A DNA stretch of 58,669 nucleotides from a virus. Below the pieces are notes generated by a model, which worked only from the letters and a program-made list of their open reading frames with translations, made no database searches and was not told the origin of the DNA. The position numbers and the translations under genes were made by a program. Positions 1-58,669 of the stretch are shown in pieces. Every line of letters begins with the position of its first letter. Positions within the stretch are counted from its first letter, which is position 1. The stretch spans positions 1 to 58,669 of IMG/VR virus record IMGVR_UViG_3300046804_003055; one strand, 5' to 3'.

Positions 1-184
1 CAGCCGCTACCCAAGCTTCTGCTAAGTCTTGAAAAGTCCTTTCTCCTGCTCGAACTTGCGCACTGATCGCACGTAATACATCAGCAACAGCACTACTGCC
101 TCGTGCAGTAGCTCTGAGTACAGTTACCCAAAGAGTTTCTTCATTTAGAATACGCGATTCTGATATTATTTCATAAACTTTCAT
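1..184 (-). CDS. Hypothetical protein, N-terminal part (cut by window edge)
   Basis: An open frame starts at the ATG at 184 and runs off the left edge after 61 codons without a stop. The N-terminus reads MKVYEIISESRILNEE and continues as an alanine- and arginine-rich, probably helical stretch. I do not recognise the family. A late promoter motif (GATAAATA, 191-198) ends only six bases before the ATG and there is no Shine-Dalgarno sequence, so the message would be leaderless or nearly so if the motif is used. The gene is separated from the gene 55 operon by the gene-free region 185-611. Confidence 0.6.
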   Translation of the reverse strand, partial: MKVYEIISESRILNEETLWVTVLRATARGSSAVADVLRAISAQVRAGERTFQDLAEAWVAA

Positions 185-190
185 AGTTAA

Positions 191-198
191 TATTTATC
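191..198 (-). promoter_or_regulatory. Late promoter motif (GATAAATA), minus strand
   Basis: The minus strand reads GATAAATA, matching the NATAAATA late -10 element found before the virion genes in this window. It lies six bases before the ATG at 184, unlike the other late motifs, which sit 18 to 50 bases from their start codons. Confidence 0.5.
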
Positions 199-270
199 GA
201 TGATGAACTACGTTCATCAGTTCTTCGCTACCGCTCGAACTTTTCTCAACAACACGAAGTGCTTGTAAAT

Positions 271-347
271 ATTATCCAGATTGTTCAGTCACACTTAGCC
301 CAGATTGGGCAAAGAACATTATCCGAGTTGAACATGTCACACAGCAG
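271..347. repeat. Imperfect 30-base direct repeat, 47 bases apart
   Basis: Bases 271-300 and 318-347 align: both begin ATTATCC, continue with a GA/TTG segment, and share GTCACAC further on. The unit between the copies contains the GCCCA/TGGGC hairpin. The repeat suggests duplication of a structural element inside the gene-free region. Confidence 0.45.
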
Positions 348-611
348 TAGAGCATTACAGAGGCGGTTGTCCGGTACCTCGAGCCCAGTCTTTTTACAGC
401 GGCGGTTTAGGTAAATCTGCTATCACTTGCCTAAACGTGCAGGTTTTCCCTGCTCATTTTGCCTTTTTGTCTATTCAAACAACCAAACAGCAAGGTCTTT
501 GCCATCGTCATCCTAATGGGTAGTGGTTGAGCACTCTTAACGGCGAGAGATTTCCTTCCCTGCGACCCGAGGTCCAGGTTTTGGGGCACACGAAGTTAGC
601 CTGTGCCAGCT

Positions 612-1055
612 TTAACCGTTGGATTTTGCCTGTGCTTGTTCTATTAATCGCTGTCTTAGTATAGCAGATCCGCCTACACGCACATTAATAATGCCATTGT
701 AGTATTCATCTGACTCTAAAACACGCCGTTCAAATTGTTCTCTTGCCTCTAGGTATGACATTTCTGCCTTACTTTTGCAATAGTATAATATTTCTCGGGT
801 GAATTTTTCTGGACCTTGTGCCTGGACGTCTGCGTTTAACCTATCAGAAGAACCCCAATAGTCGCGCCAATCGCTTTCTACAGTACTTCTTCTTTTGAGC
901 TTTTTGCCTTTGAGTGGTGGTTTTGTGCGTTTAAACTGTGCTAGTTTTTTGCCTATATATTTTTGTCCAGTTGTGAGATTGGTTATTAAGTAAACAAATC
1001 CAATATAACCTTCAGGTATTTCTTCAACTGTTTGTGTTTGATATGTCCATAGCAT
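612..1055 (-). CDS. GIY-YIG family endonuclease, SegE-like
   Basis: The 147-residue protein carries the two halves of a GIY-YIG nuclease core: GFVY at residues 19-22 and KYIGKK at 32-37, with the usual spacing of about ten residues. Downstream are a basic patch (KLKRRS) and a conserved DYWGSS segment. The arrangement fits the SegE-type GIY-YIG proteins of T4-like phages, which are free-standing homing endonucleases or degenerate relatives. It is the last gene of the operon that begins at gene 55 and lies three bases after the preceding stop codon. It directly borders the hairpin-rich region 185-611, and its last two codons may pair into that structure. Activity cannot be judged from sequence alone. 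Confidence 0.75.
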   Translation of the reverse strand: MLWTYQTQTVEEIPEGYIGFVYLITNLTTGQKYIGKKLAQFKRTKPPLKGKKLKRRSTVESDWRDYWGSSDRLNADVQAQGPEKFTREILYYCKSKAEMSYLEAREQFERRVLESDEYYNGIINVRVGGSAILRQRLIEQAQAKSNG

Positions 1056-1058
1056 CTA

Positions 1059-1322
1059 CTATGTATCGTTAGCCTCTTGCTTGGCCTGTCTCTTTTGAGC
1101 TTGCCTACGTGCTTCTTTTTCAGCCAAAATTGCTTCTTTTTCTATTGCCCATTCACGCACAGCCACACGCCGCGCTGAACAGATGCGCCTAATTTCACTT
1201 AAACTTTGCCTTAATCTTATAGCAGATGCTTTGGTGGCTTCATTCATCCACTGCTGGTTGGCCGCAAAATAGCGTCTAAATTCAGCCATCAGTTGATCGT
1301 GAAGCTCTTCATCTTGATGCAT
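1059..1322 (-). CDS. Conserved small helical phage protein
   Basis: An 87-residue, highly charged and apparently all-helical protein. It has an N-terminal region with aromatic residues (RRYFAANQQW) and a C-terminal lysine/arginine/glutamate/alanine-rich helix. Similar small proteins are carried by other aquatic T4-like phages as hypotheticals; I know no function. The start at 1322 overlaps the preceding gene by 14 bases, so translation is probably coupled to it. A nucleic-acid-binding role is possible from the basic tail but is not shown. Confidence 0.65.
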   Translation of the reverse strand: MHQDEELHDQLMAEFRRYFAANQQWMNEATKASAIRLRQSLSEIRRICSARRVAVREWAIEKEAILAEKEARRQAQKRQAKQEANDT

Positions 1323-1713
1323 CTATAACTCTCTGCCTTAATTCGCTGGTGCTAAACGAATGCCGCCTTTTATTAAAATAAAATTCCATGGGAATATCGT
1401 GTCCTGTAAATTCTCGGCTTTGATATTCTTCGCCTAATATCCTAACATCAATAGGAAAAGAAAGCAACACATCTCGAAGTTCTTTTTCTGTAGCATAGAC
1501 CACAATTTCGTCCACAAACTTGCAGGCCTGTAGTTGTACATAGCGTTCAAAAATACTTTGTACAGGTTTATTTTTAGTGTCAGGCCTGTCAATGGTTGGA
1601 TCAGTTTGTAGGCCAACTATCAAATAATCGCATTGGGCTCGTGCTTCTTTAAGCATCATAATATGCCCTGCGTGAAACAGATCAAATGTTGAACAAGTAA
1701 ATCCTGTTCTCAT
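1309..1713 (-). CDS. Nucleotidyltransferase, cytidylyltransferase-like
   Basis: The 134-residue protein has the signature of the HxGH nucleotidyltransferase superfamily: a short first strand and then HAGH at residues 14-17 (FDLFHAGHIMMLKEAR). Near the C-terminus, FSTSELR resembles the ISTSxIR motif. Length and motifs match glycerol-3-phosphate cytidylyltransferase (TagD) and related single-domain enzymes, which move a nucleotidyl group from CTP or ATP onto a phosphorylated substrate. The substrate cannot be read from sequence. The start overlaps the stop of gene 46 as ATGA, and the gene lies inside the recombination/sigma operon, which gives no hint of a pathway. Confidence 0.8.
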   Translation of the reverse strand: MRTGFTCSTFDLFHAGHIMMLKEARAQCDYLIVGLQTDPTIDRPDTKNKPVQSIFERYVQLQACKFVDEIVVYATEKELRDVLLSFPIDVRILGEEYQSREFTGHDIPMEFYFNKRRHSFSTSELRQRVIDASR

Positions 1714-3485
1714 TCAGAAATCTCCAAGTCTGTAGCATAGCTGGTAAAACCGTTTTCTTTGATCACTTTGAGTACATTGTTAACACGACCAATTAGTTCG
1801 TCTTTGTGCGAAATTAAGAAAATGTTCTTCTTACGTCCTCGCGACATCTTCTTAAGAACTGCCAGTGCGCCTTCAACTCCGCTAGCATCTAAGCCGTTGT
1901 CAATCAGCTCGTCAACAAACAACAAGTTGATCTGTTGATATAAACTTTCCCATACATCACGGAATGCCCACGACAAGCCAAGAATTAGACGGTTTCGTTC
2001 CCCACGACTTAGATTATCAAAATCTAAATCTTGACCTAGCTGGGTAATTTCAACTGTTAGATCATTCTGGAATACCACGGTATGCGGCAAGCCCATCTTG
2101 TCCAAGTAATAGGTCAATCTATTATTAAGATATGCTAGGTTTTGATCTATGATCTTTTTACGAATAAAACTGTCTTTACTGGTTAATAATTTTAACAAAA
2201 ATTCTTGGTGTTCTTTAAGGTCATTGAGCGTGTTCACAGAATCCCAGGAAATTTCCTGCATGGCAGTATTGAGCAATTCGTCAATCTGCTCCTGATAAGG
2301 ATCTGTTTCGCCTGCTTTGACTGTCAACTGTGTTTCTAAACTTTTTAAATTATTTTGATGTTTTAGTGCTTCTTCTACTGTGTCATAGTAAGTGTCGGGC
2401 CTTAGGCCTAACTCGTCAATTTCTTTAATTTCCGACTGTATCTTGTAAAAGTCATTCATCAGTTTGGTAACATAGGCCTGCGCCTCATTCAAGTGATGCT
2501 GAGCCGTAGTCGTCATTTCAGTATGCTTGTGATCGTGTAGTTCTTGTTCACATGCGTGGCACTGCTTATTCGCCAACTTCATAAGCTCGCCGTTGTACTT
2601 CGTAACGCTTCGCTCTGCTTGCGCTATCGCGCTTTCTAACGTAGCACGTTCTTTTTCTAGGCTTTTCAGCTTCGCTGATTTTTCTAAGTACGCTTTCAGC
2701 GCGGCATGCTTTGCAAGTTCAGCATCAATATCTACATTTTCTAGCTCTACAATAGCTCTACCGATTTTTTCTAGTTCACTATCGTGTTGCGTATTCCATG
2801 CGTTTTGCCTTAGAATCAACGCATCAATACTTTGTTGTATTTTTTCATTAGATTTCTTAGCTGCCTCTATATCTGCTGTTTCTTGGAAAATAGCGTCTTT
2901 GGTTTCTTTAATTAATTCTTTTAAATTTTCAGCTTTTTCACTTAATAATGTTATTCCCAATAACTGCTCAATAATCAAACGTTGATCATTTGCCCGCATA
3001 CTTAAGAAAGGTTCTGTATATGTGTTTAGAGCTACAATATGTTTGAACATATCATGACTCATATCTAACAATGCATCAATGTCTTTTTGTGTTTCTCTAT
3101 TATCTCCTTGAGCATCGTCGGTTTCTTGGTCCTCTTGCTCAACTTCATTTACATAAAACTGGAGTATGTTAGGTTTACGCCCCCTCTCAATGCGATAATC
3201 TATGCCGTTCTTTTCAAAACTTAGCGTAACTAACATATTCTTATTGTTAATTTTATTAATAAGATTGTCTTTTTTAATGTTAGTTAGGGCATTACCGTAT
3301 AGTGCATAACTAAGAGCATTGACGATAGTAGTTTTACCTGTACCATTCCTTGAGCCCGAGTCATCCCCGCCCTGATCAAGATTTTCTCCTAATACAAGCG
3401 TTAAATTTTCTTTATCAAATTGTACAGCTTGGGTTTGATTACCCACACTCATAAAGTTTTTTACGGTTAATTCTTTGATTCTCAT
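1710..3485 (-). CDS. 46: Recombination endonuclease subunit gp46 (SbcC/Rad50-like ATPase)
   Basis: This 591-residue SMC-like ATPase has all landmarks of T4 gp46. The Walker A is GSRNGTGKT (residues 44-52). Long coiled coils flank a CHAC zinc hook (C309, C312). The ABC signature is LSRGER (492-497) and the Walker B is LLFVDE (521-526), followed by a D-loop region. It pairs with the gp47 nuclease to process DNA ends for recombination-dependent replication and host DNA breakdown. The start overlaps the end of gene 47 by four bases (ATGA), as expected for a stoichiometric complex. Length is close to T4 gp46 and no key motif is missing. Confidence 0.96.
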   Translation of the reverse strand: MRIKELTVKNFMSVGNQTQAVQFDKENLTLVLGENLDQGGDDSGSRNGTGKTTIVNALSYALYGNALTNIKKDNLINKINNKNMLVTLSFEKNGIDYRIERGRKPNILQFYVNEVEQEDQETDDAQGDNRETQKDIDALLDMSHDMFKHIVALNTYTEPFLSMRANDQRLIIEQLLGITLLSEKAENLKELIKETKDAIFQETADIEAAKKSNEKIQQSIDALILRQNAWNTQHDSELEKIGRAIVELENVDIDAELAKHAALKAYLEKSAKLKSLEKERATLESAIAQAERSVTKYNGELMKLANKQCHACEQELHDHKHTEMTTTAQHHLNEAQAYVTKLMNDFYKIQSEIKEIDELGLRPDTYYDTVEEALKHQNNLKSLETQLTVKAGETDPYQEQIDELLNTAMQEISWDSVNTLNDLKEHQEFLLKLLTSKDSFIRKKIIDQNLAYLNNRLTYYLDKMGLPHTVVFQNDLTVEITQLGQDLDFDNLSRGERNRLILGLSWAFRDVWESLYQQINLLFVDELIDNGLDASGVEGALAVLKKMSRGRKKNIFLISHKDELIGRVNNVLKVIKENGFTSYATDLEISE

Positions 3486-4495
3486 AGGCTGTTGTATATC
3501 TCCAACAGGGTGTTTTTATTATACTTGTCGCTATCAATGCTTACGATTTGACTAGATACAATTTGATCTACACTTTCAAACGCTTGTATGTCTATGTCAG
3601 TGCTAATCTCAACTTGTTTTTTTTCAGTTATTAAGGTAAGCTCTCGAATTTTGTATTGGGCCATGAAGTTTTCTTTGATAAAACTTGCTTCTTCATAGGT
3701 AATATCAATATCTAATGCCACACGTAAATGTTGTTTTGGTAATATAATACTATCCGCTTCGTCAATTAGCTGACTTAGTTTAACTGTGCGGAATGTAGGT
3801 TGGTCTGGCCAGCTATGATATTCTGGTTCCTTGCCCCATTCTAGTATCATCATGCCACGTTCATCGTCCCATGCATCTGCATAATTGTGCGGAAAAGCAT
3901 TGCCAATATAAATCATGTTTTGTTGTTGCTGACGCTTGTGAAAGTGTCCGCTAAAACCTAGTTCATAATTTTGAAAATCTTTTAATTGAATCTCGCCATG
4001 ATCTGGCATTTGCACCATTGCGTTCATAAAAAAGCTAGGTAATTCAAAGTGGCCAAAGATATACTTGCCACCTTTTTTGCCTACACTTTTCCATTCATCA
4101 CCTACAAGCCACGGACAGAGTGTAACATTCCCAACGGTAGTCGGTTCGTGGACCACTGTGATTCCGGGGATATATTTTCCAAACTCAACGGAGTGAATAT
4201 CCCGCTTGTCTTTGTAATACAAATCATGATTACCAGGGAAAAAGTAAAATGCATCAAACGCCTGACCGAGCTTTTCCAAGGCCCTAAGGCTATAGTCCAT
4301 AGTAGTGATATTAAGACTATTACGATTATGATGCCAATCGCCCATAAAAATTCCAACATCGCAACCTTCCTCCTTGGCCTTCCTAATATACCAATCTACA
4401 AAATCTTCGCAATCTTGATTGTGTACCGAGCTGTTAGATTTTAACCCAAAGTGTATGTCTGTAAAACAGGCAACTTTTTTAAACAAGTTTGTCAT
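3482..4495 (-). CDS. 47: Recombination endonuclease subunit gp47 (SbcD/Mre11-like nuclease)
   Basis: The 337-residue protein carries the full metallophosphoesterase set of the Mre11/SbcD family: DIH (13-15), GDWHH (52-56), GNHD (88-91), GHF with H149, and GHFH (183-186). These residues bind two metal ions in the nuclease centre. The protein forms the nuclease half of the gp46/gp47 complex that resects DNA ends. It is translationally coupled on both sides, overlapping gene 55 and gene 46 by four bases each. Length matches T4 gp47 and nothing appears damaged. Confidence 0.96.
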   Translation of the reverse strand: MTNLFKKVACFTDIHFGLKSNSSVHNQDCEDFVDWYIRKAKEEGCDVGIFMGDWHHNRNSLNITTMDYSLRALEKLGQAFDAFYFFPGNHDLYYKDKRDIHSVEFGKYIPGITVVHEPTTVGNVTLCPWLVGDEWKSVGKKGGKYIFGHFELPSFFMNAMVQMPDHGEIQLKDFQNYELGFSGHFHKRQQQQNMIYIGNAFPHNYADAWDDERGMMILEWGKEPEYHSWPDQPTFRTVKLSQLIDEADSIILPKQHLRVALDIDITYEEASFIKENFMAQYKIRELTLITEKKQVEISTDIDIQAFESVDQIVSSQIVSIDSDKYNKNTLLEIYNSL

Positions 4496-5319
4496 TCATG
4501 ATCCTCGTTATGGCGTTTTAATGCAGCCTCGTGCTCGCCTTGTCCGGTTCTACTGTAACTAGGATTCATACCGTTAATTTCTAAGATATCGTCACGAATA
4601 TTTTGATTACGCTTCTCAATATTAATAACACGAACAAAACTATTAGTAACGGCGGCAGTAAAATACGCAAAAGGATTATCAGATTTACTTTCATCAAATT
4701 GTAGTCCTATCTGTGTTAACTGTAAAATAGCCTGACCCTTCATCTCGTCGTTGTAGGTATATCCACGAACATTACCGCGGGTAGCATATCTTTCACATAA
4801 TTTAATCATCATTCGTGCTAGGTTATTAGTAATTTGCCCAGCATCTTTATCAAAATATCCTTTAGTTAAATCACCCTTCCAGTGACTTTTTCCAACACAT
4901 TCTAATTCTTCATTTTCATTAAATTTATAATGTTGAAATGGCGGAAAATTTACTTTATCCCTGTGATCAGCTGTGCTTTTTGGATTCTTTTTGCGTGTAT
5001 TGTTTAGCGGAATATGGTCATAAGTCATTATTCTAAAAACTAAATCCGTTTTAGGTATCTTTTTGTAGTCAATTTCACAATCTGCTTGTTTGACTTTTTC
5101 TCCAGCTTTGCGCCTAGAATCAAAAATTTCTAGTCCTAATCGCTTTGCTCGGTTTCGCTTGGCTTCCGCTATCGTTCTAATGTTAATCTTATCTACACTG
5201 GGTAAAATTATATCATATTGATGATATTCTGGTTTGGTAAAACTGCAATATGTACTTTTCGATTTGTGTATTTCTACTAACATGTCTTTATTATTAAGAT
5301 AGTTGACTTTAGTATTCAT
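4492..5319 (-). CDS. 55: Late-transcription sigma factor gp55, with long N-terminal extension
   Basis: The C-terminal part (about residues 155-260 of 275) matches gp55 of T4-like phages: a helical segment with ARMMIKLCERYATRG, then YNDEMKGQA, and NPFAYFT at 215-221 followed by a basic helix. gp55 replaces the host sigma factor on RNA polymerase and recognises the NATAAATA late promoters seen here. I start at the ATG at 5319, which follows AGGA at good distance. The frame is open further upstream, to a TTG at 5385, but that part lies inside the promoter 5341-5369 and would not be in the transcript. The remaining roughly 150 N-terminal residues have no counterpart in the 185-residue T4 protein and are unassigned. 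Confidence 0.9.
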   Translation of the reverse strand: MNTKVNYLNNKDMLVEIHKSKSTYCSFTKPEYHQYDIILPSVDKINIRTIAEAKRNRAKRLGLEIFDSRRKAGEKVKQADCEIDYKKIPKTDLVFRIMTYDHIPLNNTRKKNPKSTADHRDKVNFPPFQHYKFNENEELECVGKSHWKGDLTKGYFDKDAGQITNNLARMMIKLCERYATRGNVRGYTYNDEMKGQAILQLTQIGLQFDESKSDNPFAYFTAAVTNSFVRVINIEKRNQNIRDDILEINGMNPSYSRTGQGEHEAALKRHNEDHE

Positions 5320-5340
5320 GTAATCAATCCTATTTTGTAA

Positions 5341-5369
5341 ATTATAAACTATGCACTTAATAAAGTCAA
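5341..5369 (-). promoter_or_regulatory. Sigma70-type promoter for the gene 55-47-46 operon
   Basis: On the minus strand TTGACT (5364-5369) and TATAAT (5341-5346) are separated by exactly 17 bases. Only one base differs from the host housekeeping consensus. The ATG of gene 55 lies 22 bases beyond the -10 box. The -35 box shares base 5369 with the divergent late promoter. Confidence 0.85.
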
Positions 5370-5376
5370 ATAAATA
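5369..5376 (+). promoter_or_regulatory. Late promoter (AATAAATA) for the baseplate gene block
   Basis: AATAAATA followed by an AT-rich stretch and AAGGAAA before the ATG at 5398. The motif and spacing match the other late promoters in the window and the T4 late consensus TATAAATA except at the first base. Confidence 0.8.
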
Positions 5377-5397
5377 TATTACCAAAAAGGAAATATT

Positions 5398-6396
5398 ATG
5401 GGTTTATTAGACAGTAATTCAGCTTTGTCGGGTGCTACCAACCTAGTTAATAGTGTATCTGGAGCAGTAAATACAGGTGCTAATTTAGCCTCGGCTTTAG
5501 CTAAAGGATATGATGATGGCGACGTTTTGTCAGCAATTAGAGCTATCAATTTACCTGATGCAGGTGAAGCAATAGGAGACATAGCAGGTGCTTTAGCTAG
5601 TTTTGGTGGAGATGCTAATCCAGACGATTGGCGTGTAAGATTAAGCATGGCTAATTGGTCTGCTTTTAGATCCAGCCCTGTTTTAAAACCTTTAATAGAT
5701 GCGGGGGGTTTAATTTTTCCGTATACTCCTACTATTAGCCTTAATAATTCTGCAAAATATAGTGCAGTAAATGTAACTCATAGTAACTATCCTTTCCAAG
5801 CATTTCAATATAGCGACCCGGGCTCGATTCAAATCCAAGCACCAATGTATGTTGAAGACCCCTCACAAGGATTGTATTGGGTAGCAGCCTTGCATTATTT
5901 ACGTAGTCTTACAAAAATGTTTTCAGGAAATGATCCTAAAGCAGGAAACCCACCGCCTGTAGTCTTTCTAAATGGATATGGAAATTATGTTTTTAAAAAT
6001 ATACCAGTTGTTGTTACAAAAATTTCAGTCCAGCTAGAGAAAGATTGTGATTATTTAGGTGTAGATGTTGTAGGTAGTGCCGCCGGTGCCCTGGAAGGTA
6101 TTACAGAAGGTGTTTCGTCTTTGTCTGATAATGTTAGTAACCTCTTTCCAGGATCAGCTGTTTCGGCCGCAGCTGAGTCAATTAGTACTGTTGCGGGCAC
6201 AGTCGGCGGCTTTGCATCACTAGCTGGAACGTTTGGATTAGGCGGAACAATATCAGGCGGTGTTACCCACGTACCGACAAAGAGTAATTTTACTGTTGAC
6301 CTTCTACCTGTGTACAGCAGAGACAGTGTTCGCAAATTTAGCCTTGATAGATTTGTTGGCGGCGGATACTTAAACAATAATTTTGGATATATTTAA
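5398..6396 (+). CDS. Baseplate tail-tube junction protein, gp48/gp54-like
   Basis: This 332-residue virion protein has an alanine/glycine-rich N-terminus, then a core with FPYTPTI (near 107), THSNYPFQAFQYS (near 128), YWVAALHYLRSLTKMF and PPPVVFLNGYG. These are typical of tail-tube-like proteins that cap the baseplate in T4-like phages. The next gene is gp53, and gp5, gp25 and gp6 follow, so the position also fits gp48 or gp54, which start tail-tube polymerisation on the hub. A second glycine/serine-rich stretch interrupts the C-terminal part. I cannot decide between gp48 and gp54, so no symbol is given. It is the first gene after the late promoter at 5369. Confidence 0.75.
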   Translation: MGLLDSNSALSGATNLVNSVSGAVNTGANLASALAKGYDDGDVLSAIRAINLPDAGEAIGDIAGALASFGGDANPDDWRVRLSMANWSAFRSSPVLKPLIDAGGLIFPYTPTISLNNSAKYSAVNVTHSNYPFQAFQYSDPGSIQIQAPMYVEDPSQGLYWVAALHYLRSLTKMFSGNDPKAGNPPPVVFLNGYGNYVFKNIPVVVTKISVQLEKDCDYLGVDVVGSAAGALEGITEGVSSLSDNVSNLFPGSAVSAAAESISTVAGTVGGFASLAGTFGLGGTISGGVTHVPTKSNFTVDLLPVYSRDSVRKFSLDRFVGGGYLNNNFGYI

Positions 6397-6398
6397 TT

Positions 6399-6701
6399 AT
6401 GACAGCTCAATATTCAAACACTAGTCCTTGGTATATAACACCAATTACACACAATGTTTTAGATATACTCACAATTAGACCGGTGAGTGCAGAAACTGAT
6501 GATTTTTATTATACAATTGAACCCCAGTACACTTATCGACCAGATCTGCTAGCCTATGATCTATATGGTGAGGCATCTTTATGGTGGGTGTTTATTCAGC
6601 GTAATTTAGATGTAATCCAGGATCCGATATTAGATTTTGTGCCAGGCACAAAAATATACATTCCAAAAAAATCAAGTTTAGACGTTGTGTTAGGTTTATA
6701 A
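6399..6701 (+). CDS. 53: Baseplate wedge subunit gp53
   Basis: The 100-residue protein reads as a compact gp53. It has YTYRPDLLAYDLYG, then LWWVFIQRN, DPILDFVPG and a closing IYIP segment, a LysM-like arrangement seen in gp53 of T4-like phages. gp53 joins baseplate wedges around the hub. The protein is shorter than T4 gp53 (about 196 residues), as is common in marine relatives. It follows the gp48-like gene by two bases and precedes the hub gene by one base, so the block is cotranscribed. Confidence 0.88.
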   Translation: MTAQYSNTSPWYITPITHNVLDILTIRPVSAETDDFYYTIEPQYTYRPDLLAYDLYGEASLWWVFIQRNLDVIQDPILDFVPGTKIYIPKKSSLDVVLGL

Positions 6702-6702
6702 A

Positions 6703-8871
6703 ATGTTAGATCAAGCAACTAGTGCCATAAATTCAGCAATTAAAACAGTAGCAGTTATAGGATCGGTAGTTTCGGCCTCCTCAGCTATAAAAGATAAGAT
6801 AAACGGTACTGACACGATGGTAAAATCAGTGCCCGGTTTAAAATTACCATTACCCAATCCATTATTTAAATACGCAACATATGATTATGTTTTAGGTATT
6901 GCAGTTTTAACTGACGATGAGTTAAATTATCCTGACAAGTCTTATCGATCAGGTAAAAGATTATCGTTAATATGCAAATCTGCCAACGCAGATCCTAGCA
7001 ATAGAGTATTAACACCTTACGGAAAGTTAGATTTTTTTATAGAAAATTTAACGTTAAACAGCACATTAGGTTATGAAGCAAATAATAATACAAACGTAAC
7101 CGGTATTAGCTTTGAAATTATTGAACCGTATAGTATGGGATTATTTACGATTGCTTGTCAGCAGGCAAGTTGGAAAGCCGGCCACAACAATTGGCGCTCA
7201 GCCCCATTTGTACTAACAATAGATTTTAGAGGCAATCAAGAAAATGGCACTATGGCTAAAATTGCCGGTGCTAGTAGACAAATTCCTTTTAAGTTTACTG
7301 AAATAGAAGCAACTGTAAAAGAATCAGGAACAGTTTATCGCTGTACAGCCATGCCTTATAATCAATTAGCATTTACTACAAAAAGTGCAGTATTAAAATC
7401 TGACACAGCAATATCAGGAGCAACAGTTCAAGAAGTTTTGCAAACAGGAGACAAAAGTTTACAAGCTGTTCTAAATAAACGATTAACACAACTAAAAACT
7501 GATGGTATAGTAGCAGTTCCCGACGAAATAATTATTTTGTTTCCCACCGATTATTCATCACAAGCATCTTCACCTGGAAATACAGATGCAGGCGCAACAT
7601 CTGACCCTAAACAAATTTCAGCAGAAGAAATTTATAAAGTATTAGGAGTTACTAAATCTGGTAATAATTTGGCAGTGCAGGCTACGGCAGACTGCAATGA
7701 ATTGGGTTTATCTTCTTTAGGTTTTGATCAAGCAAGGAAAGGTACACCACCTATAGGAAAAGATAATCAAATTTATGATCCTAAATTAAAAGTTAATGTA
7801 AGAGCCAATAATACAGCAGATCCTTCTGTGTCAGATTTTAAATTTAGCCAAGAATCGGATATTCCAAACGCAATAAATCAAGTACTTTTACAAAGTAAAT
7901 TTGCAGTAGATACGTTGGGAGCAGATAGATTAAGTCCTGAGGGGTGGAGAAAATGGTGGCGAATTGATTCTCAGGTTTATATTGTATCAACAGATGCAAA
8001 TGATAGTTCTACAGGCGAAAAACCAAAAATTATTGTTTATAGAGTCATACCATATAAAGTGCATGCCAGTACCGCAGCTCCCCCTAATGTTAAAGTTCCA
8101 GGCTTTGACAAATTAAAACTTGAAGTAGTTAAAGAATACAATTATATCTATACAGGTAAAAACGTTGACGTTTTAAGATTTGACATTACTTTATCAAATA
8201 CATTCACCGCAATGTTAGCAGCTGACGGTTTAAAAAGAAGTCAAGACGTAAAAACAGCAGCCGACGACGGCGGAACAGACACTACCGATACTAATATAGC
8301 GCCAGCAGTTAATGGAAACCCGGTAGAAAAGAAAGCAGGCGTTACTCCTACTTCAGTTAGTTACACTGGATTAAACACAACTAGTGATAGGAAAGGTGGC
8401 GGTGGCCCTGATACAGAAGGTACGCGAGCTGCTCGCGTTTTTCATGATTCTATAACTTTAGGTAAAGATTTAATAAGATTAAACATGGAAATAATAGGAG
8501 ATCCTTATTTTATAGCACAAAGCGGAATGGGTAATTATACTTCTAGAATTACTCAATTTAATAATTTAAATTCTGACGGAACCATCAATTATCAAGACGG
8601 AGAAGTTGATATTCTAGTAAATTTTAGGACCCCTGTTGACATTAATCAATCAACCGGCCTTTACAATTTTAGTAAAAGCAGTAAAACTGCCCCCGTACTG
8701 CAATTTTCGGGGTTATATAGAGTAACAAATGTAACTAGCGTCTTTAAAGAAGGTAAATTTACTCAAACATTAGAAGGGCCGCGCAGACCAATGCAAGAAG
8801 GTACAAAAACAGCAACTAAAACCCAAACTTATAATACAAGTAATACAGCACCTACGGAGCCTAAAACATGA
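6703..8871 (+). CDS. Baseplate hub/structural protein, possibly gp27-like
   Basis: A 722-residue protein without membrane segments or a recognised enzyme motif. It has a short alanine-rich N-terminus, a segment LFKYATYDYVLGIAVLTD near residue 55, a middle part with low-complexity Asp/Thr/Gly linkers (about 515-585), and a C-terminal region ending in FTQTLEGPRRP. The position between gp53 and the gp5-like spike, and an ATGA overlap with the spike gene, suggest the hub component that carries the spike, the role of gp27 in T4. It is almost twice the length of T4 gp27, and I see no motif that proves the assignment. Confidence 0.6.
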   Translation: MLDQATSAINSAIKTVAVIGSVVSASSAIKDKINGTDTMVKSVPGLKLPLPNPLFKYATYDYVLGIAVLTDDELNYPDKSYRSGKRLSLICKSANADPSNRVLTPYGKLDFFIENLTLNSTLGYEANNNTNVTGISFEIIEPYSMGLFTIACQQASWKAGHNNWRSAPFVLTIDFRGNQENGTMAKIAGASRQIPFKFTEIEATVKESGTVYRCTAMPYNQLAFTTKSAVLKSDTAISGATVQEVLQTGDKSLQAVLNKRLTQLKTDGIVAVPDEIIILFPTDYSSQASSPGNTDAGATSDPKQISAEEIYKVLGVTKSGNNLAVQATADCNELGLSSLGFDQARKGTPPIGKDNQIYDPKLKVNVRANNTADPSVSDFKFSQESDIPNAINQVLLQSKFAVDTLGADRLSPEGWRKWWRIDSQVYIVSTDANDSSTGEKPKIIVYRVIPYKVHASTAAPPNVKVPGFDKLKLEVVKEYNYIYTGKNVDVLRFDITLSNTFTAMLAADGLKRSQDVKTAADDGGTDTTDTNIAPAVNGNPVEKKAGVTPTSVSYTGLNTTSDRKGGGGPDTEGTRAARVFHDSITLGKDLIRLNMEIIGDPYFIAQSGMGNYTSRITQFNNLNSDGTINYQDGEVDILVNFRTPVDINQSTGLYNFSKSSKTAPVLQFSGLYRVTNVTSVFKEGKFTQTLEGPRRPMQEGTKTATKTQTYNTSNTAPTEPKT

Positions 8872-10400
8872 CAAACTACAATGAAGATTTTGCACCTCAC
8901 CGGCCTGCAGAATCTAGACCAGGCCCGTATCTAGCTAGGGTAGTTAGTCACCTTGATACTACCTATATGGGAGTATTAGAAGTTGAAATTTTAAGACCTG
9001 TAGGAAATACTCAAGAAGAAGGCCAATTACACCAAGTAAAGTATATGAGCCCATTTTATGGTGCTACCGATTCTTCTTTTCTTGGTAAAGATCCTGACGA
9101 CTATAATAACACTCAAAAATCTTACGGATTTTGGATGATACCGCCAGATGTCGGCACAACCGTAATTATAATTTTCATTGACGGCGACCCAAAGCGTGGT
9201 TACTGGATTGGTTGTGTACCAGATGAGAATATGAATTTTATGTTGCCAGGACTTGCCGCAACAGGCCAAGTGATAGATAGCGAAAAAAGAAGTCCTACAG
9301 CTGAATACAATAAAGTAGTAAATGATAGTAATGCAGATCCAAACTCATTTAAAAAACCAATACACCCATTAGCCGCGGTACTTGAATCTCAAGGACTTTT
9401 AGAAGATGACATTAGGGGAATAACAACTTCTAGTGCTCGCCGAGAAACACCTAGTATGGTATTTGGCATTAGTACTCCTGGCCCGGTTGATAAACAACCA
9501 GGAGCAAAACAAGGCCCTATCGGAAAGGCAGAACATCAAATACCTAATGCTTATGTTAGCCATTTAGGTGGCACTACTTTTGTAATGGATGACGGTGATG
9601 ACAAATTTTTGCGTAAAACTAATGCTAGCGAAGGTCCGCCTGATTATTCTGCTGTAGAACAAGGTGAAACAGACGGTGATGTTACTATTCCTCATAACGA
9701 GTTATTTCGTATAAGGACTCGTACTGGACATCAAATTTTATTACATAATAGTGAAGATTTAATTTATATTTCAAATAGCAGAGGAACTGCATGGATAGAA
9801 TTAAGCAGTGATGGTAAAATTGATATCTATGCCAAAGATAGTATTAGTGTAAGAACAGAAAACGATTTTAATTTTTACGCCAATCGAGATTTTAACATTG
9901 AAGTTGGTAGAAATTTTAATTTAAAAGTAGCAGAAAGGCACCAGACAGAAGTTGGAAGTAATAAAATTTCTATAGTAAACGGCAATGTAGTTTTACAAGT
10001 AGATGGAAATAGAGATGAAACAGTTAGTGGTACAACAACTTTATCTACAGGCAGCGGTCATACAATAACTGCTGGCGGCGATTTTGAAGTAAAAGCAGCC
10101 AATACTAATATTGACGGCGGAAATATTCATTTGAATTCAGACAATTTTGGAGGAACCGCTGCCGACACTCCAGAACCCTTAAATACTTTTGAAAATCCAA
10201 CCGAAGTAGAAGGCGAAACAGTTGAAAGTATCATGTTGCGTGTGCCTACGACAGAACCTTACCCGCATCATGAAAATTTAGACCCTGTAAATTTTAAAAC
10301 AGAAATGACAGATAGAGAAACCGGAAGTGTTATAAATGTACCAGATTATTGGAAAAAATACTCAACAATTACAGACACTTTTTTAAAAATAAAAGGATAA
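8868..10400 (+). CDS. 5: Baseplate central spike, gp5-like without lysozyme domain
   Basis: Residues 1-135 look like the gp5/VgrG OB-fold (YLARVVSHLD, MGVLEVEILRP, YGFWMIPPDVGTTVIIIF, GYWIGCVPD). Residues about 315-420 form short repeats of the gp5 C-terminal triangular beta-helix type (DFNFYANRDFNIEVGRNFNL and following), which form the membrane-piercing needle as a trimer. No lysozyme domain is present between them, in contrast to T4 gp5 but as in several marine T4-like phages. The start overlaps the preceding hub gene as ATGA. Another enzyme must supply peptidoglycan cleavage; none was found in the window. Confidence 0.85.
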   Translation: MTNYNEDFAPHRPAESRPGPYLARVVSHLDTTYMGVLEVEILRPVGNTQEEGQLHQVKYMSPFYGATDSSFLGKDPDDYNNTQKSYGFWMIPPDVGTTVIIIFIDGDPKRGYWIGCVPDENMNFMLPGLAATGQVIDSEKRSPTAEYNKVVNDSNADPNSFKKPIHPLAAVLESQGLLEDDIRGITTSSARRETPSMVFGISTPGPVDKQPGAKQGPIGKAEHQIPNAYVSHLGGTTFVMDDGDDKFLRKTNASEGPPDYSAVEQGETDGDVTIPHNELFRIRTRTGHQILLHNSEDLIYISNSRGTAWIELSSDGKIDIYAKDSISVRTENDFNFYANRDFNIEVGRNFNLKVAERHQTEVGSNKISIVNGNVVLQVDGNRDETVSGTTTLSTGSGHTITAGGDFEVKAANTNIDGGNIHLNSDNFGGTAADTPEPLNTFENPTEVEGETVESIMLRVPTTEPYPHHENLDPVNFKTEMTDRETGSVINVPDYWKKYSTITDTFLKIKG

Positions 10401-10405
10401 GTTAA

Positions 10406-10843
10406 ATGGCTTCTACAATATATTCCAAACCAGTAGTTACATCCGTAAACAATATTAATACGCCCTCTATGATGATGTATAGGGGATTTAGTACAGTTAG
10501 CTCTAATACACAGAACTATAGTCTTTATGATTTAGAGTTAATTAAACAAGATTTGTTAAATCATTTTTATGTAAGAAAAGGTGAGCGCTTGATGAATCCT
10601 CGCTTTGGCACAATTATATGGGATTTGTTATTTGAACCCCTTACTGAACAAATTAAAAATTTAATAATACAAAATGTGAACGAAATACTAAATTTTGATC
10701 CTAGAATAAGCGCAGGAAATATCATAGTAACACAATATGATACTGGATTACAAATAGAATGTAGCTTAAAATATTTGTCTTATAATTTAACTGAAAATTT
10801 GAAAATACAATTCGACCAAAATAACAATTTAATGATATCTTAA
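10406..10843 (+). CDS. 25: Baseplate wedge subunit gp25
   Basis: The 145-residue protein matches gp25: after a variable N-terminus it has DLELIKQDLLNHFYVRKGER, then the core NPRFGTIIWDLLFEPLTE, with the glutamate-proline pair of the EPR-type motif, and a C-terminal beta segment. gp25 lies in the core bundle of each wedge and starts sheath assembly. It follows gp5 by five bases with AAAGGA before its ATG. It is the last gene before the next late promoter. Confidence 0.92.
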   Translation: MASTIYSKPVVTSVNNINTPSMMMYRGFSTVSSNTQNYSLYDLELIKQDLLNHFYVRKGERLMNPRFGTIIWDLLFEPLTEQIKNLIIQNVNEILNFDPRISAGNIIVTQYDTGLQIECSLKYLSYNLTENLKIQFDQNNNLMIS

Positions 10844-10863
10844 ACTACGCATATTATTTTTCA

Positions 10864-10871
10864 AATAAATA
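10864..10871 (+). promoter_or_regulatory. Late promoter (AATAAATA) before gp6
   Basis: AATAAATA within an AT-rich intergenic segment, 18 bases before the gp6 ATG at 10890. A good ribosome site (AGGAAT) lies between them. Confidence 0.75.
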
Positions 10872-10889
10872 TCTAATATAGGAATAAAA

Positions 10890-13800
10890 ATGAGCTCAAC
10901 TGATCGTCAAAATAATTTGTTAGTTTCAGAGGACTGGCAAAAAATTTATCAAACATACAAAAATGCCAATTTTCAAAGCTATGATTTTGAAAATTTACGC
11001 AGAATAATGGTTGATTATTTAAGAACAAATTATTCTGAAGATTTTAACGATTATATAGAATCCAGCGAATACCTTGCTTTAATTGATTTGATTGCATATA
11101 TTGGACAAAGTATAGCTTTCCGTGTTGATCTTAATGCTAGAGAAAACTTTTTAGAACTTGCAGAGCGTCGTGAGAGCGTGTTAAGATTAGCAAAGTTAAT
11201 AGGATATAATGCTAGCAGAAATAAACCATCACAAGGCCTGTTAAAAATTAATACAATATCTACAACTGAAACCGTTTTAGATACAAACGGCAGAAATTTA
11301 GCAGGACAATTTATAACTTGGAACGATCCTAGTAACGTAAATTGGTATGATCAATTTATTAAAAACATTAATGCAGCCTTGCTGACAACAAATCAATTTG
11401 GAAACCCAATAGACTCTGCTAAGATTTACAATGTTCCAACCGGACAGTATAGATTTAATAGTTCAAATTCTAATGTTCCAATTTACAGTTTTTCAAAAAC
11501 TATTTCTGGTAGGGCAATGAATTTTGAAGTTACAAGTACAACTTTTAAAGGTGAAAGTTACATATATGAAGAAGCGCCTAAGTTAGGTAATAGCATGGCT
11601 TGTATTTTTAAAGATGATGGGTATGGTGCCGGTAGTGCTGGAACTGGTTTTTTCTTTAATTTTATTCAGGGAACATTAAATCAGGGAACTTTTACAATTA
11701 CTCAACCTAGTAGTAATCAAACAATTGACATTGATTCTGATAATGTTAATAATAATGATATTTGGTTGTATCAGTTGGACACTAATACCGGAGCAGAAAA
11801 TACTTTATGGACAAAAGTTCCCGCTTTAGCAGGAAATAATATAATCTACAACAGTATAAACACAAATACAACTACCGTTTATTCTGTTACAACAAGAACA
11901 AACGATAATATAACTTTAAATTTTGGTGACGGAACATTTGGAAAACTTCCAGTAGGAACTTTTAAAATTTATTATAGAATTAGTAACGGGTTGAGTTATA
12001 CAATTAACCCGTCGGATATCGTGAATGTTTCTATTAGTATACCATATGTTTCTGCTAAAGGTCAAAATGAGACGCTAAGTGTATCATTAAACTTACCTTC
12101 AAGTGTTCAAAATAGTTCGCAAACTGAGTCTAATACAACTATTAAAAACAATGCTCCAGCAGTATATTATACTCAAAATCGAATGATTACCGGAGAAGAT
12201 TATAATATAAGCCCATTGTCCTCATCAACGTCTGTTGCAAAAATTAAAGCAATAAATCGTTCAAGTAGCGGAATAAGTCGTTATTTTGATTTGGTAGATC
12301 CAACCGGCAAGTACAGTAGCACAAATCTATATGGGTCAGATGGAGTAATTTATAAAGATGAATACACTAATAAATTTACTTTTTCTTACCAAACTAAAAA
12401 TGACATTGAAGGCGAAATTGTTAATACTATAATACCTTTGCTGTCTTCTGCAGAACTCAAGAATCTCTACTATTCATATTTTAAAAATTATGTTACAAGT
12501 AGCCTTAATATTTCTTGGTACGTTAAAAGCTCGGATAGCAATACTTCAACAGGATATGTTGGAGATATTGTAACTGAAAGACCTTATCAAGTGGGTTCTT
12601 ATACAAATACAATCTTAAAATATTGTACTCCGGGATCTTTAATAAAATTTATTGCACCTACTGGATATTATTTTAATTTAAAAAATAAAAATTTGTTAAC
12701 GCAAGGATCTCAAGGAGTTTCAAACTCATCATCTTACATTTGGGCAGAAGTTGTTTCGATTATTGACGATGGTACATCTAACGGTACTGGGGTTTTATCA
12801 AATGGTCTAGGACCGATATCATTAGCACAAAACATACCTGCAGGTGCTATAGTTTCACAAATTATACCTAAGTTAACTACGGTATTATCTAGTTCAATTA
12901 TTGCAACTATGATTGATTTAATAAGTGAAAATAAGTTTTTTGGTTTAAGATATGATGCAGATAATCAATTATGGAAAATTATTTTTGAAAGTAACTTGAA
13001 TCTAATTAATAATTTTAATTTAGGCAATCAAGGTAGTACTAGTAATCTTCAAACTGACTCGAGTTGGTTTATATTGTTTACTACAGATAATATTAACTAC
13101 ACAGTTACTACAAGAAATTTAAGGTATGTTTTTGAAAGCGCAAAAGAAATTAGTTTTTATTTTGAAAATGATCAAAAAATCTACGATGTAGTTTCTGGAT
13201 CAATTGTAAATGATAATATTAATATATTAAGTATTAATCAAAACTATGCATCTAATAATGGTACAGATAGTTTTACCAATGATATATCATGGAAAGTAAG
13301 CTCTAAATTTATAGGATTAGACGGATATACTGATCCAAAAAAATTAATTTTAACTTTTACAGATGTTGATAATAACGGAACTGTAGATAACCCACAAATT
13401 TTTGATGATATTCTAGCCGAATCATCAGGCGCCGCCAACAGTAAATTTATAGTCCAACAAAAATATAATATTTCTGTAGGACAACAAGATTACAAATATG
13501 TGCCAAACAATTATCTAACTGGACCTGTAATAATTTTAACCACCGATCCAAGCGATACAAGCACTTACACAGACGGCCAATATTTTTATATTACTTCAAC
13601 TAATGTTGTTAAGAAATATAATTCAACAACAGGGGAACTTGTTCCAAACCTTGACTATAAAGTTTATAAAGGAAGAGATAATTTAAAATTTCAGTATACT
13701 CATAGCGCAGACTATGACAGTAGAATAGATCCCGGAAGCAGTAATATTATTGATTTATATGTTCTTACCTCTAGTTATGATACAAACTTTAGGCAATGGT

Positions 13801-14363
13801 TAGCCGGAGCTAATATGACTCAACCATTGCCCCCAAGCGCAACAGAATTAAGTAATACCTTATCTAGTACATTAAATCCAATTAAATCAATAAGTGATGA
13901 AATAGTTTATCATCCTGTTAGCTATACTTTACTATTTGGTTCTTTAGCAGACACAAGTTTGCAGGCAAATTTTAATGTTATTATTAATAGCAATTCTGTA
14001 GTTTCAGAGTCTGATGTTAAGGCAAGAATTTTAACTGCAATAAATTCTTTTTTTGCTTTAGAAAACTGGAATTTTGGAGACACATTTTATTTTAGTGAAT
14101 TAGCTACCTATGTTATCAATGAACTAACTCCGGATATTACTGGATTTGTAATTGTACCAGTACAAACAGACAAGTATTTTGGTAGTTTATTTCAAATAGA
14201 ATGTTCTAGTAATAAAATTTTTATAAGTTGTGCCACTACCGATAACATAAAAATAGTTTCAGGCTTTACCTCGGATAATTTAAAAACAGTAGCAGGGTCG
14301 TCTGTTTTGTCTGTTGTTTCACAAACTATTTCTAGCTCGACAAACGGAGGCTTGAATGGCTAA
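10890..14363 (+). CDS. 6: Baseplate wedge subunit gp6
   Basis: The N-terminal 120 residues are highly typical of gp6 in T4-like phages (SEDWQKIYQTYKNANFQSY, RIMVDYLRTNYSEDFNDYI, LIAYIGQSIAFRVDLNAREN, LAERRESVLRLAKLIGYNA). gp6 forms the ring that ties the six wedges together. At 1157 residues it is nearly twice the T4 protein (660). The extra middle and C-terminal part is rich in Asn, Ser and Thr and appears to be mostly beta structure. It overlaps the next gene by eight bases, so gp6 and the giant protein are translationally coupled. Confidence 0.92.
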   Translation: MSSTDRQNNLLVSEDWQKIYQTYKNANFQSYDFENLRRIMVDYLRTNYSEDFNDYIESSEYLALIDLIAYIGQSIAFRVDLNARENFLELAERRESVLRLAKLIGYNASRNKPSQGLLKINTISTTETVLDTNGRNLAGQFITWNDPSNVNWYDQFIKNINAALLTTNQFGNPIDSAKIYNVPTGQYRFNSSNSNVPIYSFSKTISGRAMNFEVTSTTFKGESYIYEEAPKLGNSMACIFKDDGYGAGSAGTGFFFNFIQGTLNQGTFTITQPSSNQTIDIDSDNVNNNDIWLYQLDTNTGAENTLWTKVPALAGNNIIYNSINTNTTTVYSVTTRTNDNITLNFGDGTFGKLPVGTFKIYYRISNGLSYTINPSDIVNVSISIPYVSAKGQNETLSVSLNLPSSVQNSSQTESNTTIKNNAPAVYYTQNRMITGEDYNISPLSSSTSVAKIKAINRSSSGISRYFDLVDPTGKYSSTNLYGSDGVIYKDEYTNKFTFSYQTKNDIEGEIVNTIIPLLSSAELKNLYYSYFKNYVTSSLNISWYVKSSDSNTSTGYVGDIVTERPYQVGSYTNTILKYCTPGSLIKFIAPTGYYFNLKNKNLLTQGSQGVSNSSSYIWAEVVSIIDDGTSNGTGVLSNGLGPISLAQNIPAGAIVSQIIPKLTTVLSSSIIATMIDLISENKFFGLRYDADNQLWKIIFESNLNLINNFNLGNQGSTSNLQTDSSWFILFTTDNINYTVTTRNLRYVFESAKEISFYFENDQKIYDVVSGSIVNDNINILSINQNYASNNGTDSFTNDISWKVSSKFIGLDGYTDPKKLILTFTDVDNNGTVDNPQIFDDILAESSGAANSKFIVQQKYNISVGQQDYKYVPNNYLTGPVIILTTDPSDTSTYTDGQYFYITSTNVVKKYNSTTGELVPNLDYKVYKGRDNLKFQYTHSADYDSRIDPGSSNIIDLYVLTSSYDTNFRQWLAGANMTQPLPPSATELSNTLSSTLNPIKSISDEIVYHPVSYTLLFGSLADTSLQANFNVIINSNSVVSESDVKARILTAINSFFALENWNFGDTFYFSELATYVINELTPDITGFVIVPVQTDKYFGSLFQIECSSNKIFISCATTDNIKIVSGFTSDNLKTVAGSSVLSVVSQTISSSTNGGLNG

Positions 14364-17300
14364 AAAAAATACTCCTTTTGGAAATAATTCTACTACAGTA
14401 AACCTATTACCAAAATTTTACCAAACTGCAACTAATTCAAAATTTTTAAATGCAACAATAGAGCAGTTATATCAGCCAGGAGCAACTACTAAAATAAATG
14501 GGTACGTAGGAAGACAAAATGCAAAGGCTGCTACCGCCTCTGACATCTTTATACAAGCCCAGTCTAATGATAGGCAAAATTATCAACTAGAGCCTGGCGT
14601 TTCAATAAACGACGATTTAAACAATATTAAATTTTATAAAGATTATATTGATTATATTAATCAAATAAATGTCTTTGGCGGCAACACATTAAATCATAGT
14701 AGACTTAACGAACAAGAATTCTATAGTTGGGATCCGCACATTGATTGGGATAAATTTGTAAACTTTCAAAATTACTATTGGCTTCCATACGGGCCTGATA
14801 CTATTGATTTAGGTCTAGTTCCTTACTTAGTAAGTACATATTCTGTCAATCTTCAACCTACTAGCGATGCTAATGTTTATGTTTTTTCCCCAGACGGTAA
14901 ATCTTATAACCCTATTTTAAAGTTATATAAAGGTATAACTTATAAATTTGTAATTGATAGTCCTAATAATCCTTTTAGTATAAAAACATTTAGATCAATT
15001 GGCGAATCTAATAGATATTCAACAAAAGATTTAATTAATGGTATTGAAAAAGGCACTTTGACCTTTACAGTACCCTTTGATGCACCAAGTTTGTTATTCT
15101 ACCAAAGCGAAACAGACATAAATGTTGGCGGCGCAATCGAAATTTCAACATTAGACGAAAGTTTTATTTTTGATGTAGAAAAAGATTTAATAGGAAAAAG
15201 AAATTTTACTTTATCAAATGGTCAATCTTTAAGTAACGGAATGAAAATTTCTTTTGCAAATAATGTTCTTCCTAAAACTTATTCTACTGGAGAATATTAT
15301 GTAGAAGGTGTGGGGTCAGCTATAAAATTAATTAAGGCCGCTATTACAAATGTGGCTGGTTCTTATGCCTTAACTCAAACAACAAAGTTTGATTTTACAC
15401 CGTTTGATACAGAACCATTTGGTGATAGTATCGGATATCCTGCTGATAAAGATTACTTTACAATTAATAGAGCAAGTAAAGATGCTAACCCGTGGAGTAG
15501 ATATAATCGCTGGTTCCATAAAGATGTTATAATAGCCAGTGCATTATACAATAATGCTGAAACTAATATCGATCAATTGCAAAGAGCGGTTAGACCTATT
15601 ATAGAATTTGAAGCAGATCTTAAACTTTATAACTTTGGAAATATTTTATTAGCAGATATTGATGTAATTGATACTTATACGACTGATGTTTTTTCAATAA
15701 TTGAGGGGTCAAAAGGCTATAATATTGATGGTATTAATTTGTCTGATGGACATTTGGTACTTTTTACTGCTGATACAGACGAATTAGTAAAAAACAAAAT
15801 TTACAAAGTAAGTTTTGTAAACATTCTTGGCTATAGACAAATACATTTAGAAGAATATGCTACCCCTACTATCAATAATACTGTTATTGTTAGACAGGGA
15901 GTTTTAAATCAAGGCAAAGGTTATTGGTTTGACGGCTCTACATGGTTATATGCACAACAAAAAACTACAGTAAATCAACCACCTAAATTTGATATTGTCG
16001 ATGATAATGGTATTAGTTTTAGTAATTTTGACACTTATCCTAGTAGCACGTTTACTGGTACAACACTTTTTGAATATAAAAAAGGTAACAGCATTATTGA
16101 TCCTGTTTTAGGATTTTCTTTAGCCTATCAAAACGTTAACAATATAGGAGACATTGTTTTTAATTTTACTCTAGAAACAGATTCTTTTAATTATAAGATT
16201 AATAATGCAATTGTTACTAAAAATATCAATGTAGGTTATTTGTCAAAATTAACTATAAGCGATAATATAGAATTTGTTAATGGGTGGACAACATCTTCAA
16301 TTACTGATTACCAAGCAGCAGTAAGAATTTACAAAAATATTTTAGGATCAAGTATACTTTTAGATGCATATGATGATGCAAATAAATTAGATGATATAGA
16401 TATTAAAGTTTATATTAACGGTAACAGAATTAATAGAGACCAGTGGACGCTAACAGATACTAGTCCTTATAAAACAATCCAATTAAGTTCTAATATTCAA
16501 ATATCTACTAATGACATTATTACAGTTAGAAGTTTTTCATCACAACCAATAAATGACAATGCATTTTATGAAATTCCTATTAACTTACAAAATAATCCTT
16601 TAAATGGAACAATTGGAGATTTTACTTTAGGAGAAGTTATTAATCATGTAGACAGCATTATTGATAACATTAGCAATTTAGGACCTTCATATAAAAATAT
16701 TTTACCAATTGATTTTATAGGAACATTTCCTGGATCAAGTAATCTAAGAGATTGCGGGAACTTAACATCTTACGGCACAAAATTTGTACAACATAGCGGG
16801 CCATCTAGTCTTAGTTTATATCATGTAACTAACGAAAATAATAATATTGTAAAAGCATTAGAGCAGGCAAATGCAGATTACAATAATTTTAAAAGGCAAT
16901 TTATTAATACAGTATCTTCATTAGGGTATGATGCTGATGCATATAATATTGTTAACAAAGTATTCCAACAAATAACATTAAACAAGCCCTCAACAGCTCC
17001 ATATTATTTTAGTGATATGGTTCCTTTTGGAGCGTCTGTAAAAACTAATCTTAATGTGGCTGATTATAGGATAAAAAAATATCCATTAACTAGCGTTTTT
17101 ACTTTAGATGAGCTTTCAAATAAAGCAGTTGGTGTATACTTAAATGGTAATCAATTATTATATAAAAAGGATTATATTTTTGATGAATTGGGATTTATTG
17201 AAATTTTATGCAATTTAAATAATGATGATGTTATTACAACCTATGAGTATGAAAGTACAGACGGATGTTTTGTACCAGCAACACCTACTAAATTAGGTCT

Positions 17301-20300
17301 ATGGCCAATATACGAACCAAAAATTTATTTAGATACAAGTTTAATTACACCTCGCTGGATGATTCAAGGACATGATGGTAGTCAAGTACTAGCATACGGC
17401 TCTTATAGTGAAGGTGATATTCCTGACTATAGAGATAACGTTATTTTAGAACTTGAAAAAAGGATTTTTAATAATATAAAAGTTCAATATGACCCTACAA
17501 TTTTTAACATTTACGATATTTTTCCAAGATACGATCGTCCATCAAAATATACACTAGAAGAATTCAACGAAGTTTTAGCCCCAGCATTTTATAAATGGAC
17601 AGAATTAGTAGGAGCAAATGGTAGTAAACCTTTAAATTATGATATTAATAATTCTTTCACATTTAACTATACAGGACATGAACTACCTAATAAATCTACT
17701 TCATTAGGCTATTGGCGAGGAATTTATAGGTACGTTTTTGATACCGACCGTCCTAATCTATGTCCTTGGGAGATGCTAGGATTAACAATTGAACCTTCTT
17801 GGTGGACTGAGGTTTATGGCGAAGCTCCTTATACTAATAATAATATTCCTATGTGGAAAGATATTTCTGAAGGAATTATTAGAGAGCCTGGAAAACAAAT
17901 AGTTTACTTAGATGACTATAAAAAACCATTTTTATTAAATCATATTCCTGTTGACGAATATGGAAATTTATTAAGTCCGCTATCTTGCGGAATTACAAAA
18001 GGAACTATAACACCTAGCGTTAACGGAAAATATGTGTTTGGTGATGTTGCTCCTGTAGAGGCTGCATGGAGAAGAAGTAGCCATTTTCCGTTTAGTATTA
18101 TTACTGCTTGCTCTATATTAATGCCATCAAAAGTATTTGGTGTTGCTATAGATAGGTCTAGAATAGTTAGAAATAAAGCAAATCAGTTAATCTATAAAGA
18201 TACTAGCTTAAGAATTACTCCTAATTCCATCCAATTACCAAGCGTTTATACAAGTTCTGTAAGAGTACAAACAGCAGGAATTATTAATTACATAGTTGAT
18301 TTAATTTTTAATTATATTTTTAGCAATAATCTTAAATCATACGAAGTTTATGCAAACGACCTAAGTACAATGACAGTCCAACTTGGTTATAGAACTGGAT
18401 CTTTTACAAGTAAAGATCAATTTTCTTTACTGCTTGAATCAAAAACTCCTCTAAGTTCAGGAAATTTATTTGTCCCCCAAGAAGATTTTACTGTTGTATT
18501 AAAAAAATCAAATCCTGTACGTACAATTAACTATAGCGGAATTATAATTACTAAAATTTCGACAGGTTATGAAGTTAAAGGTTATAGTAAAACTCATCCA
18601 TTTTTTAATTATTATTCCTATATTAAAACTTCAGGAGAAATTAATATTGGCGGTATATCGTCAACATTTGTTAATTGGAGCCCTAATAGTACGTACCATG
18701 TGGGTGTAATTGTGTTTTTTGATGGTAATTACTATAGAGCTAAACAAACAGTTACATCCGGCCAAAGTTTTAATTTATCAGAATTTTCTTATATACCAGC
18801 CTTACCTGTAACTGGCGGCCGGACTGTACAAAATAGAATTTCCTGGGATAGAAAAAATATAATAAAGGTTCCTTACGGACACGAATTTACAACAGTCCAA
18901 GAAGTTTATGATTTTATCATCGGCTACGGCGAATATTTAAAAGACCAAGGCTTGATATTTGATGACTATAATAATAATTTAGGCAATGTTTCAAATTGGA
19001 ACACTAGCGCCAAAGAATTTTTATTTTGGACGACTCAAAGTTGGCATGCCGGCCAAGAAAAATGGAGCGACTGGCTTTCTAACCAACCAATTTTATATGG
19101 TACTGTTGTACGATATAATGGAGATTATTATAGTGCTAAATCTAATCTAGCGCCATCGGCTATATTTGACTATGACAATTATATTAAATTAGACGGTTTA
19201 AGTAATGTCGGTAATAGTGTAATAAGTCTAAGTCCCGCCGCCTATAAAATTTCTGTTGTTTCTGATTATGCTGTAGTAGATAATATAAGCAATCCTTTTA
19301 ATACCTATGAATTTTATAAGGTAAATGGAAATCCAATACCAGTTGCTAGTATCAGTATTAGTAAAATAGATAATGTAACTAGTTTTAGTTTAATAGATGA
19401 CGATGGTATCTATAGCGCCAGTTTTTATCTAGTTCAACATGAGCATGTTGTAGTCATCAAAAATAAATCTATCTTTAATGATATAATTTATAATTTAGAA
19501 AGCGGCTATAGAAGAGACAGGATTAAAGTATCCGGCTACATAACTTCAGATTGGAATGGAAGTTTTGATGTTCCTGGTTTTGTTGTAGACCAAGCAGTTA
19601 TAGAAGTATGGAAAGCATGGACCGATTATAATGTGGGCGATGTAGTTAATTTCCAAGGTAATTATTATACTGCTAATGTTTTTATTGCAGGGTCTACCGA
19701 GTTTGAAATTATAAACTGGTCAAAATTAAATTATAGGCCTGTCCCAACACTAATACCAAACTGGACTAATTTAGCTACGCAATTTACTGATTTTTATAAT
19801 TTAGATAGTGACGGTTTGAATGGCAATCAACAAAAAATTGCTCAGCATTTAATAGGCTATCAACGACGTTCTTATTTAAAAAATATACTTCAAGATAACA
19901 TTAGTGAATTTAAATTTTATCAGGGTATGATAAGAGATAAAGGTACTGAAAATGTATTAACTAATTTATTTGGAGTTTTAGGAGCAGATGGTAAAGATAG
20001 CTTAACTTTTTACGAAGAGTGGGCGTTAAGGACTGGAAGATATGGTGCTACATCTTCTTATGAGGAAATAGAATTTGTAATACCAGAAACAAATAAAAAC
20101 TATAATCCTTTAGGTGTAATTTTAACCAATACAGTTGATACTACTCTACCAGCATTTTTATTACAACAAACACCAAATGATATCTATTTAAAACCTCTTG
20201 ACTACAGCTCAACACCTTTTATAACTACTTCTTTGCCAAAAACACTTTTGCGTGATGCAGGATATGTTAATAATGATGATGTAAAAGTATCTTTAGGGAC

Positions 20301-23300
20301 ACTTGGTGAAATAACTACCTATAACCCTAAAGATTTTGTTGAAGGAGATTATGCGTATTGTGCATTTGTTGGAACAAGCTGGAATGTTTACAAATATATA
20401 AATTCAAATTTATCTGTATCTTCAGTTACATATTTGTCTAATATTTTAACTATTACCTTTACTACTTTGTCAGGATTAAAAGCCGGCGACTATATTGGAA
20501 TTTATTCAATTGATGAAATTACAAATTTTTATAAAGTTGCATCTGCTACTTTAAATTCAATTACAATTAGTACCGTCATTAAAGGATGGGTTAATCCTTT
20601 TACTCAAACTAATGATGTTAAAATTTTTAAATTTATTCCTTATAGAATTGCTAATATAGATAATTTAGATTCAGTTGATCTAAAAACTTTAACAAAAAAT
20701 AGCCTTGTATGGGCAGATAGTACCTATTATGGATCTTGGGGAGTTTATAAAAATTCTAATGTATATACAGAAGAAGTTGTTGAAAACCCTATACGCCAAC
20801 CAAATTTATTATTAGGTACAGCAATAGCTGTAAGCAAAGATTCAAAATTTTTAGCATCGTCGACAAGCCAAGGCAGAATAATTGTTTATAACAAAGCAGG
20901 CGAAAGTTTGCCATGGACTTATACACAACTTATTGAAAGACCAGCCATTTCTTCAGATAATAGTTACTTAATTTCTGCAACTTTAACTGCTAGTTCTACA
21001 GTAATTTATTCATCTGCGGCAAGCAATAGTCATTTAGGAGGCAAAGTTGTTGGTACCGGTATTCGAGAAAATACCTATGTAATTTCAGTTTCTCCGGGAG
21101 TTTCTTTACAATTAAGTTTATCGGCTGCTAGTTCTGGTTTAAATTCTTTAACCATTATAACAAATGTTAATACATCAACTACTGGTTCTTCTTTAGCTCT
21201 ATCAGAAGATGGAACATGGCTTGCTGTAGGATCTCCATTTGCAAATTATGCTACTAGTAACTATGTTGGTAATTATAATAATAGTACAACTTATGCTGCT
21301 AACAGTATAGTAACATTGTCAACTACTATTGATGGCGTTACTGTAACAACTGCATACAAAGCATCCTCTCAAACTTCCGGTACTTTAGTCGTCGATTCAA
21401 CAACAAGATTGCCAGTTGGAAATATACCATGGACATACATGCCTTATATACCTGTTGATACTACTGGAACTAATTCTACTCTTACAAACCAGGGAGCAGT
21501 TTCGATTTACAACCGTGATATTAATGGTGTTTATAATTTAGTAGATACAATCTTAAGCCCAAACCCGGCCGATAATGAAAAATTTGGTTATCAAATATAC
21601 TTTACTTCCGGGCTGACCACTAATATTTCTGAATCTTTATATATTTCGGCCATAGGCCATAGTTCCAATGCAGGACGAGTTTATAAGTTAGATTATGGTA
21701 ATATTACTAAAGTTTCTACCTCATATAATCCTATAGGTAGCTCTGGAACTACGATTAAAGTTCAATCAACTTCAGGAATATCAAAAGGTATGACTGTTGT
21801 AGGAACAGGTTTTAGTTCTGGACAAACAGTCAAAACTGTTGTAGATACTAAAACCCTAATTTTAAGTTTAGCACCAGATTCGACTCCAACCGGCACTTTA
21901 AATTTTGGTATTATAGGGTGGGGATTTTTTGATTTTTATGCAAATTATGTAGGAGATTCAAATACACAAAATTTTGGAACCTCAATAGTTGCATACAATA
22001 ATAAATTAGCGATATCTGGTTTATCATCAGTTACAAATCAAGGCACTGCCGGATATGTCAACATATACACAAATCTAAAATATGGTTCTGCTAAACCATC
22101 ACCTCAACGATTATTTAGAGACTTATCAAGTTTAGATCCTCAATTGTCGGGAAAAATCTCATTTGGCAAATCAATTGATTTTTCTCCTAACGGATTGTAT
22201 TTGGTTGTTTCGGATGTTTATTATGATAAAGATAGTTCTCCCCTCGCCGGAAAAGTAGCAATTTATTCTCAACAAACTAATGATCAATTTATCTTACTAC
22301 AAGAATTGGTTAATCATCATGTAACTCCTAGTGGAAATTTTGGTAGCCACGTATCATTTTTAACAAATAATACAGTTATAGTGTATAGTATAACGGCAGC
22401 AAATAGATTTGAACAAATATTTGATAATGGAGATACAACATTTGATAATGATAGAACATTTATTTTAGAACCATCTAATCCTAATGGCAGAGTTGACATA
22501 TATGATAGATACAATACTACTTGGGTCTATAGTGAATCATTAGATGGAACATTTGACGAACCAGTAGGTTACGGCTCATCAATAGCTGCTTCTAATAATT
22601 GTGTATTAGTGGGATCTCCAAACGCCCTAGACAAAAATATTCAATCTGGTAAAATATATTACTATACTAAATTAGCTGATATATTTTCTTGGCAATTAAT
22701 TGATTATGGACAACAAGTACCAGATGTAACTAAAATTAAAAAAGCATTTTTGTATAACAACCAATCTAATAATTTATTAACTTATATAGATGTTATAGAT
22801 CCTTTACAAGGAAAAATTGCTGGCCCAGCAGAAGAAGAAATTAAGTATAAAACTTTTTATGACCCAGCCAAATATTCAAATAGTACACATACAAACCTAC
22901 TAGATGAAAAATCTTTTTGGACAGATAAACAAGTAGGTTTATTGTGGTGGGATTTAAGAAATGCTAAATTTTTAAACAATTATTCTTCTAATTATGTTTA
23001 CAGAACTAGTTTATGGAATACACTTGCTCCAAGTGCAAGTATAGACATTTACGAATGGGTTGAAACTAATTTATTACCATCTAAATGGGATGCTTTAGCA
23101 GACACACCAACAGGATTAGCGCAAAATATAAGTGGTACATCATTATATGGTGATGATGTTTATAGTGTAAGAAAAACATATGATAATATATCAAAAAGTT
23201 ACAAAAGCATTTATTACTATTGGGTAAAAAATAAAAAAATTGTTCCTTCTAATATTAGCGGAAGACATATATCAGCCAACGACGTTTCTTTACTAATATC

Positions 23301-26300
23301 AAATCCAAGAGGCCAAGGTTATGTATGTGCTGCATTAACTGGAAATAATTCTTTTAATCTAATTAATGTTTCTTCTTACCTTTCAGATTTGAATACAATA
23401 TTTTCTTTAGAATATTGGACTATAGATAAAACTGATCAAAACATTCATACCCAATGGAAAATTATTAGCAATGATGCGTCAGTAACTTTACCTAATTTTA
23501 TTATTGAAAAATGGATAGATAGTTTATGCGGTTACGATGCTGTTGGTAGAAGTGTACCAGATTTAACCCAACCTGCAAAATTAAGGTATGGAATTGAGAA
23601 TAGACCTCGTCAAAGCATGTTTATTAATAGGATAGAGGCTTTAAAACAAATTATTGAATATGTAAATGATATTACAAAAGTAAATCAAATTTCAGAAATT
23701 AAAAATTTAAGCACACTAGAATCTTACGAAACTGAACCAAATCAAATTTTAGGTCTCTATGACGACGTTATTGACACAGATTTAGAACTAAGATTTACAT
23801 CGGCTACTTCGTTTAAACAACCAAATCTAAATATTCAAGTTAGTAATGACGGAAAGATTGTTGGCATTACGATAAATTATGCTGGACAAGGTTATAAAAA
23901 TGCACCATATATTGATGTTGTAGGCACCGGAACCGGCGCCGTTGTTCAGAGTGTTATTGATAGTCTAGGAAGAATTGTAGGAGTCACTATAGTTGAAGCC
24001 GGTCAGGGATATGACAGTAATACATACTGCACTATTAGGAATTATTCAGCTTTAGTTCATACTGATTTAAGTTCTTCTAATTCTTGGGCTATCTATTCAT
24101 ATAATCCAAATACAACTACCTGGACTAGGATTAGGACTCAGGCTTACGATGTTAGAAAATATTGGGAAAAAATTGATTGGTACGCCACTGGATATAATCA
24201 ATTTACACTGGCAGATTTTGTAGTAGACACTACTGTAGATTTAAATTCTATAAATGATGAAATAGGTAATATAGTAAAAGTAAAAACAGACAGCAAAGGC
24301 CAGTGGACACTATTAGAAAAAATATCAAACAGCTCTTCAGTGTTTAATGATTGGACACAAATTTATAAAGTAATTGGTATAGAAAATGGTACAATTCAAT
24401 TTAAATCTAATTTGTATAATTTTGTAGGCACCGATGTTGGATATGATTCTGAAACATATGGCAGTTCTGATTATGATATTGTAGCATCTAAAGAATTGCG
24501 TTTAATTCTAAAATCTTTAAACAATGACATTTTAACTAATGATTTAAAACAAGAATTTTTAAATTTATTTTTTATAAGTGTAAAATATTCCTTAAGTGAG
24601 CAATTATATGTAGATTGGATTTTTAAAACTAGTTTTGTAAAAGCAAATTACAACTTAGGAATGTTAGATCAGCCAGTAAATTATCCAATAGATAACTTAA
24701 AAGATTTTGAAGATTATATTAGTGAAGTAAAACCTTATAGAACAAAAATTAGAGAATATATAAGTCAATATCAAACCCTAGATAATAATCAAACCGCAGT
24801 TTCAGATTTTGATATGCCTCCAGTTTATGAAAACGGGTCGATAAAATTAGTTAATTCATTTGTCACTGCCAATGACACAATACGTGTACTTGATCCTGCA
24901 ATAACAACAGCACCGTGGAAAAATTGGTATGACAATGTAGGTTTTAAAATAATTGAAATTAAATTAATTGACGGCGGCTCTGGTTATGTTTACGAACCTT
25001 CTGTTGTTATCAATAGTAAAAGCGGAAAAGGTGCAAAAGCTCGTGCGTTTATTTCTAATGGTAAAGTTAGAAATATATTAATTTTAGACTATGGAACAAA
25101 TTATTTAAGTACCCCTATAATTTCTATTGTAGGAGGTTTATCTGCATCCGGCATAGCTGCAAAAGCAGTTGCTATTATCGGTGATGGAGTTGTAAGATCT
25201 AATTTATTAGGAATAAAATTTGATAGAATAACAAAAAATTATTTTATAACACAAAATAAACAAATAGAAACATTTGTTGGATCTGGATCATTATTACAAT
25301 TTGCGTTAAAGTGGCCTCCTGATGTAAGGGTAGGTCAATCTAGTGTTACGGTCAACGGTCAACCTGTACTAAGAGAAAATTATTCGTTTACAATTGTTAC
25401 AACAAAAGATTCTTACACTAAACATACAGGTTTATTAGTATTATCTTCTGCACCGCCAAAAAATTCTCAAATTGTAGTTTCTTATCAAATTGATCAAAGT
25501 GTTTTTACCGCAGTTGACAGAATCCAATATTATTATAATCCAGAGTCTGGAAGTTTTGGTAAAGACTTATCTCAATTAATGCTTGGTGTAGACTATGGCG
25601 GAGTAGTGGTAAGTGGATTATCTTTTTCCACCCCAACCGGATATGATTCAGAACCCTTTATGGCAAGTAAATGGGATGCATTTGATTCAACAAATAATAA
25701 TTTTACTGTTATTTTATCTGCAAATACTAGAACAATTACATTGCCGTTTACCCCATTATCTTCTGATGTGTTTAATATCTATAAAGAAGTGGTTGCCGAA
25801 CAACTAATAAATGGTGTAGATGGAATAACTACAAGTTTTAATTATAGTCTAAGTGTATATGATCCTGAAGTTTATGTGTCAAAAACATCAAACACTGGAC
25901 AATACTTAAATCGAACATTCTCAAGTGTAAGTTTCGTTGGCTCAATTATTACAATGGTAATAAATGATACTACCGGGATAGTAAAAGGCATGGGTATAGT
26001 TGGCACTGGTTTTGGCAGATCTCAACTAGTAGACACAATAATAAATTCTACAACAGTAACTCTTACAGCATTACCAAATGTTTCTTTAGTTTCTATTAAC
26101 CAACCATTAGTTTTTACATTTAATTATTCAGGAAGTTCTACCCTTATTGTTAGCAGCACTCAAGGAGTGTATGCAGGTGATACAGTTTCTTCAACTACAA
26201 ATACATTTACCTACGGAACAAAAGTAAAATCAGTAGTTAATTCTACAACAATTATATTAGATAATATTTTATATAATAATATTCCTTTAAATTCAACAGT

Positions 26301-29300
26301 TAAGTTTCAAAGAAAACTTACAAATTTAATTGATGTAACTATATCACCTAATGGCGTAATTAAATTTACAAATGCGCCAACCGCCGGAAGTAATATAAGA
26401 ATTACAGGCAGAACTAATCCGTTAAGATTAGACGACGAATACTATGATACAGTAAGACAAAAGAATAAAGATGCAATTTTAGCTAGCCCAACAGGATATA
26501 GTGTTGATAGCATTACAGTATTAGAGCCCGGTATATATACAAGAATACCAAAAATTCTAATTCAAAATTCTCCAATTGCAGGAAATAGTCCTGAATATAC
26601 TGCTACAGTTTCTACTATTTCAGCCCAAGCAGTAGGGGCTATTATTAGTAGTTACGGAACTGGATACGCAGTTGGGGATACATTAACCGTAGCTAACCAA
26701 GCTACTTTTAAAATAACTGCTCTTAATACAAATACAGGAACTGTTATATCTACATCTGGTGCTGACGTTACTTTATCTTCAACACAAGGTATGGCAGTAG
26801 GTGATTCGTTTGTGATTGCTGGAAACGGAACAGGATTGTTACAAGCAACTTCTGTCTATTACGTTTCAAGTGTTTCAAATAATACAATTCATCTTGCAAA
26901 TAGTCTTGCTAATGCTCTTATAGATAATTTTATTATATTTCCTAATAGTACAGTATCAAATACTACATTTAATTCTGCAAGTTTGATTGGTAGACCAAAA
27001 ACACTAGTTATAGTTACAGCTGGTACCTTTAGTGGCAATTTAACAAATACAGCCCAAGCAACTACAACTAATTCTCTTTATGGAACAGGGTGTACTTTAA
27101 TACTACAATATGGAATTAAAAATATAACAGTATCACAAACCGGTGGTGGCTATATTACTGCACCAAATATTCTTATAGGTACACCTTGGAGTGCAAATTT
27201 ACCAGTTTCTCTAAATGACGATGTAGTTTACCAACATAGACATTATTTGGTTACAGTTGCCGGAACTTTAGATTCAAGTCCTCCGTTACACATAACAGGA
27301 TCAATTGTTTATGGCACTGCTGAGTTAACTTATATAGGTCCAGCAGCAAGTGCTTTTTCAACTCTGTCAATAGGTAAAATTACACTTCCACAATCATTAA
27401 CTGTAAACGACGGAGACACTTTTATTATAAGAAATAGTACTAGTGATGGAAGTTATCAAACTAAAGATTCTGATTATGATACTGCTTTATCGGGCGGCGA
27501 TCTAACATATTCTACTGCGTTAGGTATAGCAGCAGATGATATTATTGTAGATGGTGATGGTTTTGTAACTGCTACTACAAGTCCGGCACCTGAAGAAGTT
27601 GTGCCAGGACAAATTGTAGATTCGTTAGCAGTTAAAGTATTTGACACTCAATCAAGCTCCTCAGCACAAGTTAAAGTAGACAATTACAGTTCTGACGGCG
27701 TAACAACAGGTTATAAAATTAGCCAAACACCAAATAGTAAACAATCTGTTATTGTTAAAGTTGGGGCTGATATTTTAACATACGATGATGATTATACAAT
27801 TGATTATAAAAATAAAACAATTAATTTGAGTGTAGCACCTAGTGCTGGTACTATTATTAGTATTTTTAGTTTAGGTTTTGGCGGAAAAAATATATTAGAT
27901 TTAGATTATTTTATAGGTAATGGCAATACAACCGAGTTTGTTACAAAGGCTACCTGGCAAGATGATATTACAGTACTTGTTTATGTAAATGGTATAGTAT
28001 CATCTCCTCAAGTTTTTAGAACTGACGGTACTTATATAATAGAAAATTCAGTAGGTTTTAGATACGGAGCTCCTCCGGTACAAGGAGATTTAATCAATTA
28101 TGTGATTGTTTCTGGATCATTACCATCGTTTACTATATCTTCTAAAGAACTGATCTATACAAACGGAAGTATATCATACCAATTACAACAACCAATAGGT
28201 AATAATTTACCATTAGATGCAAATATGATTGTACGTAACGGTCAAAATATTTTAACAGCATCAACTAATAGTTATTTTACCATAGGAAAAAACAGATTAA
28301 ATTACACCATTGATAAAACAGTAATTGTACCAGGATCAGTTATTGCATCACAAATTTTTGTATCAGTTGGTGATACACTTTTAACATTTGGTACAGATTA
28401 TGTTTTAAATTTAAATGGGATAACAATTACCATAACAAGAAATATCTATACTCAATATTCTGGAAAAACTTTAGTTATAAGTGTTACACGAGATAATCAA
28501 TATTTTTATAATTCTGTAAACAACACAATTAGATTTTCTCAAAATTATAATGGGGATATTATAGAAGTTATGAGTTTTTATGTTCATGATATATTAGATA
28601 TTCAAAGAACATCATTAACATATAATTCATCTTCTAATTTAACTGCTGATAGTGTTGCTTATTTTGACTATAAAGAAATCGGCCAAGGAACTATTAAGTT
28701 AGATAGGGCAGTCTTAGATGATAGTTATGTTTGGGTTACAAAAAATAATAAATTGCTTGTGCCTGGGATAGATTATAGATTAGTTGATAATAATATCTTA
28801 CAACTTAATGGCACTGTAGTTAACAATGATGTAATTTCTTTAATGACATTTGATTCAAATTTAACAAACGGATCAAGAAATATTGCGTATATGCAATTTA
28901 AAGATATGTTAAACAGGACAACATATAAGAGATTAAGTGCAAAAAAACAAACTTATTTGATTCAAGATTTAAACTATAATGACCGATACATTCGTGTTAA
29001 CGACACTAGTAATTTAACTTTACCTAACAAGCAATTAAACAAACCTGGTGTGGTTGAAATTCAGGGAGAAAGGATAGAGTATTTTGAAGTACGCCAAAAT
29101 ACCCTAAGCCAACTAAGGAGAGGAACACTTGGCACTGGCGTAAGAAATATCTATGTTTCAGGATCTTATGTACAAGACATTGGTGCTAGCGAAACTATTC
29201 CTTATGTTGATGATACTAAGATAAATCAAATTATTTCTGATGGAACAACAACAATTAATTTAGATTATATTCCTAAATCAGTTAATGAAATTGAAGTTTT

Positions 29301-29829
29301 TGTTGGAGGATATGATAATCTTAATGAATGGAGCGCAAATGTAGCTTATGAAGTAAATGATATAGTTGTTGTAGGACAATACACATATAGATGTTTAAAT
29401 AATCATACAAGCTCATCAACATTTACTTTAGATTTAGCCAAATGGACATTCTTTGTTGGCAATATAAGATTAAAGAAAACTAGCTATAAAACTCATAATG
29501 TGAATAAGGCCCCCTATAGTCCAGCCGGCGACATAACTATGCCCGCTGATTTCACTGTTGATGGGTTAACAGCTAAAATTACTTTAACAAACAATCCGCC
29601 TATTGGAATTTTTATAACTATCGTGAGAAAAACAGGTATTTCGTGGGATGTAGATGGATTGTTTAATACAAATAATAAAATTGCAAATTTTATTAAAGAA
29701 GAACCAGGTATTTGGTATTATAGCTATAAGGACAGTGCGTATGCTGGTCGTCCAGCCCAACAAGTGTTTACTTTAGACGATGATAAGACCAGTATGGATG
29801 GAACAAATTTAACGTTTGATCAAGGATAA
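14356..29829 (+). CDS. Giant baseplate/tail structural protein (5157 residues), gp7 position
   Basis: One uninterrupted frame encodes 5157 residues. It directly follows gp6 with an eight-base overlap and GGAGG before the ATG, the place of gp7 in T4, so a wedge or wedge-to-fibre role is likely. Visible modules: repeated W/aromatic segments of carbohydrate-binding CBM5/12 style near residues 1441, 1573, 1752, 2302, 4278 and 4992; a beta-propeller-like run at about 2150-2790 with blades such as GSSLALSEDGTWLAVGSP; four GxGY/beta repeats near 3170-3230, 3530-3600, 4050 and 4255; and KGMxVxGTGF repeats near 2476 and 3876. There is no signal peptide, membrane segment or protease motif. T4 gp7 has about 1030 residues, so this is either a fusion or a greatly expanded relative. 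Confidence 0.75.
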   Translation: MAKKNTPFGNNSTTVNLLPKFYQTATNSKFLNATIEQLYQPGATTKINGYVGRQNAKAATASDIFIQAQSNDRQNYQLEPGVSINDDLNNIKFYKDYIDYINQINVFGGNTLNHSRLNEQEFYSWDPHIDWDKFVNFQNYYWLPYGPDTIDLGLVPYLVSTYSVNLQPTSDANVYVFSPDGKSYNPILKLYKGITYKFVIDSPNNPFSIKTFRSIGESNRYSTKDLINGIEKGTLTFTVPFDAPSLLFYQSETDINVGGAIEISTLDESFIFDVEKDLIGKRNFTLSNGQSLSNGMKISFANNVLPKTYSTGEYYVEGVGSAIKLIKAAITNVAGSYALTQTTKFDFTPFDTEPFGDSIGYPADKDYFTINRASKDANPWSRYNRWFHKDVIIASALYNNAETNIDQLQRAVRPIIEFEADLKLYNFGNILLADIDVIDTYTTDVFSIIEGSKGYNIDGINLSDGHLVLFTADTDELVKNKIYKVSFVNILGYRQIHLEEYATPTINNTVIVRQGVLNQGKGYWFDGSTWLYAQQKTTVNQPPKFDIVDDNGISFSNFDTYPSSTFTGTTLFEYKKGNSIIDPVLGFSLAYQNVNNIGDIVFNFTLETDSFNYKINNAIVTKNINVGYLSKLTISDNIEFVNGWTTSSITDYQAAVRIYKNILGSSILLDAYDDANKLDDIDIKVYINGNRINRDQWTLTDTSPYKTIQLSSNIQISTNDIITVRSFSSQPINDNAFYEIPINLQNNPLNGTIGDFTLGEVINHVDSIIDNISNLGPSYKNILPIDFIGTFPGSSNLRDCGNLTSYGTKFVQHSGPSSLSLYHVTNENNNIVKALEQANADYNNFKRQFINTVSSLGYDADAYNIVNKVFQQITLNKPSTAPYYFSDMVPFGASVKTNLNVADYRIKKYPLTSVFTLDELSNKAVGVYLNGNQLLYKKDYIFDELGFIEILCNLNNDDVITTYEYESTDGCFVPATPTKLGLWPIYEPKIYLDTSLITPRWMIQGHDGSQVLAYGSYSEGDIPDYRDNVILELEKRIFNNIKVQYDPTIFNIYDIFPRYDRPSKYTLEEFNEVLAPAFYKWTELVGANGSKPLNYDINNSFTFNYTGHELPNKSTSLGYWRGIYRYVFDTDRPNLCPWEMLGLTIEPSWWTEVYGEAPYTNNNIPMWKDISEGIIREPGKQIVYLDDYKKPFLLNHIPVDEYGNLLSPLSCGITKGTITPSVNGKYVFGDVAPVEAAWRRSSHFPFSIITACSILMPSKVFGVAIDRSRIVRNKANQLIYKDTSLRITPNSIQLPSVYTSSVRVQTAGIINYIVDLIFNYIFSNNLKSYEVYANDLSTMTVQLGYRTGSFTSKDQFSLLLESKTPLSSGNLFVPQEDFTVVLKKSNPVRTINYSGIIITKISTGYEVKGYSKTHPFFNYYSYIKTSGEINIGGISSTFVNWSPNSTYHVGVIVFFDGNYYRAKQTVTSGQSFNLSEFSYIPALPVTGGRTVQNRISWDRKNIIKVPYGHEFTTVQEVYDFIIGYGEYLKDQGLIFDDYNNNLGNVSNWNTSAKEFLFWTTQSWHAGQEKWSDWLSNQPILYGTVVRYNGDYYSAKSNLAPSAIFDYDNYIKLDGLSNVGNSVISLSPAAYKISVVSDYAVVDNISNPFNTYEFYKVNGNPIPVASISISKIDNVTSFSLIDDDGIYSASFYLVQHEHVVVIKNKSIFNDIIYNLESGYRRDRIKVSGYITSDWNGSFDVPGFVVDQAVIEVWKAWTDYNVGDVVNFQGNYYTANVFIAGSTEFEIINWSKLNYRPVPTLIPNWTNLATQFTDFYNLDSDGLNGNQQKIAQHLIGYQRRSYLKNILQDNISEFKFYQGMIRDKGTENVLTNLFGVLGADGKDSLTFYEEWALRTGRYGATSSYEEIEFVIPETNKNYNPLGVILTNTVDTTLPAFLLQQTPNDIYLKPLDYSSTPFITTSLPKTLLRDAGYVNNDDVKVSLGTLGEITTYNPKDFVEGDYAYCAFVGTSWNVYKYINSNLSVSSVTYLSNILTITFTTLSGLKAGDYIGIYSIDEITNFYKVASATLNSITISTVIKGWVNPFTQTNDVKIFKFIPYRIANIDNLDSVDLKTLTKNSLVWADSTYYGSWGVYKNSNVYTEEVVENPIRQPNLLLGTAIAVSKDSKFLASSTSQGRIIVYNKAGESLPWTYTQLIERPAISSDNSYLISATLTASSTVIYSSAASNSHLGGKVVGTGIRENTYVISVSPGVSLQLSLSAASSGLNSLTIITNVNTSTTGSSLALSEDGTWLAVGSPFANYATSNYVGNYNNSTTYAANSIVTLSTTIDGVTVTTAYKASSQTSGTLVVDSTTRLPVGNIPWTYMPYIPVDTTGTNSTLTNQGAVSIYNRDINGVYNLVDTILSPNPADNEKFGYQIYFTSGLTTNISESLYISAIGHSSNAGRVYKLDYGNITKVSTSYNPIGSSGTTIKVQSTSGISKGMTVVGTGFSSGQTVKTVVDTKTLILSLAPDSTPTGTLNFGIIGWGFFDFYANYVGDSNTQNFGTSIVAYNNKLAISGLSSVTNQGTAGYVNIYTNLKYGSAKPSPQRLFRDLSSLDPQLSGKISFGKSIDFSPNGLYLVVSDVYYDKDSSPLAGKVAIYSQQTNDQFILLQELVNHHVTPSGNFGSHVSFLTNNTVIVYSITAANRFEQIFDNGDTTFDNDRTFILEPSNPNGRVDIYDRYNTTWVYSESLDGTFDEPVGYGSSIAASNNCVLVGSPNALDKNIQSGKIYYYTKLADIFSWQLIDYGQQVPDVTKIKKAFLYNNQSNNLLTYIDVIDPLQGKIAGPAEEEIKYKTFYDPAKYSNSTHTNLLDEKSFWTDKQVGLLWWDLRNAKFLNNYSSNYVYRTSLWNTLAPSASIDIYEWVETNLLPSKWDALADTPTGLAQNISGTSLYGDDVYSVRKTYDNISKSYKSIYYYWVKNKKIVPSNISGRHISANDVSLLISNPRGQGYVCAALTGNNSFNLINVSSYLSDLNTIFSLEYWTIDKTDQNIHTQWKIISNDASVTLPNFIIEKWIDSLCGYDAVGRSVPDLTQPAKLRYGIENRPRQSMFINRIEALKQIIEYVNDITKVNQISEIKNLSTLESYETEPNQILGLYDDVIDTDLELRFTSATSFKQPNLNIQVSNDGKIVGITINYAGQGYKNAPYIDVVGTGTGAVVQSVIDSLGRIVGVTIVEAGQGYDSNTYCTIRNYSALVHTDLSSSNSWAIYSYNPNTTTWTRIRTQAYDVRKYWEKIDWYATGYNQFTLADFVVDTTVDLNSINDEIGNIVKVKTDSKGQWTLLEKISNSSSVFNDWTQIYKVIGIENGTIQFKSNLYNFVGTDVGYDSETYGSSDYDIVASKELRLILKSLNNDILTNDLKQEFLNLFFISVKYSLSEQLYVDWIFKTSFVKANYNLGMLDQPVNYPIDNLKDFEDYISEVKPYRTKIREYISQYQTLDNNQTAVSDFDMPPVYENGSIKLVNSFVTANDTIRVLDPAITTAPWKNWYDNVGFKIIEIKLIDGGSGYVYEPSVVINSKSGKGAKARAFISNGKVRNILILDYGTNYLSTPIISIVGGLSASGIAAKAVAIIGDGVVRSNLLGIKFDRITKNYFITQNKQIETFVGSGSLLQFALKWPPDVRVGQSSVTVNGQPVLRENYSFTIVTTKDSYTKHTGLLVLSSAPPKNSQIVVSYQIDQSVFTAVDRIQYYYNPESGSFGKDLSQLMLGVDYGGVVVSGLSFSTPTGYDSEPFMASKWDAFDSTNNNFTVILSANTRTITLPFTPLSSDVFNIYKEVVAEQLINGVDGITTSFNYSLSVYDPEVYVSKTSNTGQYLNRTFSSVSFVGSIITMVINDTTGIVKGMGIVGTGFGRSQLVDTIINSTTVTLTALPNVSLVSINQPLVFTFNYSGSSTLIVSSTQGVYAGDTVSSTTNTFTYGTKVKSVVNSTTIILDNILYNNIPLNSTVKFQRKLTNLIDVTISPNGVIKFTNAPTAGSNIRITGRTNPLRLDDEYYDTVRQKNKDAILASPTGYSVDSITVLEPGIYTRIPKILIQNSPIAGNSPEYTATVSTISAQAVGAIISSYGTGYAVGDTLTVANQATFKITALNTNTGTVISTSGADVTLSSTQGMAVGDSFVIAGNGTGLLQATSVYYVSSVSNNTIHLANSLANALIDNFIIFPNSTVSNTTFNSASLIGRPKTLVIVTAGTFSGNLTNTAQATTTNSLYGTGCTLILQYGIKNITVSQTGGGYITAPNILIGTPWSANLPVSLNDDVVYQHRHYLVTVAGTLDSSPPLHITGSIVYGTAELTYIGPAASAFSTLSIGKITLPQSLTVNDGDTFIIRNSTSDGSYQTKDSDYDTALSGGDLTYSTALGIAADDIIVDGDGFVTATTSPAPEEVVPGQIVDSLAVKVFDTQSSSSAQVKVDNYSSDGVTTGYKISQTPNSKQSVIVKVGADILTYDDDYTIDYKNKTINLSVAPSAGTIISIFSLGFGGKNILDLDYFIGNGNTTEFVTKATWQDDITVLVYVNGIVSSPQVFRTDGTYIIENSVGFRYGAPPVQGDLINYVIVSGSLPSFTISSKELIYTNGSISYQLQQPIGNNLPLDANMIVRNGQNILTASTNSYFTIGKNRLNYTIDKTVIVPGSVIASQIFVSVGDTLLTFGTDYVLNLNGITITITRNIYTQYSGKTLVISVTRDNQYFYNSVNNTIRFSQNYNGDIIEVMSFYVHDILDIQRTSLTYNSSSNLTADSVAYFDYKEIGQGTIKLDRAVLDDSYVWVTKNNKLLVPGIDYRLVDNNILQLNGTVVNNDVISLMTFDSNLTNGSRNIAYMQFKDMLNRTTYKRLSAKKQTYLIQDLNYNDRYIRVNDTSNLTLPNKQLNKPGVVEIQGERIEYFEVRQNTLSQLRRGTLGTGVRNIYVSGSYVQDIGASETIPYVDDTKINQIISDGTTTINLDYIPKSVNEIEVFVGGYDNLNEWSANVAYEVNDIVVVGQYTYRCLNNHTSSSTFTLDLAKWTFFVGNIRLKKTSYKTHNVNKAPYSPAGDITMPADFTVDGLTAKITLTNNPPIGIFITIVRKTGISWDVDGLFNTNNKIANFIKEEPGIWYYSYKDSAYAGRPAQQVFTLDDDKTSMDGTNLTFDQG

Positions 29830-29833
29830 TAAT

Positions 29834-32800
29834 ATGTCAAGACAAGTAATTTATGTAGGTCAAGTACCTAATGATGGAACAGGCGACAGTCTTAGAATTG
29901 CCGGCCAAAAAGTTAATCAAAATTTTGAAGAAGTTTATACAGCTTTAGATACTTTTAATTATACGCTGCCCGCTGCTACTACAAGTACACTCGGTGGAGT
30001 TAAAGTAGATGGTTCTACAATTATTGTAAATAACCAAGGCGTTATAAGTGCCACGTCTACTGTGCCAACAAATATTACAGGTAACGCAGGAACTGTAACA
30101 AACGGTGTATATTTAAACGGATCCTATGCTGATCCAAGTTGGATTACAAGTTTAAGTTATTCAAAATTAATTGGCGCACCTGCTCTTTATACATTGCCGC
30201 CTGCAACAACCAGTATATTGGGTGGTGTTATTGTAGATGGTACTAGTATTACTATCAACAATATTTCAAATATAATACAAGCCAATGCCGGTGCGTTGAT
30301 TGGTAGTAGTCTTGCAACAAATGTTACAAGTATTGGTGCCAACACAGGAACAACAACAATTAACAATAGTTTAACTGTAACTGGTAATTTAGATGTTAAA
30401 GGGTCAACTACTTTTGTAGAATCAACTGTTGTCCAAGTTGCAGATAAAAATATTGAATTAGCAACATCAACATCGCCAACTGATGTTTTAGCAGACAGCG
30501 GCGGAATTACATTAAAAGGCACTACAAATAAAACTTTGCAGTGGGCTTATGCTAGTTCTTCGTGGACTTCGAGTGAAAACTTTGACTTATCAAACGGAAA
30601 AACTTATAAAATTGGTGGTGTAGATGTACTCTCATCGTCTAGTTTAGGTTCTGGCATAACAAGTTCAAGTTTAACCAGTGTTGGTGTATTAGGTACATTA
30701 GTAGTTGGCACAGGTGGTCTTGCTGTTAATAGTTCTTCGGGTATTAGTACTACACAAACTACATTTCCATTATTAACAACAACCGCTACAACTATAAATT
30801 TTGCTTCGGCTGCAACTGCTTTGATCATAGGTGCGTCGACCGGAACAACTACAATTAATAGCCCTACAATAACTTATCCAAATGCTACTAATGTAAATTA
30901 TAATGGAGTTAGTCCAACACTTGCAACTACTAGTACAGGAACTGTAAGTTTGTTTAACAACAACGCATTGACAGCTAACCTGTTTGGCGATGCAACTAGT
31001 ATAAACATAGGATCTAGTAATGGTACTCTTACTGCGGCTAATCCAACAGTTACATTTAGCAATGCTACTAGTTTTAATATTAACGGCAGTAATCCAACAC
31101 TTAATACCAGCTCAACTGGTACCTTAACATTATTTGGAAATCCTAAGACTGTTATAGCATTTGCAGGTGCCACAACAACAACTATTGGATCAACTAGTGG
31201 ATTAACTAAAATAGCCAACAGTTTAGTAGCAACCGGTGCAACAAATGTTTCATTAAGTGCAACAATCATAACTGGTACAGCAGGACAATTTCAATGTAAT
31301 GCCAGCATTTTAAAAGTAGGAGATACAGTAACCGTTGCTGGAACACTAGTTGGTACAGCAACTATAACTGGTTATTCTAATCCAACAACTTATTATATCA
31401 TTACCACAGATGGATCTACTACATTTACTCTAAGTGCGATTGCAGGCGGATCAGCTATTGCAACTACAGCAGGTACAACCACTGGACTAACATTTACTCT
31501 TAATAGAGGAGCAATTGTAATTGATAGTTCTAACGGTATTACTACTACACAAACTTCAATTAGTTTATTAAACACCACAGCAACAACCATTAATGCTTTT
31601 GGTGCAGCAACATCACTTAGCATTGGCGCTTCAAGCGGCTCAACTACAATAAACAATACATTAACTCTTGCAAAATATTTTACTGCTTCAAATGTTGCTC
31701 TTAATTACACCAGTACTGCTTCGGCTGGTACTACAACAACTTTAACTAATACTTCTACTTATTTTCAGGCAATAACTGGTAGTTCAAATCAAAATATTAA
31801 ATTACCGGATGCAACAACTCTAGTAACTGGATTTGCTTTCAAAATTTTTAATAATTCTACTGGAACACTAACAATTCAATATAATGATGCAACTACTCTT
31901 AATACAGTAAGTGCAGGCGGAAGCAGATTATTAGTTTGCTCAAGCACATCAACAACAAATGGTGTTTGGGAAGTACACGGATTTTTACCAAATAGCGGAT
32001 TGTTTGGCACAAATCTTATAGATTCTAGCACAGCAACATTTAGTGTGTTTACATCACCATCAACCTTAACAGTTGGATATACTGGCGCAGCCGCCAGCAT
32101 TACTTACCTTTCAAATGGTGCAACTACATCATCCACGACTAAACGTATTGATATAGGTGAATCTGGTCTTGCTAGTTCAGTTACTAATATAAACATTGGT
32201 AGTTCGGTGTCTGGAGCCCTCGGAACTACAACTATAAATTCACCAACAGTCACTTTATCAAATGCAACAGTATTAAACATAAATGGTGCAAGTCCAAGCA
32301 TAGTTACTTCTAGTACAGGTACTGCATCAGTGTTTAATACTAATGCTCTTACCGGCAGTTTATTTGGTGCAGCTACTACACTAGCTATTGGAAATACAGT
32401 AACAGCCGCACAAACAGTAAACATGTTTACTGCTAGTACCGGTGCCAGCACTTACAACTTTGCCACAGGTGCAACAGTTAACGGTACTACAAAAACAATT
32501 AATATCGGCACTAACGGTGTAAGCGGATCAACAACAAATATTGTTATAGGATCTAGTGCAGGTACAAGCTCTACAACAATTTACGGTTTTACAGTCGGCA
32601 GTAATATTGTAACAAGTTCATCAAGTTTTGATTTAATTAATACCACAGCAACAACACTTAATATTGGCGGCGCCGCAACAACATTAACTTTAGGTAATAC
32701 TGCTACTACGGCTCAAACAGTAAACATGTTTACAGCATCAACTGGTGCTAGTACTTATAATTTTGCCACTGGCGCTACTCTTAACGCAACTACTAAAACA

Positions 32801-33532
32801 ATTAATATTGGAACAGCAGGTGTAAGCGGATCAGTTACTAACATAGGTATTGGTAGTACAGTAAGTGGTGCAACAGGAACAACAACTATTGGTGGTGTTA
32901 CAACAACCCTCACCGGTACAACCTTAAACATAAATGGCGCAAGCCCAAGCATAGTAACCAGCGATACCGGCACAGCCTCAGTATTCAACACTAATGCTCT
33001 TACCGGCAGTTTATTTGGTGCAGCCACTACTATTAACATAGGAAATACTGTAACCACAGCTCAAACTGTAAACATGTTTACAGCTAACACTGGTGCTAGT
33101 ACTTACAACTTTGCCACAGGCGCAACATTAAATGCAACCACTAAAGCAATTAATATTGGCACTAATGGTGTATCAGGCTCAACAACTAATATTACAATTG
33201 GTGGCTCTGCAGGTACAAGTACAACTACTATTAATGGAACAATTAAAACTACAAATGCTATAGCAACTACTGCCGCAGCACCTACTATTGCTAGTGCTGG
33301 AACTATTGCTCCTACTGCTTATATCACATTTATTTCAGGTACTACTAGCATTACTACAATTACTGCTCCGGCGTCAATGACTGGCTCCGGCGGACAAATT
33401 GTGTTAATTCCTACAGGAACTTGGAGCACAGCAACATCTGGTAATATTGCTTTAGCATCTACTGCTGTGGTTAATAAGGCGTTAATTATGTATTACGATA
33501 GTGCTACAGGCAAATGGTACCCAAGTTATTAA
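29834..33532 (+). CDS. Repeat-rich tail fibre-like structural protein
   Basis: I start at the ATG at 29834, which is preceded by AAGGA. The resulting 1232-residue protein begins MSRQVIYVGQVPNDGTGD and NFEEVYTALD, an N-terminus seen on fibre-type proteins of aquatic phages. The rest is almost pure Thr/Ser/Ala/Gly/Asn beta-repeat with recurring TTTINxxxxT and TINIGTNGVSGSTTN units, as in trimeric fibre shafts. The C-terminus ends with a distinct short domain containing YYDSATGKWYPSY. Repeats of about 300 bases are conserved at DNA level near 32280-33240. It sits four bases after the giant gene and is probably cotranscribed with gp6. No chaperone or enzymatic motif was seen. Confidence 0.75.
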   Translation: MSRQVIYVGQVPNDGTGDSLRIAGQKVNQNFEEVYTALDTFNYTLPAATTSTLGGVKVDGSTIIVNNQGVISATSTVPTNITGNAGTVTNGVYLNGSYADPSWITSLSYSKLIGAPALYTLPPATTSILGGVIVDGTSITINNISNIIQANAGALIGSSLATNVTSIGANTGTTTINNSLTVTGNLDVKGSTTFVESTVVQVADKNIELATSTSPTDVLADSGGITLKGTTNKTLQWAYASSSWTSSENFDLSNGKTYKIGGVDVLSSSSLGSGITSSSLTSVGVLGTLVVGTGGLAVNSSSGISTTQTTFPLLTTTATTINFASAATALIIGASTGTTTINSPTITYPNATNVNYNGVSPTLATTSTGTVSLFNNNALTANLFGDATSINIGSSNGTLTAANPTVTFSNATSFNINGSNPTLNTSSTGTLTLFGNPKTVIAFAGATTTTIGSTSGLTKIANSLVATGATNVSLSATIITGTAGQFQCNASILKVGDTVTVAGTLVGTATITGYSNPTTYYIITTDGSTTFTLSAIAGGSAIATTAGTTTGLTFTLNRGAIVIDSSNGITTTQTSISLLNTTATTINAFGAATSLSIGASSGSTTINNTLTLAKYFTASNVALNYTSTASAGTTTTLTNTSTYFQAITGSSNQNIKLPDATTLVTGFAFKIFNNSTGTLTIQYNDATTLNTVSAGGSRLLVCSSTSTTNGVWEVHGFLPNSGLFGTNLIDSSTATFSVFTSPSTLTVGYTGAAASITYLSNGATTSSTTKRIDIGESGLASSVTNINIGSSVSGALGTTTINSPTVTLSNATVLNINGASPSIVTSSTGTASVFNTNALTGSLFGAATTLAIGNTVTAAQTVNMFTASTGASTYNFATGATVNGTTKTINIGTNGVSGSTTNIVIGSSAGTSSTTIYGFTVGSNIVTSSSSFDLINTTATTLNIGGAATTLTLGNTATTAQTVNMFTASTGASTYNFATGATLNATTKTINIGTAGVSGSVTNIGIGSTVSGATGTTTIGGVTTTLTGTTLNINGASPSIVTSDTGTASVFNTNALTGSLFGAATTINIGNTVTTAQTVNMFTANTGASTYNFATGATLNATTKAINIGTNGVSGSTTNITIGGSAGTSTTTINGTIKTTNAIATTAAAPTIASAGTIAPTAYITFISGTTSITTITAPASMTGSGGQIVLIPTGTWSTATSGNIALASTAVVNKALIMYYDSATGKWYPSY
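32280..33240 (+). repeat. Long in-frame coding repeats in the fibre gene
   Basis: Three copies of a unit around 32280-32570, 32640-32880 and 32925-33240 share long near-identical stretches such as CAGTAAACATGTTTAC and ACTAATGCTCTTACCGGCAG. They encode SVFNTNALTGSLFGAATT, QTVNMFTASTGASTYNFATG and TKTINIGTNGVSGS-like segments. Older, more divergent copies lie further upstream in the same gene, near 30890-31010 and 32150-32300. Confidence 0.8.
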
Positions 33533-33558
33533 CCTTTATATTAGCAGTTAATAAAACA

Positions 33559-33566
33559 CATAAATA
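33559..33566 (+). promoter_or_regulatory. Late promoter (CATAAATA)
   Basis: CATAAATA lies 19 bases before the ATG at 33586, with AGAGAGA between as ribosome site. It would start the transcript for the structural gene at 33586 and the fibre genes after it. Confidence 0.75.
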
Positions 33567-33585
33567 TTGAATAAGAGAGATTTTT

Positions 33586-34194
33586 ATGCAAACGAAAGAA
33601 CAAACTGGAGTGTATATAAGAGGACATATTAAAATACATGATCCTAGCACACAAGAGATTTTTGTAGACAAAAGTAATGCTATTCATTATGAAAACATGA
33701 GTATAGCGTTGGCTCAAAGTATAGCAAATAGTGGCAACGGATTTATATATAATATGGCTTTTGGCAATGGCGGAACTGCCGTTGATCCTACAGGAATAAT
33801 AACTTACTTGACTCCAAATACATCTGGCACTAACGCAAGTTTGTATAATCAAACATACAGTAAAATAGTAAATCAAACGTCAAGCTCAAATAATGATCCA
33901 ACAAGAAATTTTGTAGAAACACGCCATTTGACAGGTCAAAATTATACTGATGTGTTTGTTACATGTTTTTTAGATTACGGGGAACCAACCGGACAAAGCG
34001 CATATGATACTACAACAGCAGGAGAAAGTGCTTATGTATTTGATGAATTGGGTTTACAAACTTTAGATTCTTCAGGTAATGTAATGCTACTTACTCATGT
34101 AATTTTTCATCCGGTCTTAAAAAGTTTAAATCGATTAATTCAAATTGATTATACTGTAAGAATTCAAAGTTTAACCGGTTTGGTAGGAGCATAA
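33586..34194 (+). CDS. Virion structural protein of T4-like phages
   Basis: The 202-residue protein has no membrane segment or enzyme motif. It shows [20 protein letters not shown] near the N-terminus, an [20 protein letters not shown] segment, and a C-terminal beta region ([20 protein letters not shown]). Comparable proteins of about 200 residues lie between baseplate and fibre genes in other aquatic T4-like phages and are annotated as structural. The exact role is not known to me. It is first after a late promoter and ends one base before the next fibre gene, so it belongs to the fibre block. Confidence 0.65.
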
Positions 34195-34195
34195 A

Positions 34196-36628
34196 ATGAC
34201 TTATTCGGTAACGTTCACTGAATCAAATAATCCTGCTAAAACCCCTATAGTAGTAGCAGACGGCACTTTAAATCAAACAACAAATTTATCTTTTGTAGGA
34301 CAAAATTATTCAGGTTACGGCGGCGCTTTAGCTAAAAATTTCCTACATTTATTAGAAAATTTTGCAAGCCCAACATCGCCTGGTGCTGTCGGATCTACTA
34401 TCACAGGTACCCCAGTTCAGGGGCAGTTATGGTACGATACATCTACAGGACTTTTAAAAGTTTGGGATAGCACATCTTGGGTTCCAACTGGTAGTGTTAA
34501 AAAACAATTTGAAATTCCCTCAACTAGCAGTAGCTCTACTGGAGATTTATGGGTTGATTTAAATACAACACAATTAAAAATGTGGACAGGATCAACCTGG
34601 GCATTAATTGGTCCTCAATTTACTTCAGGAAACTTATCAGGCCCACAAGTTGAAACTATTGCTGATACAAGTAATATTGATCATTATGTTGTATCAATGT
34701 ATGCTAATAATAATAGAATAGCCATATTCAGTAAAGAAGCTTTTACTCCTAAATATTCTATTAGCGGTTATTCATTAATAAATGAAGGTATTACACTTAG
34801 TTCAGTAGATTCAACATCTACAACTTGTCAATTTATTGGATCGATATCTGGAAATGTATTAACTGTTAGTCAAGTTTCGAGCGGACAAATAAGTGTAGGT
34901 ATGGTAATTACAGGTTCTGGTATTCAAACAGGAACCTTTATTACTGGACAAGGAACAGGATCAATAGGAGTTGGAACTTATTACGTAAGTGTATCGCAGA
35001 CAGTTACACAAACTACTGCCACCGGTTCAAATTCAAATCTAACCAGATTTTGGGGAACAGCATCAACAGCAGATTCGTTGCTTATTAATAATAGTTTAGT
35101 AGCATCATCTAATTTTTTAAGATCTGACCAATCAAGTACAACAAACTATCCTTTAGGAATTAGACAAGATGGTGGGTTGACAGTAGGAAATAATTTAACA
35201 TTCAATATCGGTGTTACTAGTAATATTGCTAGTTTGTATAATCAAACTAATAATTCTAGTATGGAATTTATTTTAACTAGATCAAATTCTAGACAAGTTT
35301 TAATTCATATAGATGGCGTAACTGGAAGAATTGGTTTAGGAGCAAACAATGTTAGTCCAAGTGCAACCTTAGATCTTGCAGGCGAAGCCTTAATAAAAGA
35401 TGATACAACAAACAGTGTACCTGGAAGATTAGTTATTACCGGTACAACAAATGTTGGAGATACTAGTACTGGCACTCAAGACCCTGGCGGAGCAAGTATT
35501 CAAACACTAGGCGGTTTAACAGTTGCTAAAGACGCCTCTATAGGCGGCTCACTAGCTTCAGGACCAATTGTCCTCAATAATTTTATATCGCAGTCAACAA
35601 CACCAAATAGCTCAGTTCCGATTATTCAACCAGGCTCTGACTCTGCTGATGCCGCGTATGATATAGGATCTTCAAGTAGAAGATTTAGAAATATTTACGC
35701 TCAAAATTTTGTAGGAGCATTTAGCGGATCATTTAGCGGATATGTACAAGGTAGTATTAGCGGCTCAGCGGCAAAACTAGCTAGCCCAACAGTTTTTCAG
35801 ATTAGAGGTGATGTAACTTCTATAGACGGTGATGTTACTTTCAACGGACAATCTACAACCCAAACAGCAACTTTCCAAACCTCTATAAGTCAAACGCTAA
35901 TAACAACTAAGACTGCTTTAACAGATTCAACTGGAACTGATAAATTTTTAGTTTATAGAAGTGGTTTAAATTCTGGATTATATAGCATGACTAAGGATGT
36001 GCTATTAAAACATGTTCCCACAGTTCCAATTGGGTGTATTTTTCCATTTGCAGGACCGTCTAGTCAAGTGCCTACTGGTTATTTGTTGTGTGATGGTAGC
36101 GAAGTACAAACAACTGTATATGGATTGTTGTTTGGTGTAATTGGTTATGCGTACAAACCAGCTGCATTACTATTAGGATCTGGAACATTTGCATTACCAG
36201 ATTTAAGAGGAAGATTCCCCTTAGGTGCAGATAATATGAATAATGGTAATACAGTTCCAGATAAAAATAATATTAATAATTTAATTACTACTATTACAAC
36301 TCCTGCTAATCGTGTGTCAGATGTAACAGCAGACACAATTGGAAATTATAAAGGACAACAGGCAGTTTCGTTAACAGTTAATAACTTACCAGAACATACT
36401 CATACCCTAAATAGTGGAATTGCACAATATTATGCATCTGGAGTTCCAGGCGGCACCCCAGATGCAACAGTCGGTGCGCAAGCTGGATATGGTATGCCAG
36501 CATCTAGTACCGGTTATGGTTTTGCCGGCTCCGGAGGTGTTACTCACACAGGTACAATGGGCACTGCTATTAACGTTATGAACCCCTATCAAACAATAAA
36601 TTATATAATTTACACTGGTGTACTATAA
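34196..36628 (+). CDS. Tail fibre protein with collar domain (fibre paralogue 1)
   Basis: This 810-residue protein is the first of four tandem paralogues. Its N-terminal module (about 1-145) has [33 protein letters not shown] and WALIGPQF, which recur in the next three genes. [18 protein letters not shown] beta element lies near residues 230-265. The C-terminus holds a phage tail collar-type domain from about 605 ([30 protein letters not shown] near 668) and a HTHT metal-type motif. It is probably a receptor-binding fibre. It shares one base with the next gene (TAATG), indicating coupled translation. Confidence 0.8.
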
Positions 36629-38040
36629 TGAGCTATACAATAACATTAACAAACGGAACAATTAAAACGGAAGTTGCTGACGGACAAATCAACCAAGTTG
36701 CTACGGATCTAACACTAATTGGAAAAAATATCTCCGGATACGGAACTTATATTAATGATAATTTTATTCGCTTATTAGAAAATTTTGCAAATACAAGTCA
36801 ACCAAATCATCCTTTATTAGGTCAATTATGGTATGATACAAATGATAGTAAATTAAAAGTTTATAATGGATTGGGTTTTGTTCCAACAACAAGTACAGCA
36901 GTTGTTAATACAATACCCTCGACAATCAGTTCAGGCGACATTGTAATCCATAGCACCTTTGGCCAACTATTTTTTAACGACGGCATAGCTACTCGCCTCG
37001 CAGGCCCAATTTATACAACTGATCAAGGTTTATCTGGATTTTATGTAGATACAATTTTAGAAGCTAACAGTAATAATTCACACGTAATTATGTATTTGTA
37101 TCTAGGTAAATCATTATTAGGTATTTTTGCAAAAGAAAGATTTTTGCCTAAGGTAGATATACCAGGCTTTCCTTCAAATACTTATTTAGAAGTTGGATTT
37201 AATGTAAGCTCGTTTGCGGGAATGAAGTTTAACGTTCCAGTAACCTCGGCTCAATATTTGGTAGATTCAAATGATAATTTGATTGCTCCTGAACAATTTG
37301 TTTCAACAACTAATTCAACATCAACAATGTCTGGATCTTTGTTTATACAAAATTCTATACCTTTAGTGTTTGGTGTACAGAATAACAACGAATTTTTAGT
37401 AGATACCTCTGCTTTTATTATACAATCAAATTTATCAAATCAAAATTTTGGCATTAACACAAATGATGGGTTAGGAGTTAAGAATGCGTTATTCATCAAT
37501 GGAACTACTAATAGAGTAGGAATCTTTAAAAATAATCCTACAAAAGTTTTAGATGTTGCTGGTACCGGTAATTTTGATAGTTCTGTAACAATTCAAGGAA
37601 GTTTAACAGTTGGACAAATTGGAGATGCACAGCTAGCTCCAACCTTTACTACAGGACAGCTTTATAAAATTGCATCTATTGGTTCTACTGATTTTACTTC
37701 TTTTGGAGCAGCATCAAACACTGTAGGAATATATTTTACAAAAAATTCTAATAGTTCAACCGGAACTGGTACAGCTAATTTAATTACAAAGGCACAAATT
37801 TCTAATGTTGCAGAGCCTGTAGACTTGTTTGACGCTGCAAATAAAAATTATGTTGATACTAGACCATTACCGTTATACGTGCCTACAACAAGCAATTCGA
37901 CAGCAGCCTCAATATTAATAAAAGTTTTTCCAAATAATGAACATCCAGAGGCTACTATAGCACGAGTTGTTTACTCTGATGGTTCTGTTCATAGATTTAT
38001 TTTAACAAGTGGCTTGTGGGTCCATGATACAACATTATAA
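36628..38040 (+). CDS. Tail fibre protein without collar domain (fibre paralogue 2)
   Basis: A 470-residue protein with the same N-terminal module as its neighbours (TLIGKNISGYG, NFIRLLENFA, LLGQLWYD, LKVYNG) and an ALFINGTTNRVGIF-type shaft repeat. The C-terminal region (about 330-470) lacks the collar domain and ends in a short beta domain (TIARVVYSDGSVHRFILTSG). It starts on the stop codon of the preceding fibre gene (TAATG). It may be a shorter fibre or a hinge/connector that uses the same attachment module. Confidence 0.7.
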   Translation: MSYTITLTNGTIKTEVADGQINQVATDLTLIGKNISGYGTYINDNFIRLLENFANTSQPNHPLLGQLWYDTNDSKLKVYNGLGFVPTTSTAVVNTIPSTISSGDIVIHSTFGQLFFNDGIATRLAGPIYTTDQGLSGFYVDTILEANSNNSHVIMYLYLGKSLLGIFAKERFLPKVDIPGFPSNTYLEVGFNVSSFAGMKFNVPVTSAQYLVDSNDNLIAPEQFVSTTNSTSTMSGSLFIQNSIPLVFGVQNNNEFLVDTSAFIIQSNLSNQNFGINTNDGLGVKNALFINGTTNRVGIFKNNPTKVLDVAGTGNFDSSVTIQGSLTVGQIGDAQLAPTFTTGQLYKIASIGSTDFTSFGAASNTVGIYFTKNSNSSTGTGTANLITKAQISNVAEPVDLFDAANKNYVDTRPLPLYVPTTSNSTAASILIKVFPNNEHPEATIARVVYSDGSVHRFILTSGLWVHDTTL

Positions 38041-38053
38041 GGATTAAAACACT

Positions 38054-40189
38054 GTGGCTTATCAAATCAATCATTATAACGGAACTACACTTACTACTGT
38101 ATTAGATGGTGTTATCGATAACACTTTAGATATAAAATTAGTAGGAAAAAATTCAGCTGGCTATGGCGAAGCACAAAATGAAAATTTTGTTTTCTTATTA
38201 GAAAATTTTGCTAGTACCGCCGCACCATCAAGAGCTATTCAAGGACAAATATGGTATGATAGTTCTCCAGGAGTCCAACGTTTAAAAGTTTATGATGGCA
38301 ATGGAACTTGGCATCAAAATGCAAGTATATTGTTTGATCCTAATCTAAGCGGTAAAGTAGACGGTGATCTGTATTGGAATTCAACCGACAAAAAATTGTA
38401 TGTTTATTCTGGAGGGTCTTTTAATTTTATCGGCCCGCAACGAATACCTAATTATGATAAAACTGAATTAGAATCAAAATTAGTACAAGATACTGCAAGT
38501 CAAAATAAACCTATAATTCAAGCAGTATTAAATGGATTTGTAGTTTATGTTATAAGTGATAATGCAGATTTTCAATTAGCTCCTAATTCATTAACAGGTT
38601 TTGATTGGATTAAAAAAGGCATTACTTTAAGAGACGATGTAAAATTAAACGGAATATCTACTCACGCAGAGTTTTTAGTAGATAAAGTCCCAGATGATTT
38701 TATATATTCTGCTAATCCTACTTTCTCAGTAATTGCTAATTTTGCAGATGCAGGGTTTAATGTAAATTCAAAGTTATTAGTTTCTAATATTTCTAATATT
38801 CCTACACTAACAACAACAGGATCAACTTTACAATTTAAAACTCAAACTGCTAATTCATTAACTTTAATTAATGCTGACATAATTCCAGGCACACCTAATG
38901 TTTCTAATATTGGATCCTCTGGTAGTAAATGGAATAATTTATACGCTAACTATGTCTATTCAACTGCTCAACAGGCAGATAGTTTAAAAGTTAACCAAGT
39001 TTACAGGTCTGCAAGCGTAAATGGAAATTCTATTGACACAATTGTTGTCAGAGATTCAAATGCTAATATTAATTCAACTACATTTACTGGTGATTTAGTA
39101 GGTAACGCATCGTCAGCTACAGTATTGGCTACTGCAAGAACCATTAACAGTGTCAGTTTTGATGGATCAAGTAGTATAACTATTACTGCATTGACTACTA
39201 ATTCTTTAAATCCAGGTACTGATATTGTTGGCCAATCATTTAACGGATCATCACAAATAACTTGGAACGTTGATTCATCTAGTACAAATACCGTAAGTAA
39301 AATTGTAAAACGAGATTCTAGTGGAAACTTTAGTGCAGGAAGAATAACTGCTTCCTTAATAGGTAATTTATTGTCCTCCTCAACAGGAAATACAGTTGTT
39401 AATACAACTACTACTATTGCTAGTTTTACAGGATCTTTAATAGGTAATGCAGATACTGCAACTAAATTAGCAACAGTAAGAACTATAAATGGGGTTAACT
39501 TTGATGGAACACAAAGTATTACTATAGTTGATGCAAGTAAAGTTAATAAATCCGGCGATACTATGACAGGATTTTTAACATTAAATGCTAACCCGTCAAG
39601 TAATCTTCATGCCGCTACCAAACAATACGTAGACACATATGGTTGTCCAACAGGCGTTATAGTTATGTGGAGCGGTAATACAAATACTATTCCTACAGGG
39701 TGGGCTTTATGTAATGGACAAACTGTAAACAATTTAACTACTCCAGATTTACGAAATAAATTTATTATCGGAGCAGGTAACAGTTATTCGGTGGGGCAAA
39801 CTGGAGGATCAACAAGTCAAACATCTTCTACAGCTGGATCACATAGCCATACTTCTACAACTGGAGCAACTAGTTTAACAACAGGCCAATTACCTAGCCA
39901 CCAGCACACTTTTACTGATGTCTATGCTATAGTAGGTGATTATGGATTAGGGGGAAGTACCGCATCTGACAGAGACAGAAACGGAACTTATATATACCCG
40001 AGCATTTATGCAGGCAATGCTAGTGACGGAGATCAAGATAATGGATCTTACGGATTTCCAAGTATTACAGATTCTGTAGGATCTAGTCAAGGGCATTCAC
40101 ATTCAATTAATACTGATGGTTCGCATTCGCATACTGTGACTACTGTTCCTCCCTACTATGCCCTTGCATACATTATGAAAGTTGTGTAA
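38054..40189 (+). CDS. Tail fibre protein with collar domain and HxH motifs (fibre paralogue 3)
   Basis: A 711-residue paralogue starting at GTG (38054), preceded by AAGGA at rather long distance. The N-terminal module is present (KLVGKNSAGYG, NFVFLLENFA, GQIWYD). Repeats of the TVRTINGVNFDG type form the shaft. The collar-type domain begins near residue 530 (GVIVMWSG, GWALCNGQ, TPDLRNKF). The last 120 residues hold several histidine pairs (HSHT, HQHT, HSHS, HSHT), like the HxH metal-binding motifs of trimeric fibre tips. A receptor-binding tip is likely. The stop codon overlaps the next late promoter. Confidence 0.8.
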   Translation: MAYQINHYNGTTLTTVLDGVIDNTLDIKLVGKNSAGYGEAQNENFVFLLENFASTAAPSRAIQGQIWYDSSPGVQRLKVYDGNGTWHQNASILFDPNLSGKVDGDLYWNSTDKKLYVYSGGSFNFIGPQRIPNYDKTELESKLVQDTASQNKPIIQAVLNGFVVYVISDNADFQLAPNSLTGFDWIKKGITLRDDVKLNGISTHAEFLVDKVPDDFIYSANPTFSVIANFADAGFNVNSKLLVSNISNIPTLTTTGSTLQFKTQTANSLTLINADIIPGTPNVSNIGSSGSKWNNLYANYVYSTAQQADSLKVNQVYRSASVNGNSIDTIVVRDSNANINSTTFTGDLVGNASSATVLATARTINSVSFDGSSSITITALTTNSLNPGTDIVGQSFNGSSQITWNVDSSSTNTVSKIVKRDSSGNFSAGRITASLIGNLLSSSTGNTVVNTTTTIASFTGSLIGNADTATKLATVRTINGVNFDGTQSITIVDASKVNKSGDTMTGFLTLNANPSSNLHAATKQYVDTYGCPTGVIVMWSGNTNTIPTGWALCNGQTVNNLTTPDLRNKFIIGAGNSYSVGQTGGSTSQTSSTAGSHSHTSTTGATSLTTGQLPSHQHTFTDVYAIVGDYGLGGSTASDRDRNGTYIYPSIYAGNASDGDQDNGSYGFPSITDSVGSSQGHSHSINTDGSHSHTVTTVPPYYALAYIMKVV

Positions 40190-40195
40190 TAAATA
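40188..40195 (+). promoter_or_regulatory. Late promoter (AATAAATA)
   Basis: AATAAATA overlaps the stop codon of the preceding fibre gene and lies 21 bases before the ATG at 40217, with AAGGATT as ribosome site. Confidence 0.75.
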
Positions 40196-40216
40196 TCAAG
40201 ATAAGGATTTAATAAA

Positions 40217-41719
40217 ATGGCAGCATATACTATCAAAAAAACAAATGGTACAGCAGTTGCAACTGTAGCTGAAGGTACCATTAATACTTCATTAGACATA
40301 ACCTTGATAGGAAAGAGTTATGCTGGATACGGTGAAGCACAAAACCAAAACTTTGTTTATTTACTAGAAAATTTTGCAAATTCTACTGAACCTGCAAAGA
40401 AAATTATTGGACAAATTTGGTTTGACAGTTCTATTAATAAATTGAAGTTTTTAGATAATAATAAAAGATGGCGTTTAGCAGGTGGCTCAGAAGTTAGTAC
40501 ATCTGAACCTGCGGGCTTAGTAAAAGGAGATTTTTGGTTTAAAGAGTCAACAAACCAAATTTTTGTTTGGACAGGTACTAGATTTAATTTAGTAGGACCA
40601 CAATCTCCGTCATCGGCTAGTGTTACACAGATGGTAACTACTACATTATCTGACACTAGCAATAATTCTCATACAATTATTCAAGGAATTAACAATAATC
40701 AAGTTATTTTTACAGTAAGTGCAGATGCAGATTTTCAAGTTAGCGGCTTAACAGGTTTTGATTATGTTCGTCAAGGTATTACTTTAGTAAACACTAATAA
40801 TTCAAACGCCCCAGGCCAAACTACAGGAAATTATAGATTTTATGGAACATCAACAAATTCAGATAGGCTAGGGGGATATTCTGCCAATTCATTTGTATTA
40901 GGATCTAGTGCAAATTTTTCTGCATTGGTTAATTTTTCTGATTTAGGATTTACTGTAGGTAATCCGCAGGCAAGATTAAAAGTTTATAATGAAAGTTCTA
41001 CAACACCTATTATTATAAATCAAATTAGTGATACTATAAAATTCCAAACAACATCAAATTCAGTAGTAAAAACTCCGCTAACATTAGTCGGCGCAGATAT
41101 TTTACCAGGAGTTGATGCAACAACAAACTTAGGTAACACTAATTTAAAATTTAAAAATATTTATGCAGGTTATGTTTATTCTACAGCCCAACAAACAGAT
41201 GCTATGAATAATGGCAGTGGAACTTATGTATCAGCAAACGTAGCAGCAACCTCTGGAACCATCCCTGTTCGAACATCCTCATCACAAACAATTAATAATG
41301 TCACTGTTTCTGCAGGCTCTCTTCAAGCAACATATTTTGTTGGTACAGCATCTACTGCTTTATATGCTGACTTAGCCGAAAATTATGTTGCTGATAAAGA
41401 ATATGAAATTGGTACGGTTGTAAGTGTAGGCGGCGACAAGGAAGTAACTGAATCAAAATGGGGAGATAGGGCATTGGGTGCTGTAAGTCAAAACCCTGCT
41501 TACTTAATGAATTTTGGACAAGAGGGTGCCACCCCTATAGCATTAAAAGGCCGTGTTCCGGTTAAAGTTATAGGAGCAGTCACTAAAGGACAACGATTAG
41601 TGGCAGCAAATAATGGTTGTGCAGTTGCAGCCGTTCCACATGCAAATGATGTATTTGCTATTGCACTAGAATCTAATTCTAGTGCAGATATTAAATTAGT
41701 TGAATGCGTGATTTTGTAA
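40217..41719 (+). CDS. Tail fibre/structural protein (fibre paralogue 4) with distinct C-terminal domain
   Basis: The 500-residue protein opens with the shared module (TLIGKSYAGYG, NFVYLLENFA, IIGQIWFD, FNLVGPQ). Instead of a collar domain it ends, from about residue 385, with LYADLAENYVADKEYE, GTVVSVGG, LKGRVPVKVIGAV and a terminal beta hairpin. That domain is common at the C-terminus of tail fibre or spike-type phage proteins. It has its own late promoter. The last stop codon is followed directly by the next late promoter. Confidence 0.75.
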   Translation: MAAYTIKKTNGTAVATVAEGTINTSLDITLIGKSYAGYGEAQNQNFVYLLENFANSTEPAKKIIGQIWFDSSINKLKFLDNNKRWRLAGGSEVSTSEPAGLVKGDFWFKESTNQIFVWTGTRFNLVGPQSPSSASVTQMVTTTLSDTSNNSHTIIQGINNNQVIFTVSADADFQVSGLTGFDYVRQGITLVNTNNSNAPGQTTGNYRFYGTSTNSDRLGGYSANSFVLGSSANFSALVNFSDLGFTVGNPQARLKVYNESSTTPIIINQISDTIKFQTTSNSVVKTPLTLVGADILPGVDATTNLGNTNLKFKNIYAGYVYSTAQQTDAMNNGSGTYVSANVAATSGTIPVRTSSSQTINNVTVSAGSLQATYFVGTASTALYADLAENYVADKEYEIGTVVSVGGDKEVTESKWGDRALGAVSQNPAYLMNFGQEGATPIALKGRVPVKVIGAVTKGQRLVAANNGCAVAAVPHANDVFAIALESNSSADIKLVECVIL

Positions 41720-41726
41720 ATAAATA
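41719..41726 (+). promoter_or_regulatory. Late promoter (AATAAATA)
   Basis: AATAAATA begins at the last base of the preceding gene and lies 23 bases before the ATG at 41750, with GAGGAT before the start codon. Confidence 0.75.
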
Positions 41727-41749
41727 CATATATTATTGAGGATTAACCC

Positions 41750-43171
41750 ATGGCTGTAGGTACACAGATTTTAAATTCAGAATACAATGCAATTTATAGT
41801 GCTATTAATTCACTTTCGGGCAAAACTGCTTACGGATCTACCGGATGGGGGCAAACATTAAATTCGTCAAGTGTAGCCGCTAACGGGCAAATAACAACAG
41901 CCCAATGGAATAATTTACGAAAAGATATTGTTGCTGCATATATTCATCAAAATAATGGATCTGCACCTTCAGGCCTTAATACACCAGCATCTGCTGGAGC
42001 AAGTTTTAGTATTAGCGGTATTAGTACAGGAGCACCTATTACGTTTTCTGGAACAATTAATGGAACATCATTAACTATTACTTCTGCACCTACAGGGACA
42101 CTAATACAGGGTATGGCTTTAACTGGCCCCGGAGTTATTGCAGGTACATACTTATCAGCTGGCAGCGGTCTTAGTTGGACTGTTGCTACAGGAACAAGCC
42201 CAACACCGAGCCAAACTGTAACTACATCATTTACAGCTAATCTTGTTACAATGACAGTCAGCACAGTTACTACAGGCTGGGTAGAACCTGGACAAAAATT
42301 AAATGGTGTTAGTCTTTTAGCAAATACAATTATAACAGGCTGGAATGCCACCTACGGCTCATTATCCGGTACCGGCGATAGCGGAACTTATAGTTTAAAT
42401 TTAGCTCAAACTAGTGGAAGCGCATCTATTACTAGTACAAAATTAATAACTAATTCAGACCTTGTAACATATCAAAGTTTAAACTCAACTGTAACTGGTG
42501 TAGGAAATATTATTCCTGTAGGCAGTAATGCAGCGGTGTCGTCATTCAATAAAACAGTTGGCGCAAGCTCAAAAACAGCAGCCTGGAATGGTACAATTAC
42601 TCACACTGCAACCTGGACATGGAATGCAGGTACTGGCTATTCAGCTGCTCAAGCCGCAGCATGGTTTTTTAATTCAGGCAGTACTATAAGAATAAGTGCA
42701 GATTATCCTTATGTGGGGACAGCACCTAAGGATCTTGCCTGGAAAGCATTTTTGAGTGAAGTTGGTACTATTGAATTAAGTGCTTATACTACAACTGTTA
42801 CAGGCAGTAGTGGTGCTACTTCCACAGTTAATTCTAGTGTCGGCTATTGGACCCTTACAACTGTAAACACACAAATTTATTCAAAGACTTTCTCAACTAC
42901 AGTCAGTGTTGGTGATGCTAATGAACTTACATATCCTTCAAATTACTATTCTATTTCGGCAAAGATAGATAATACATCTGCTAGAGCAGTACTTACCATA
43001 ACTGTCACCATAGCCGATGCAAATAATCCTACCGGTGGAAGAATTGATGAAAATGTAAATTCTTCAACAACATACCCTTTAACTAGTTATCAAGGGTACT
43101 ATTACGCATCTGGATCGTACGTATCAGTTACTTCATATTTGCCAACATATACTGCAACAGCCACTTTATAA
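41750..43171 (+). CDS. Virion structural protein, beta-rich
   Basis: A 473-residue protein. The first 75 residues (GTQILNSEYNAIYSAINSL, GWGQTLNSSSVAANG, WNNLRKDIVAAYIHQN) are a pattern I know from virion proteins of other aquatic T4-like phages. The middle has two beta elements of the GMALTGPGVIAGTYLS type (about 113-150 and 170-205), also found in the giant protein and in fibre paralogue 1. The C-terminal half is Thr/Ser-rich with a WxLTT segment. It is the last gene of the late structural region. Its exact location in the particle is unknown. Confidence 0.65.
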   Translation: MAVGTQILNSEYNAIYSAINSLSGKTAYGSTGWGQTLNSSSVAANGQITTAQWNNLRKDIVAAYIHQNNGSAPSGLNTPASAGASFSISGISTGAPITFSGTINGTSLTITSAPTGTLIQGMALTGPGVIAGTYLSAGSGLSWTVATGTSPTPSQTVTTSFTANLVTMTVSTVTTGWVEPGQKLNGVSLLANTIITGWNATYGSLSGTGDSGTYSLNLAQTSGSASITSTKLITNSDLVTYQSLNSTVTGVGNIIPVGSNAAVSSFNKTVGASSKTAAWNGTITHTATWTWNAGTGYSAAQAAAWFFNSGSTIRISADYPYVGTAPKDLAWKAFLSEVGTIELSAYTTTVTGSSGATSTVNSSVGYWTLTTVNTQIYSKTFSTTVSVGDANELTYPSNYYSISAKIDNTSARAVLTITVTIADANNPTGGRIDENVNSSTTYPLTSYQGYYYASGSYVSVTSYLPTYTATATL

Positions 43172-43185
43172 TTTACGCCAATTTC

Positions 43186-43214
43186 TTTACAATACCTTCA
43201 AAATAGTGTATAAT
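43186..43214 (+). promoter_or_regulatory. Sigma70-type promoter for the glycosyltransferase cluster
   Basis: TTTACA (43186-43191) and TATAAT (43209-43214) are separated by 17 bases. GGAGGG and an ATG follow at 43240. There is no late motif here, so this cluster is probably transcribed by host-type polymerase, unlike the fibre genes just upstream. Confidence 0.8.
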
Positions 43215-43239
43215 TACTCTATTAACCTTGGAGGGTCTC

Positions 43240-43590
43240 ATGGACGAAAAAATATCCAAAGCATTTGAAGTTGCCAATTATATGGCAACCTTATCTAATC
43301 AGCGCCGAGTTATTTTAGAAGAATTTAATCAGCAATTATTATTTTATAAAAATGGTGCAACTTTTAAAATTAATCAGGAACTTATAGTTTTTGTTAAAAC
43401 TATGATTGATTTAGGGCAGATAGAAGATGTTGCTTTTCTTGATGCTAATAATTTTCCTGTATTAATTCAAGATGTAAAAACATTTTTTGACGAAATAACA
43501 GTCATTTATTTCCAGGCAATAAATCAGTATGCAATTAAATTTGCAGAGATTAAATCTAAAAGAAAAGTTGCTGATTTGATTAATCTATGA
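43240..43590 (+). CDS. Hypothetical protein
   Basis: I place the start at the ATG at 43240, because GGAGGG (43230-43235) is at ideal distance. A TTG further upstream lies before that site and is unlikely. The 116-residue product is mostly helical, with no membrane segment or known motif. It is the first gene behind the sigma70-type promoter and overlaps the following glycosyltransferase-like gene by four bases (ATGA), so it is coexpressed with the sugar-transfer genes. I do not recognise it. Confidence 0.6.
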   Translation: MDEKISKAFEVANYMATLSNQRRVILEEFNQQLLFYKNGATFKINQELIVFVKTMIDLGQIEDVAFLDANNFPVLIQDVKTFFDEITVIYFQAINQYAIKFAEIKSKRKVADLINL

Positions 43591-44435
43591 AGACCGGCGC
43601 AGTTATATTTGCTCAGAATACTCCGCAGGTTGATTATATAAAACTTGCTATATATGCAGCCTTTAGGATTCAAAAATACCTAGACATTCCAGTTTCTTTA
43701 ATTACCGATAGCAGACGATGGTTAGAGAAAACATACCAATCGCATCCATTTGATCAAGTCATCGATCTTACTGGATTTTATAAAGAGCAAGATAGAATAT
43801 CATTTGACGGATCATTAACTTCTGGCGTAACAACGTGGAAGAATTTTACAAGAAATGTAGTATATGACCTAACGCCCTATGATAAAACACTAGTAATAGA
43901 TAGTGATTATATTGTTTCCTCTTCAATTTTAAAAACTGCATTAGCGAGTGATTATGATTTGCAATTATATCCTTGCGGTATAGATTTAGCTGCCTGGCGT
44001 TCCCTTAACGAGTTTCAACGTATAAATGAATTTAGTATTCCGTTTTATTGGGCAACTGTATTTGTTTTTCAAAAAAATTCAGTAATGAATTCTTTTTTTA
44101 ATTTAATTGAATACATTAGGGACAATTGGGTTTATTTTAAAACTTTATATAGCATACAATCGTCAACATATAGGAATGACTTTGCATTTAGTATAGCTAT
44201 ACATATTATGAATGGTAAGACAAATGGCGAGTTTGCAACTAATTTACCAGGATCTATGGTTTTTATCAAGGATAGGGATTATCTAATTGATATAGATGAG
44301 TCTAGAATAAAGTTTCTAGTTGAGAAAAAGGATCATAAAGGTGAATACATTGCAACTAAAACAGATGGATTAGATGTACATATAATGAATAAGAATAGTT
44401 TAAGTAGATTTATAGACGGAGGTTATGGTGTCTAA
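43587..44435 (+). CDS. Glycosyltransferase-like protein (GT-A type, pair A)
   Basis: A 282-residue protein with the outline of a GT-A nucleotide-sugar transferase: an N-terminal Rossmann-like half (GAVIFAQNTPQVDYIKLA), a segment with VSLITDS, and a DSD motif at 105-107 (TLVIDSDYIV) that would bind metal and UDP-sugar. The next gene has the same layout (LVLAKNTDSINYVEQA, ISLVTNN, DTD), so the two are paralogues. The acceptor is unknown; fibre proteins, modified DNA or host glycans are all possible. The ATG overlaps the preceding stop codon. Confidence 0.65.
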   Translation: MKTGAVIFAQNTPQVDYIKLAIYAAFRIQKYLDIPVSLITDSRRWLEKTYQSHPFDQVIDLTGFYKEQDRISFDGSLTSGVTTWKNFTRNVVYDLTPYDKTLVIDSDYIVSSSILKTALASDYDLQLYPCGIDLAAWRSLNEFQRINEFSIPFYWATVFVFQKNSVMNSFFNLIEYIRDNWVYFKTLYSIQSSTYRNDFAFSIAIHIMNGKTNGEFATNLPGSMVFIKDRDYLIDIDESRIKFLVEKKDHKGEYIATKTDGLDVHIMNKNSLSRFIDGGYGV

Positions 44436-45267
44436 AGGATTTTTAGTTTTAGCAAAGAATACTGACTCTATAAATTATGTTGAGCAAGCCTATGCGTTAG
44501 CTTTATCGATTAAATTTAGTCAACAGAATATAAAAAATATTTCATTAGTTACAAATAATTTAGTACCAGAAGAGTATATTTCTGTGTTTGACAAAATATT
44601 ACCAATACCCTGGATAGATGAAGAAAAAAACAGTTTATATGTAGCAGAAGATAGATGGAAATTGTATCATGTTACACCATATGAAGAAACAATAGTCCTT
44701 GATACTGACATGTTAGTATTAGAAGATATTACAGAATGGTGGGAATATTGCAAAAATTTTGATATTACTTTTTGTTCAAAAATTAAAAACTACAAACTTG
44801 AATATGTAAAAGATTCTTATTATAGAAAAATGTTTGTAGCTAACAAATTAACAAATTCATATGTAGCATTACACTATTTTAAAAAATCAGATAATGCCTA
44901 CAATTTTTATAAAGTTTTAGAATTTGTTTGTAATAACTGGGAATGGTGCTATACTACATTTGCTCCAGAGGAATATCAAAATTGGCTAAGCCTAGATGTT
45001 GCTGTAGCAATAGCAATTGAAATAATAGGAAACCATCAATCTATTGTAAATGATACTAGTCCTTTAGAATTTATACATATGAAACCGGCACTTCAAAATT
45101 GGAGTATAGTTCCTGCAAGTTGGCAAGATACTGTTCCTTATGTTCTTAATTCTAAAGGAGATTTGATTGTAGGAAATATTAAACAGAGTAAAATATTTCA
45201 TTATGTAGAAAAGGATTTTTTAACTACCACAATCTTAAATCAATTAAAAAGGCTTGTATATGAATAA
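44425..45267 (+). CDS. Glycosyltransferase-like protein (GT-A type, pair A paralogue)
   Basis: A 280-residue paralogue of the preceding gene with DTD at 93-95 (VLDTDMLVLED), preceded by a strand and a WKLYHVTPYE segment. The ATG at 44425 lies only two bases after GGAGG (44418-44422). The GTG three bases further (44428) has better spacing and may be the real start, giving 279 residues. The gene overlaps the preceding one by 11 bases. It is probably a nucleotide-sugar transferase; donor and acceptor are unknown. Confidence 0.65.
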   Translation: MVSKGFLVLAKNTDSINYVEQAYALALSIKFSQQNIKNISLVTNNLVPEEYISVFDKILPIPWIDEEKNSLYVAEDRWKLYHVTPYEETIVLDTDMLVLEDITEWWEYCKNFDITFCSKIKNYKLEYVKDSYYRKMFVANKLTNSYVALHYFKKSDNAYNFYKVLEFVCNNWEWCYTTFAPEEYQNWLSLDVAVAIAIEIIGNHQSIVNDTSPLEFIHMKPALQNWSIVPASWQDTVPYVLNSKGDLIVGNIKQSKIFHYVEKDFLTTTILNQLKRLVYE

Positions 45268-45829
45268 ATTTGGTTGTTTTGTTTACTACAATAAAAAAAC
45301 TGGTAACATAGAATTAATAACAAATGAGCGCCAAGGCAAGAAAAAAAATTTTATTGAAATAGACCCTGATCTGTATAGTAAACTAGTATCTAATGAATAT
45401 AATCCATTAGATTATGCAGCAGGATATTTACGTGATCCTAATGGTTCGGTTGTGTTAAGTTTAGTTAAAAAAGAACGAAAAGAAATTTATGTATTTCGAA
45501 GTACTGAATTTGTTTCAATAACTAACCCCCCTACTAAAGATACCGAATTAATTATATCATGGAAAAAGAAGAGTTGGGAATTTGAACTTAGTAGCTCGGC
45601 AAAATCTAGAATTAATAATAGCCTAGATCAATCAATGCTTATGTTTTTTGTTACTTTAGAAAGCGACTTTGATTTTTTAATAAGAACGATTTTTATTGAA
45701 CCTTATGAACTAAGGACAAAGAAAAAAATTATTATTCCTTTTGAAACAGAATACGAACAGAATATAGATAAAATATCAATTGCATCTAAATTAAGTTTAC
45801 AATCTTATGGAATACAAAAATATGAATAA
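45260..45829 (+). CDS. Hypothetical protein in the glycosyltransferase cluster
   Basis: I use the ATG at 45260; a TTG six bases upstream is also in frame. The 189-residue protein has no recognised domain, membrane segment or enzyme motif. Both ends overlap the flanking glycosyltransferase-like genes by eight bases, in a similar TATGAATAA context, so translation is coupled. The N-terminal part (GCFVYYNKKTGNIELITNE) appears beta-rich. It may be an accessory factor of the sugar transferases, but only its position suggests this. Confidence 0.55.
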   Translation: MNKFGCFVYYNKKTGNIELITNERQGKKKNFIEIDPDLYSKLVSNEYNPLDYAAGYLRDPNGSVVLSLVKKERKEIYVFRSTEFVSITNPPTKDTELIISWKKKSWEFELSSSAKSRINNSLDQSMLMFFVTLESDFDFLIRTIFIEPYELRTKKKIIIPFETEYEQNIDKISIASKLSLQSYGIQKYE

Positions 45830-46718
45830 AATAAAAATTATAGAACAAGACATTATATTTTTGAGTTATGATGAACCAAATGCTGAAAAAAATTATGTAG
45901 ACTTATTATCAAAAGTACCTTGGGCAAAACGTGTACACGGAGTTAAAGGTAGTGATGCAGCACATAAAGCCTGCGCGGCATTAAGTGATACTGAATACTT
46001 TGTTACTGTTGATGCAGATAATATTGTAGATCCTAAATTTTTAGAAGTAGAAGTAGACTTAGAAGAATTAGGACTTACACCAGACCATGTGTTTAGTTGG
46101 TGCGGAAAAGTAAATGTCAATGGCCTTATGTATGGAAATGGCGGACTAAAGATGTGGACTCGTAAGTTTGTTAATGAAATGCGTACACATGAAAATAGTG
46201 ATCCAGATGACGTTAAAGGCAAAGTTGAATTCTGTTTTGATAATCGATATTATCAGTTTAATGAGAATTATAGTGAAAGTGTAATTACAGGAAGTTCCTT
46301 TCAGGCCTGGAGAGCAGGATTTAGAGAAGGAGTCAAAATGAGTTTGAACCAAGGCGGAAAAGTAACTGACTTAACACTAACTTGGTGGCAAAACTATCAT
46401 AGATTATTGATTTGGTGCAACATTGGAGCAGATGTTGGCAACGGCATATGGTCAATGCTAGGAGCAAGAGAAGGCTGTTATAAGACTAATTGTACTGACT
46501 GGGATTATTCTAATGTAAGAGATTTTGAATGGCTAACTAACTACTGGAAAGAACAAGGCTACGGCCCTGCAACTGATATTGAATACCGGTATAATTGGTT
46601 AGGCGATCAATTAAAATCTAATTGCAATCTAGCAATTTCAAATATAGATGCCCAGGGTAGTAAGTTTTTTAAAACAGTTTACAATAATACCCCAAGAATT
46701 TTAAGCAGAGCAAAATAA
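45822..46718 (+). CDS. Glycosyltransferase-like phage protein (pair B)
   Basis: With the ATG at 45822 the product has 298 residues; an ATG at 45807 would add five but has no ribosome site. It begins with IIFLSYDEPNAEKNY, then PWAKRVHGVKG and a DAD motif at 64-66 (FVTVDADNIVD). Downstream are VNGLMYGNGGLK and SFQAWRAGFREG. The next gene repeats every one of these elements. Proteins of this kind occur in aquatic T4-like phages and look like GT-A transferases by the DxD motif and the order of strands, but I know no proven reaction. Confidence 0.6.
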   Translation: MNKIKIIEQDIIFLSYDEPNAEKNYVDLLSKVPWAKRVHGVKGSDAAHKACAALSDTEYFVTVDADNIVDPKFLEVEVDLEELGLTPDHVFSWCGKVNVNGLMYGNGGLKMWTRKFVNEMRTHENSDPDDVKGKVEFCFDNRYYQFNENYSESVITGSSFQAWRAGFREGVKMSLNQGGKVTDLTLTWWQNYHRLLIWCNIGADVGNGIWSMLGAREGCYKTNCTDWDYSNVRDFEWLTNYWKEQGYGPATDIEYRYNWLGDQLKSNCNLAISNIDAQGSKFFKTVYNNTPRILSRAK

Positions 46719-47380
46719 TGTACGATATTGTTTTTATAAGTTATAACGAACTCAATGCAGAAGAAAATTATGCAAGATTGAAAGAACGATTTCCTTTAGC
46801 TAAACGTGTTAATGGAGTTAAGGGCATACATCAAGCCCATATAGCTGCCGCAAAAAAAGCATTTACTCCTATGTTTTGGGTAGTAGATGGAGATGCTGAA
46901 ATTTTAGATACATTTAAATTTGACCATGTTGCATCCGAATGGGACCAAGACGTTGTTCACGTATGGCGCAGCCGTAATCCTGTCAATGGGCTTGAATACG
47001 GATATGGAGGAGTTAAATTATTACCTCGTAAACTAACTTTAGAAATGGATGTTAATAGTGTAGATATGACTTTGGCAATTAGTAGTAAGTTTAAAGCAAT
47101 GGATGATGTTAGTAATATCACAGCCTTTAATACTGATCCTTTTAGCACCTGGAGGTCAGCATTTAGAGAATGTTGTAAGTTGTCAATTATTAATAATGAA
47201 GAATCTATAATTCGTCTAAGACGCTGGTGTACAATTGGCCCAGACGAAATAGCAATAGCAGGCGCACTCGCCGGAAAAGAATACGGTGAAAAAAATGCCT
47301 CCAATAAGGAGGCGCTTTCTAAAATAAATGATTTTAATTGGCTACAAGATCTGTGGCTAAAGGAAAAACCTCAGCAATAA
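46718..47380 (+). CDS. Glycosyltransferase-like phage protein (pair B paralogue)
   Basis: A 220-residue shorter paralogue of the preceding gene: VFISYNELNAEENY, PLAKRVNGVKG, DGD at 57-59 (MFWVVDGDAEILD), VNGLEYGYGGVK and STWRSAFRE. The ATG overlaps the preceding stop codon (TAATG). The last 47 bases are also the 3' end of thyX on the other strand. The codons near 47289-47313 contain the minus-strand terminator hairpin of thyX, so this C-terminus (about residues 191-199) is constrained by two functions. Confidence 0.6.
   Translation: MYDIVFISYNELNAEENYARLKERFPLAKRVNGVKGIHQAHIAAAKKAFTPMFWVVDGDAEILDTFKFDHVASEWDQDVVHVWRSRNPVNGLEYGYGGVKLLPRKLTLEMDVNSVDMTLAISSKFKAMDDVSNITAFNTDPFSTWRSAFRECCKLSIINNEESIIRLRRWCTIGPDEIAIAGALAGKEYGEKNASNKEALSKINDFNWLQDLWLKEKPQQ
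47289..47313 (-). terminator. Rho-independent terminator of thyX inside the convergent gene
   Basis: On the minus strand GCCTCC, a five-base loop TTATT and GGAGGC are followed by A and seven T. Stem, loop and T run all fit an intrinsic terminator. It starts 21 bases after the thyX stop codon and lies wholly within the plus-strand coding region 46718-47380. Confidence 0.88.
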
Positions 47381-48017
47381 CTTTTGCGCAGGCTATAGCA
47401 ATATTTTGATGTTCTAATTGTGTTCCGTTACCACTACGTAACTCAATAAAATGAACCCAACTACGTAGTGTACCGTTCATATACAAACGGCTTTCAATTA
47501 ACCCTTCTGGCAATACAGCACGAGCTTGCTCTTTAGCAATACCATTGGCAATTGCCCATTCATACGCTTCTCGACTTTTCTTAATAAGATCTCTTTGAAT
47601 ATTTTCCCAACCTGCGGCCAAGAAACGATCATCATCATTATTAAGATTTAATCCTATACTGTTTTGTCGATTTTTCTCATCTTGGCGTCGTGCGTCTCTG
47701 AGTACAAAGTTGAGATCTTTTGTTGGGTCTGCGTAACGCTGACTAAACTCTTGGAAACTAAAACTTCTGTGTCTAAGGATTTGCCGTGCAATATCTCGTG
47801 TCGTCGTAATTTCCAAGCAAGCTGAAACCATTTCGAGTGGGCTCCAGTGCTGATGTCTAACGAGGTACTTAATGAGCTTTTCTGAAGTGTCAGTGTTGAA
47901 CTGGTTACTTGGGTTTGAGACACGGGCGCAGTAGGCAATGAGTTCTTGAGCATCATCGATTCCCATGTTTGCAAATTCGTTTGTTGGCTGTGAATAGGAT
48001 AGGAGTTTAACATTCAT
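47334..48017 (-). CDS. thyX: Flavin-dependent thymidylate synthase ThyX
   Basis: A 227-residue protein with the ThyX signature RHRX7S: R82-H83-R84 then S92 and R94 (RHRSFSFQEFSQR). Further motifs are SPLEMVSACLEI before it and the C-terminal RSWVHFIELRSG. ThyX makes dTMP from dUMP with FAD, NADPH and methylene-tetrahydrofolate, supplying thymidine for replication of an AT-rich genome. Length matches the family. It ends an operon starting upstream at 50707 and is followed by a clear terminator (47289-47313). Its start touches the stop of the preceding gene. Confidence 0.96.
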   Translation of the reverse strand: MNVKLLSYSQPTNEFANMGIDDAQELIAYCARVSNPSNQFNTDTSEKLIKYLVRHQHWSPLEMVSACLEITTTRDIARQILRHRSFSFQEFSQRYADPTKDLNFVLRDARRQDEKNRQNSIGLNLNNDDDRFLAAGWENIQRDLIKKSREAYEWAIANGIAKEQARAVLPEGLIESRLYMNGTLRSWVHFIELRSGNGTQLEHQNIAIACAKVIAEVFPLATDLVAN

Positions 48018-48337
48018 TATAATTTTTTCTTTTTAAGAAATTTTTTAGTTGACTGTTCGATATCTTTTCTTATTTTTAAAGTGTCTATCTTAAAATCTAT
48101 GTTGTCGATTCTATGCTCGTACGATCTACATAAATCTGATAGATTTTTTTCAAACACTTGCCAGCCTTCTTTTTTAGTAGAAGTAGTTATACGTATTTCC
48201 CAAGTTTTTCCGTCTTTAAAATTTATTAAGACAGCTTGGAGATATTTTAAGGGTAATACGTTTAGTTCAACATCATTAAAAACTTCTGGCCAATGTTCAA
48301 TTATTTCTTTTGAAAGGATGCGCCCAGAAATCGTCAC
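48017..48337 (-). CDS. Conserved hypothetical phage protein
   Basis: A 106-residue protein starting with GTG; the GTG overlaps the stop of the preceding gene (GTGA). It reads TISGRILSKEIIEHWPEVF, then a beta part with LINFKDGKTWEIRI, and a charged helical C-terminus ending in KKKKL. The same pattern is familiar from hypothetical proteins of marine T4-like phages, but no function is known to me. It lies directly upstream of thyX in the same transcript. Confidence 0.7.
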   Translation of the reverse strand: MTISGRILSKEIIEHWPEVFNDVELNVLPLKYLQAVLINFKDGKTWEIRITTSTKKEGWQVFEKNLSDLCRSYEHRIDNIDFKIDTLKIRKDIEQSTKKFLKKKKL

Positions 48338-48978
48338 TTTGTTTTTTTAGTTGGTACTAGTTCTTCTGCTTTTCTACGAAATGCTGCCGCCTCTTTTGCT
48401 AATTTATCAGCTTGGCTTCTATAAAATTTAGCTTCAGAATCTACAGAATCAAATGTTGTAGGCATAGCCATCGATGTTGGCATGCTACTATTATCAACGC
48501 CGTCCCCTGAGCTAGTTGTCTTAGCCGCTGGGTTGTCGTTGTTTTTTGTTTTTGGAATATCTAATTCCTTTGTCTGCTCTACAGGGGTAGAAGGACGCAC
48601 TGATAATTCGTCTACAGCTACACCACGTTGTTCAGCAATAATCTGATTTAACTCAGACAATAGAACTGAAAAACCTGTAGTAGGAGTCATTTCTATAGCA
48701 CTTGTAGGAGCCTTAATTAGTCTTCCAGTAGTATGTAATGTTCTAAGCATATTAGATCCATCTGGAAAGAAATTTCTATCTAATGCTTCTGCAAACTCGT
48801 AAGATTCTTGTCCAGCGGCACTCTCTACTAAATTTATAAGAGAATTATGATATGTATCTGGCAAATTTTCTGTAGGAACGATTAAGCAATAATGTGCGTC
48901 GCCTGGCAATGTTCTGTAGGCAACGACACATTTTTTATTGGTAGCACTTACTCTACCTACGTGTTTTAATTCAGCCAT
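48334..48978 (-). CDS. Conserved hypothetical phage protein
   Basis: I start at the ATG at 48978 (AGGAG at good distance), giving 214 residues. The N-terminal domain (AELKHVGRVSATNKKCVVAY, DAHYCLIVPTENLPDTYH, NMLRTLHTTGRLIKAPTS) belongs to a family found in many aquatic T4-like phages. It is followed by a Pro/Thr/Asn/Ser-rich linker (about 135-180) and a C-terminal helix with a basic end (AEELVPTKKTK). No catalytic motif is visible and the function is unknown. It lies one base after the previous stop codon. Confidence 0.7.
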   Translation of the reverse strand: MAELKHVGRVSATNKKCVVAYRTLPGDAHYCLIVPTENLPDTYHNSLINLVESAAGQESYEFAEALDRNFFPDGSNMLRTLHTTGRLIKAPTSAIEMTPTTGFSVLLSELNQIIAEQRGVAVDELSVRPSTPVEQTKELDIPKTKNNDNPAAKTTSSGDGVDNSSMPTSMAMPTTFDSVDSEAKFYRSQADKLAKEAAAFRRKAEELVPTKKTK

Positions 48979-48979
48979 A

Positions 48980-49210
48980 TTAAGCTCCTGGTGTTTGTGC
49001 AGATTGCTGTTTTGATACTGCATCTAAGAAAGCAGTTAGTTTAGTATAAGTTTGGCCAACAGCCATCATTTCGTTTGGTTTAAAAGCACCCCTAGAACTA
49101 GCTATGTCAATGATTACTTTCATAGCATTTAAGTCGTTTATAGACAGATCATTAGATGCTTGCTCTTGTTCTTGTTCTGTTGCTTCTGATTGTTGTGTTT
49201 GTTCGGTCAT
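48980..49210 (-). CDS. Conserved small phage protein
   Basis: A 76-residue protein with a Gln/Glu-rich start and a helical core (LSINDLNAMKVIIDIASSRG, FKPNEMMAVGQTYTKL). Small proteins with the same core are common in T4-like phages of aquatic bacteria, without known function. AAGGAGA precedes the ATG at good distance. It follows the 93-residue gene after a 34-base AT-rich gap that shows no clear promoter or terminator. Confidence 0.7.
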   Translation of the reverse strand: MTEQTQQSEATEQEQEQASNDLSINDLNAMKVIIDIASSRGAFKPNEMMAVGQTYTKLTAFLDAVSKQQSAQTPGA

Positions 49211-49244
49211 AATATCTCCTTAAAATACACGTATATAATTATCT

Positions 49245-49526
49245 TTAATTTTGAAACGGACAAGCAATCTTGAAAAAACTTAATTCTTTTTCAACTTCAA
49301 AACCAACTTCTGTTACATATACAAACGAGTTAGTATAATCTAACGTAAGTCCTTGCCCTATATAATATCGATTATTTAAATTTGCTTTAATCCACTCATC
49401 TATGTTAGATACTATAGTGGGATTATATCTGTTGATTTTGGTATAAACAAAATGTGGTGGGGCAAACTCAACCCTGCGTAAGTTAAAGTAATTTAAAGGA
49501 TTGGGTTTGCCTGCCTTTAATGTCAT
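49245..49526 (-). CDS. Conserved small phage protein
   Basis: A 93-residue, tyrosine- and asparagine-rich, probably alpha/beta protein (NLRRVEFAPPHFVYTKI, IDEWIKANLNNRYYIGQG, EVGFEVEKELSFFKIACP). Related hypotheticals exist in other T4-like phages; the role is unknown to me. It overlaps the VWA gene upstream by four bases (ATGA), so it is likely made together with that protein and could be a partner of it. Confidence 0.65.
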   Translation of the reverse strand: MTLKAGKPNPLNYFNLRRVEFAPPHFVYTKINRYNPTIVSNIDEWIKANLNNRYYIGQGLTLDYTNSFVYVTEVGFEVEKELSFFKIACPFQN

Positions 49527-50707
49527 GCAGTCTCTTTTAATGCTTCGTAATAAGCATATTCGCCAAATGGTGGAATAATATCGTTGCTACCGTGAATAAT
49601 AAAAACGGTATCACAGTAATCAGGATCTCCCCAAGTACCACATGGATACCCATCTGTAAACATGATAAACTTTTTAGGATTAATATCATGCCTAGACATG
49701 TATTTCCAATTGGCTTCAAATGCAGTACCGCCACCGCCCATTGGCTCATATTCATCGAACTCTTCCATGCTATAACCGTCATAGTCTTGTTCGTTATATA
49801 CTTTAGTATCAAAGCACCAGAGTTTAATTTTAAAATCTTTATATTCTTGCATGATGCCTTTGATTTCACTTAAGAAGTCTTTAGCCTGTTCATTACTAAT
49901 AGAACCACTCATATCAATACTAACGCAAATATCGATAGTCTCTTGAAATTGTTGACCCGGCAAAATTGCGTTTAGATGCCAACCTTTACGGTTAGGACGC
50001 AAGAAACTAAAATCATCTTTAATAGTACTTTGGATTTGTTGACGCAAAATTTCACGCCAATTCATTTTAGGTTCAGTAAATTCTTTGATCATTCGTTGAA
50101 TTGATGCAGGAACATTGCCCGCACCCGCAGCCTGTGCCGCCGCCACTGTAGCTTCACGAATTTCATCACGAATTTCTTTTAATTGTTCTTTTGTATATTT
50201 TGGCTGGCCATTCTTACCATCTTTAGACCAGTCAATATGTTCGTCTAGTAGCTGGCCTAATGCTTGAAGTTGTTCCTCATCCATCTTATCATAGATTTCA
50301 TCGTAAACTTGTTCAGCACTCTTGCCATAATGAGCAGAATCGTGGAAGATTTTGATGTCGGGAATATTGTGGTCACCAATTTTATCTCGAACCAATTGTC
50401 CGTTTACACAATAGTCAGCGGCAATGTTCCATATATTTTTTTCTCGGCCCTCTACCCTTAGCATATGGTCGAATACATTATGCAAAATTTCATGTGCAAT
50501 AACAAATTCGACCTGTTTTGTACTAAGTTTTTCAAAAAATTCACGGTTAAAATAGATATGGCGACCGTCAGTTGCGGCAGTAGGCAACCACTCACCACCT
50601 TCTTCAATTTTCAAACGTGTTGCCATGTTGCCGAAGAATGGATGTCTTAGTAGCAATGCTACACGAGCTACAATAATTTTGTCGATAATTGGATCAGAAT
50701 GTGCCAT
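49523..50707 (-). CDS. Metallopeptidase-like/VWA-domain protein, partner of the MoxR ATPase
   Basis: A 394-residue, two-part protein. Residues 1-160 contain an HEILH zinc-protease-type motif at 72-76 (FVIAHEILHNVFDH), as in DUF2201-type putative metallopeptidase domains. Residues 255-394 are a von Willebrand A domain with an intact MIDAS: DMSGS at 265-269, a threonine near 328, and TDG at 351-353. A helical charged linker lies between. MoxR ATPases typically act with VWA proteins as chaperones for metal insertion or complex assembly, and the MoxR gene is immediately upstream. The phage role is unproven. The gene has its own near-perfect promoter (50735-50763). Protease activity is only suggested by the motif. 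Confidence 0.85.
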   Translation of the reverse strand: MAHSDPIIDKIIVARVALLLRHPFFGNMATRLKIEEGGEWLPTAATDGRHIYFNREFFEKLSTKQVEFVIAHEILHNVFDHMLRVEGREKNIWNIAADYCVNGQLVRDKIGDHNIPDIKIFHDSAHYGKSAEQVYDEIYDKMDEEQLQALGQLLDEHIDWSKDGKNGQPKYTKEQLKEIRDEIREATVAAAQAAGAGNVPASIQRMIKEFTEPKMNWREILRQQIQSTIKDDFSFLRPNRKGWHLNAILPGQQFQETIDICVSIDMSGSISNEQAKDFLSEIKGIMQEYKDFKIKLWCFDTKVYNEQDYDGYSMEEFDEYEPMGGGGTAFEANWKYMSRHDINPKKFIMFTDGYPCGTWGDPDYCDTVFIIHGSNDIIPPFGEYAYYEALKETA

Positions 50708-50734
50708 TGTATTTCCTATTTTGCTGATGTTTAA

Positions 50735-50763
50735 ATTATAACAGGACCCACAGGTCCTGTCAA
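50735..50763 (-). promoter_or_regulatory. Consensus sigma70 promoter for the VWA-to-thyX operon
   Basis: On the minus strand TTGACA (50758-50763) and TATAAT (50735-50740) match the consensus in all twelve positions with a 17-base spacer. Nearly the whole spacer is an inverted repeat (50741-50760). The leader up to the ATG at 50707 contains TAGGAAA as ribosome site. Confidence 0.92.
50741..50760 (-). terminator. Hairpin in promoter spacer; terminator and/or operator
   Basis: Eight base pairs, ACAGGACC with GGTCCTGT, enclose a four-base loop. Read as RNA from the MoxR gene on the same strand, the hairpin begins about 20 bases after the stop codon and is followed by TATAATTT, a weak T tract, so it could end the MoxR transcript. 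As DNA it fills the spacer of the next promoter and could be an operator for a dimeric repressor. Both uses are inference. Confidence 0.6.
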
Positions 50764-50779
50764 TTAACTTTCCATCGAT

Positions 50780-51874
50780 TTACTTTTCAGTTGCGGCTGA
50801 AATATATTTACCGAACTTGGCATGGAAGTCATCAAAGCAGGCAATTTCGTCCGGATCCAATGGTAATTTGTACTGGCTAAGAGCAACTTTTGTACCCATA
50901 ATAACAAGCTCAGTTTCAAAATTATCCATCATAAAACTGAAGAAGTTGTTAACTTGACTATTCCAAAATTTGTTAGAACCATTCTTATCACAAGAATCTT
51001 TTAGCTCATAGCAAAGGCTAATAACCAAGGAATATTGTGCTGAAATCTCTTTAGATTCCATCTTCTTAACCTTACCACTCAAAATGTCAGAGGGGTTAGG
51101 CATCTTACTGGCGTGTTTACGGTGAGCCATAAACTTAACAGCAAGTCCTTCACCAATTGAACCACTTACTAAGTCTGTAAGTGTATCGGTATCTACGTCG
51201 TCATCTGTAAGAAGTTCGCTTACAAATGACCAAGAGCGAGGTGTAGCAAATGCTCTCGAGCCTGACTTAGGATCAAAGTCGTACAGGTCTTTTTTGCTGA
51301 AAGAAAGGAAACCTACAACATCTTTATGGATTTTGTTTTCAGTAGCCCACTCAAAGTAGTCATCAAAGTCAACTGCCATTTCCAAGTGAACAAAACGGTT
51401 AGCCAACGGAGCAGGCATACGATAAGTAACACCCTTATCACTTTCACGGTTACCCGCCGCTACCATAACAACATTGTCTGGCAATTCGTATGCACCGACT
51501 TTGCGATTGAGAACGAGCTGATAGGCCGCCGCCTGTACAGCAGGAGCCGCAGAGTTCATTTCGTCCATGAACAGAACAATGTTTTTGTGCTTAGACGCCA
51601 TTTCTGCATCAGGCAGTTCGGCAGGCGGAGCCCAAACCATTTTACTAGTGTTTGAGTCAAAGTATGGAATGCCTTTAATATCTGTCGGCTCCCACAAGCT
51701 CAAACGAACATCAATAACGTGCGCATTAAGTTCGGAACCTAATTGCTTAATAATGTCCGATTTACCAATACCTGGAGGACCCCACAAGAAAATTGGGCGT
51801 TTGTTTTTGAATGCTTTACGTAGGGACTTTTTTGCATTTTTCGGTCCAACTGTACGACTGATAATTTCTGCCAT
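50780..51874 (-). CDS. MoxR-family AAA+ ATPase
   Basis: A 364-residue AAA+ protein: Walker A GPPGIGKS (32-39), Walker B LFMDE (101-105), sensor 1 asparagine N142 in AAGNRES, and a candidate arginine finger R160 in MPAPLANRF. The order and lack of other domains fit the MoxR group, ATP-driven chaperones that work with a VWA-domain partner. That partner is the next gene. The phage process served, such as replication, host takeover or particle assembly, cannot be read from sequence. It has its own TTGACA/TATAAT promoter and a leader ending in TAGGAAACACAATGGCA, almost identical to that of the VWA gene, so both are probably expressed together early. Confidence 0.9.
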   Translation of the reverse strand: MAEIISRTVGPKNAKKSLRKAFKNKRPIFLWGPPGIGKSDIIKQLGSELNAHVIDVRLSLWEPTDIKGIPYFDSNTSKMVWAPPAELPDAEMASKHKNIVLFMDEMNSAAPAVQAAAYQLVLNRKVGAYELPDNVVMVAAGNRESDKGVTYRMPAPLANRFVHLEMAVDFDDYFEWATENKIHKDVVGFLSFSKKDLYDFDPKSGSRAFATPRSWSFVSELLTDDDVDTDTLTDLVSGSIGEGLAVKFMAHRKHASKMPNPSDILSGKVKKMESKEISAQYSLVISLCYELKDSCDKNGSNKFWNSQVNNFFSFMMDNFETELVIMGTKVALSQYKLPLDPDEIACFDDFHAKFGKYISAATEK

Positions 51875-51912
51875 TGTGTTTCCTAAGAGGGTTAATAAAA
51901 ATTTGTAACCTT

Positions 51913-51941
51913 ATTATATGTAATAAGCATTAGATTGTCAA
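51913..51941 (-). promoter_or_regulatory. Consensus sigma70 promoter for the MoxR gene
   Basis: On the minus strand TTGACA (51936-51941) and TATAAT (51913-51918) match the consensus in all twelve positions with a 17-base spacer. The -35 box directly abuts the TGA stop of the preceding gene (51942-51944). Confidence 0.92.
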
Positions 51942-52349
51942 TCATATTTCGGCATTATTTACGTCATTTTGGCGTTCATTTATTGCTTTAACTAATCCAT
52001 ATTTTCGGATATCGTCCGAAAACAAAAATAGCTCAAAACTTTTTCTTTCAGAAAAAACACTTATACTTTCTTGTGTCAAGTAATATGGACAATCAATATA
52101 CTTTTCAAGAAAGATTATTGTTTGGGGACTTAATTCTATTGGTTCTGTGAATGGAATTTCATACATTTTGATTTCTAACGTATTAGTTAAAAACTCAAAA
52201 CCTTCATCAGTTAATCTAAGGGCAGTTGGCTTGTTGACTCTATTTGATTGCCACCATTTTCTAGAAAATAATTTAACATTTGCTTCATCAATACTCTTAC
52301 CCCACTGTTGCAGGAATATTTTAGTAAGAACATCTCTTGTTAAATTCAT
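51942..52349 (-). CDS. Conserved hypothetical phage protein
   Basis: A 135-residue protein with a basic aromatic segment (KLFSRKWWQSNRVNKPTALR), then LTDEGFEFL, and a C-terminal half with IELSPQTIIFLEKYIDCPYY and SERKSFELFLFSDDIRKYG. The pattern is known from other aquatic T4-like phages as a hypothetical. The first half could form a small winged-helix-like DNA-binding fold, but this is only an impression. It overlaps the preceding gene by four bases and ends exactly at the MoxR promoter. Confidence 0.65.
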   Translation of the reverse strand: MNLTRDVLTKIFLQQWGKSIDEANVKLFSRKWWQSNRVNKPTALRLTDEGFEFLTNTLEIKMYEIPFTEPIELSPQTIIFLEKYIDCPYYLTQESISVFSERKSFELFLFSDDIRKYGLVKAINERQNDVNNAEI

Positions 52350-52630
52350 GAAATAATAGTTCCTTGAGTTAACTTTACAACTTGGAAGTCTTTTGTACCA
52401 AATGTTAAATTTAATTTTTTAGCAAGATTATGAGCATGACCGGGATTAGAGAACGATACCTTTTTGTATTTTGGCCCAGGGTAGCTTACAATACTACTAA
52501 AACTTTTAAGATTGAATGGCTCACCCTTATAAAAGACCGCCCAGATAGCTTCTGCCTCCAAAATTTGTTCAGATTTGTATGTTTTTTTATTTGTGTATTC
52601 AAGTAAAATTTTTGGTTTAGGTCTGCTCAT
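52346..52630 (-). CDS. Conserved small phage protein
   Basis: I start at the ATG at 52630, which follows AGGA at suitable distance. A longer reading frame runs through the late promoter at 52657-52664 and is not expected in the transcript. The 94-residue basic protein reads SRPKPKILLEYTNKKTYKS, then AIWAVFYKGEPFNLKSF and FPGPKYKKVSF-like segments, a family present in marine T4-like phages with no known function. It sits directly behind the late promoter, so it is probably made late. Confidence 0.7.
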   Translation of the reverse strand: MSRPKPKILLEYTNKKTYKSEQILEAEAIWAVFYKGEPFNLKSFSSIVSYPGPKYKKVSFSNPGHAHNLAKKLNLTFGTKDFQVVKLTQGTIIS

Positions 52631-52656
52631 ATGCGTATCCTCATTATCTACGCATA

Positions 52657-52664
52657 TATTTATC
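52657..52664 (-). promoter_or_regulatory. Late promoter (GATAAATA) before the 94-residue gene
   Basis: The minus strand reads AGATAAATATATGCGTA at 52649-52665, including the late -10 element. The same 17 bases occur at 53422-53438. The ATG at 52630 lies 26 bases beyond the motif. Confidence 0.75.
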
Positions 52665-52913
52665 TTATTTTGGCTGTTCGAATCCACCACCATCTAATTG
52701 TATACTAATTACTTCTGGATTGGATGCTTTTTTCAATAAATTAAACAATGATTCGTAATCTTGATTTAATTTGTCTAAAATTTCTAATAGTGTTAAATTA
52801 AGTGTCCTTGCTTGTTGAATAGATAATTTAACCTCTTTAGATTGATTTGCCTCAGCACTTTTTACAATTTGAGCAAACTGTGTTATAGGGGTTAAATTAA
52901 TCTGATTTTGCAT
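52665..52913 (-). CDS. Small hypothetical phage protein
   Basis: An 82-residue product from the ATG at 52913; a TTG two codons upstream is less likely. It is mostly one long helical stretch (SIQQARTLNLTLLEILDKLN) ending in a glycine-rich tail. It overlaps the preceding gene by 17 bases and ends directly before the late promoter 52657-52664. Coiled-coil-like small proteins of this size are found near this place in related phages. The function is unknown. Confidence 0.6.
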   Translation of the reverse strand: MQNQINLTPITQFAQIVKSAEANQSKEVKLSIQQARTLNLTLLEILDKLNQDYESLFNLLKKASNPEVISIQLDGGGFEQPK

Positions 52914-53379
52914 TAGCAAGCACTGCCTTCATTTCTAATTCTGTCTTAAAAGGACCTTTAAATTCATTTCGTTCTAAAGTAATTAATTTAGGACAGAAAC
53001 TTTTAACCCAACCTTTATTAAATTTAATTATATAATAGCCTGCACAATACAAACTCTTACTAGCATTTGATTTGGTAAATAATGGTAACTTGCGTCTAAT
53101 ATCATACATAGCATTGTATGGTGAGCAACTGGTAACAAATCCGTGACACTCGTTAGGTTCTGTACTTGTAGATACCTTAATTTTTTTAACTGTTTGAAAA
53201 AAGTCCTTACCAAAATGTTTTTTTAAATCATCTTTTTTGTTAAAGAAAATTTCCCCAGTTGTGCTACTGAGTAAGAATTTATTGTTTTCTTTTTTGTGTA
53301 AAGTGGCAATTTTTACACCCGCTTCTTCTACAATCCAAAATTTGCCGTCTACAATTGGCTTTGCATGTATCTCTGTCAT
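52897..53379 (-). CDS. Conserved hypothetical phage protein
   Basis: A 160-residue protein with IVDGKFWIVEEAGVKIATL at the start, a TGEIFF segment, and a cysteine-containing middle (CHGFVTSCSPYNAMYDIRRK). The C-terminal region (GWVKSFCPKLITLERNEFKG) is beta-rich. The family is familiar from marine T4-like phages as hypothetical. It is the first gene after the late promoter at 53430-53437, with AGGGGAC before the ATG, and is followed by the overlapping 82-residue gene. No motif suggests an enzyme. Confidence 0.7.
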   Translation of the reverse strand: MTEIHAKPIVDGKFWIVEEAGVKIATLHKKENNKFLLSSTTGEIFFNKKDDLKKHFGKDFFQTVKKIKVSTSTEPNECHGFVTSCSPYNAMYDIRRKLPLFTKSNASKSLYCAGYYIIKFNKGWVKSFCPKLITLERNEFKGPFKTELEMKAVLANAKSD

Positions 53380-53429
53380 TTTAGTCCCCTTTATAAGAGC
53401 CCCGTAGGCACTCTATTAATGTACGCATA

Positions 53430-53437
53430 TATTTATC
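53430..53437 (-). promoter_or_regulatory. Late promoter (GATAAATA) before the 160-residue gene
   Basis: GATAAATA on the minus strand, inside the same 17-base AGATAAATATATGCGTA block as the promoter at 52657. It lies between the stop at 53445 and the ATG at 53379, 50 bases from the latter. Confidence 0.75.
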
Positions 53438-53444
53438 TCTTATT

Positions 53445-53978
53445 TTAGTCGGTCTCGCCGCCTTCGCTGTCTGGGCCAAATGGCCAACTTGTACTTGGTG
53501 TCGGCCTTGTTCTTAATCCGACATTTTCTTCAATAACTGTACCGTCATCCTCGCACAAACTAACTTGATAAGGAGCATCGATAACAAGGTAGTCATCTTC
53601 AACTTGCCAATCATGATCACCGTCAAATAGCCAAGCCGCACCGCCACGTTCGTCATCGTCGTCCGGGTCACACTCCAAGTAACACTCTTTAATACGCTCT
53701 TGTTCTTCTTCGGATATATCATCGCTAAACTCAAACCAGCAAGCGTGTTGGTCGTCTAGTTCAGCACCCCATCCGCAGTCTGTTTTGGCGTATGCTTGGA
53801 TATCTCCTTCATAAGGCAAGTTACAATCCATATCTTCTTCAACAAAGCCTTGTCCCCAGCGATAGTGGTCATCAATATTAAACCAACTAATTGTACCGTC
53901 CGCATTTTCGCGGAACATTTCGATACGCCAGCAAATACTTTTCTTTTCTAGTGGTTTAATTAGATATACACGTGACAT
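53445..53978 (-). CDS. Strongly acidic hypothetical protein
   Basis: Starting at the ATG at 53978, preceded by AAGGAG, the protein has 177 residues. By hand count 47 are Asp or Glu and about 13 are Lys or Arg, a net charge near -34. Acidic residues cluster (EEDMD, SDDISEEEQE, DPDDDDE, VEDDY, CEDDG) between aromatic residues, and there are six cysteines. No catalytic motif is visible. The ribosome site lies inside the end of rnh, and the ATG follows its stop codon after one base. Such a composition occurs in DNA mimics that block restriction or other DNA-binding proteins, but also in proteins unrelated to that role. Confidence 0.7.
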   Translation of the reverse strand: MSRVYLIKPLEKKSICWRIEMFRENADGTISWFNIDDHYRWGQGFVEEDMDCNLPYEGDIQAYAKTDCGWGAELDDQHACWFEFSDDISEEEQERIKECYLECDPDDDDERGGAAWLFDGDHDWQVEDDYLVIDAPYQVSLCEDDGTVIEENVGLRTRPTPSTSWPFGPDSEGGETD

Positions 53979-53979
53979 A

Positions 53980-54966
53980 TTATTCTCCTTGATACTTTGC
54001 TTGGAATGGCTCAGCATATTGCTGAATGTTATCTGCAATTTTTTTCATATCCCAAGTATTACAAAATTTTAGTAAGCGTATACCTACTTGAGAAATATTT
54101 TTTGGTATAGCATTATTTTTAACAGTTACGTCAATAATAGTTCTAATATCATCGGGTTGTGCAGATAAATCACATAGTTTGACATTACGCTGATAATCAT
54201 CTAACACACGGTGTTCTTGCCCATTGTGGTCAACCCACCTCTGAAGCATGAGATTGTTCCACGAATATCCTTTGGACTTACGGTCTTCGAACGCTTCAGT
54301 AAGCCCCACTTTGTTTTTACTGCCTTTAGTACGCACACCCGGATACGCTGAGAAGACATTATCACTGGTATCACCACGCATACATTTTTCAAATAAGAGC
54401 CATTCTGGATTCGGAACTTCTTTAGGCTCTTTTGTTTTCTTGTCGACAACAAGTTTACCTTTAGCATCAAAAATACCTTTATGTGTTATATGATGTTCTT
54501 GTACCCCATTGTACTGACTTACATTAGGAGCAATGAGCTGGTAAAAATCGCTATCTGTTGAAATGATAACGTGATCGTTATTTGGATGATTTTGGATAAA
54601 GCCAGCAATTAAATCATCTGCTTCTAGTTGAGGATGATGCAAGACTGTACAATTAGTTTTTTCGTTAATGAACGACTTAAATTCGTCAAACGCTTCCCAG
54701 AATACTTTATCTTCTTCTTGCTCTTTTTGGGTCATTGCCGCACGAGTTTCTTGTCTGTTGGCTTTGTAAGGCTTGTAAAAATCCTTACGCCAGCTACGAC
54801 CTTCGAGGCAGAATACTACATGACTACCATTAAAGTCTTGCCATGCTTTTTTGATCGAATTGAAAGTAATATGAAAGGCCATGCCGAGTTTAATATCGGA
54901 TGACCCTTGTATTACATGCCTTGCACGGAAAAATGTATTTGCCGTATCTACTAAAATATATGTCAT
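53980..54966 (-). CDS. rnh: RNase H / 5'-3' exonuclease of the FEN family
   Basis: The 328-residue protein has the acidic metal-site pattern of T4 RNase H and the FEN/5'-exonuclease family: D7 (VDTANTFFRARH), a basic arch with KDFYKPYKANR near 61-71, EADD at 115-118, STDSDF with D138 and D140, and RGDTSDN with D199 and D202. A helix-hairpin-helix-like PGVRTKG region follows. In T4 this enzyme removes RNA primers and adjacent DNA from lagging-strand fragments. Length is close to T4 Rnh (305). It overlaps the preceding gene by four bases and is one base from the acidic-protein gene. Confidence 0.92.
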   Translation of the reverse strand: MTYILVDTANTFFRARHVIQGSSDIKLGMAFHITFNSIKKAWQDFNGSHVVFCLEGRSWRKDFYKPYKANRQETRAAMTQKEQEEDKVFWEAFDEFKSFINEKTNCTVLHHPQLEADDLIAGFIQNHPNNDHVIISTDSDFYQLIAPNVSQYNGVQEHHITHKGIFDAKGKLVVDKKTKEPKEVPNPEWLLFEKCMRGDTSDNVFSAYPGVRTKGSKNKVGLTEAFEDRKSKGYSWNNLMLQRWVDHNGQEHRVLDDYQRNVKLCDLSAQPDDIRTIIDVTVKNNAIPKNISQVGIRLLKFCNTWDMKKIADNIQQYAEPFQAKYQGE

Positions 54967-55397
54967 TCTATCTGTGCCTTGCCACCAGCAAGTTTTGTTA
55001 CGTTGATATAACCTGCATTGTGTCTATTAGGCTCAGATACACCTGCTTCTGCTAGCATATTTAAAGCCAGCTCTCTAAACCACCTATCCACAATCTCTTC
55101 GTCCGGATCACCTTCAAAACCGTATCCAGCTTGTTTTAATTGTAAAATAAATTGTTCGTTCCAGTCAAGTTCAAAAAATCCATTTCTAATGTTTTCTTTA
55201 TTAACATGGGTATTTAAAACCGAAACCCAAGGTTCATTTTTAGCAGTTGCACGTTCTTTTGGGCTTAGTTTTGCCAATTCTTCTGCTTCTTGGGCTCGAA
55301 CTGTTTCGGCAATGGCTTTATCTCGGGCTTCTAGTAAAGCCTGTTTTTCTTCTTCCAGTTTTTCAATACCAAATATTTTCTTAATAAATTTTTTCAT
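54963..55397 (-). CDS. Conserved hypothetical phage protein
   Basis: The ATG at 55397 overlaps the queE stop codon (TAATG); a GTG four codons upstream is less likely. The 144-residue protein has a basic N-terminus (MKKFIKKIFG), a coiled-coil-like charged helix to about residue 50, then NEPWVSVLNTHVN, GFFELDWNEQFILQLKQAGY and a GYINVTKLAGG C-terminus. The DWNE/LKQAGY region is shared with hypotheticals of other aquatic T4-like phages. It links queE to rnh in one transcript. Function is unknown. Confidence 0.7.
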   Translation of the reverse strand: MKKFIKKIFGIEKLEEEKQALLEARDKAIAETVRAQEAEELAKLSPKERATAKNEPWVSVLNTHVNKENIRNGFFELDWNEQFILQLKQAGYGFEGDPDEEIVDRWFRELALNMLAEAGVSEPNRHNAGYINVTKLAGGKAQIE

Positions 55398-56242
55398 TAT
55401 GTACCCCACTCATTTTTAAATAGTGGCACTTGTAACCTATCACTGTAGCGCAAGCCATTCTTCATAGCTAGTTCTGCTACACGACGATTATTAAGAGTAT
55501 ACACAGACTCTACCCCACCAACTGGCATAAGATAAACAGGTCCTTCAAAACCGTGTGCTCTATAAATGTCCACAGTTTGGATAGCTTCTTCAGCATCTTC
55601 TTCTGTTGCTATTACAAACTTTAAATAGGTATAACCAACATCTTGATATTCGTTTACAACTTCAGGCAAGATAGCTTCATGTCTTAACTCACCGCTACAA
55701 CTTAATTTAGCACTAACACTAAAGGTAAAATCTGTATGTCCACTTCTGTAAGCTAGATATTTTTTAAAGTCTTCTGAAAGTTTTTGAGTTCCGTTTGTTT
55801 CAAAAGTAACTTCTTTACAAGCTCGCATGGTATCGTGCTCTAATAAGTCTTTGTATGAACGCTGCCAGCCTAACAATGGCTCGCCACCTGTAATTACTAA
55901 ATGTTCATCTTGCCATTCATTAAATGGAAGGATTTCGCAAATACGTTCTGCAATAGCATCTGTTGTGAGCATCGGACTAAGATCTTTAAAATCTGGGTGC
56001 CAGCTAGCATAACTATCACAACCTGTATTAACTAATGGAAGATCCTCGTACTTTGTATAAGGTTTTAGTTTATGTTGAACTGCAATGTCTTCGGCTTCCG
56101 CACTTAGCTCACCCTTAGGCATACCAAAGCCGGCACATTTAAAGTTACATCCAAATGTACGTAAGAAAACAGACGGTACACCCATGTAACGTCCTTCACC
56201 TTGTATGCTATAAAATAGTTCAGCTATTTTTATTTTTGACAT
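55397..56242 (-). CDS. queE: 7-carboxy-7-deazaguanine synthase QueE with split radical-SAM motif
   Basis: A 281-residue radical-SAM protein: FYSIQGEGRYMGVPSVFLR at the start and the SAM-binding ITGGEPLLGW in the middle are typical of QueE. The enzyme makes 7-carboxy-7-deazaguanine on the way to preQ0. The usual CX3CX2C cluster motif is split: C32 and C36 (GCNFKC) are followed by about 38 residues before C75 (TGCDSYASW, in place of the usual CDTxYxW). The inserted segment is hydrophilic. An intact fourth part (YLMPVGGVESVYT) suggests a functional protein. FolE is encoded three genes upstream; QueC and QueD were not seen. Product use in DNA or tRNA is unknown. Confidence 0.9.
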   Translation of the reverse strand: MSKIKIAELFYSIQGEGRYMGVPSVFLRTFGCNFKCAGFGMPKGELSAEAEDIAVQHKLKPYTKYEDLPLVNTGCDSYASWHPDFKDLSPMLTTDAIAERICEILPFNEWQDEHLVITGGEPLLGWQRSYKDLLEHDTMRACKEVTFETNGTQKLSEDFKKYLAYRSGHTDFTFSVSAKLSCSGELRHEAILPEVVNEYQDVGYTYLKFVIATEEDAEEAIQTVDIYRAHGFEGPVYLMPVGGVESVYTLNNRRVAELAMKNGLRYSDRLQVPLFKNEWGT

Positions 56243-56579
56243 TTCGTTCTTTCTTAAATTTTTCTACATCTTCTATAGCACTTAATAGTGTATGAGCATA
56301 GTTAAATGCTTGTTGGCGTTTTAAGATTACTGTAGACTCTGTATCAATATAGCCTTTTGTTAATAAGGTCCAAATAGCATGCCAGCGAGTTTTACTCCAC
56401 CAATTGCTTTTTATAGTTGTATAAACAGTAACAGTAACATCATGTTCATCTGCCTCTACCCATATATGATGATCGTGATCGCTTGCTCCACAATCACAAG
56501 TAACTCGGTAGACTTTACTGTCTCCCCAGTCGTGTGTTTTCATAATGCCTTCAGCAGGTGTTTGATATGTTACTTGCAT
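56220..56579 (-). CDS. Conserved hypothetical phage protein
   Basis: A 119-residue protein with CDCGASDHDHHIWVEADEHD near residues 29-48 and a VTVTVYTTIKSNWW beta segment. A charged helical tail ends the protein. The CxC/DHDHH cluster could bind a metal. Related hypotheticals occur in other aquatic T4-like phages. It overlaps queE by 23 bases and the upstream gene by ten, so it is translated with the folE-queE group. I considered QueD, but the QueD motifs are not present. Confidence 0.65.
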   Translation of the reverse strand: MQVTYQTPAEGIMKTHDWGDSKVYRVTCDCGASDHDHHIWVEADEHDVTVTVYTTIKSNWWSKTRWHAIWTLLTKGYIDTESTVILKRQQAFNYAHTLLSAIEDVEKFKKERNVKNKNS

Positions 56580-56788
56580 GTTTCAATCCATTCGTCTAAA
56601 CGATTAATAGCTTCTTCAAAATCTACAGCCCATACTTTAGCTTCAATTTCGTCGTCTTTAATATTAATATCAAACGGCACAGTGCCGTTAAATCTAAAAT
56701 CATGTGGTATATTAACACATACTGTAAACTCTTGCAAGTTCTTAGCACGGTTAATAAAATGATCCATAATATCTTTAGCTGTGCTCAT
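56570..56788 (-). CDS. Small hypothetical phage protein
   Basis: A 72-residue, acidic alpha/beta protein with no recognised motif (FTVCVNIPHDFRFNGTVPFD, VWAVDFEEAINRLDEW). The ATG overlaps the folE stop codon by four bases (ATGA), and the end overlaps the next gene. Its place between folE and queE suggests coexpression but not function. Confidence 0.6.
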   Translation of the reverse strand: MSTAKDIMDHFINRAKNLQEFTVCVNIPHDFRFNGTVPFDINIKDDEIEAKVWAVDFEEAINRLDEWIETCK

Positions 56789-57570
56789 CTTGGCGCAAAC
56801 TCCTGTTGTAGTTTAATATTATCCATAAACTCTTTCTTAGTTCCTGAGTCGTCTTTGAACGCACCTTTAAGTACTGTAGTCTGTGTTAGACTAGAGTGTG
56901 CCATAATGCCTCGATTCTCACAACAACCATGTGTTGCTTGAATATACACACCTAAGTCTGTTGCTCCTGTTGCCTTTTGGATTTCCCTAGCAATGTCATT
57001 ACAAAGTTCCTCTTGGAGAGTACCTCGTCGGGCGCACCACTGAGCGATACGTGTGTACTTGCTAAGTCCAATGAGCTTTTGTGCGGCAATAATACCAATA
57101 TAAGCAACGCCAGTAACGGGTTGGTGATGATGGCTACACATACTACGAAGCTCACTACGAACAACCAACATACCTTCGTAGCGATCCTCCGAATCATTTG
57201 GAAATGCTGTTGCATCTGGTCTTGGATCATATCTTCCTGCCATTATTTCGTTAAAGTACATCTTAGCAAGGCGTTGAGCTGTACCCTTGCTGTTAGGATC
57301 TGTTTCGCGATCAATTAGGAGTCTATCTAGGACTAGTTCAAATGCTTCTGTTGCTTCGCTGATTAGTCTTTCCTTATCGCCGTTGGTTAGATAGTCGCTG
57401 ATATTGTCGCCGGCCCAGAATCTTTTTCCGTCTCTCTTCATTTTAGCGCAAATATAATTACCTAAGTATTTTTCTACCTGATAGCCGCCATCACCTGCCA
57501 TAGCGTCTACTGCTGTTTCATTATCGTGCGGTTCAGGATCATTACTAATATATGCTTTTTCGTATACCAT
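56785..57570 (-). CDS. folE: GTP cyclohydrolase I FolE
   Basis: I start at the ATG at 57570, because AAAGGAGG lies at ideal distance; the frame upstream has no such site. The 261-residue protein has the type I GTP cyclohydrolase core: zinc ligands C145 and H148 in CSHHHQPVTG, IGLSKYTRI, an RRGTLQEELC helix, and C216 in HGCCENRG. FolE converts GTP to dihydroneopterin triphosphate, the first step of both folate and 7-deazaguanine synthesis. The N-terminal 60 residues are longer than in many bacterial enzymes. It begins the folE to queE gene group, so preQ0-type synthesis is a reasonable reading, with folate supply for ThyX as an alternative. Confidence 0.93.
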   Translation of the reverse strand: MVYEKAYISNDPEPHDNETAVDAMAGDGGYQVEKYLGNYICAKMKRDGKRFWAGDNISDYLTNGDKERLISEATEAFELVLDRLLIDRETDPNSKGTAQRLAKMYFNEIMAGRYDPRPDATAFPNDSEDRYEGMLVVRSELRSMCSHHHQPVTGVAYIGIIAAQKLIGLSKYTRIAQWCARRGTLQEELCNDIAREIQKATGATDLGVYIQATHGCCENRGIMAHSSLTQTTVLKGAFKDDSGTKKEFMDNIKLQQEFAPR

Positions 57571-57606
57571 CTTTCCTCCTTTATACAATTTATTTAGATC
57601 TATGAC

Positions 57607-57870
57607 TTAAACTTCAATTTTTTCGCTTAGTAGTAATCTACATAGTTCAGCATCTTTTATACTTTTAAAAGTAAAAATCATATAGTCTGGATATGGTTTA
57701 TAATAAAATCTATTGCCCGGTAACCCAAACACTTCTAAGACATCAGCACAAGTCTCATTCCACCATTTGTTATGTTGATTATTCCAATCAATGCGAACTG
57801 TATGTTCTTGAGGTATTTGGAAATTCCACCACTCAGGACGCGGCGGAATTTCTATTTTTTTGTGCTTCAT
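57607..57870 (-). CDS. Small hypothetical phage protein
   Basis: An 87-residue, tryptophan- and proline-rich small protein (PPRPEWWNFQIPQEH, WNNQHNKWWNETCADVLEVF, YKPYPDYMIFTF). The layout resembles small hypothetical proteins of T4-like phages, without known function. The start overlaps the end of the upstream 59-residue gene by 38 bases. A 36-base gap with AT-rich sequence but no clear promoter separates it from folE. Confidence 0.6.
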   Translation of the reverse strand: MKHKKIEIPPRPEWWNFQIPQEHTVRIDWNNQHNKWWNETCADVLEVFGLPGNRFYYKPYPDYMIFTFKSIKDAELCRLLLSEKIEV

Positions 57871-58012
57871 TTAGTTCGTACTCTAAATATTTTTTGTATT
57901 CTTGTAATGCAGATATTTTTAACAAATCTTCACCAGCACTTTCAAATTTTTTAATATCGCCTGCTACTCTGGCAATTTTTTCTTCAAGTTCCGGTATAGT
58001 TAAATCCGTCAT
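57833..58012 (-). CDS. Small hypothetical protein (59 residues)
   Basis: A short frame starts with ATGA overlapping the stop of the preceding gene and encodes 59 residues (MTDLTIPELEEKIARVAGD, then a charged helix with YKKYLEYELNEAQK). Its composition, coupled start and place in a dense gene row make it a likely real gene. The last 38 bases overlap the beginning of the 87-residue gene in another frame. The protein seems to be all-helical, possibly a coiled coil. Function is unknown. Confidence 0.65.
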   Translation of the reverse strand: MTDLTIPELEEKIARVAGDIKKFESAGEDLLKISALQEYKKYLEYELNEAQKNRNSAAS

Positions 58013-58242
58013 ATTGTTAGCCCATAAGCCAGTGCCTGTAACTCATCTTTGGTCATGTTAAAACTATAAACACTAGAAAAATTAACTTCACCATTGTCGT
58101 CTAAACATTCTTGAATAATGTCTAAAGAATAAAATCCAGGAATTATACTTTCCCATTTCTCCATCCTTACTCTAAATGCTTTATTTTCTTTTACTGTCAT
58201 TTCTACAGCAGTATTTTTTATACTTGAATGTAAATCTCTCAT
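58009..58242 (-). CDS. Small conserved phage protein
   Basis: A 77-residue alpha/beta protein (FRVRMEKWESIIPGFYSLDI, YSFNMTKDELQALAYGL) without known motif. It overlaps both neighbours by four bases (ATGA). The row of coupled small genes from 58669 to 57607 is typical of early accessory regions of T4-like phages. Function is unknown. Confidence 0.6.
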   Translation of the reverse strand: MRDLHSSIKNTAVEMTVKENKAFRVRMEKWESIIPGFYSLDIIQECLDDNGEVNFSSVYSFNMTKDELQALAYGLTI

Positions 58243-58493
58243 TGTAAATTCCTTTTTTCGTTACCAACGATTGCGTTCAAAAGATGTTCAAACTCGTCAT
58301 CTGATAAGGATTCATCTTCTAAAAGACGATCAATATCTACTGGTTGACTTCTTGATTCTAATTCTTCAGGAGTCAAATGTGCAAACAGGTCTTTGATCTC
58401 ACCCATTAATTCATCTAACTCTTCCTGAGTGCCTTCAAAATGATCAAAACAGCCAGGGGCAAAATTGATCTTTATTTTCTTTTCTTCAGTCAT
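58239..58493 (-). CDS. Conserved small acidic phage protein
   Basis: I start at the ATG at 58493; further upstream the frame runs into the previous gene without a ribosome site. The 84-residue product reads KIKINFAPGCFDHFEGTQEE, then an acidic helical part with LTPEELESRSQPVDIDRLL. The NFAPGCFDxFEGTQEELDE pattern is shared by hypotheticals of marine T4-like phages. Function is unknown. It overlaps the end of the upstream gene by eight bases. Confidence 0.7.
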   Translation of the reverse strand: MTEEKKIKINFAPGCFDHFEGTQEELDELMGEIKDLFAHLTPEELESRSQPVDIDRLLEDESLSDDEFEHLLNAIVGNEKRNLQ

Positions 58494-58669
58494 TTTCGGA
58501 GCCTTTAATACGTTCCCAAGTTTTATACTTTTCCAATTCGTGCATATATTGTTTGTACAGTTCTGCAAGTTTTGGATACTTAGCCTCCATTGTAACATCA
58601 CGAGTTGGAATTTGCAAGAGTGTTTCGATTACATTTAGCCGTTCTTCCAAGTCTACTCCATTAATTACC
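58486..58669 (-). CDS. Conserved phage protein, C-terminal part (cut by window edge)
   Basis: A frame open at the right edge gives 60 residues up to TGA at 58486-58488. It reads VINGVDLEERLNVIETLLQI, then PTRDVTMEAKYPKLAELYKQ and MHELEKYKTWERIKG. The pattern is familiar from conserved hypotheticals of aquatic T4-like phages; the sequence looks nearly complete, so only a few N-terminal residues may be missing. It overlaps the next gene by eight bases. Function is unknown. Confidence 0.65.
   Translation of the reverse strand, partial: VINGVDLEERLNVIETLLQIPTRDVTMEAKYPKLAELYKQYMHELEKYKTWERIKGSEND

Follow-up and report, generated by a model that had tools for sequence, protein, structure and literature searches.

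Phage T4 late promoters lack any upstream or -35 element, and the co-activator gp33 does not itself read DNA (PMC2988020). By T4 convention, the late -10 element lies at -13 to -6 (PMC1524935). Aeh1 has CTAAATA as its late motif, and other phages have A or T at -13 (PMC1524935); the motif is ATAAATA in the jumbo phages CBB and GAP32 (PMC5259590) and NATAAATA in S-PM2 (PMC2984593). Sites for the non-essential T4 protein DsbA, which are A/T-rich and bound weakly, overlap two T4 late promoters (PMC2988020). How T4-like phages silence the late sigma factor that they encode has been little explored, as has any sorting of their late genes into sub-regulons.

We analyzed a 58.7-kb IMG/VR fragment of a T4-related phage (34.5% GC), hereafter the window. 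Gene 55 lies at 4492-5319 on the minus strand, with its ATG at 5319 and a Shine-Dalgarno sequence AGGA at 5328-5331(-). Its 275-aa product is a T4-type late sigma factor, gp55 (phrog_12791, E=4e-77; phrog_234, E=1e-24), whose closest named relatives, at ~48% identity, belong to the Pseudomonas phage PA5oct/Paride group. Against the PDB, T4 gp55 (7d7c_F) was the sole sequence match and the top fold match, over sigma region 2. Residues ~25-145 make up an additional ~120-residue domain, confidently modelled with pLDDT mostly above 90, for which the PDB fold search gave nothing significant outside sigma region 2. Downstream of the gene 55 promoter, and co-directional with gene 55, are a gp47-like (SbcD-like) nuclease gene (3482-4495(-); phrog_100, E=2e-64) and a gp46-like (SbcC-like) gene (1710-3485(-)), the latter assigned from its ORF and from gene order in relatives. 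Divergently, across a 78-bp intergenic region, a virion operon starts at 5398(+). Its first gene (5398-6396(+)) encodes a virion structural protein and has a Shine-Dalgarno sequence AAGGA at 5387-5391(+), and a gp53-like baseplate wedge gene comes second (profile matches for the two: phrog_12050 and phrog_7145); hub/lysozyme and gp25-like genes follow. The same divergent order of gene 55 and virion operon is found in Paride, 121Q and Vibrio 2.275.O.

An earlier note on this DNA had placed the -35 box of a sigma70-type gene 55 promoter at 5364-5369, and our analysis agrees. The promoter (5341-5369(-)) consists of the -35 box TTGACT at 5364-5369(-), a 17-bp spacer and the -10 box TATAAT at 5341-5346(-). 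It ranks with the best sigma70-type matches of the window and stands 15-25 nt upstream of gp55. It combines a TTGACA-like -35 box, a spacer within 16-18 bp, a TATAAT-like -10 box and a gene downstream. TTGAC is kept in 71 of 72 distinct relatives, and the spacing is invariant across 80 loci. With usual sigma70 spacing, the transcript is predicted to start at ~5334. Elsewhere in the window, the 17-bp spacer of another promoter, TTGACAGGACCTGTGGGTCCTGTTATAAT at 50735-50763(-), is a perfect hairpin (AGGACC/GGTCCT). This promoter comes just after the stop of the ORF at 50780-51874(-); a sigma70 promoter and a hairpin resembling a terminator are here merged into one, and hairpin-spacer promoters with other stems occur in G008, G010 and G012.

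On the opposite strand, the late -10 element AATAAATA occupies 5369-5376(+), 21 nt upstream of the structural-gene ATG at 5398. It has the TATAAATA-like form of T4-type late promoters (N/R ATAAATA, CTAAATA, at -13 to -6), it precedes virion genes behind a short leader, and the phage encodes a gp55 by profile (phrog_12791, 4e-77) and by sequence and fold (7d7c_F). The earlier note had assigned this element to the virion genes, which is borne out by the AAGGA and ATG behind it and by motif enrichment and position. Taking the window together with five related contigs, no frequent 7-mer ahead of ORF starts is more over-represented than ATAAATA, with 68 occurrences against 1.75 expected (39-fold), which speaks against chance. 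CTAAATA is likewise enriched (17 against 1.18 expected), and 15-30 nt upstream of genes no motif ranks above [AC]TAAATA. Under the T4 convention the late start is predicted at ~5382, and homology and conservation suggest that gp55 would bind here. On the minus strand, from 52663 down to 52630, one further late element of the window, ATAAATA, is followed by the leader TATGCGTAGATAATGAGGATACGCATATG. In this leader the putative stem TATGCGTA/TACGCATA encloses the Shine-Dalgarno sequence and extends as far as the start codon, so it might act as a translational hairpin; similar arms are present in G008 (6147) and G010 (10270).

A distance of 48 bp separates the predicted gene 55 start from the predicted late start, with the two promoters standing back to back on the same DNA. 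Base 5369 is common to the sigma70 -35 box and the late -10 element, exactly as the earlier note had it. Since other late promoters prefer a purine at the equivalent position, both promoters are served by the A that pairs with the first T in TTGAC. Sequence and conservation support both promoter identities, and with them the assignment of the sigma70 promoter to gp55.

We determined how far this arrangement is conserved using gp55-based retrieval, which yielded 80 IMG/VR loci. The junction was contained in 79 of these, which together with the window form the analyzed set of 80 loci and 72 distinct junction sequences. TTGA[C/T]-N-17-TATNNT is present in all 79 and in the window. The sigma70 spacer is 17 bp throughout, and the late 7-mer directly adjoins TTGA in 79/80 loci; in L079 the junction is 1 bp shorter and both elements survive via one more common base. 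Across the 72 distinct sequences the conserved block is sharp-edged, running from the end of the late element to the -10 box, exactly 5341-5376 (36 bp). Mean identity to the window is 87% in the block and 78% in its 17-bp spacer, but 44% in the flanks and 38% at four-fold sites of gp55, and neutral sites are saturated across equal distances. The difference between the block and the four-fold sites indicates selective conservation and not recent ancestry.

The block is also specific to gene 55. TATTTA[G/T]TTGAC occurs in one copy each in 15 of 16 related contigs, while G004 has TTGAT there. In the 372-kb G001, the fused motif is found once, at gp55, among 31 TTGAC-18-TATAAT sites. Since there is a single copy per genome, the 36-bp block is not a generic promoter flank. 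In an IMG/VR scan with the fused pattern, at least 97 of the 120 matches listed have gp55 downstream by HMM, against 4 of the 90 matches listed for a shifted control pattern. Also among the matches listed, L411, L448, L451, L461 and L469 have a like spacer next to a contig edge that precludes gp55 scoring. A generic sigma70 or early-promoter feature was considered for the conserved spacer and rejected, since other TTGAC-18-TATAAT sites in these genomes have spacers of unrelated sequence.

Conservation of the overlap, on which the earlier note had staked its reading, holds within the clade but stops at the Paride-like sister clade. There, both promoters are present but separated (by ~22 bp in Paride), and the flanks of the gp55 promoter differ. 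The separated arrangement is also found, for example, in L360, L361 and L363-L365. The overlap is therefore clade-specific, and this gene order can do without superposition. The late element on the gp54 side in Paride is ATAAATA, with no upstream element recognizable by eye at the equal offset. The Atu_ph07 junction (TATTTAGTTGACA) has no -10 box at 17 bp, and Atu_ph07 gp55 used as a probe retrieved itself only. Judged from these sequences, superposition is a property of a large clade of uncultured T4-like phages, in which gp55 is at least ~73% identical to that of the window.

Two independent promoters might simply have been packed into an intergenic region of only 78 bp, each conserved for itself and overlapping without regulatory consequence. 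The internal spacing of each promoter is fixed, so once overlapped their register would persist. However, the distances from the block to the start codons vary on both sides whereas the register between the promoters is constant, and this register is kept in 79/80 clade loci although separated arrangements are viable in relatives. We therefore consider mere packing unlikely.

The earlier note described the late promoter as an 8-bp -10 element that touches the -35 box by one base. This contact is real, but the complete late promoter is larger, because an upstream element at 5344-5361(+), ATAAACTATGCACTTAAT, had been missed. This 18-bp element lies inside the sigma70 spacer region, ~-38 to -21 from the predicted late start, and has the form ATAAACTACGCACwTAAT (junction stretch ACTACGCAC). 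The late promoter is thus bipartite and covers nearly the whole sigma70 promoter, so that an overlap of one base understates its span. The -35 box falls between the upstream element and the late -10 element, and the -10 box falls on the outer edge of the upstream element.

The same element precedes two other late promoters. A second copy, TTAAACTACGCATATTAT, lies at 10840-10857(+) upstream of the late element of the gp6 operon (10865-10871(+)), as identified by PWM match and family conservation. A third, degenerate copy, TTTATATTAGCAGTTAAT at 33535-33552(+), is weak in the window and is recognized through the family consensus ATTAAACTAGCACATTAT of 65 distinct relatives; it precedes the late element at 33560-33566(+) of the tail gene at 33586-34194 (phrog_11259). 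The positions of both late elements are given by the motif and by family alignment. When orthologous promoters were aligned on ATAAATA, the consensus was ATaAA.TaCgcAcaTAAT at gp6 (n=71 distinct) and attAAA.tagcA.aTtAt at the 33586 gene (n=65 distinct), in both cases at -26 to -9 from the 7-mer. The gp55 junction consensus, ATAAacTAcGCActTaAt, has the identical offset. Conservation at the gp6 and 33586 promoters is limited to the upstream element and ATAAATA; GTCAA (TTGAC) and ATTATA (TATAAT) are not kept and neither gene has a sigma70 promoter there. Because the conserved spacer is the upstream element of a late promoter, the sigma70 promoter is embedded in a bipartite late promoter.

These promoters also bear on whether TATTTA is a mere flank of a strong sigma70 promoter (UP-like or a phage-early extension), with no late promoter at all. 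TATTTA does adjoin the -35 box directly upstream. However, it is absent from other sigma70 promoters of the same phages, [AC]TAAATA is the top motif 15-30 nt upstream of genes, and gp6 and 33586 show this bipartite signal where there is no sigma70 promoter. We regard this reading as highly improbable.

A PWM trained on gp6 promoters only gave scores of more than 10 bits to 70 of the 72 distinct gp55 junctions, including the window at 20.0 bits, while the best of 427 control ATAAATA-like (TAAATA) sites away from gene starts reached 6.5 bits. The element marks few late promoters per genome. Of the late promoters that have a gene start, it is present at 3 of 43 in G017 (345 kb; 24.7, 24.5 and 18.0 bits; next 2.5) and at 3 of 16 in G021 (165 kb; 27.4, 26.8 and 22.6 bits; next 7.6). 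Most other late promoters in these phages conform to the T4 pattern of no sequence-specific upstream element, from which the baseplate promoter and two others depart. A possible fourth site, with scores of 15.8 and 14.8 in these two genomes, lies 5 nt before an ORF of 330-390 aa. These sites lie on the minus strand at G017:C1:34783 (L599) and G021:C1:7066 (L616), and in G021 the element-like sequence is reversed. The ORF that begins 5 nt after the late element in both may be a leaderless late tail-protein gene, and in G021 it comes after a tail-tube-like ORF; these tail assignments come from reading the sequences and not from database matches.

What might read the element? We first favored a private gp55 operator, as the spacer is palindromic, an idea superseded by the in-register copies at the gp6 and 33586 late promoters. 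A role as RNA structure is unlikely, as the element is transcribed from neither promoter at the gp55 junction. A broader alternative is that the 18-bp element is a repressor site, for a phage or host protein restraining gp55 and the tail operons at some stage, with polymerase occlusion secondary. In favor of an operator, the element is imperfectly palindromic, more so about centre 16.5 than about any other, with weak co-variation at one pair (p=0.012). It sits within the gp55 promoter, after the -35 box and before the -10 box, outside both transcripts there, and it is found again at only three or four tail promoters. Conversely, an early repressor would also block gp55, which is required for late transcription, and an activator site or a -35 contact would fit just as well at a position immediately upstream of a late -10 element. 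We judge a repressor site to be an improbable primary role.

Within genomes, the gp55-junction and gp6 copies are more alike than between genomes (14.6/20 against 13.6/20; 0/5000 shuffles; n=21; phylogeny not controlled), which suggests one common reader. We tentatively propose, as a possibility well short of an even chance, a class of bipartite late promoters reserved for three or four tail and baseplate operons. Its -35-region element would have as its reader either a phage factor not yet described or the additional domain (~120 residues) of gp55, and because the element also lies between the two boxes of the gp55 promoter, this reader would act both as tail-gene activator and as gp55 repressor. 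A DsbA homologue is a candidate reader and nothing more, and the modelled extra domain of gp55 is a second candidate. The DsbA homologue is encoded at G001:C1:166666-166890 (L142 6654-6908; phrog_639, 6e-13), where it adjoins a DNA polymerase-like ORF and has a TTGAC-18-TATAAT just upstream (166941-166969). A search for gp33 (phrog_254) gave no match in seven related contigs, while the T4 control matched; the window itself is a fragment. Searches of the related contigs for MotA (PF09158) and gp45 (PF09116) gave no match, and no control matched either.

With somewhat better than even confidence, we consider the block at 5341-5376 to be a superposed bidirectional control region, in which an early/late takeover shuts off gp55. 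Leftward, a strong host-type sigma70 promoter would drive gene 55 and the downstream 47/46-like genes. Rightward, a bipartite late promoter, with its 18-bp element in the -35 region and a gp55-type -10 element ATAAATA, would drive the baseplate operon. Early in infection, gp55 would be made by the host RNA polymerase holoenzyme. Later, gp55-polymerase would take over the same DNA, probably aided by a factor reading the upstream element, so that switching on the baseplate genes would switch off gp55 and the downstream 47/46-like genes. The blocking of the gene 55 promoter foreseen in the earlier note stands on geometry, in that two RNA polymerases cannot occupy both promoters. The recognition elements of each promoter all sit within the footprint of the other, so occupancy is exclusive, and mutually exclusive use of the gp55 and baseplate promoters is nearly forced. 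Negative feedback on gp55 is plausible from this layout, and a regulator of the upstream element may outweigh simple occlusion. The exclusion might instead work mainly in the other direction, with sigma70 polymerase at the gp55 promoter silencing the baseplate promoter early. The gp55 promoter is near consensus (TTGACT-17-TATAAT), and high early occupancy is therefore expected. However, late promoters require gp55 regardless, which makes an extra early lock seem redundant, and other late promoters do without one. We find such an early gate distinctly less credible than the takeover that shuts off gp55, and doubt it strongly.

The locus resembles the T4 gp55/gp33/gp45 system in its gp55-type sigma factor, TATAAATA-like -10 octamer and short Shine-Dalgarno leaders, and most late genes here have the -10 octamer alone, as in T4. 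Unlike T4, a subset of late promoters has a conserved 18-bp element at ~-38 to -21, and gene 55, which in T4 sits in a long co-directional gene run, is divergent from the baseplate operon. CBB and GAP32 share ATAAATA before structural genes and a gp55-like sigma factor, and no gp33 or gp45 was found there; no upstream element is reported for them, and the CBB gp55 gene lies behind another promoter type (TGAAACG/TATA) (PMC5259590). In RB49 and cyanophages, early- and late-type promoters are likewise paired to time a gene class, but those pairs drive the same gene, whereas the promoters here are divergent, serve opposite phases, and one yields the sigma factor of the other (PMC2984593). As with the T4 DsbA sites, sequence-specific sites overlap a few late promoters, and the 372-kb G001 has a DsbA homologue; DsbA is no more than a candidate reader here, and its T4 sites are A/T-rich and weak. 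In the literature we came upon no account of an upstream element in late promoters, nor of a gp55/late overlap, a weak absence given that subscription papers were outside the scope of the search. No earlier report was thus found of the bipartite late promoter or of the small tail regulon under it. They suggest that late transcription of the T4 type can draw on a sequence-specific element in the -35 region, against the T4 textbook case. Opposite promoters whose recognition elements share DNA, here base 5369 and the upstream element within the sigma70 spacer, also form overlapping divergent switches such as that of plasmid pLS20 conjugation, where divergent promoters on common DNA switch by mutual exclusion, as those here would (PMC4207663). 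Unlike pLS20, two different sigma factors are involved here, one of them the product of the other promoter. The early/late promoter logic itself is already known, and the superposed form is a conserved variation on it, in which one 36-bp block, conserved in many phages, would couple synthesis of the late sigma factor to transcription of the baseplate genes that it serves.
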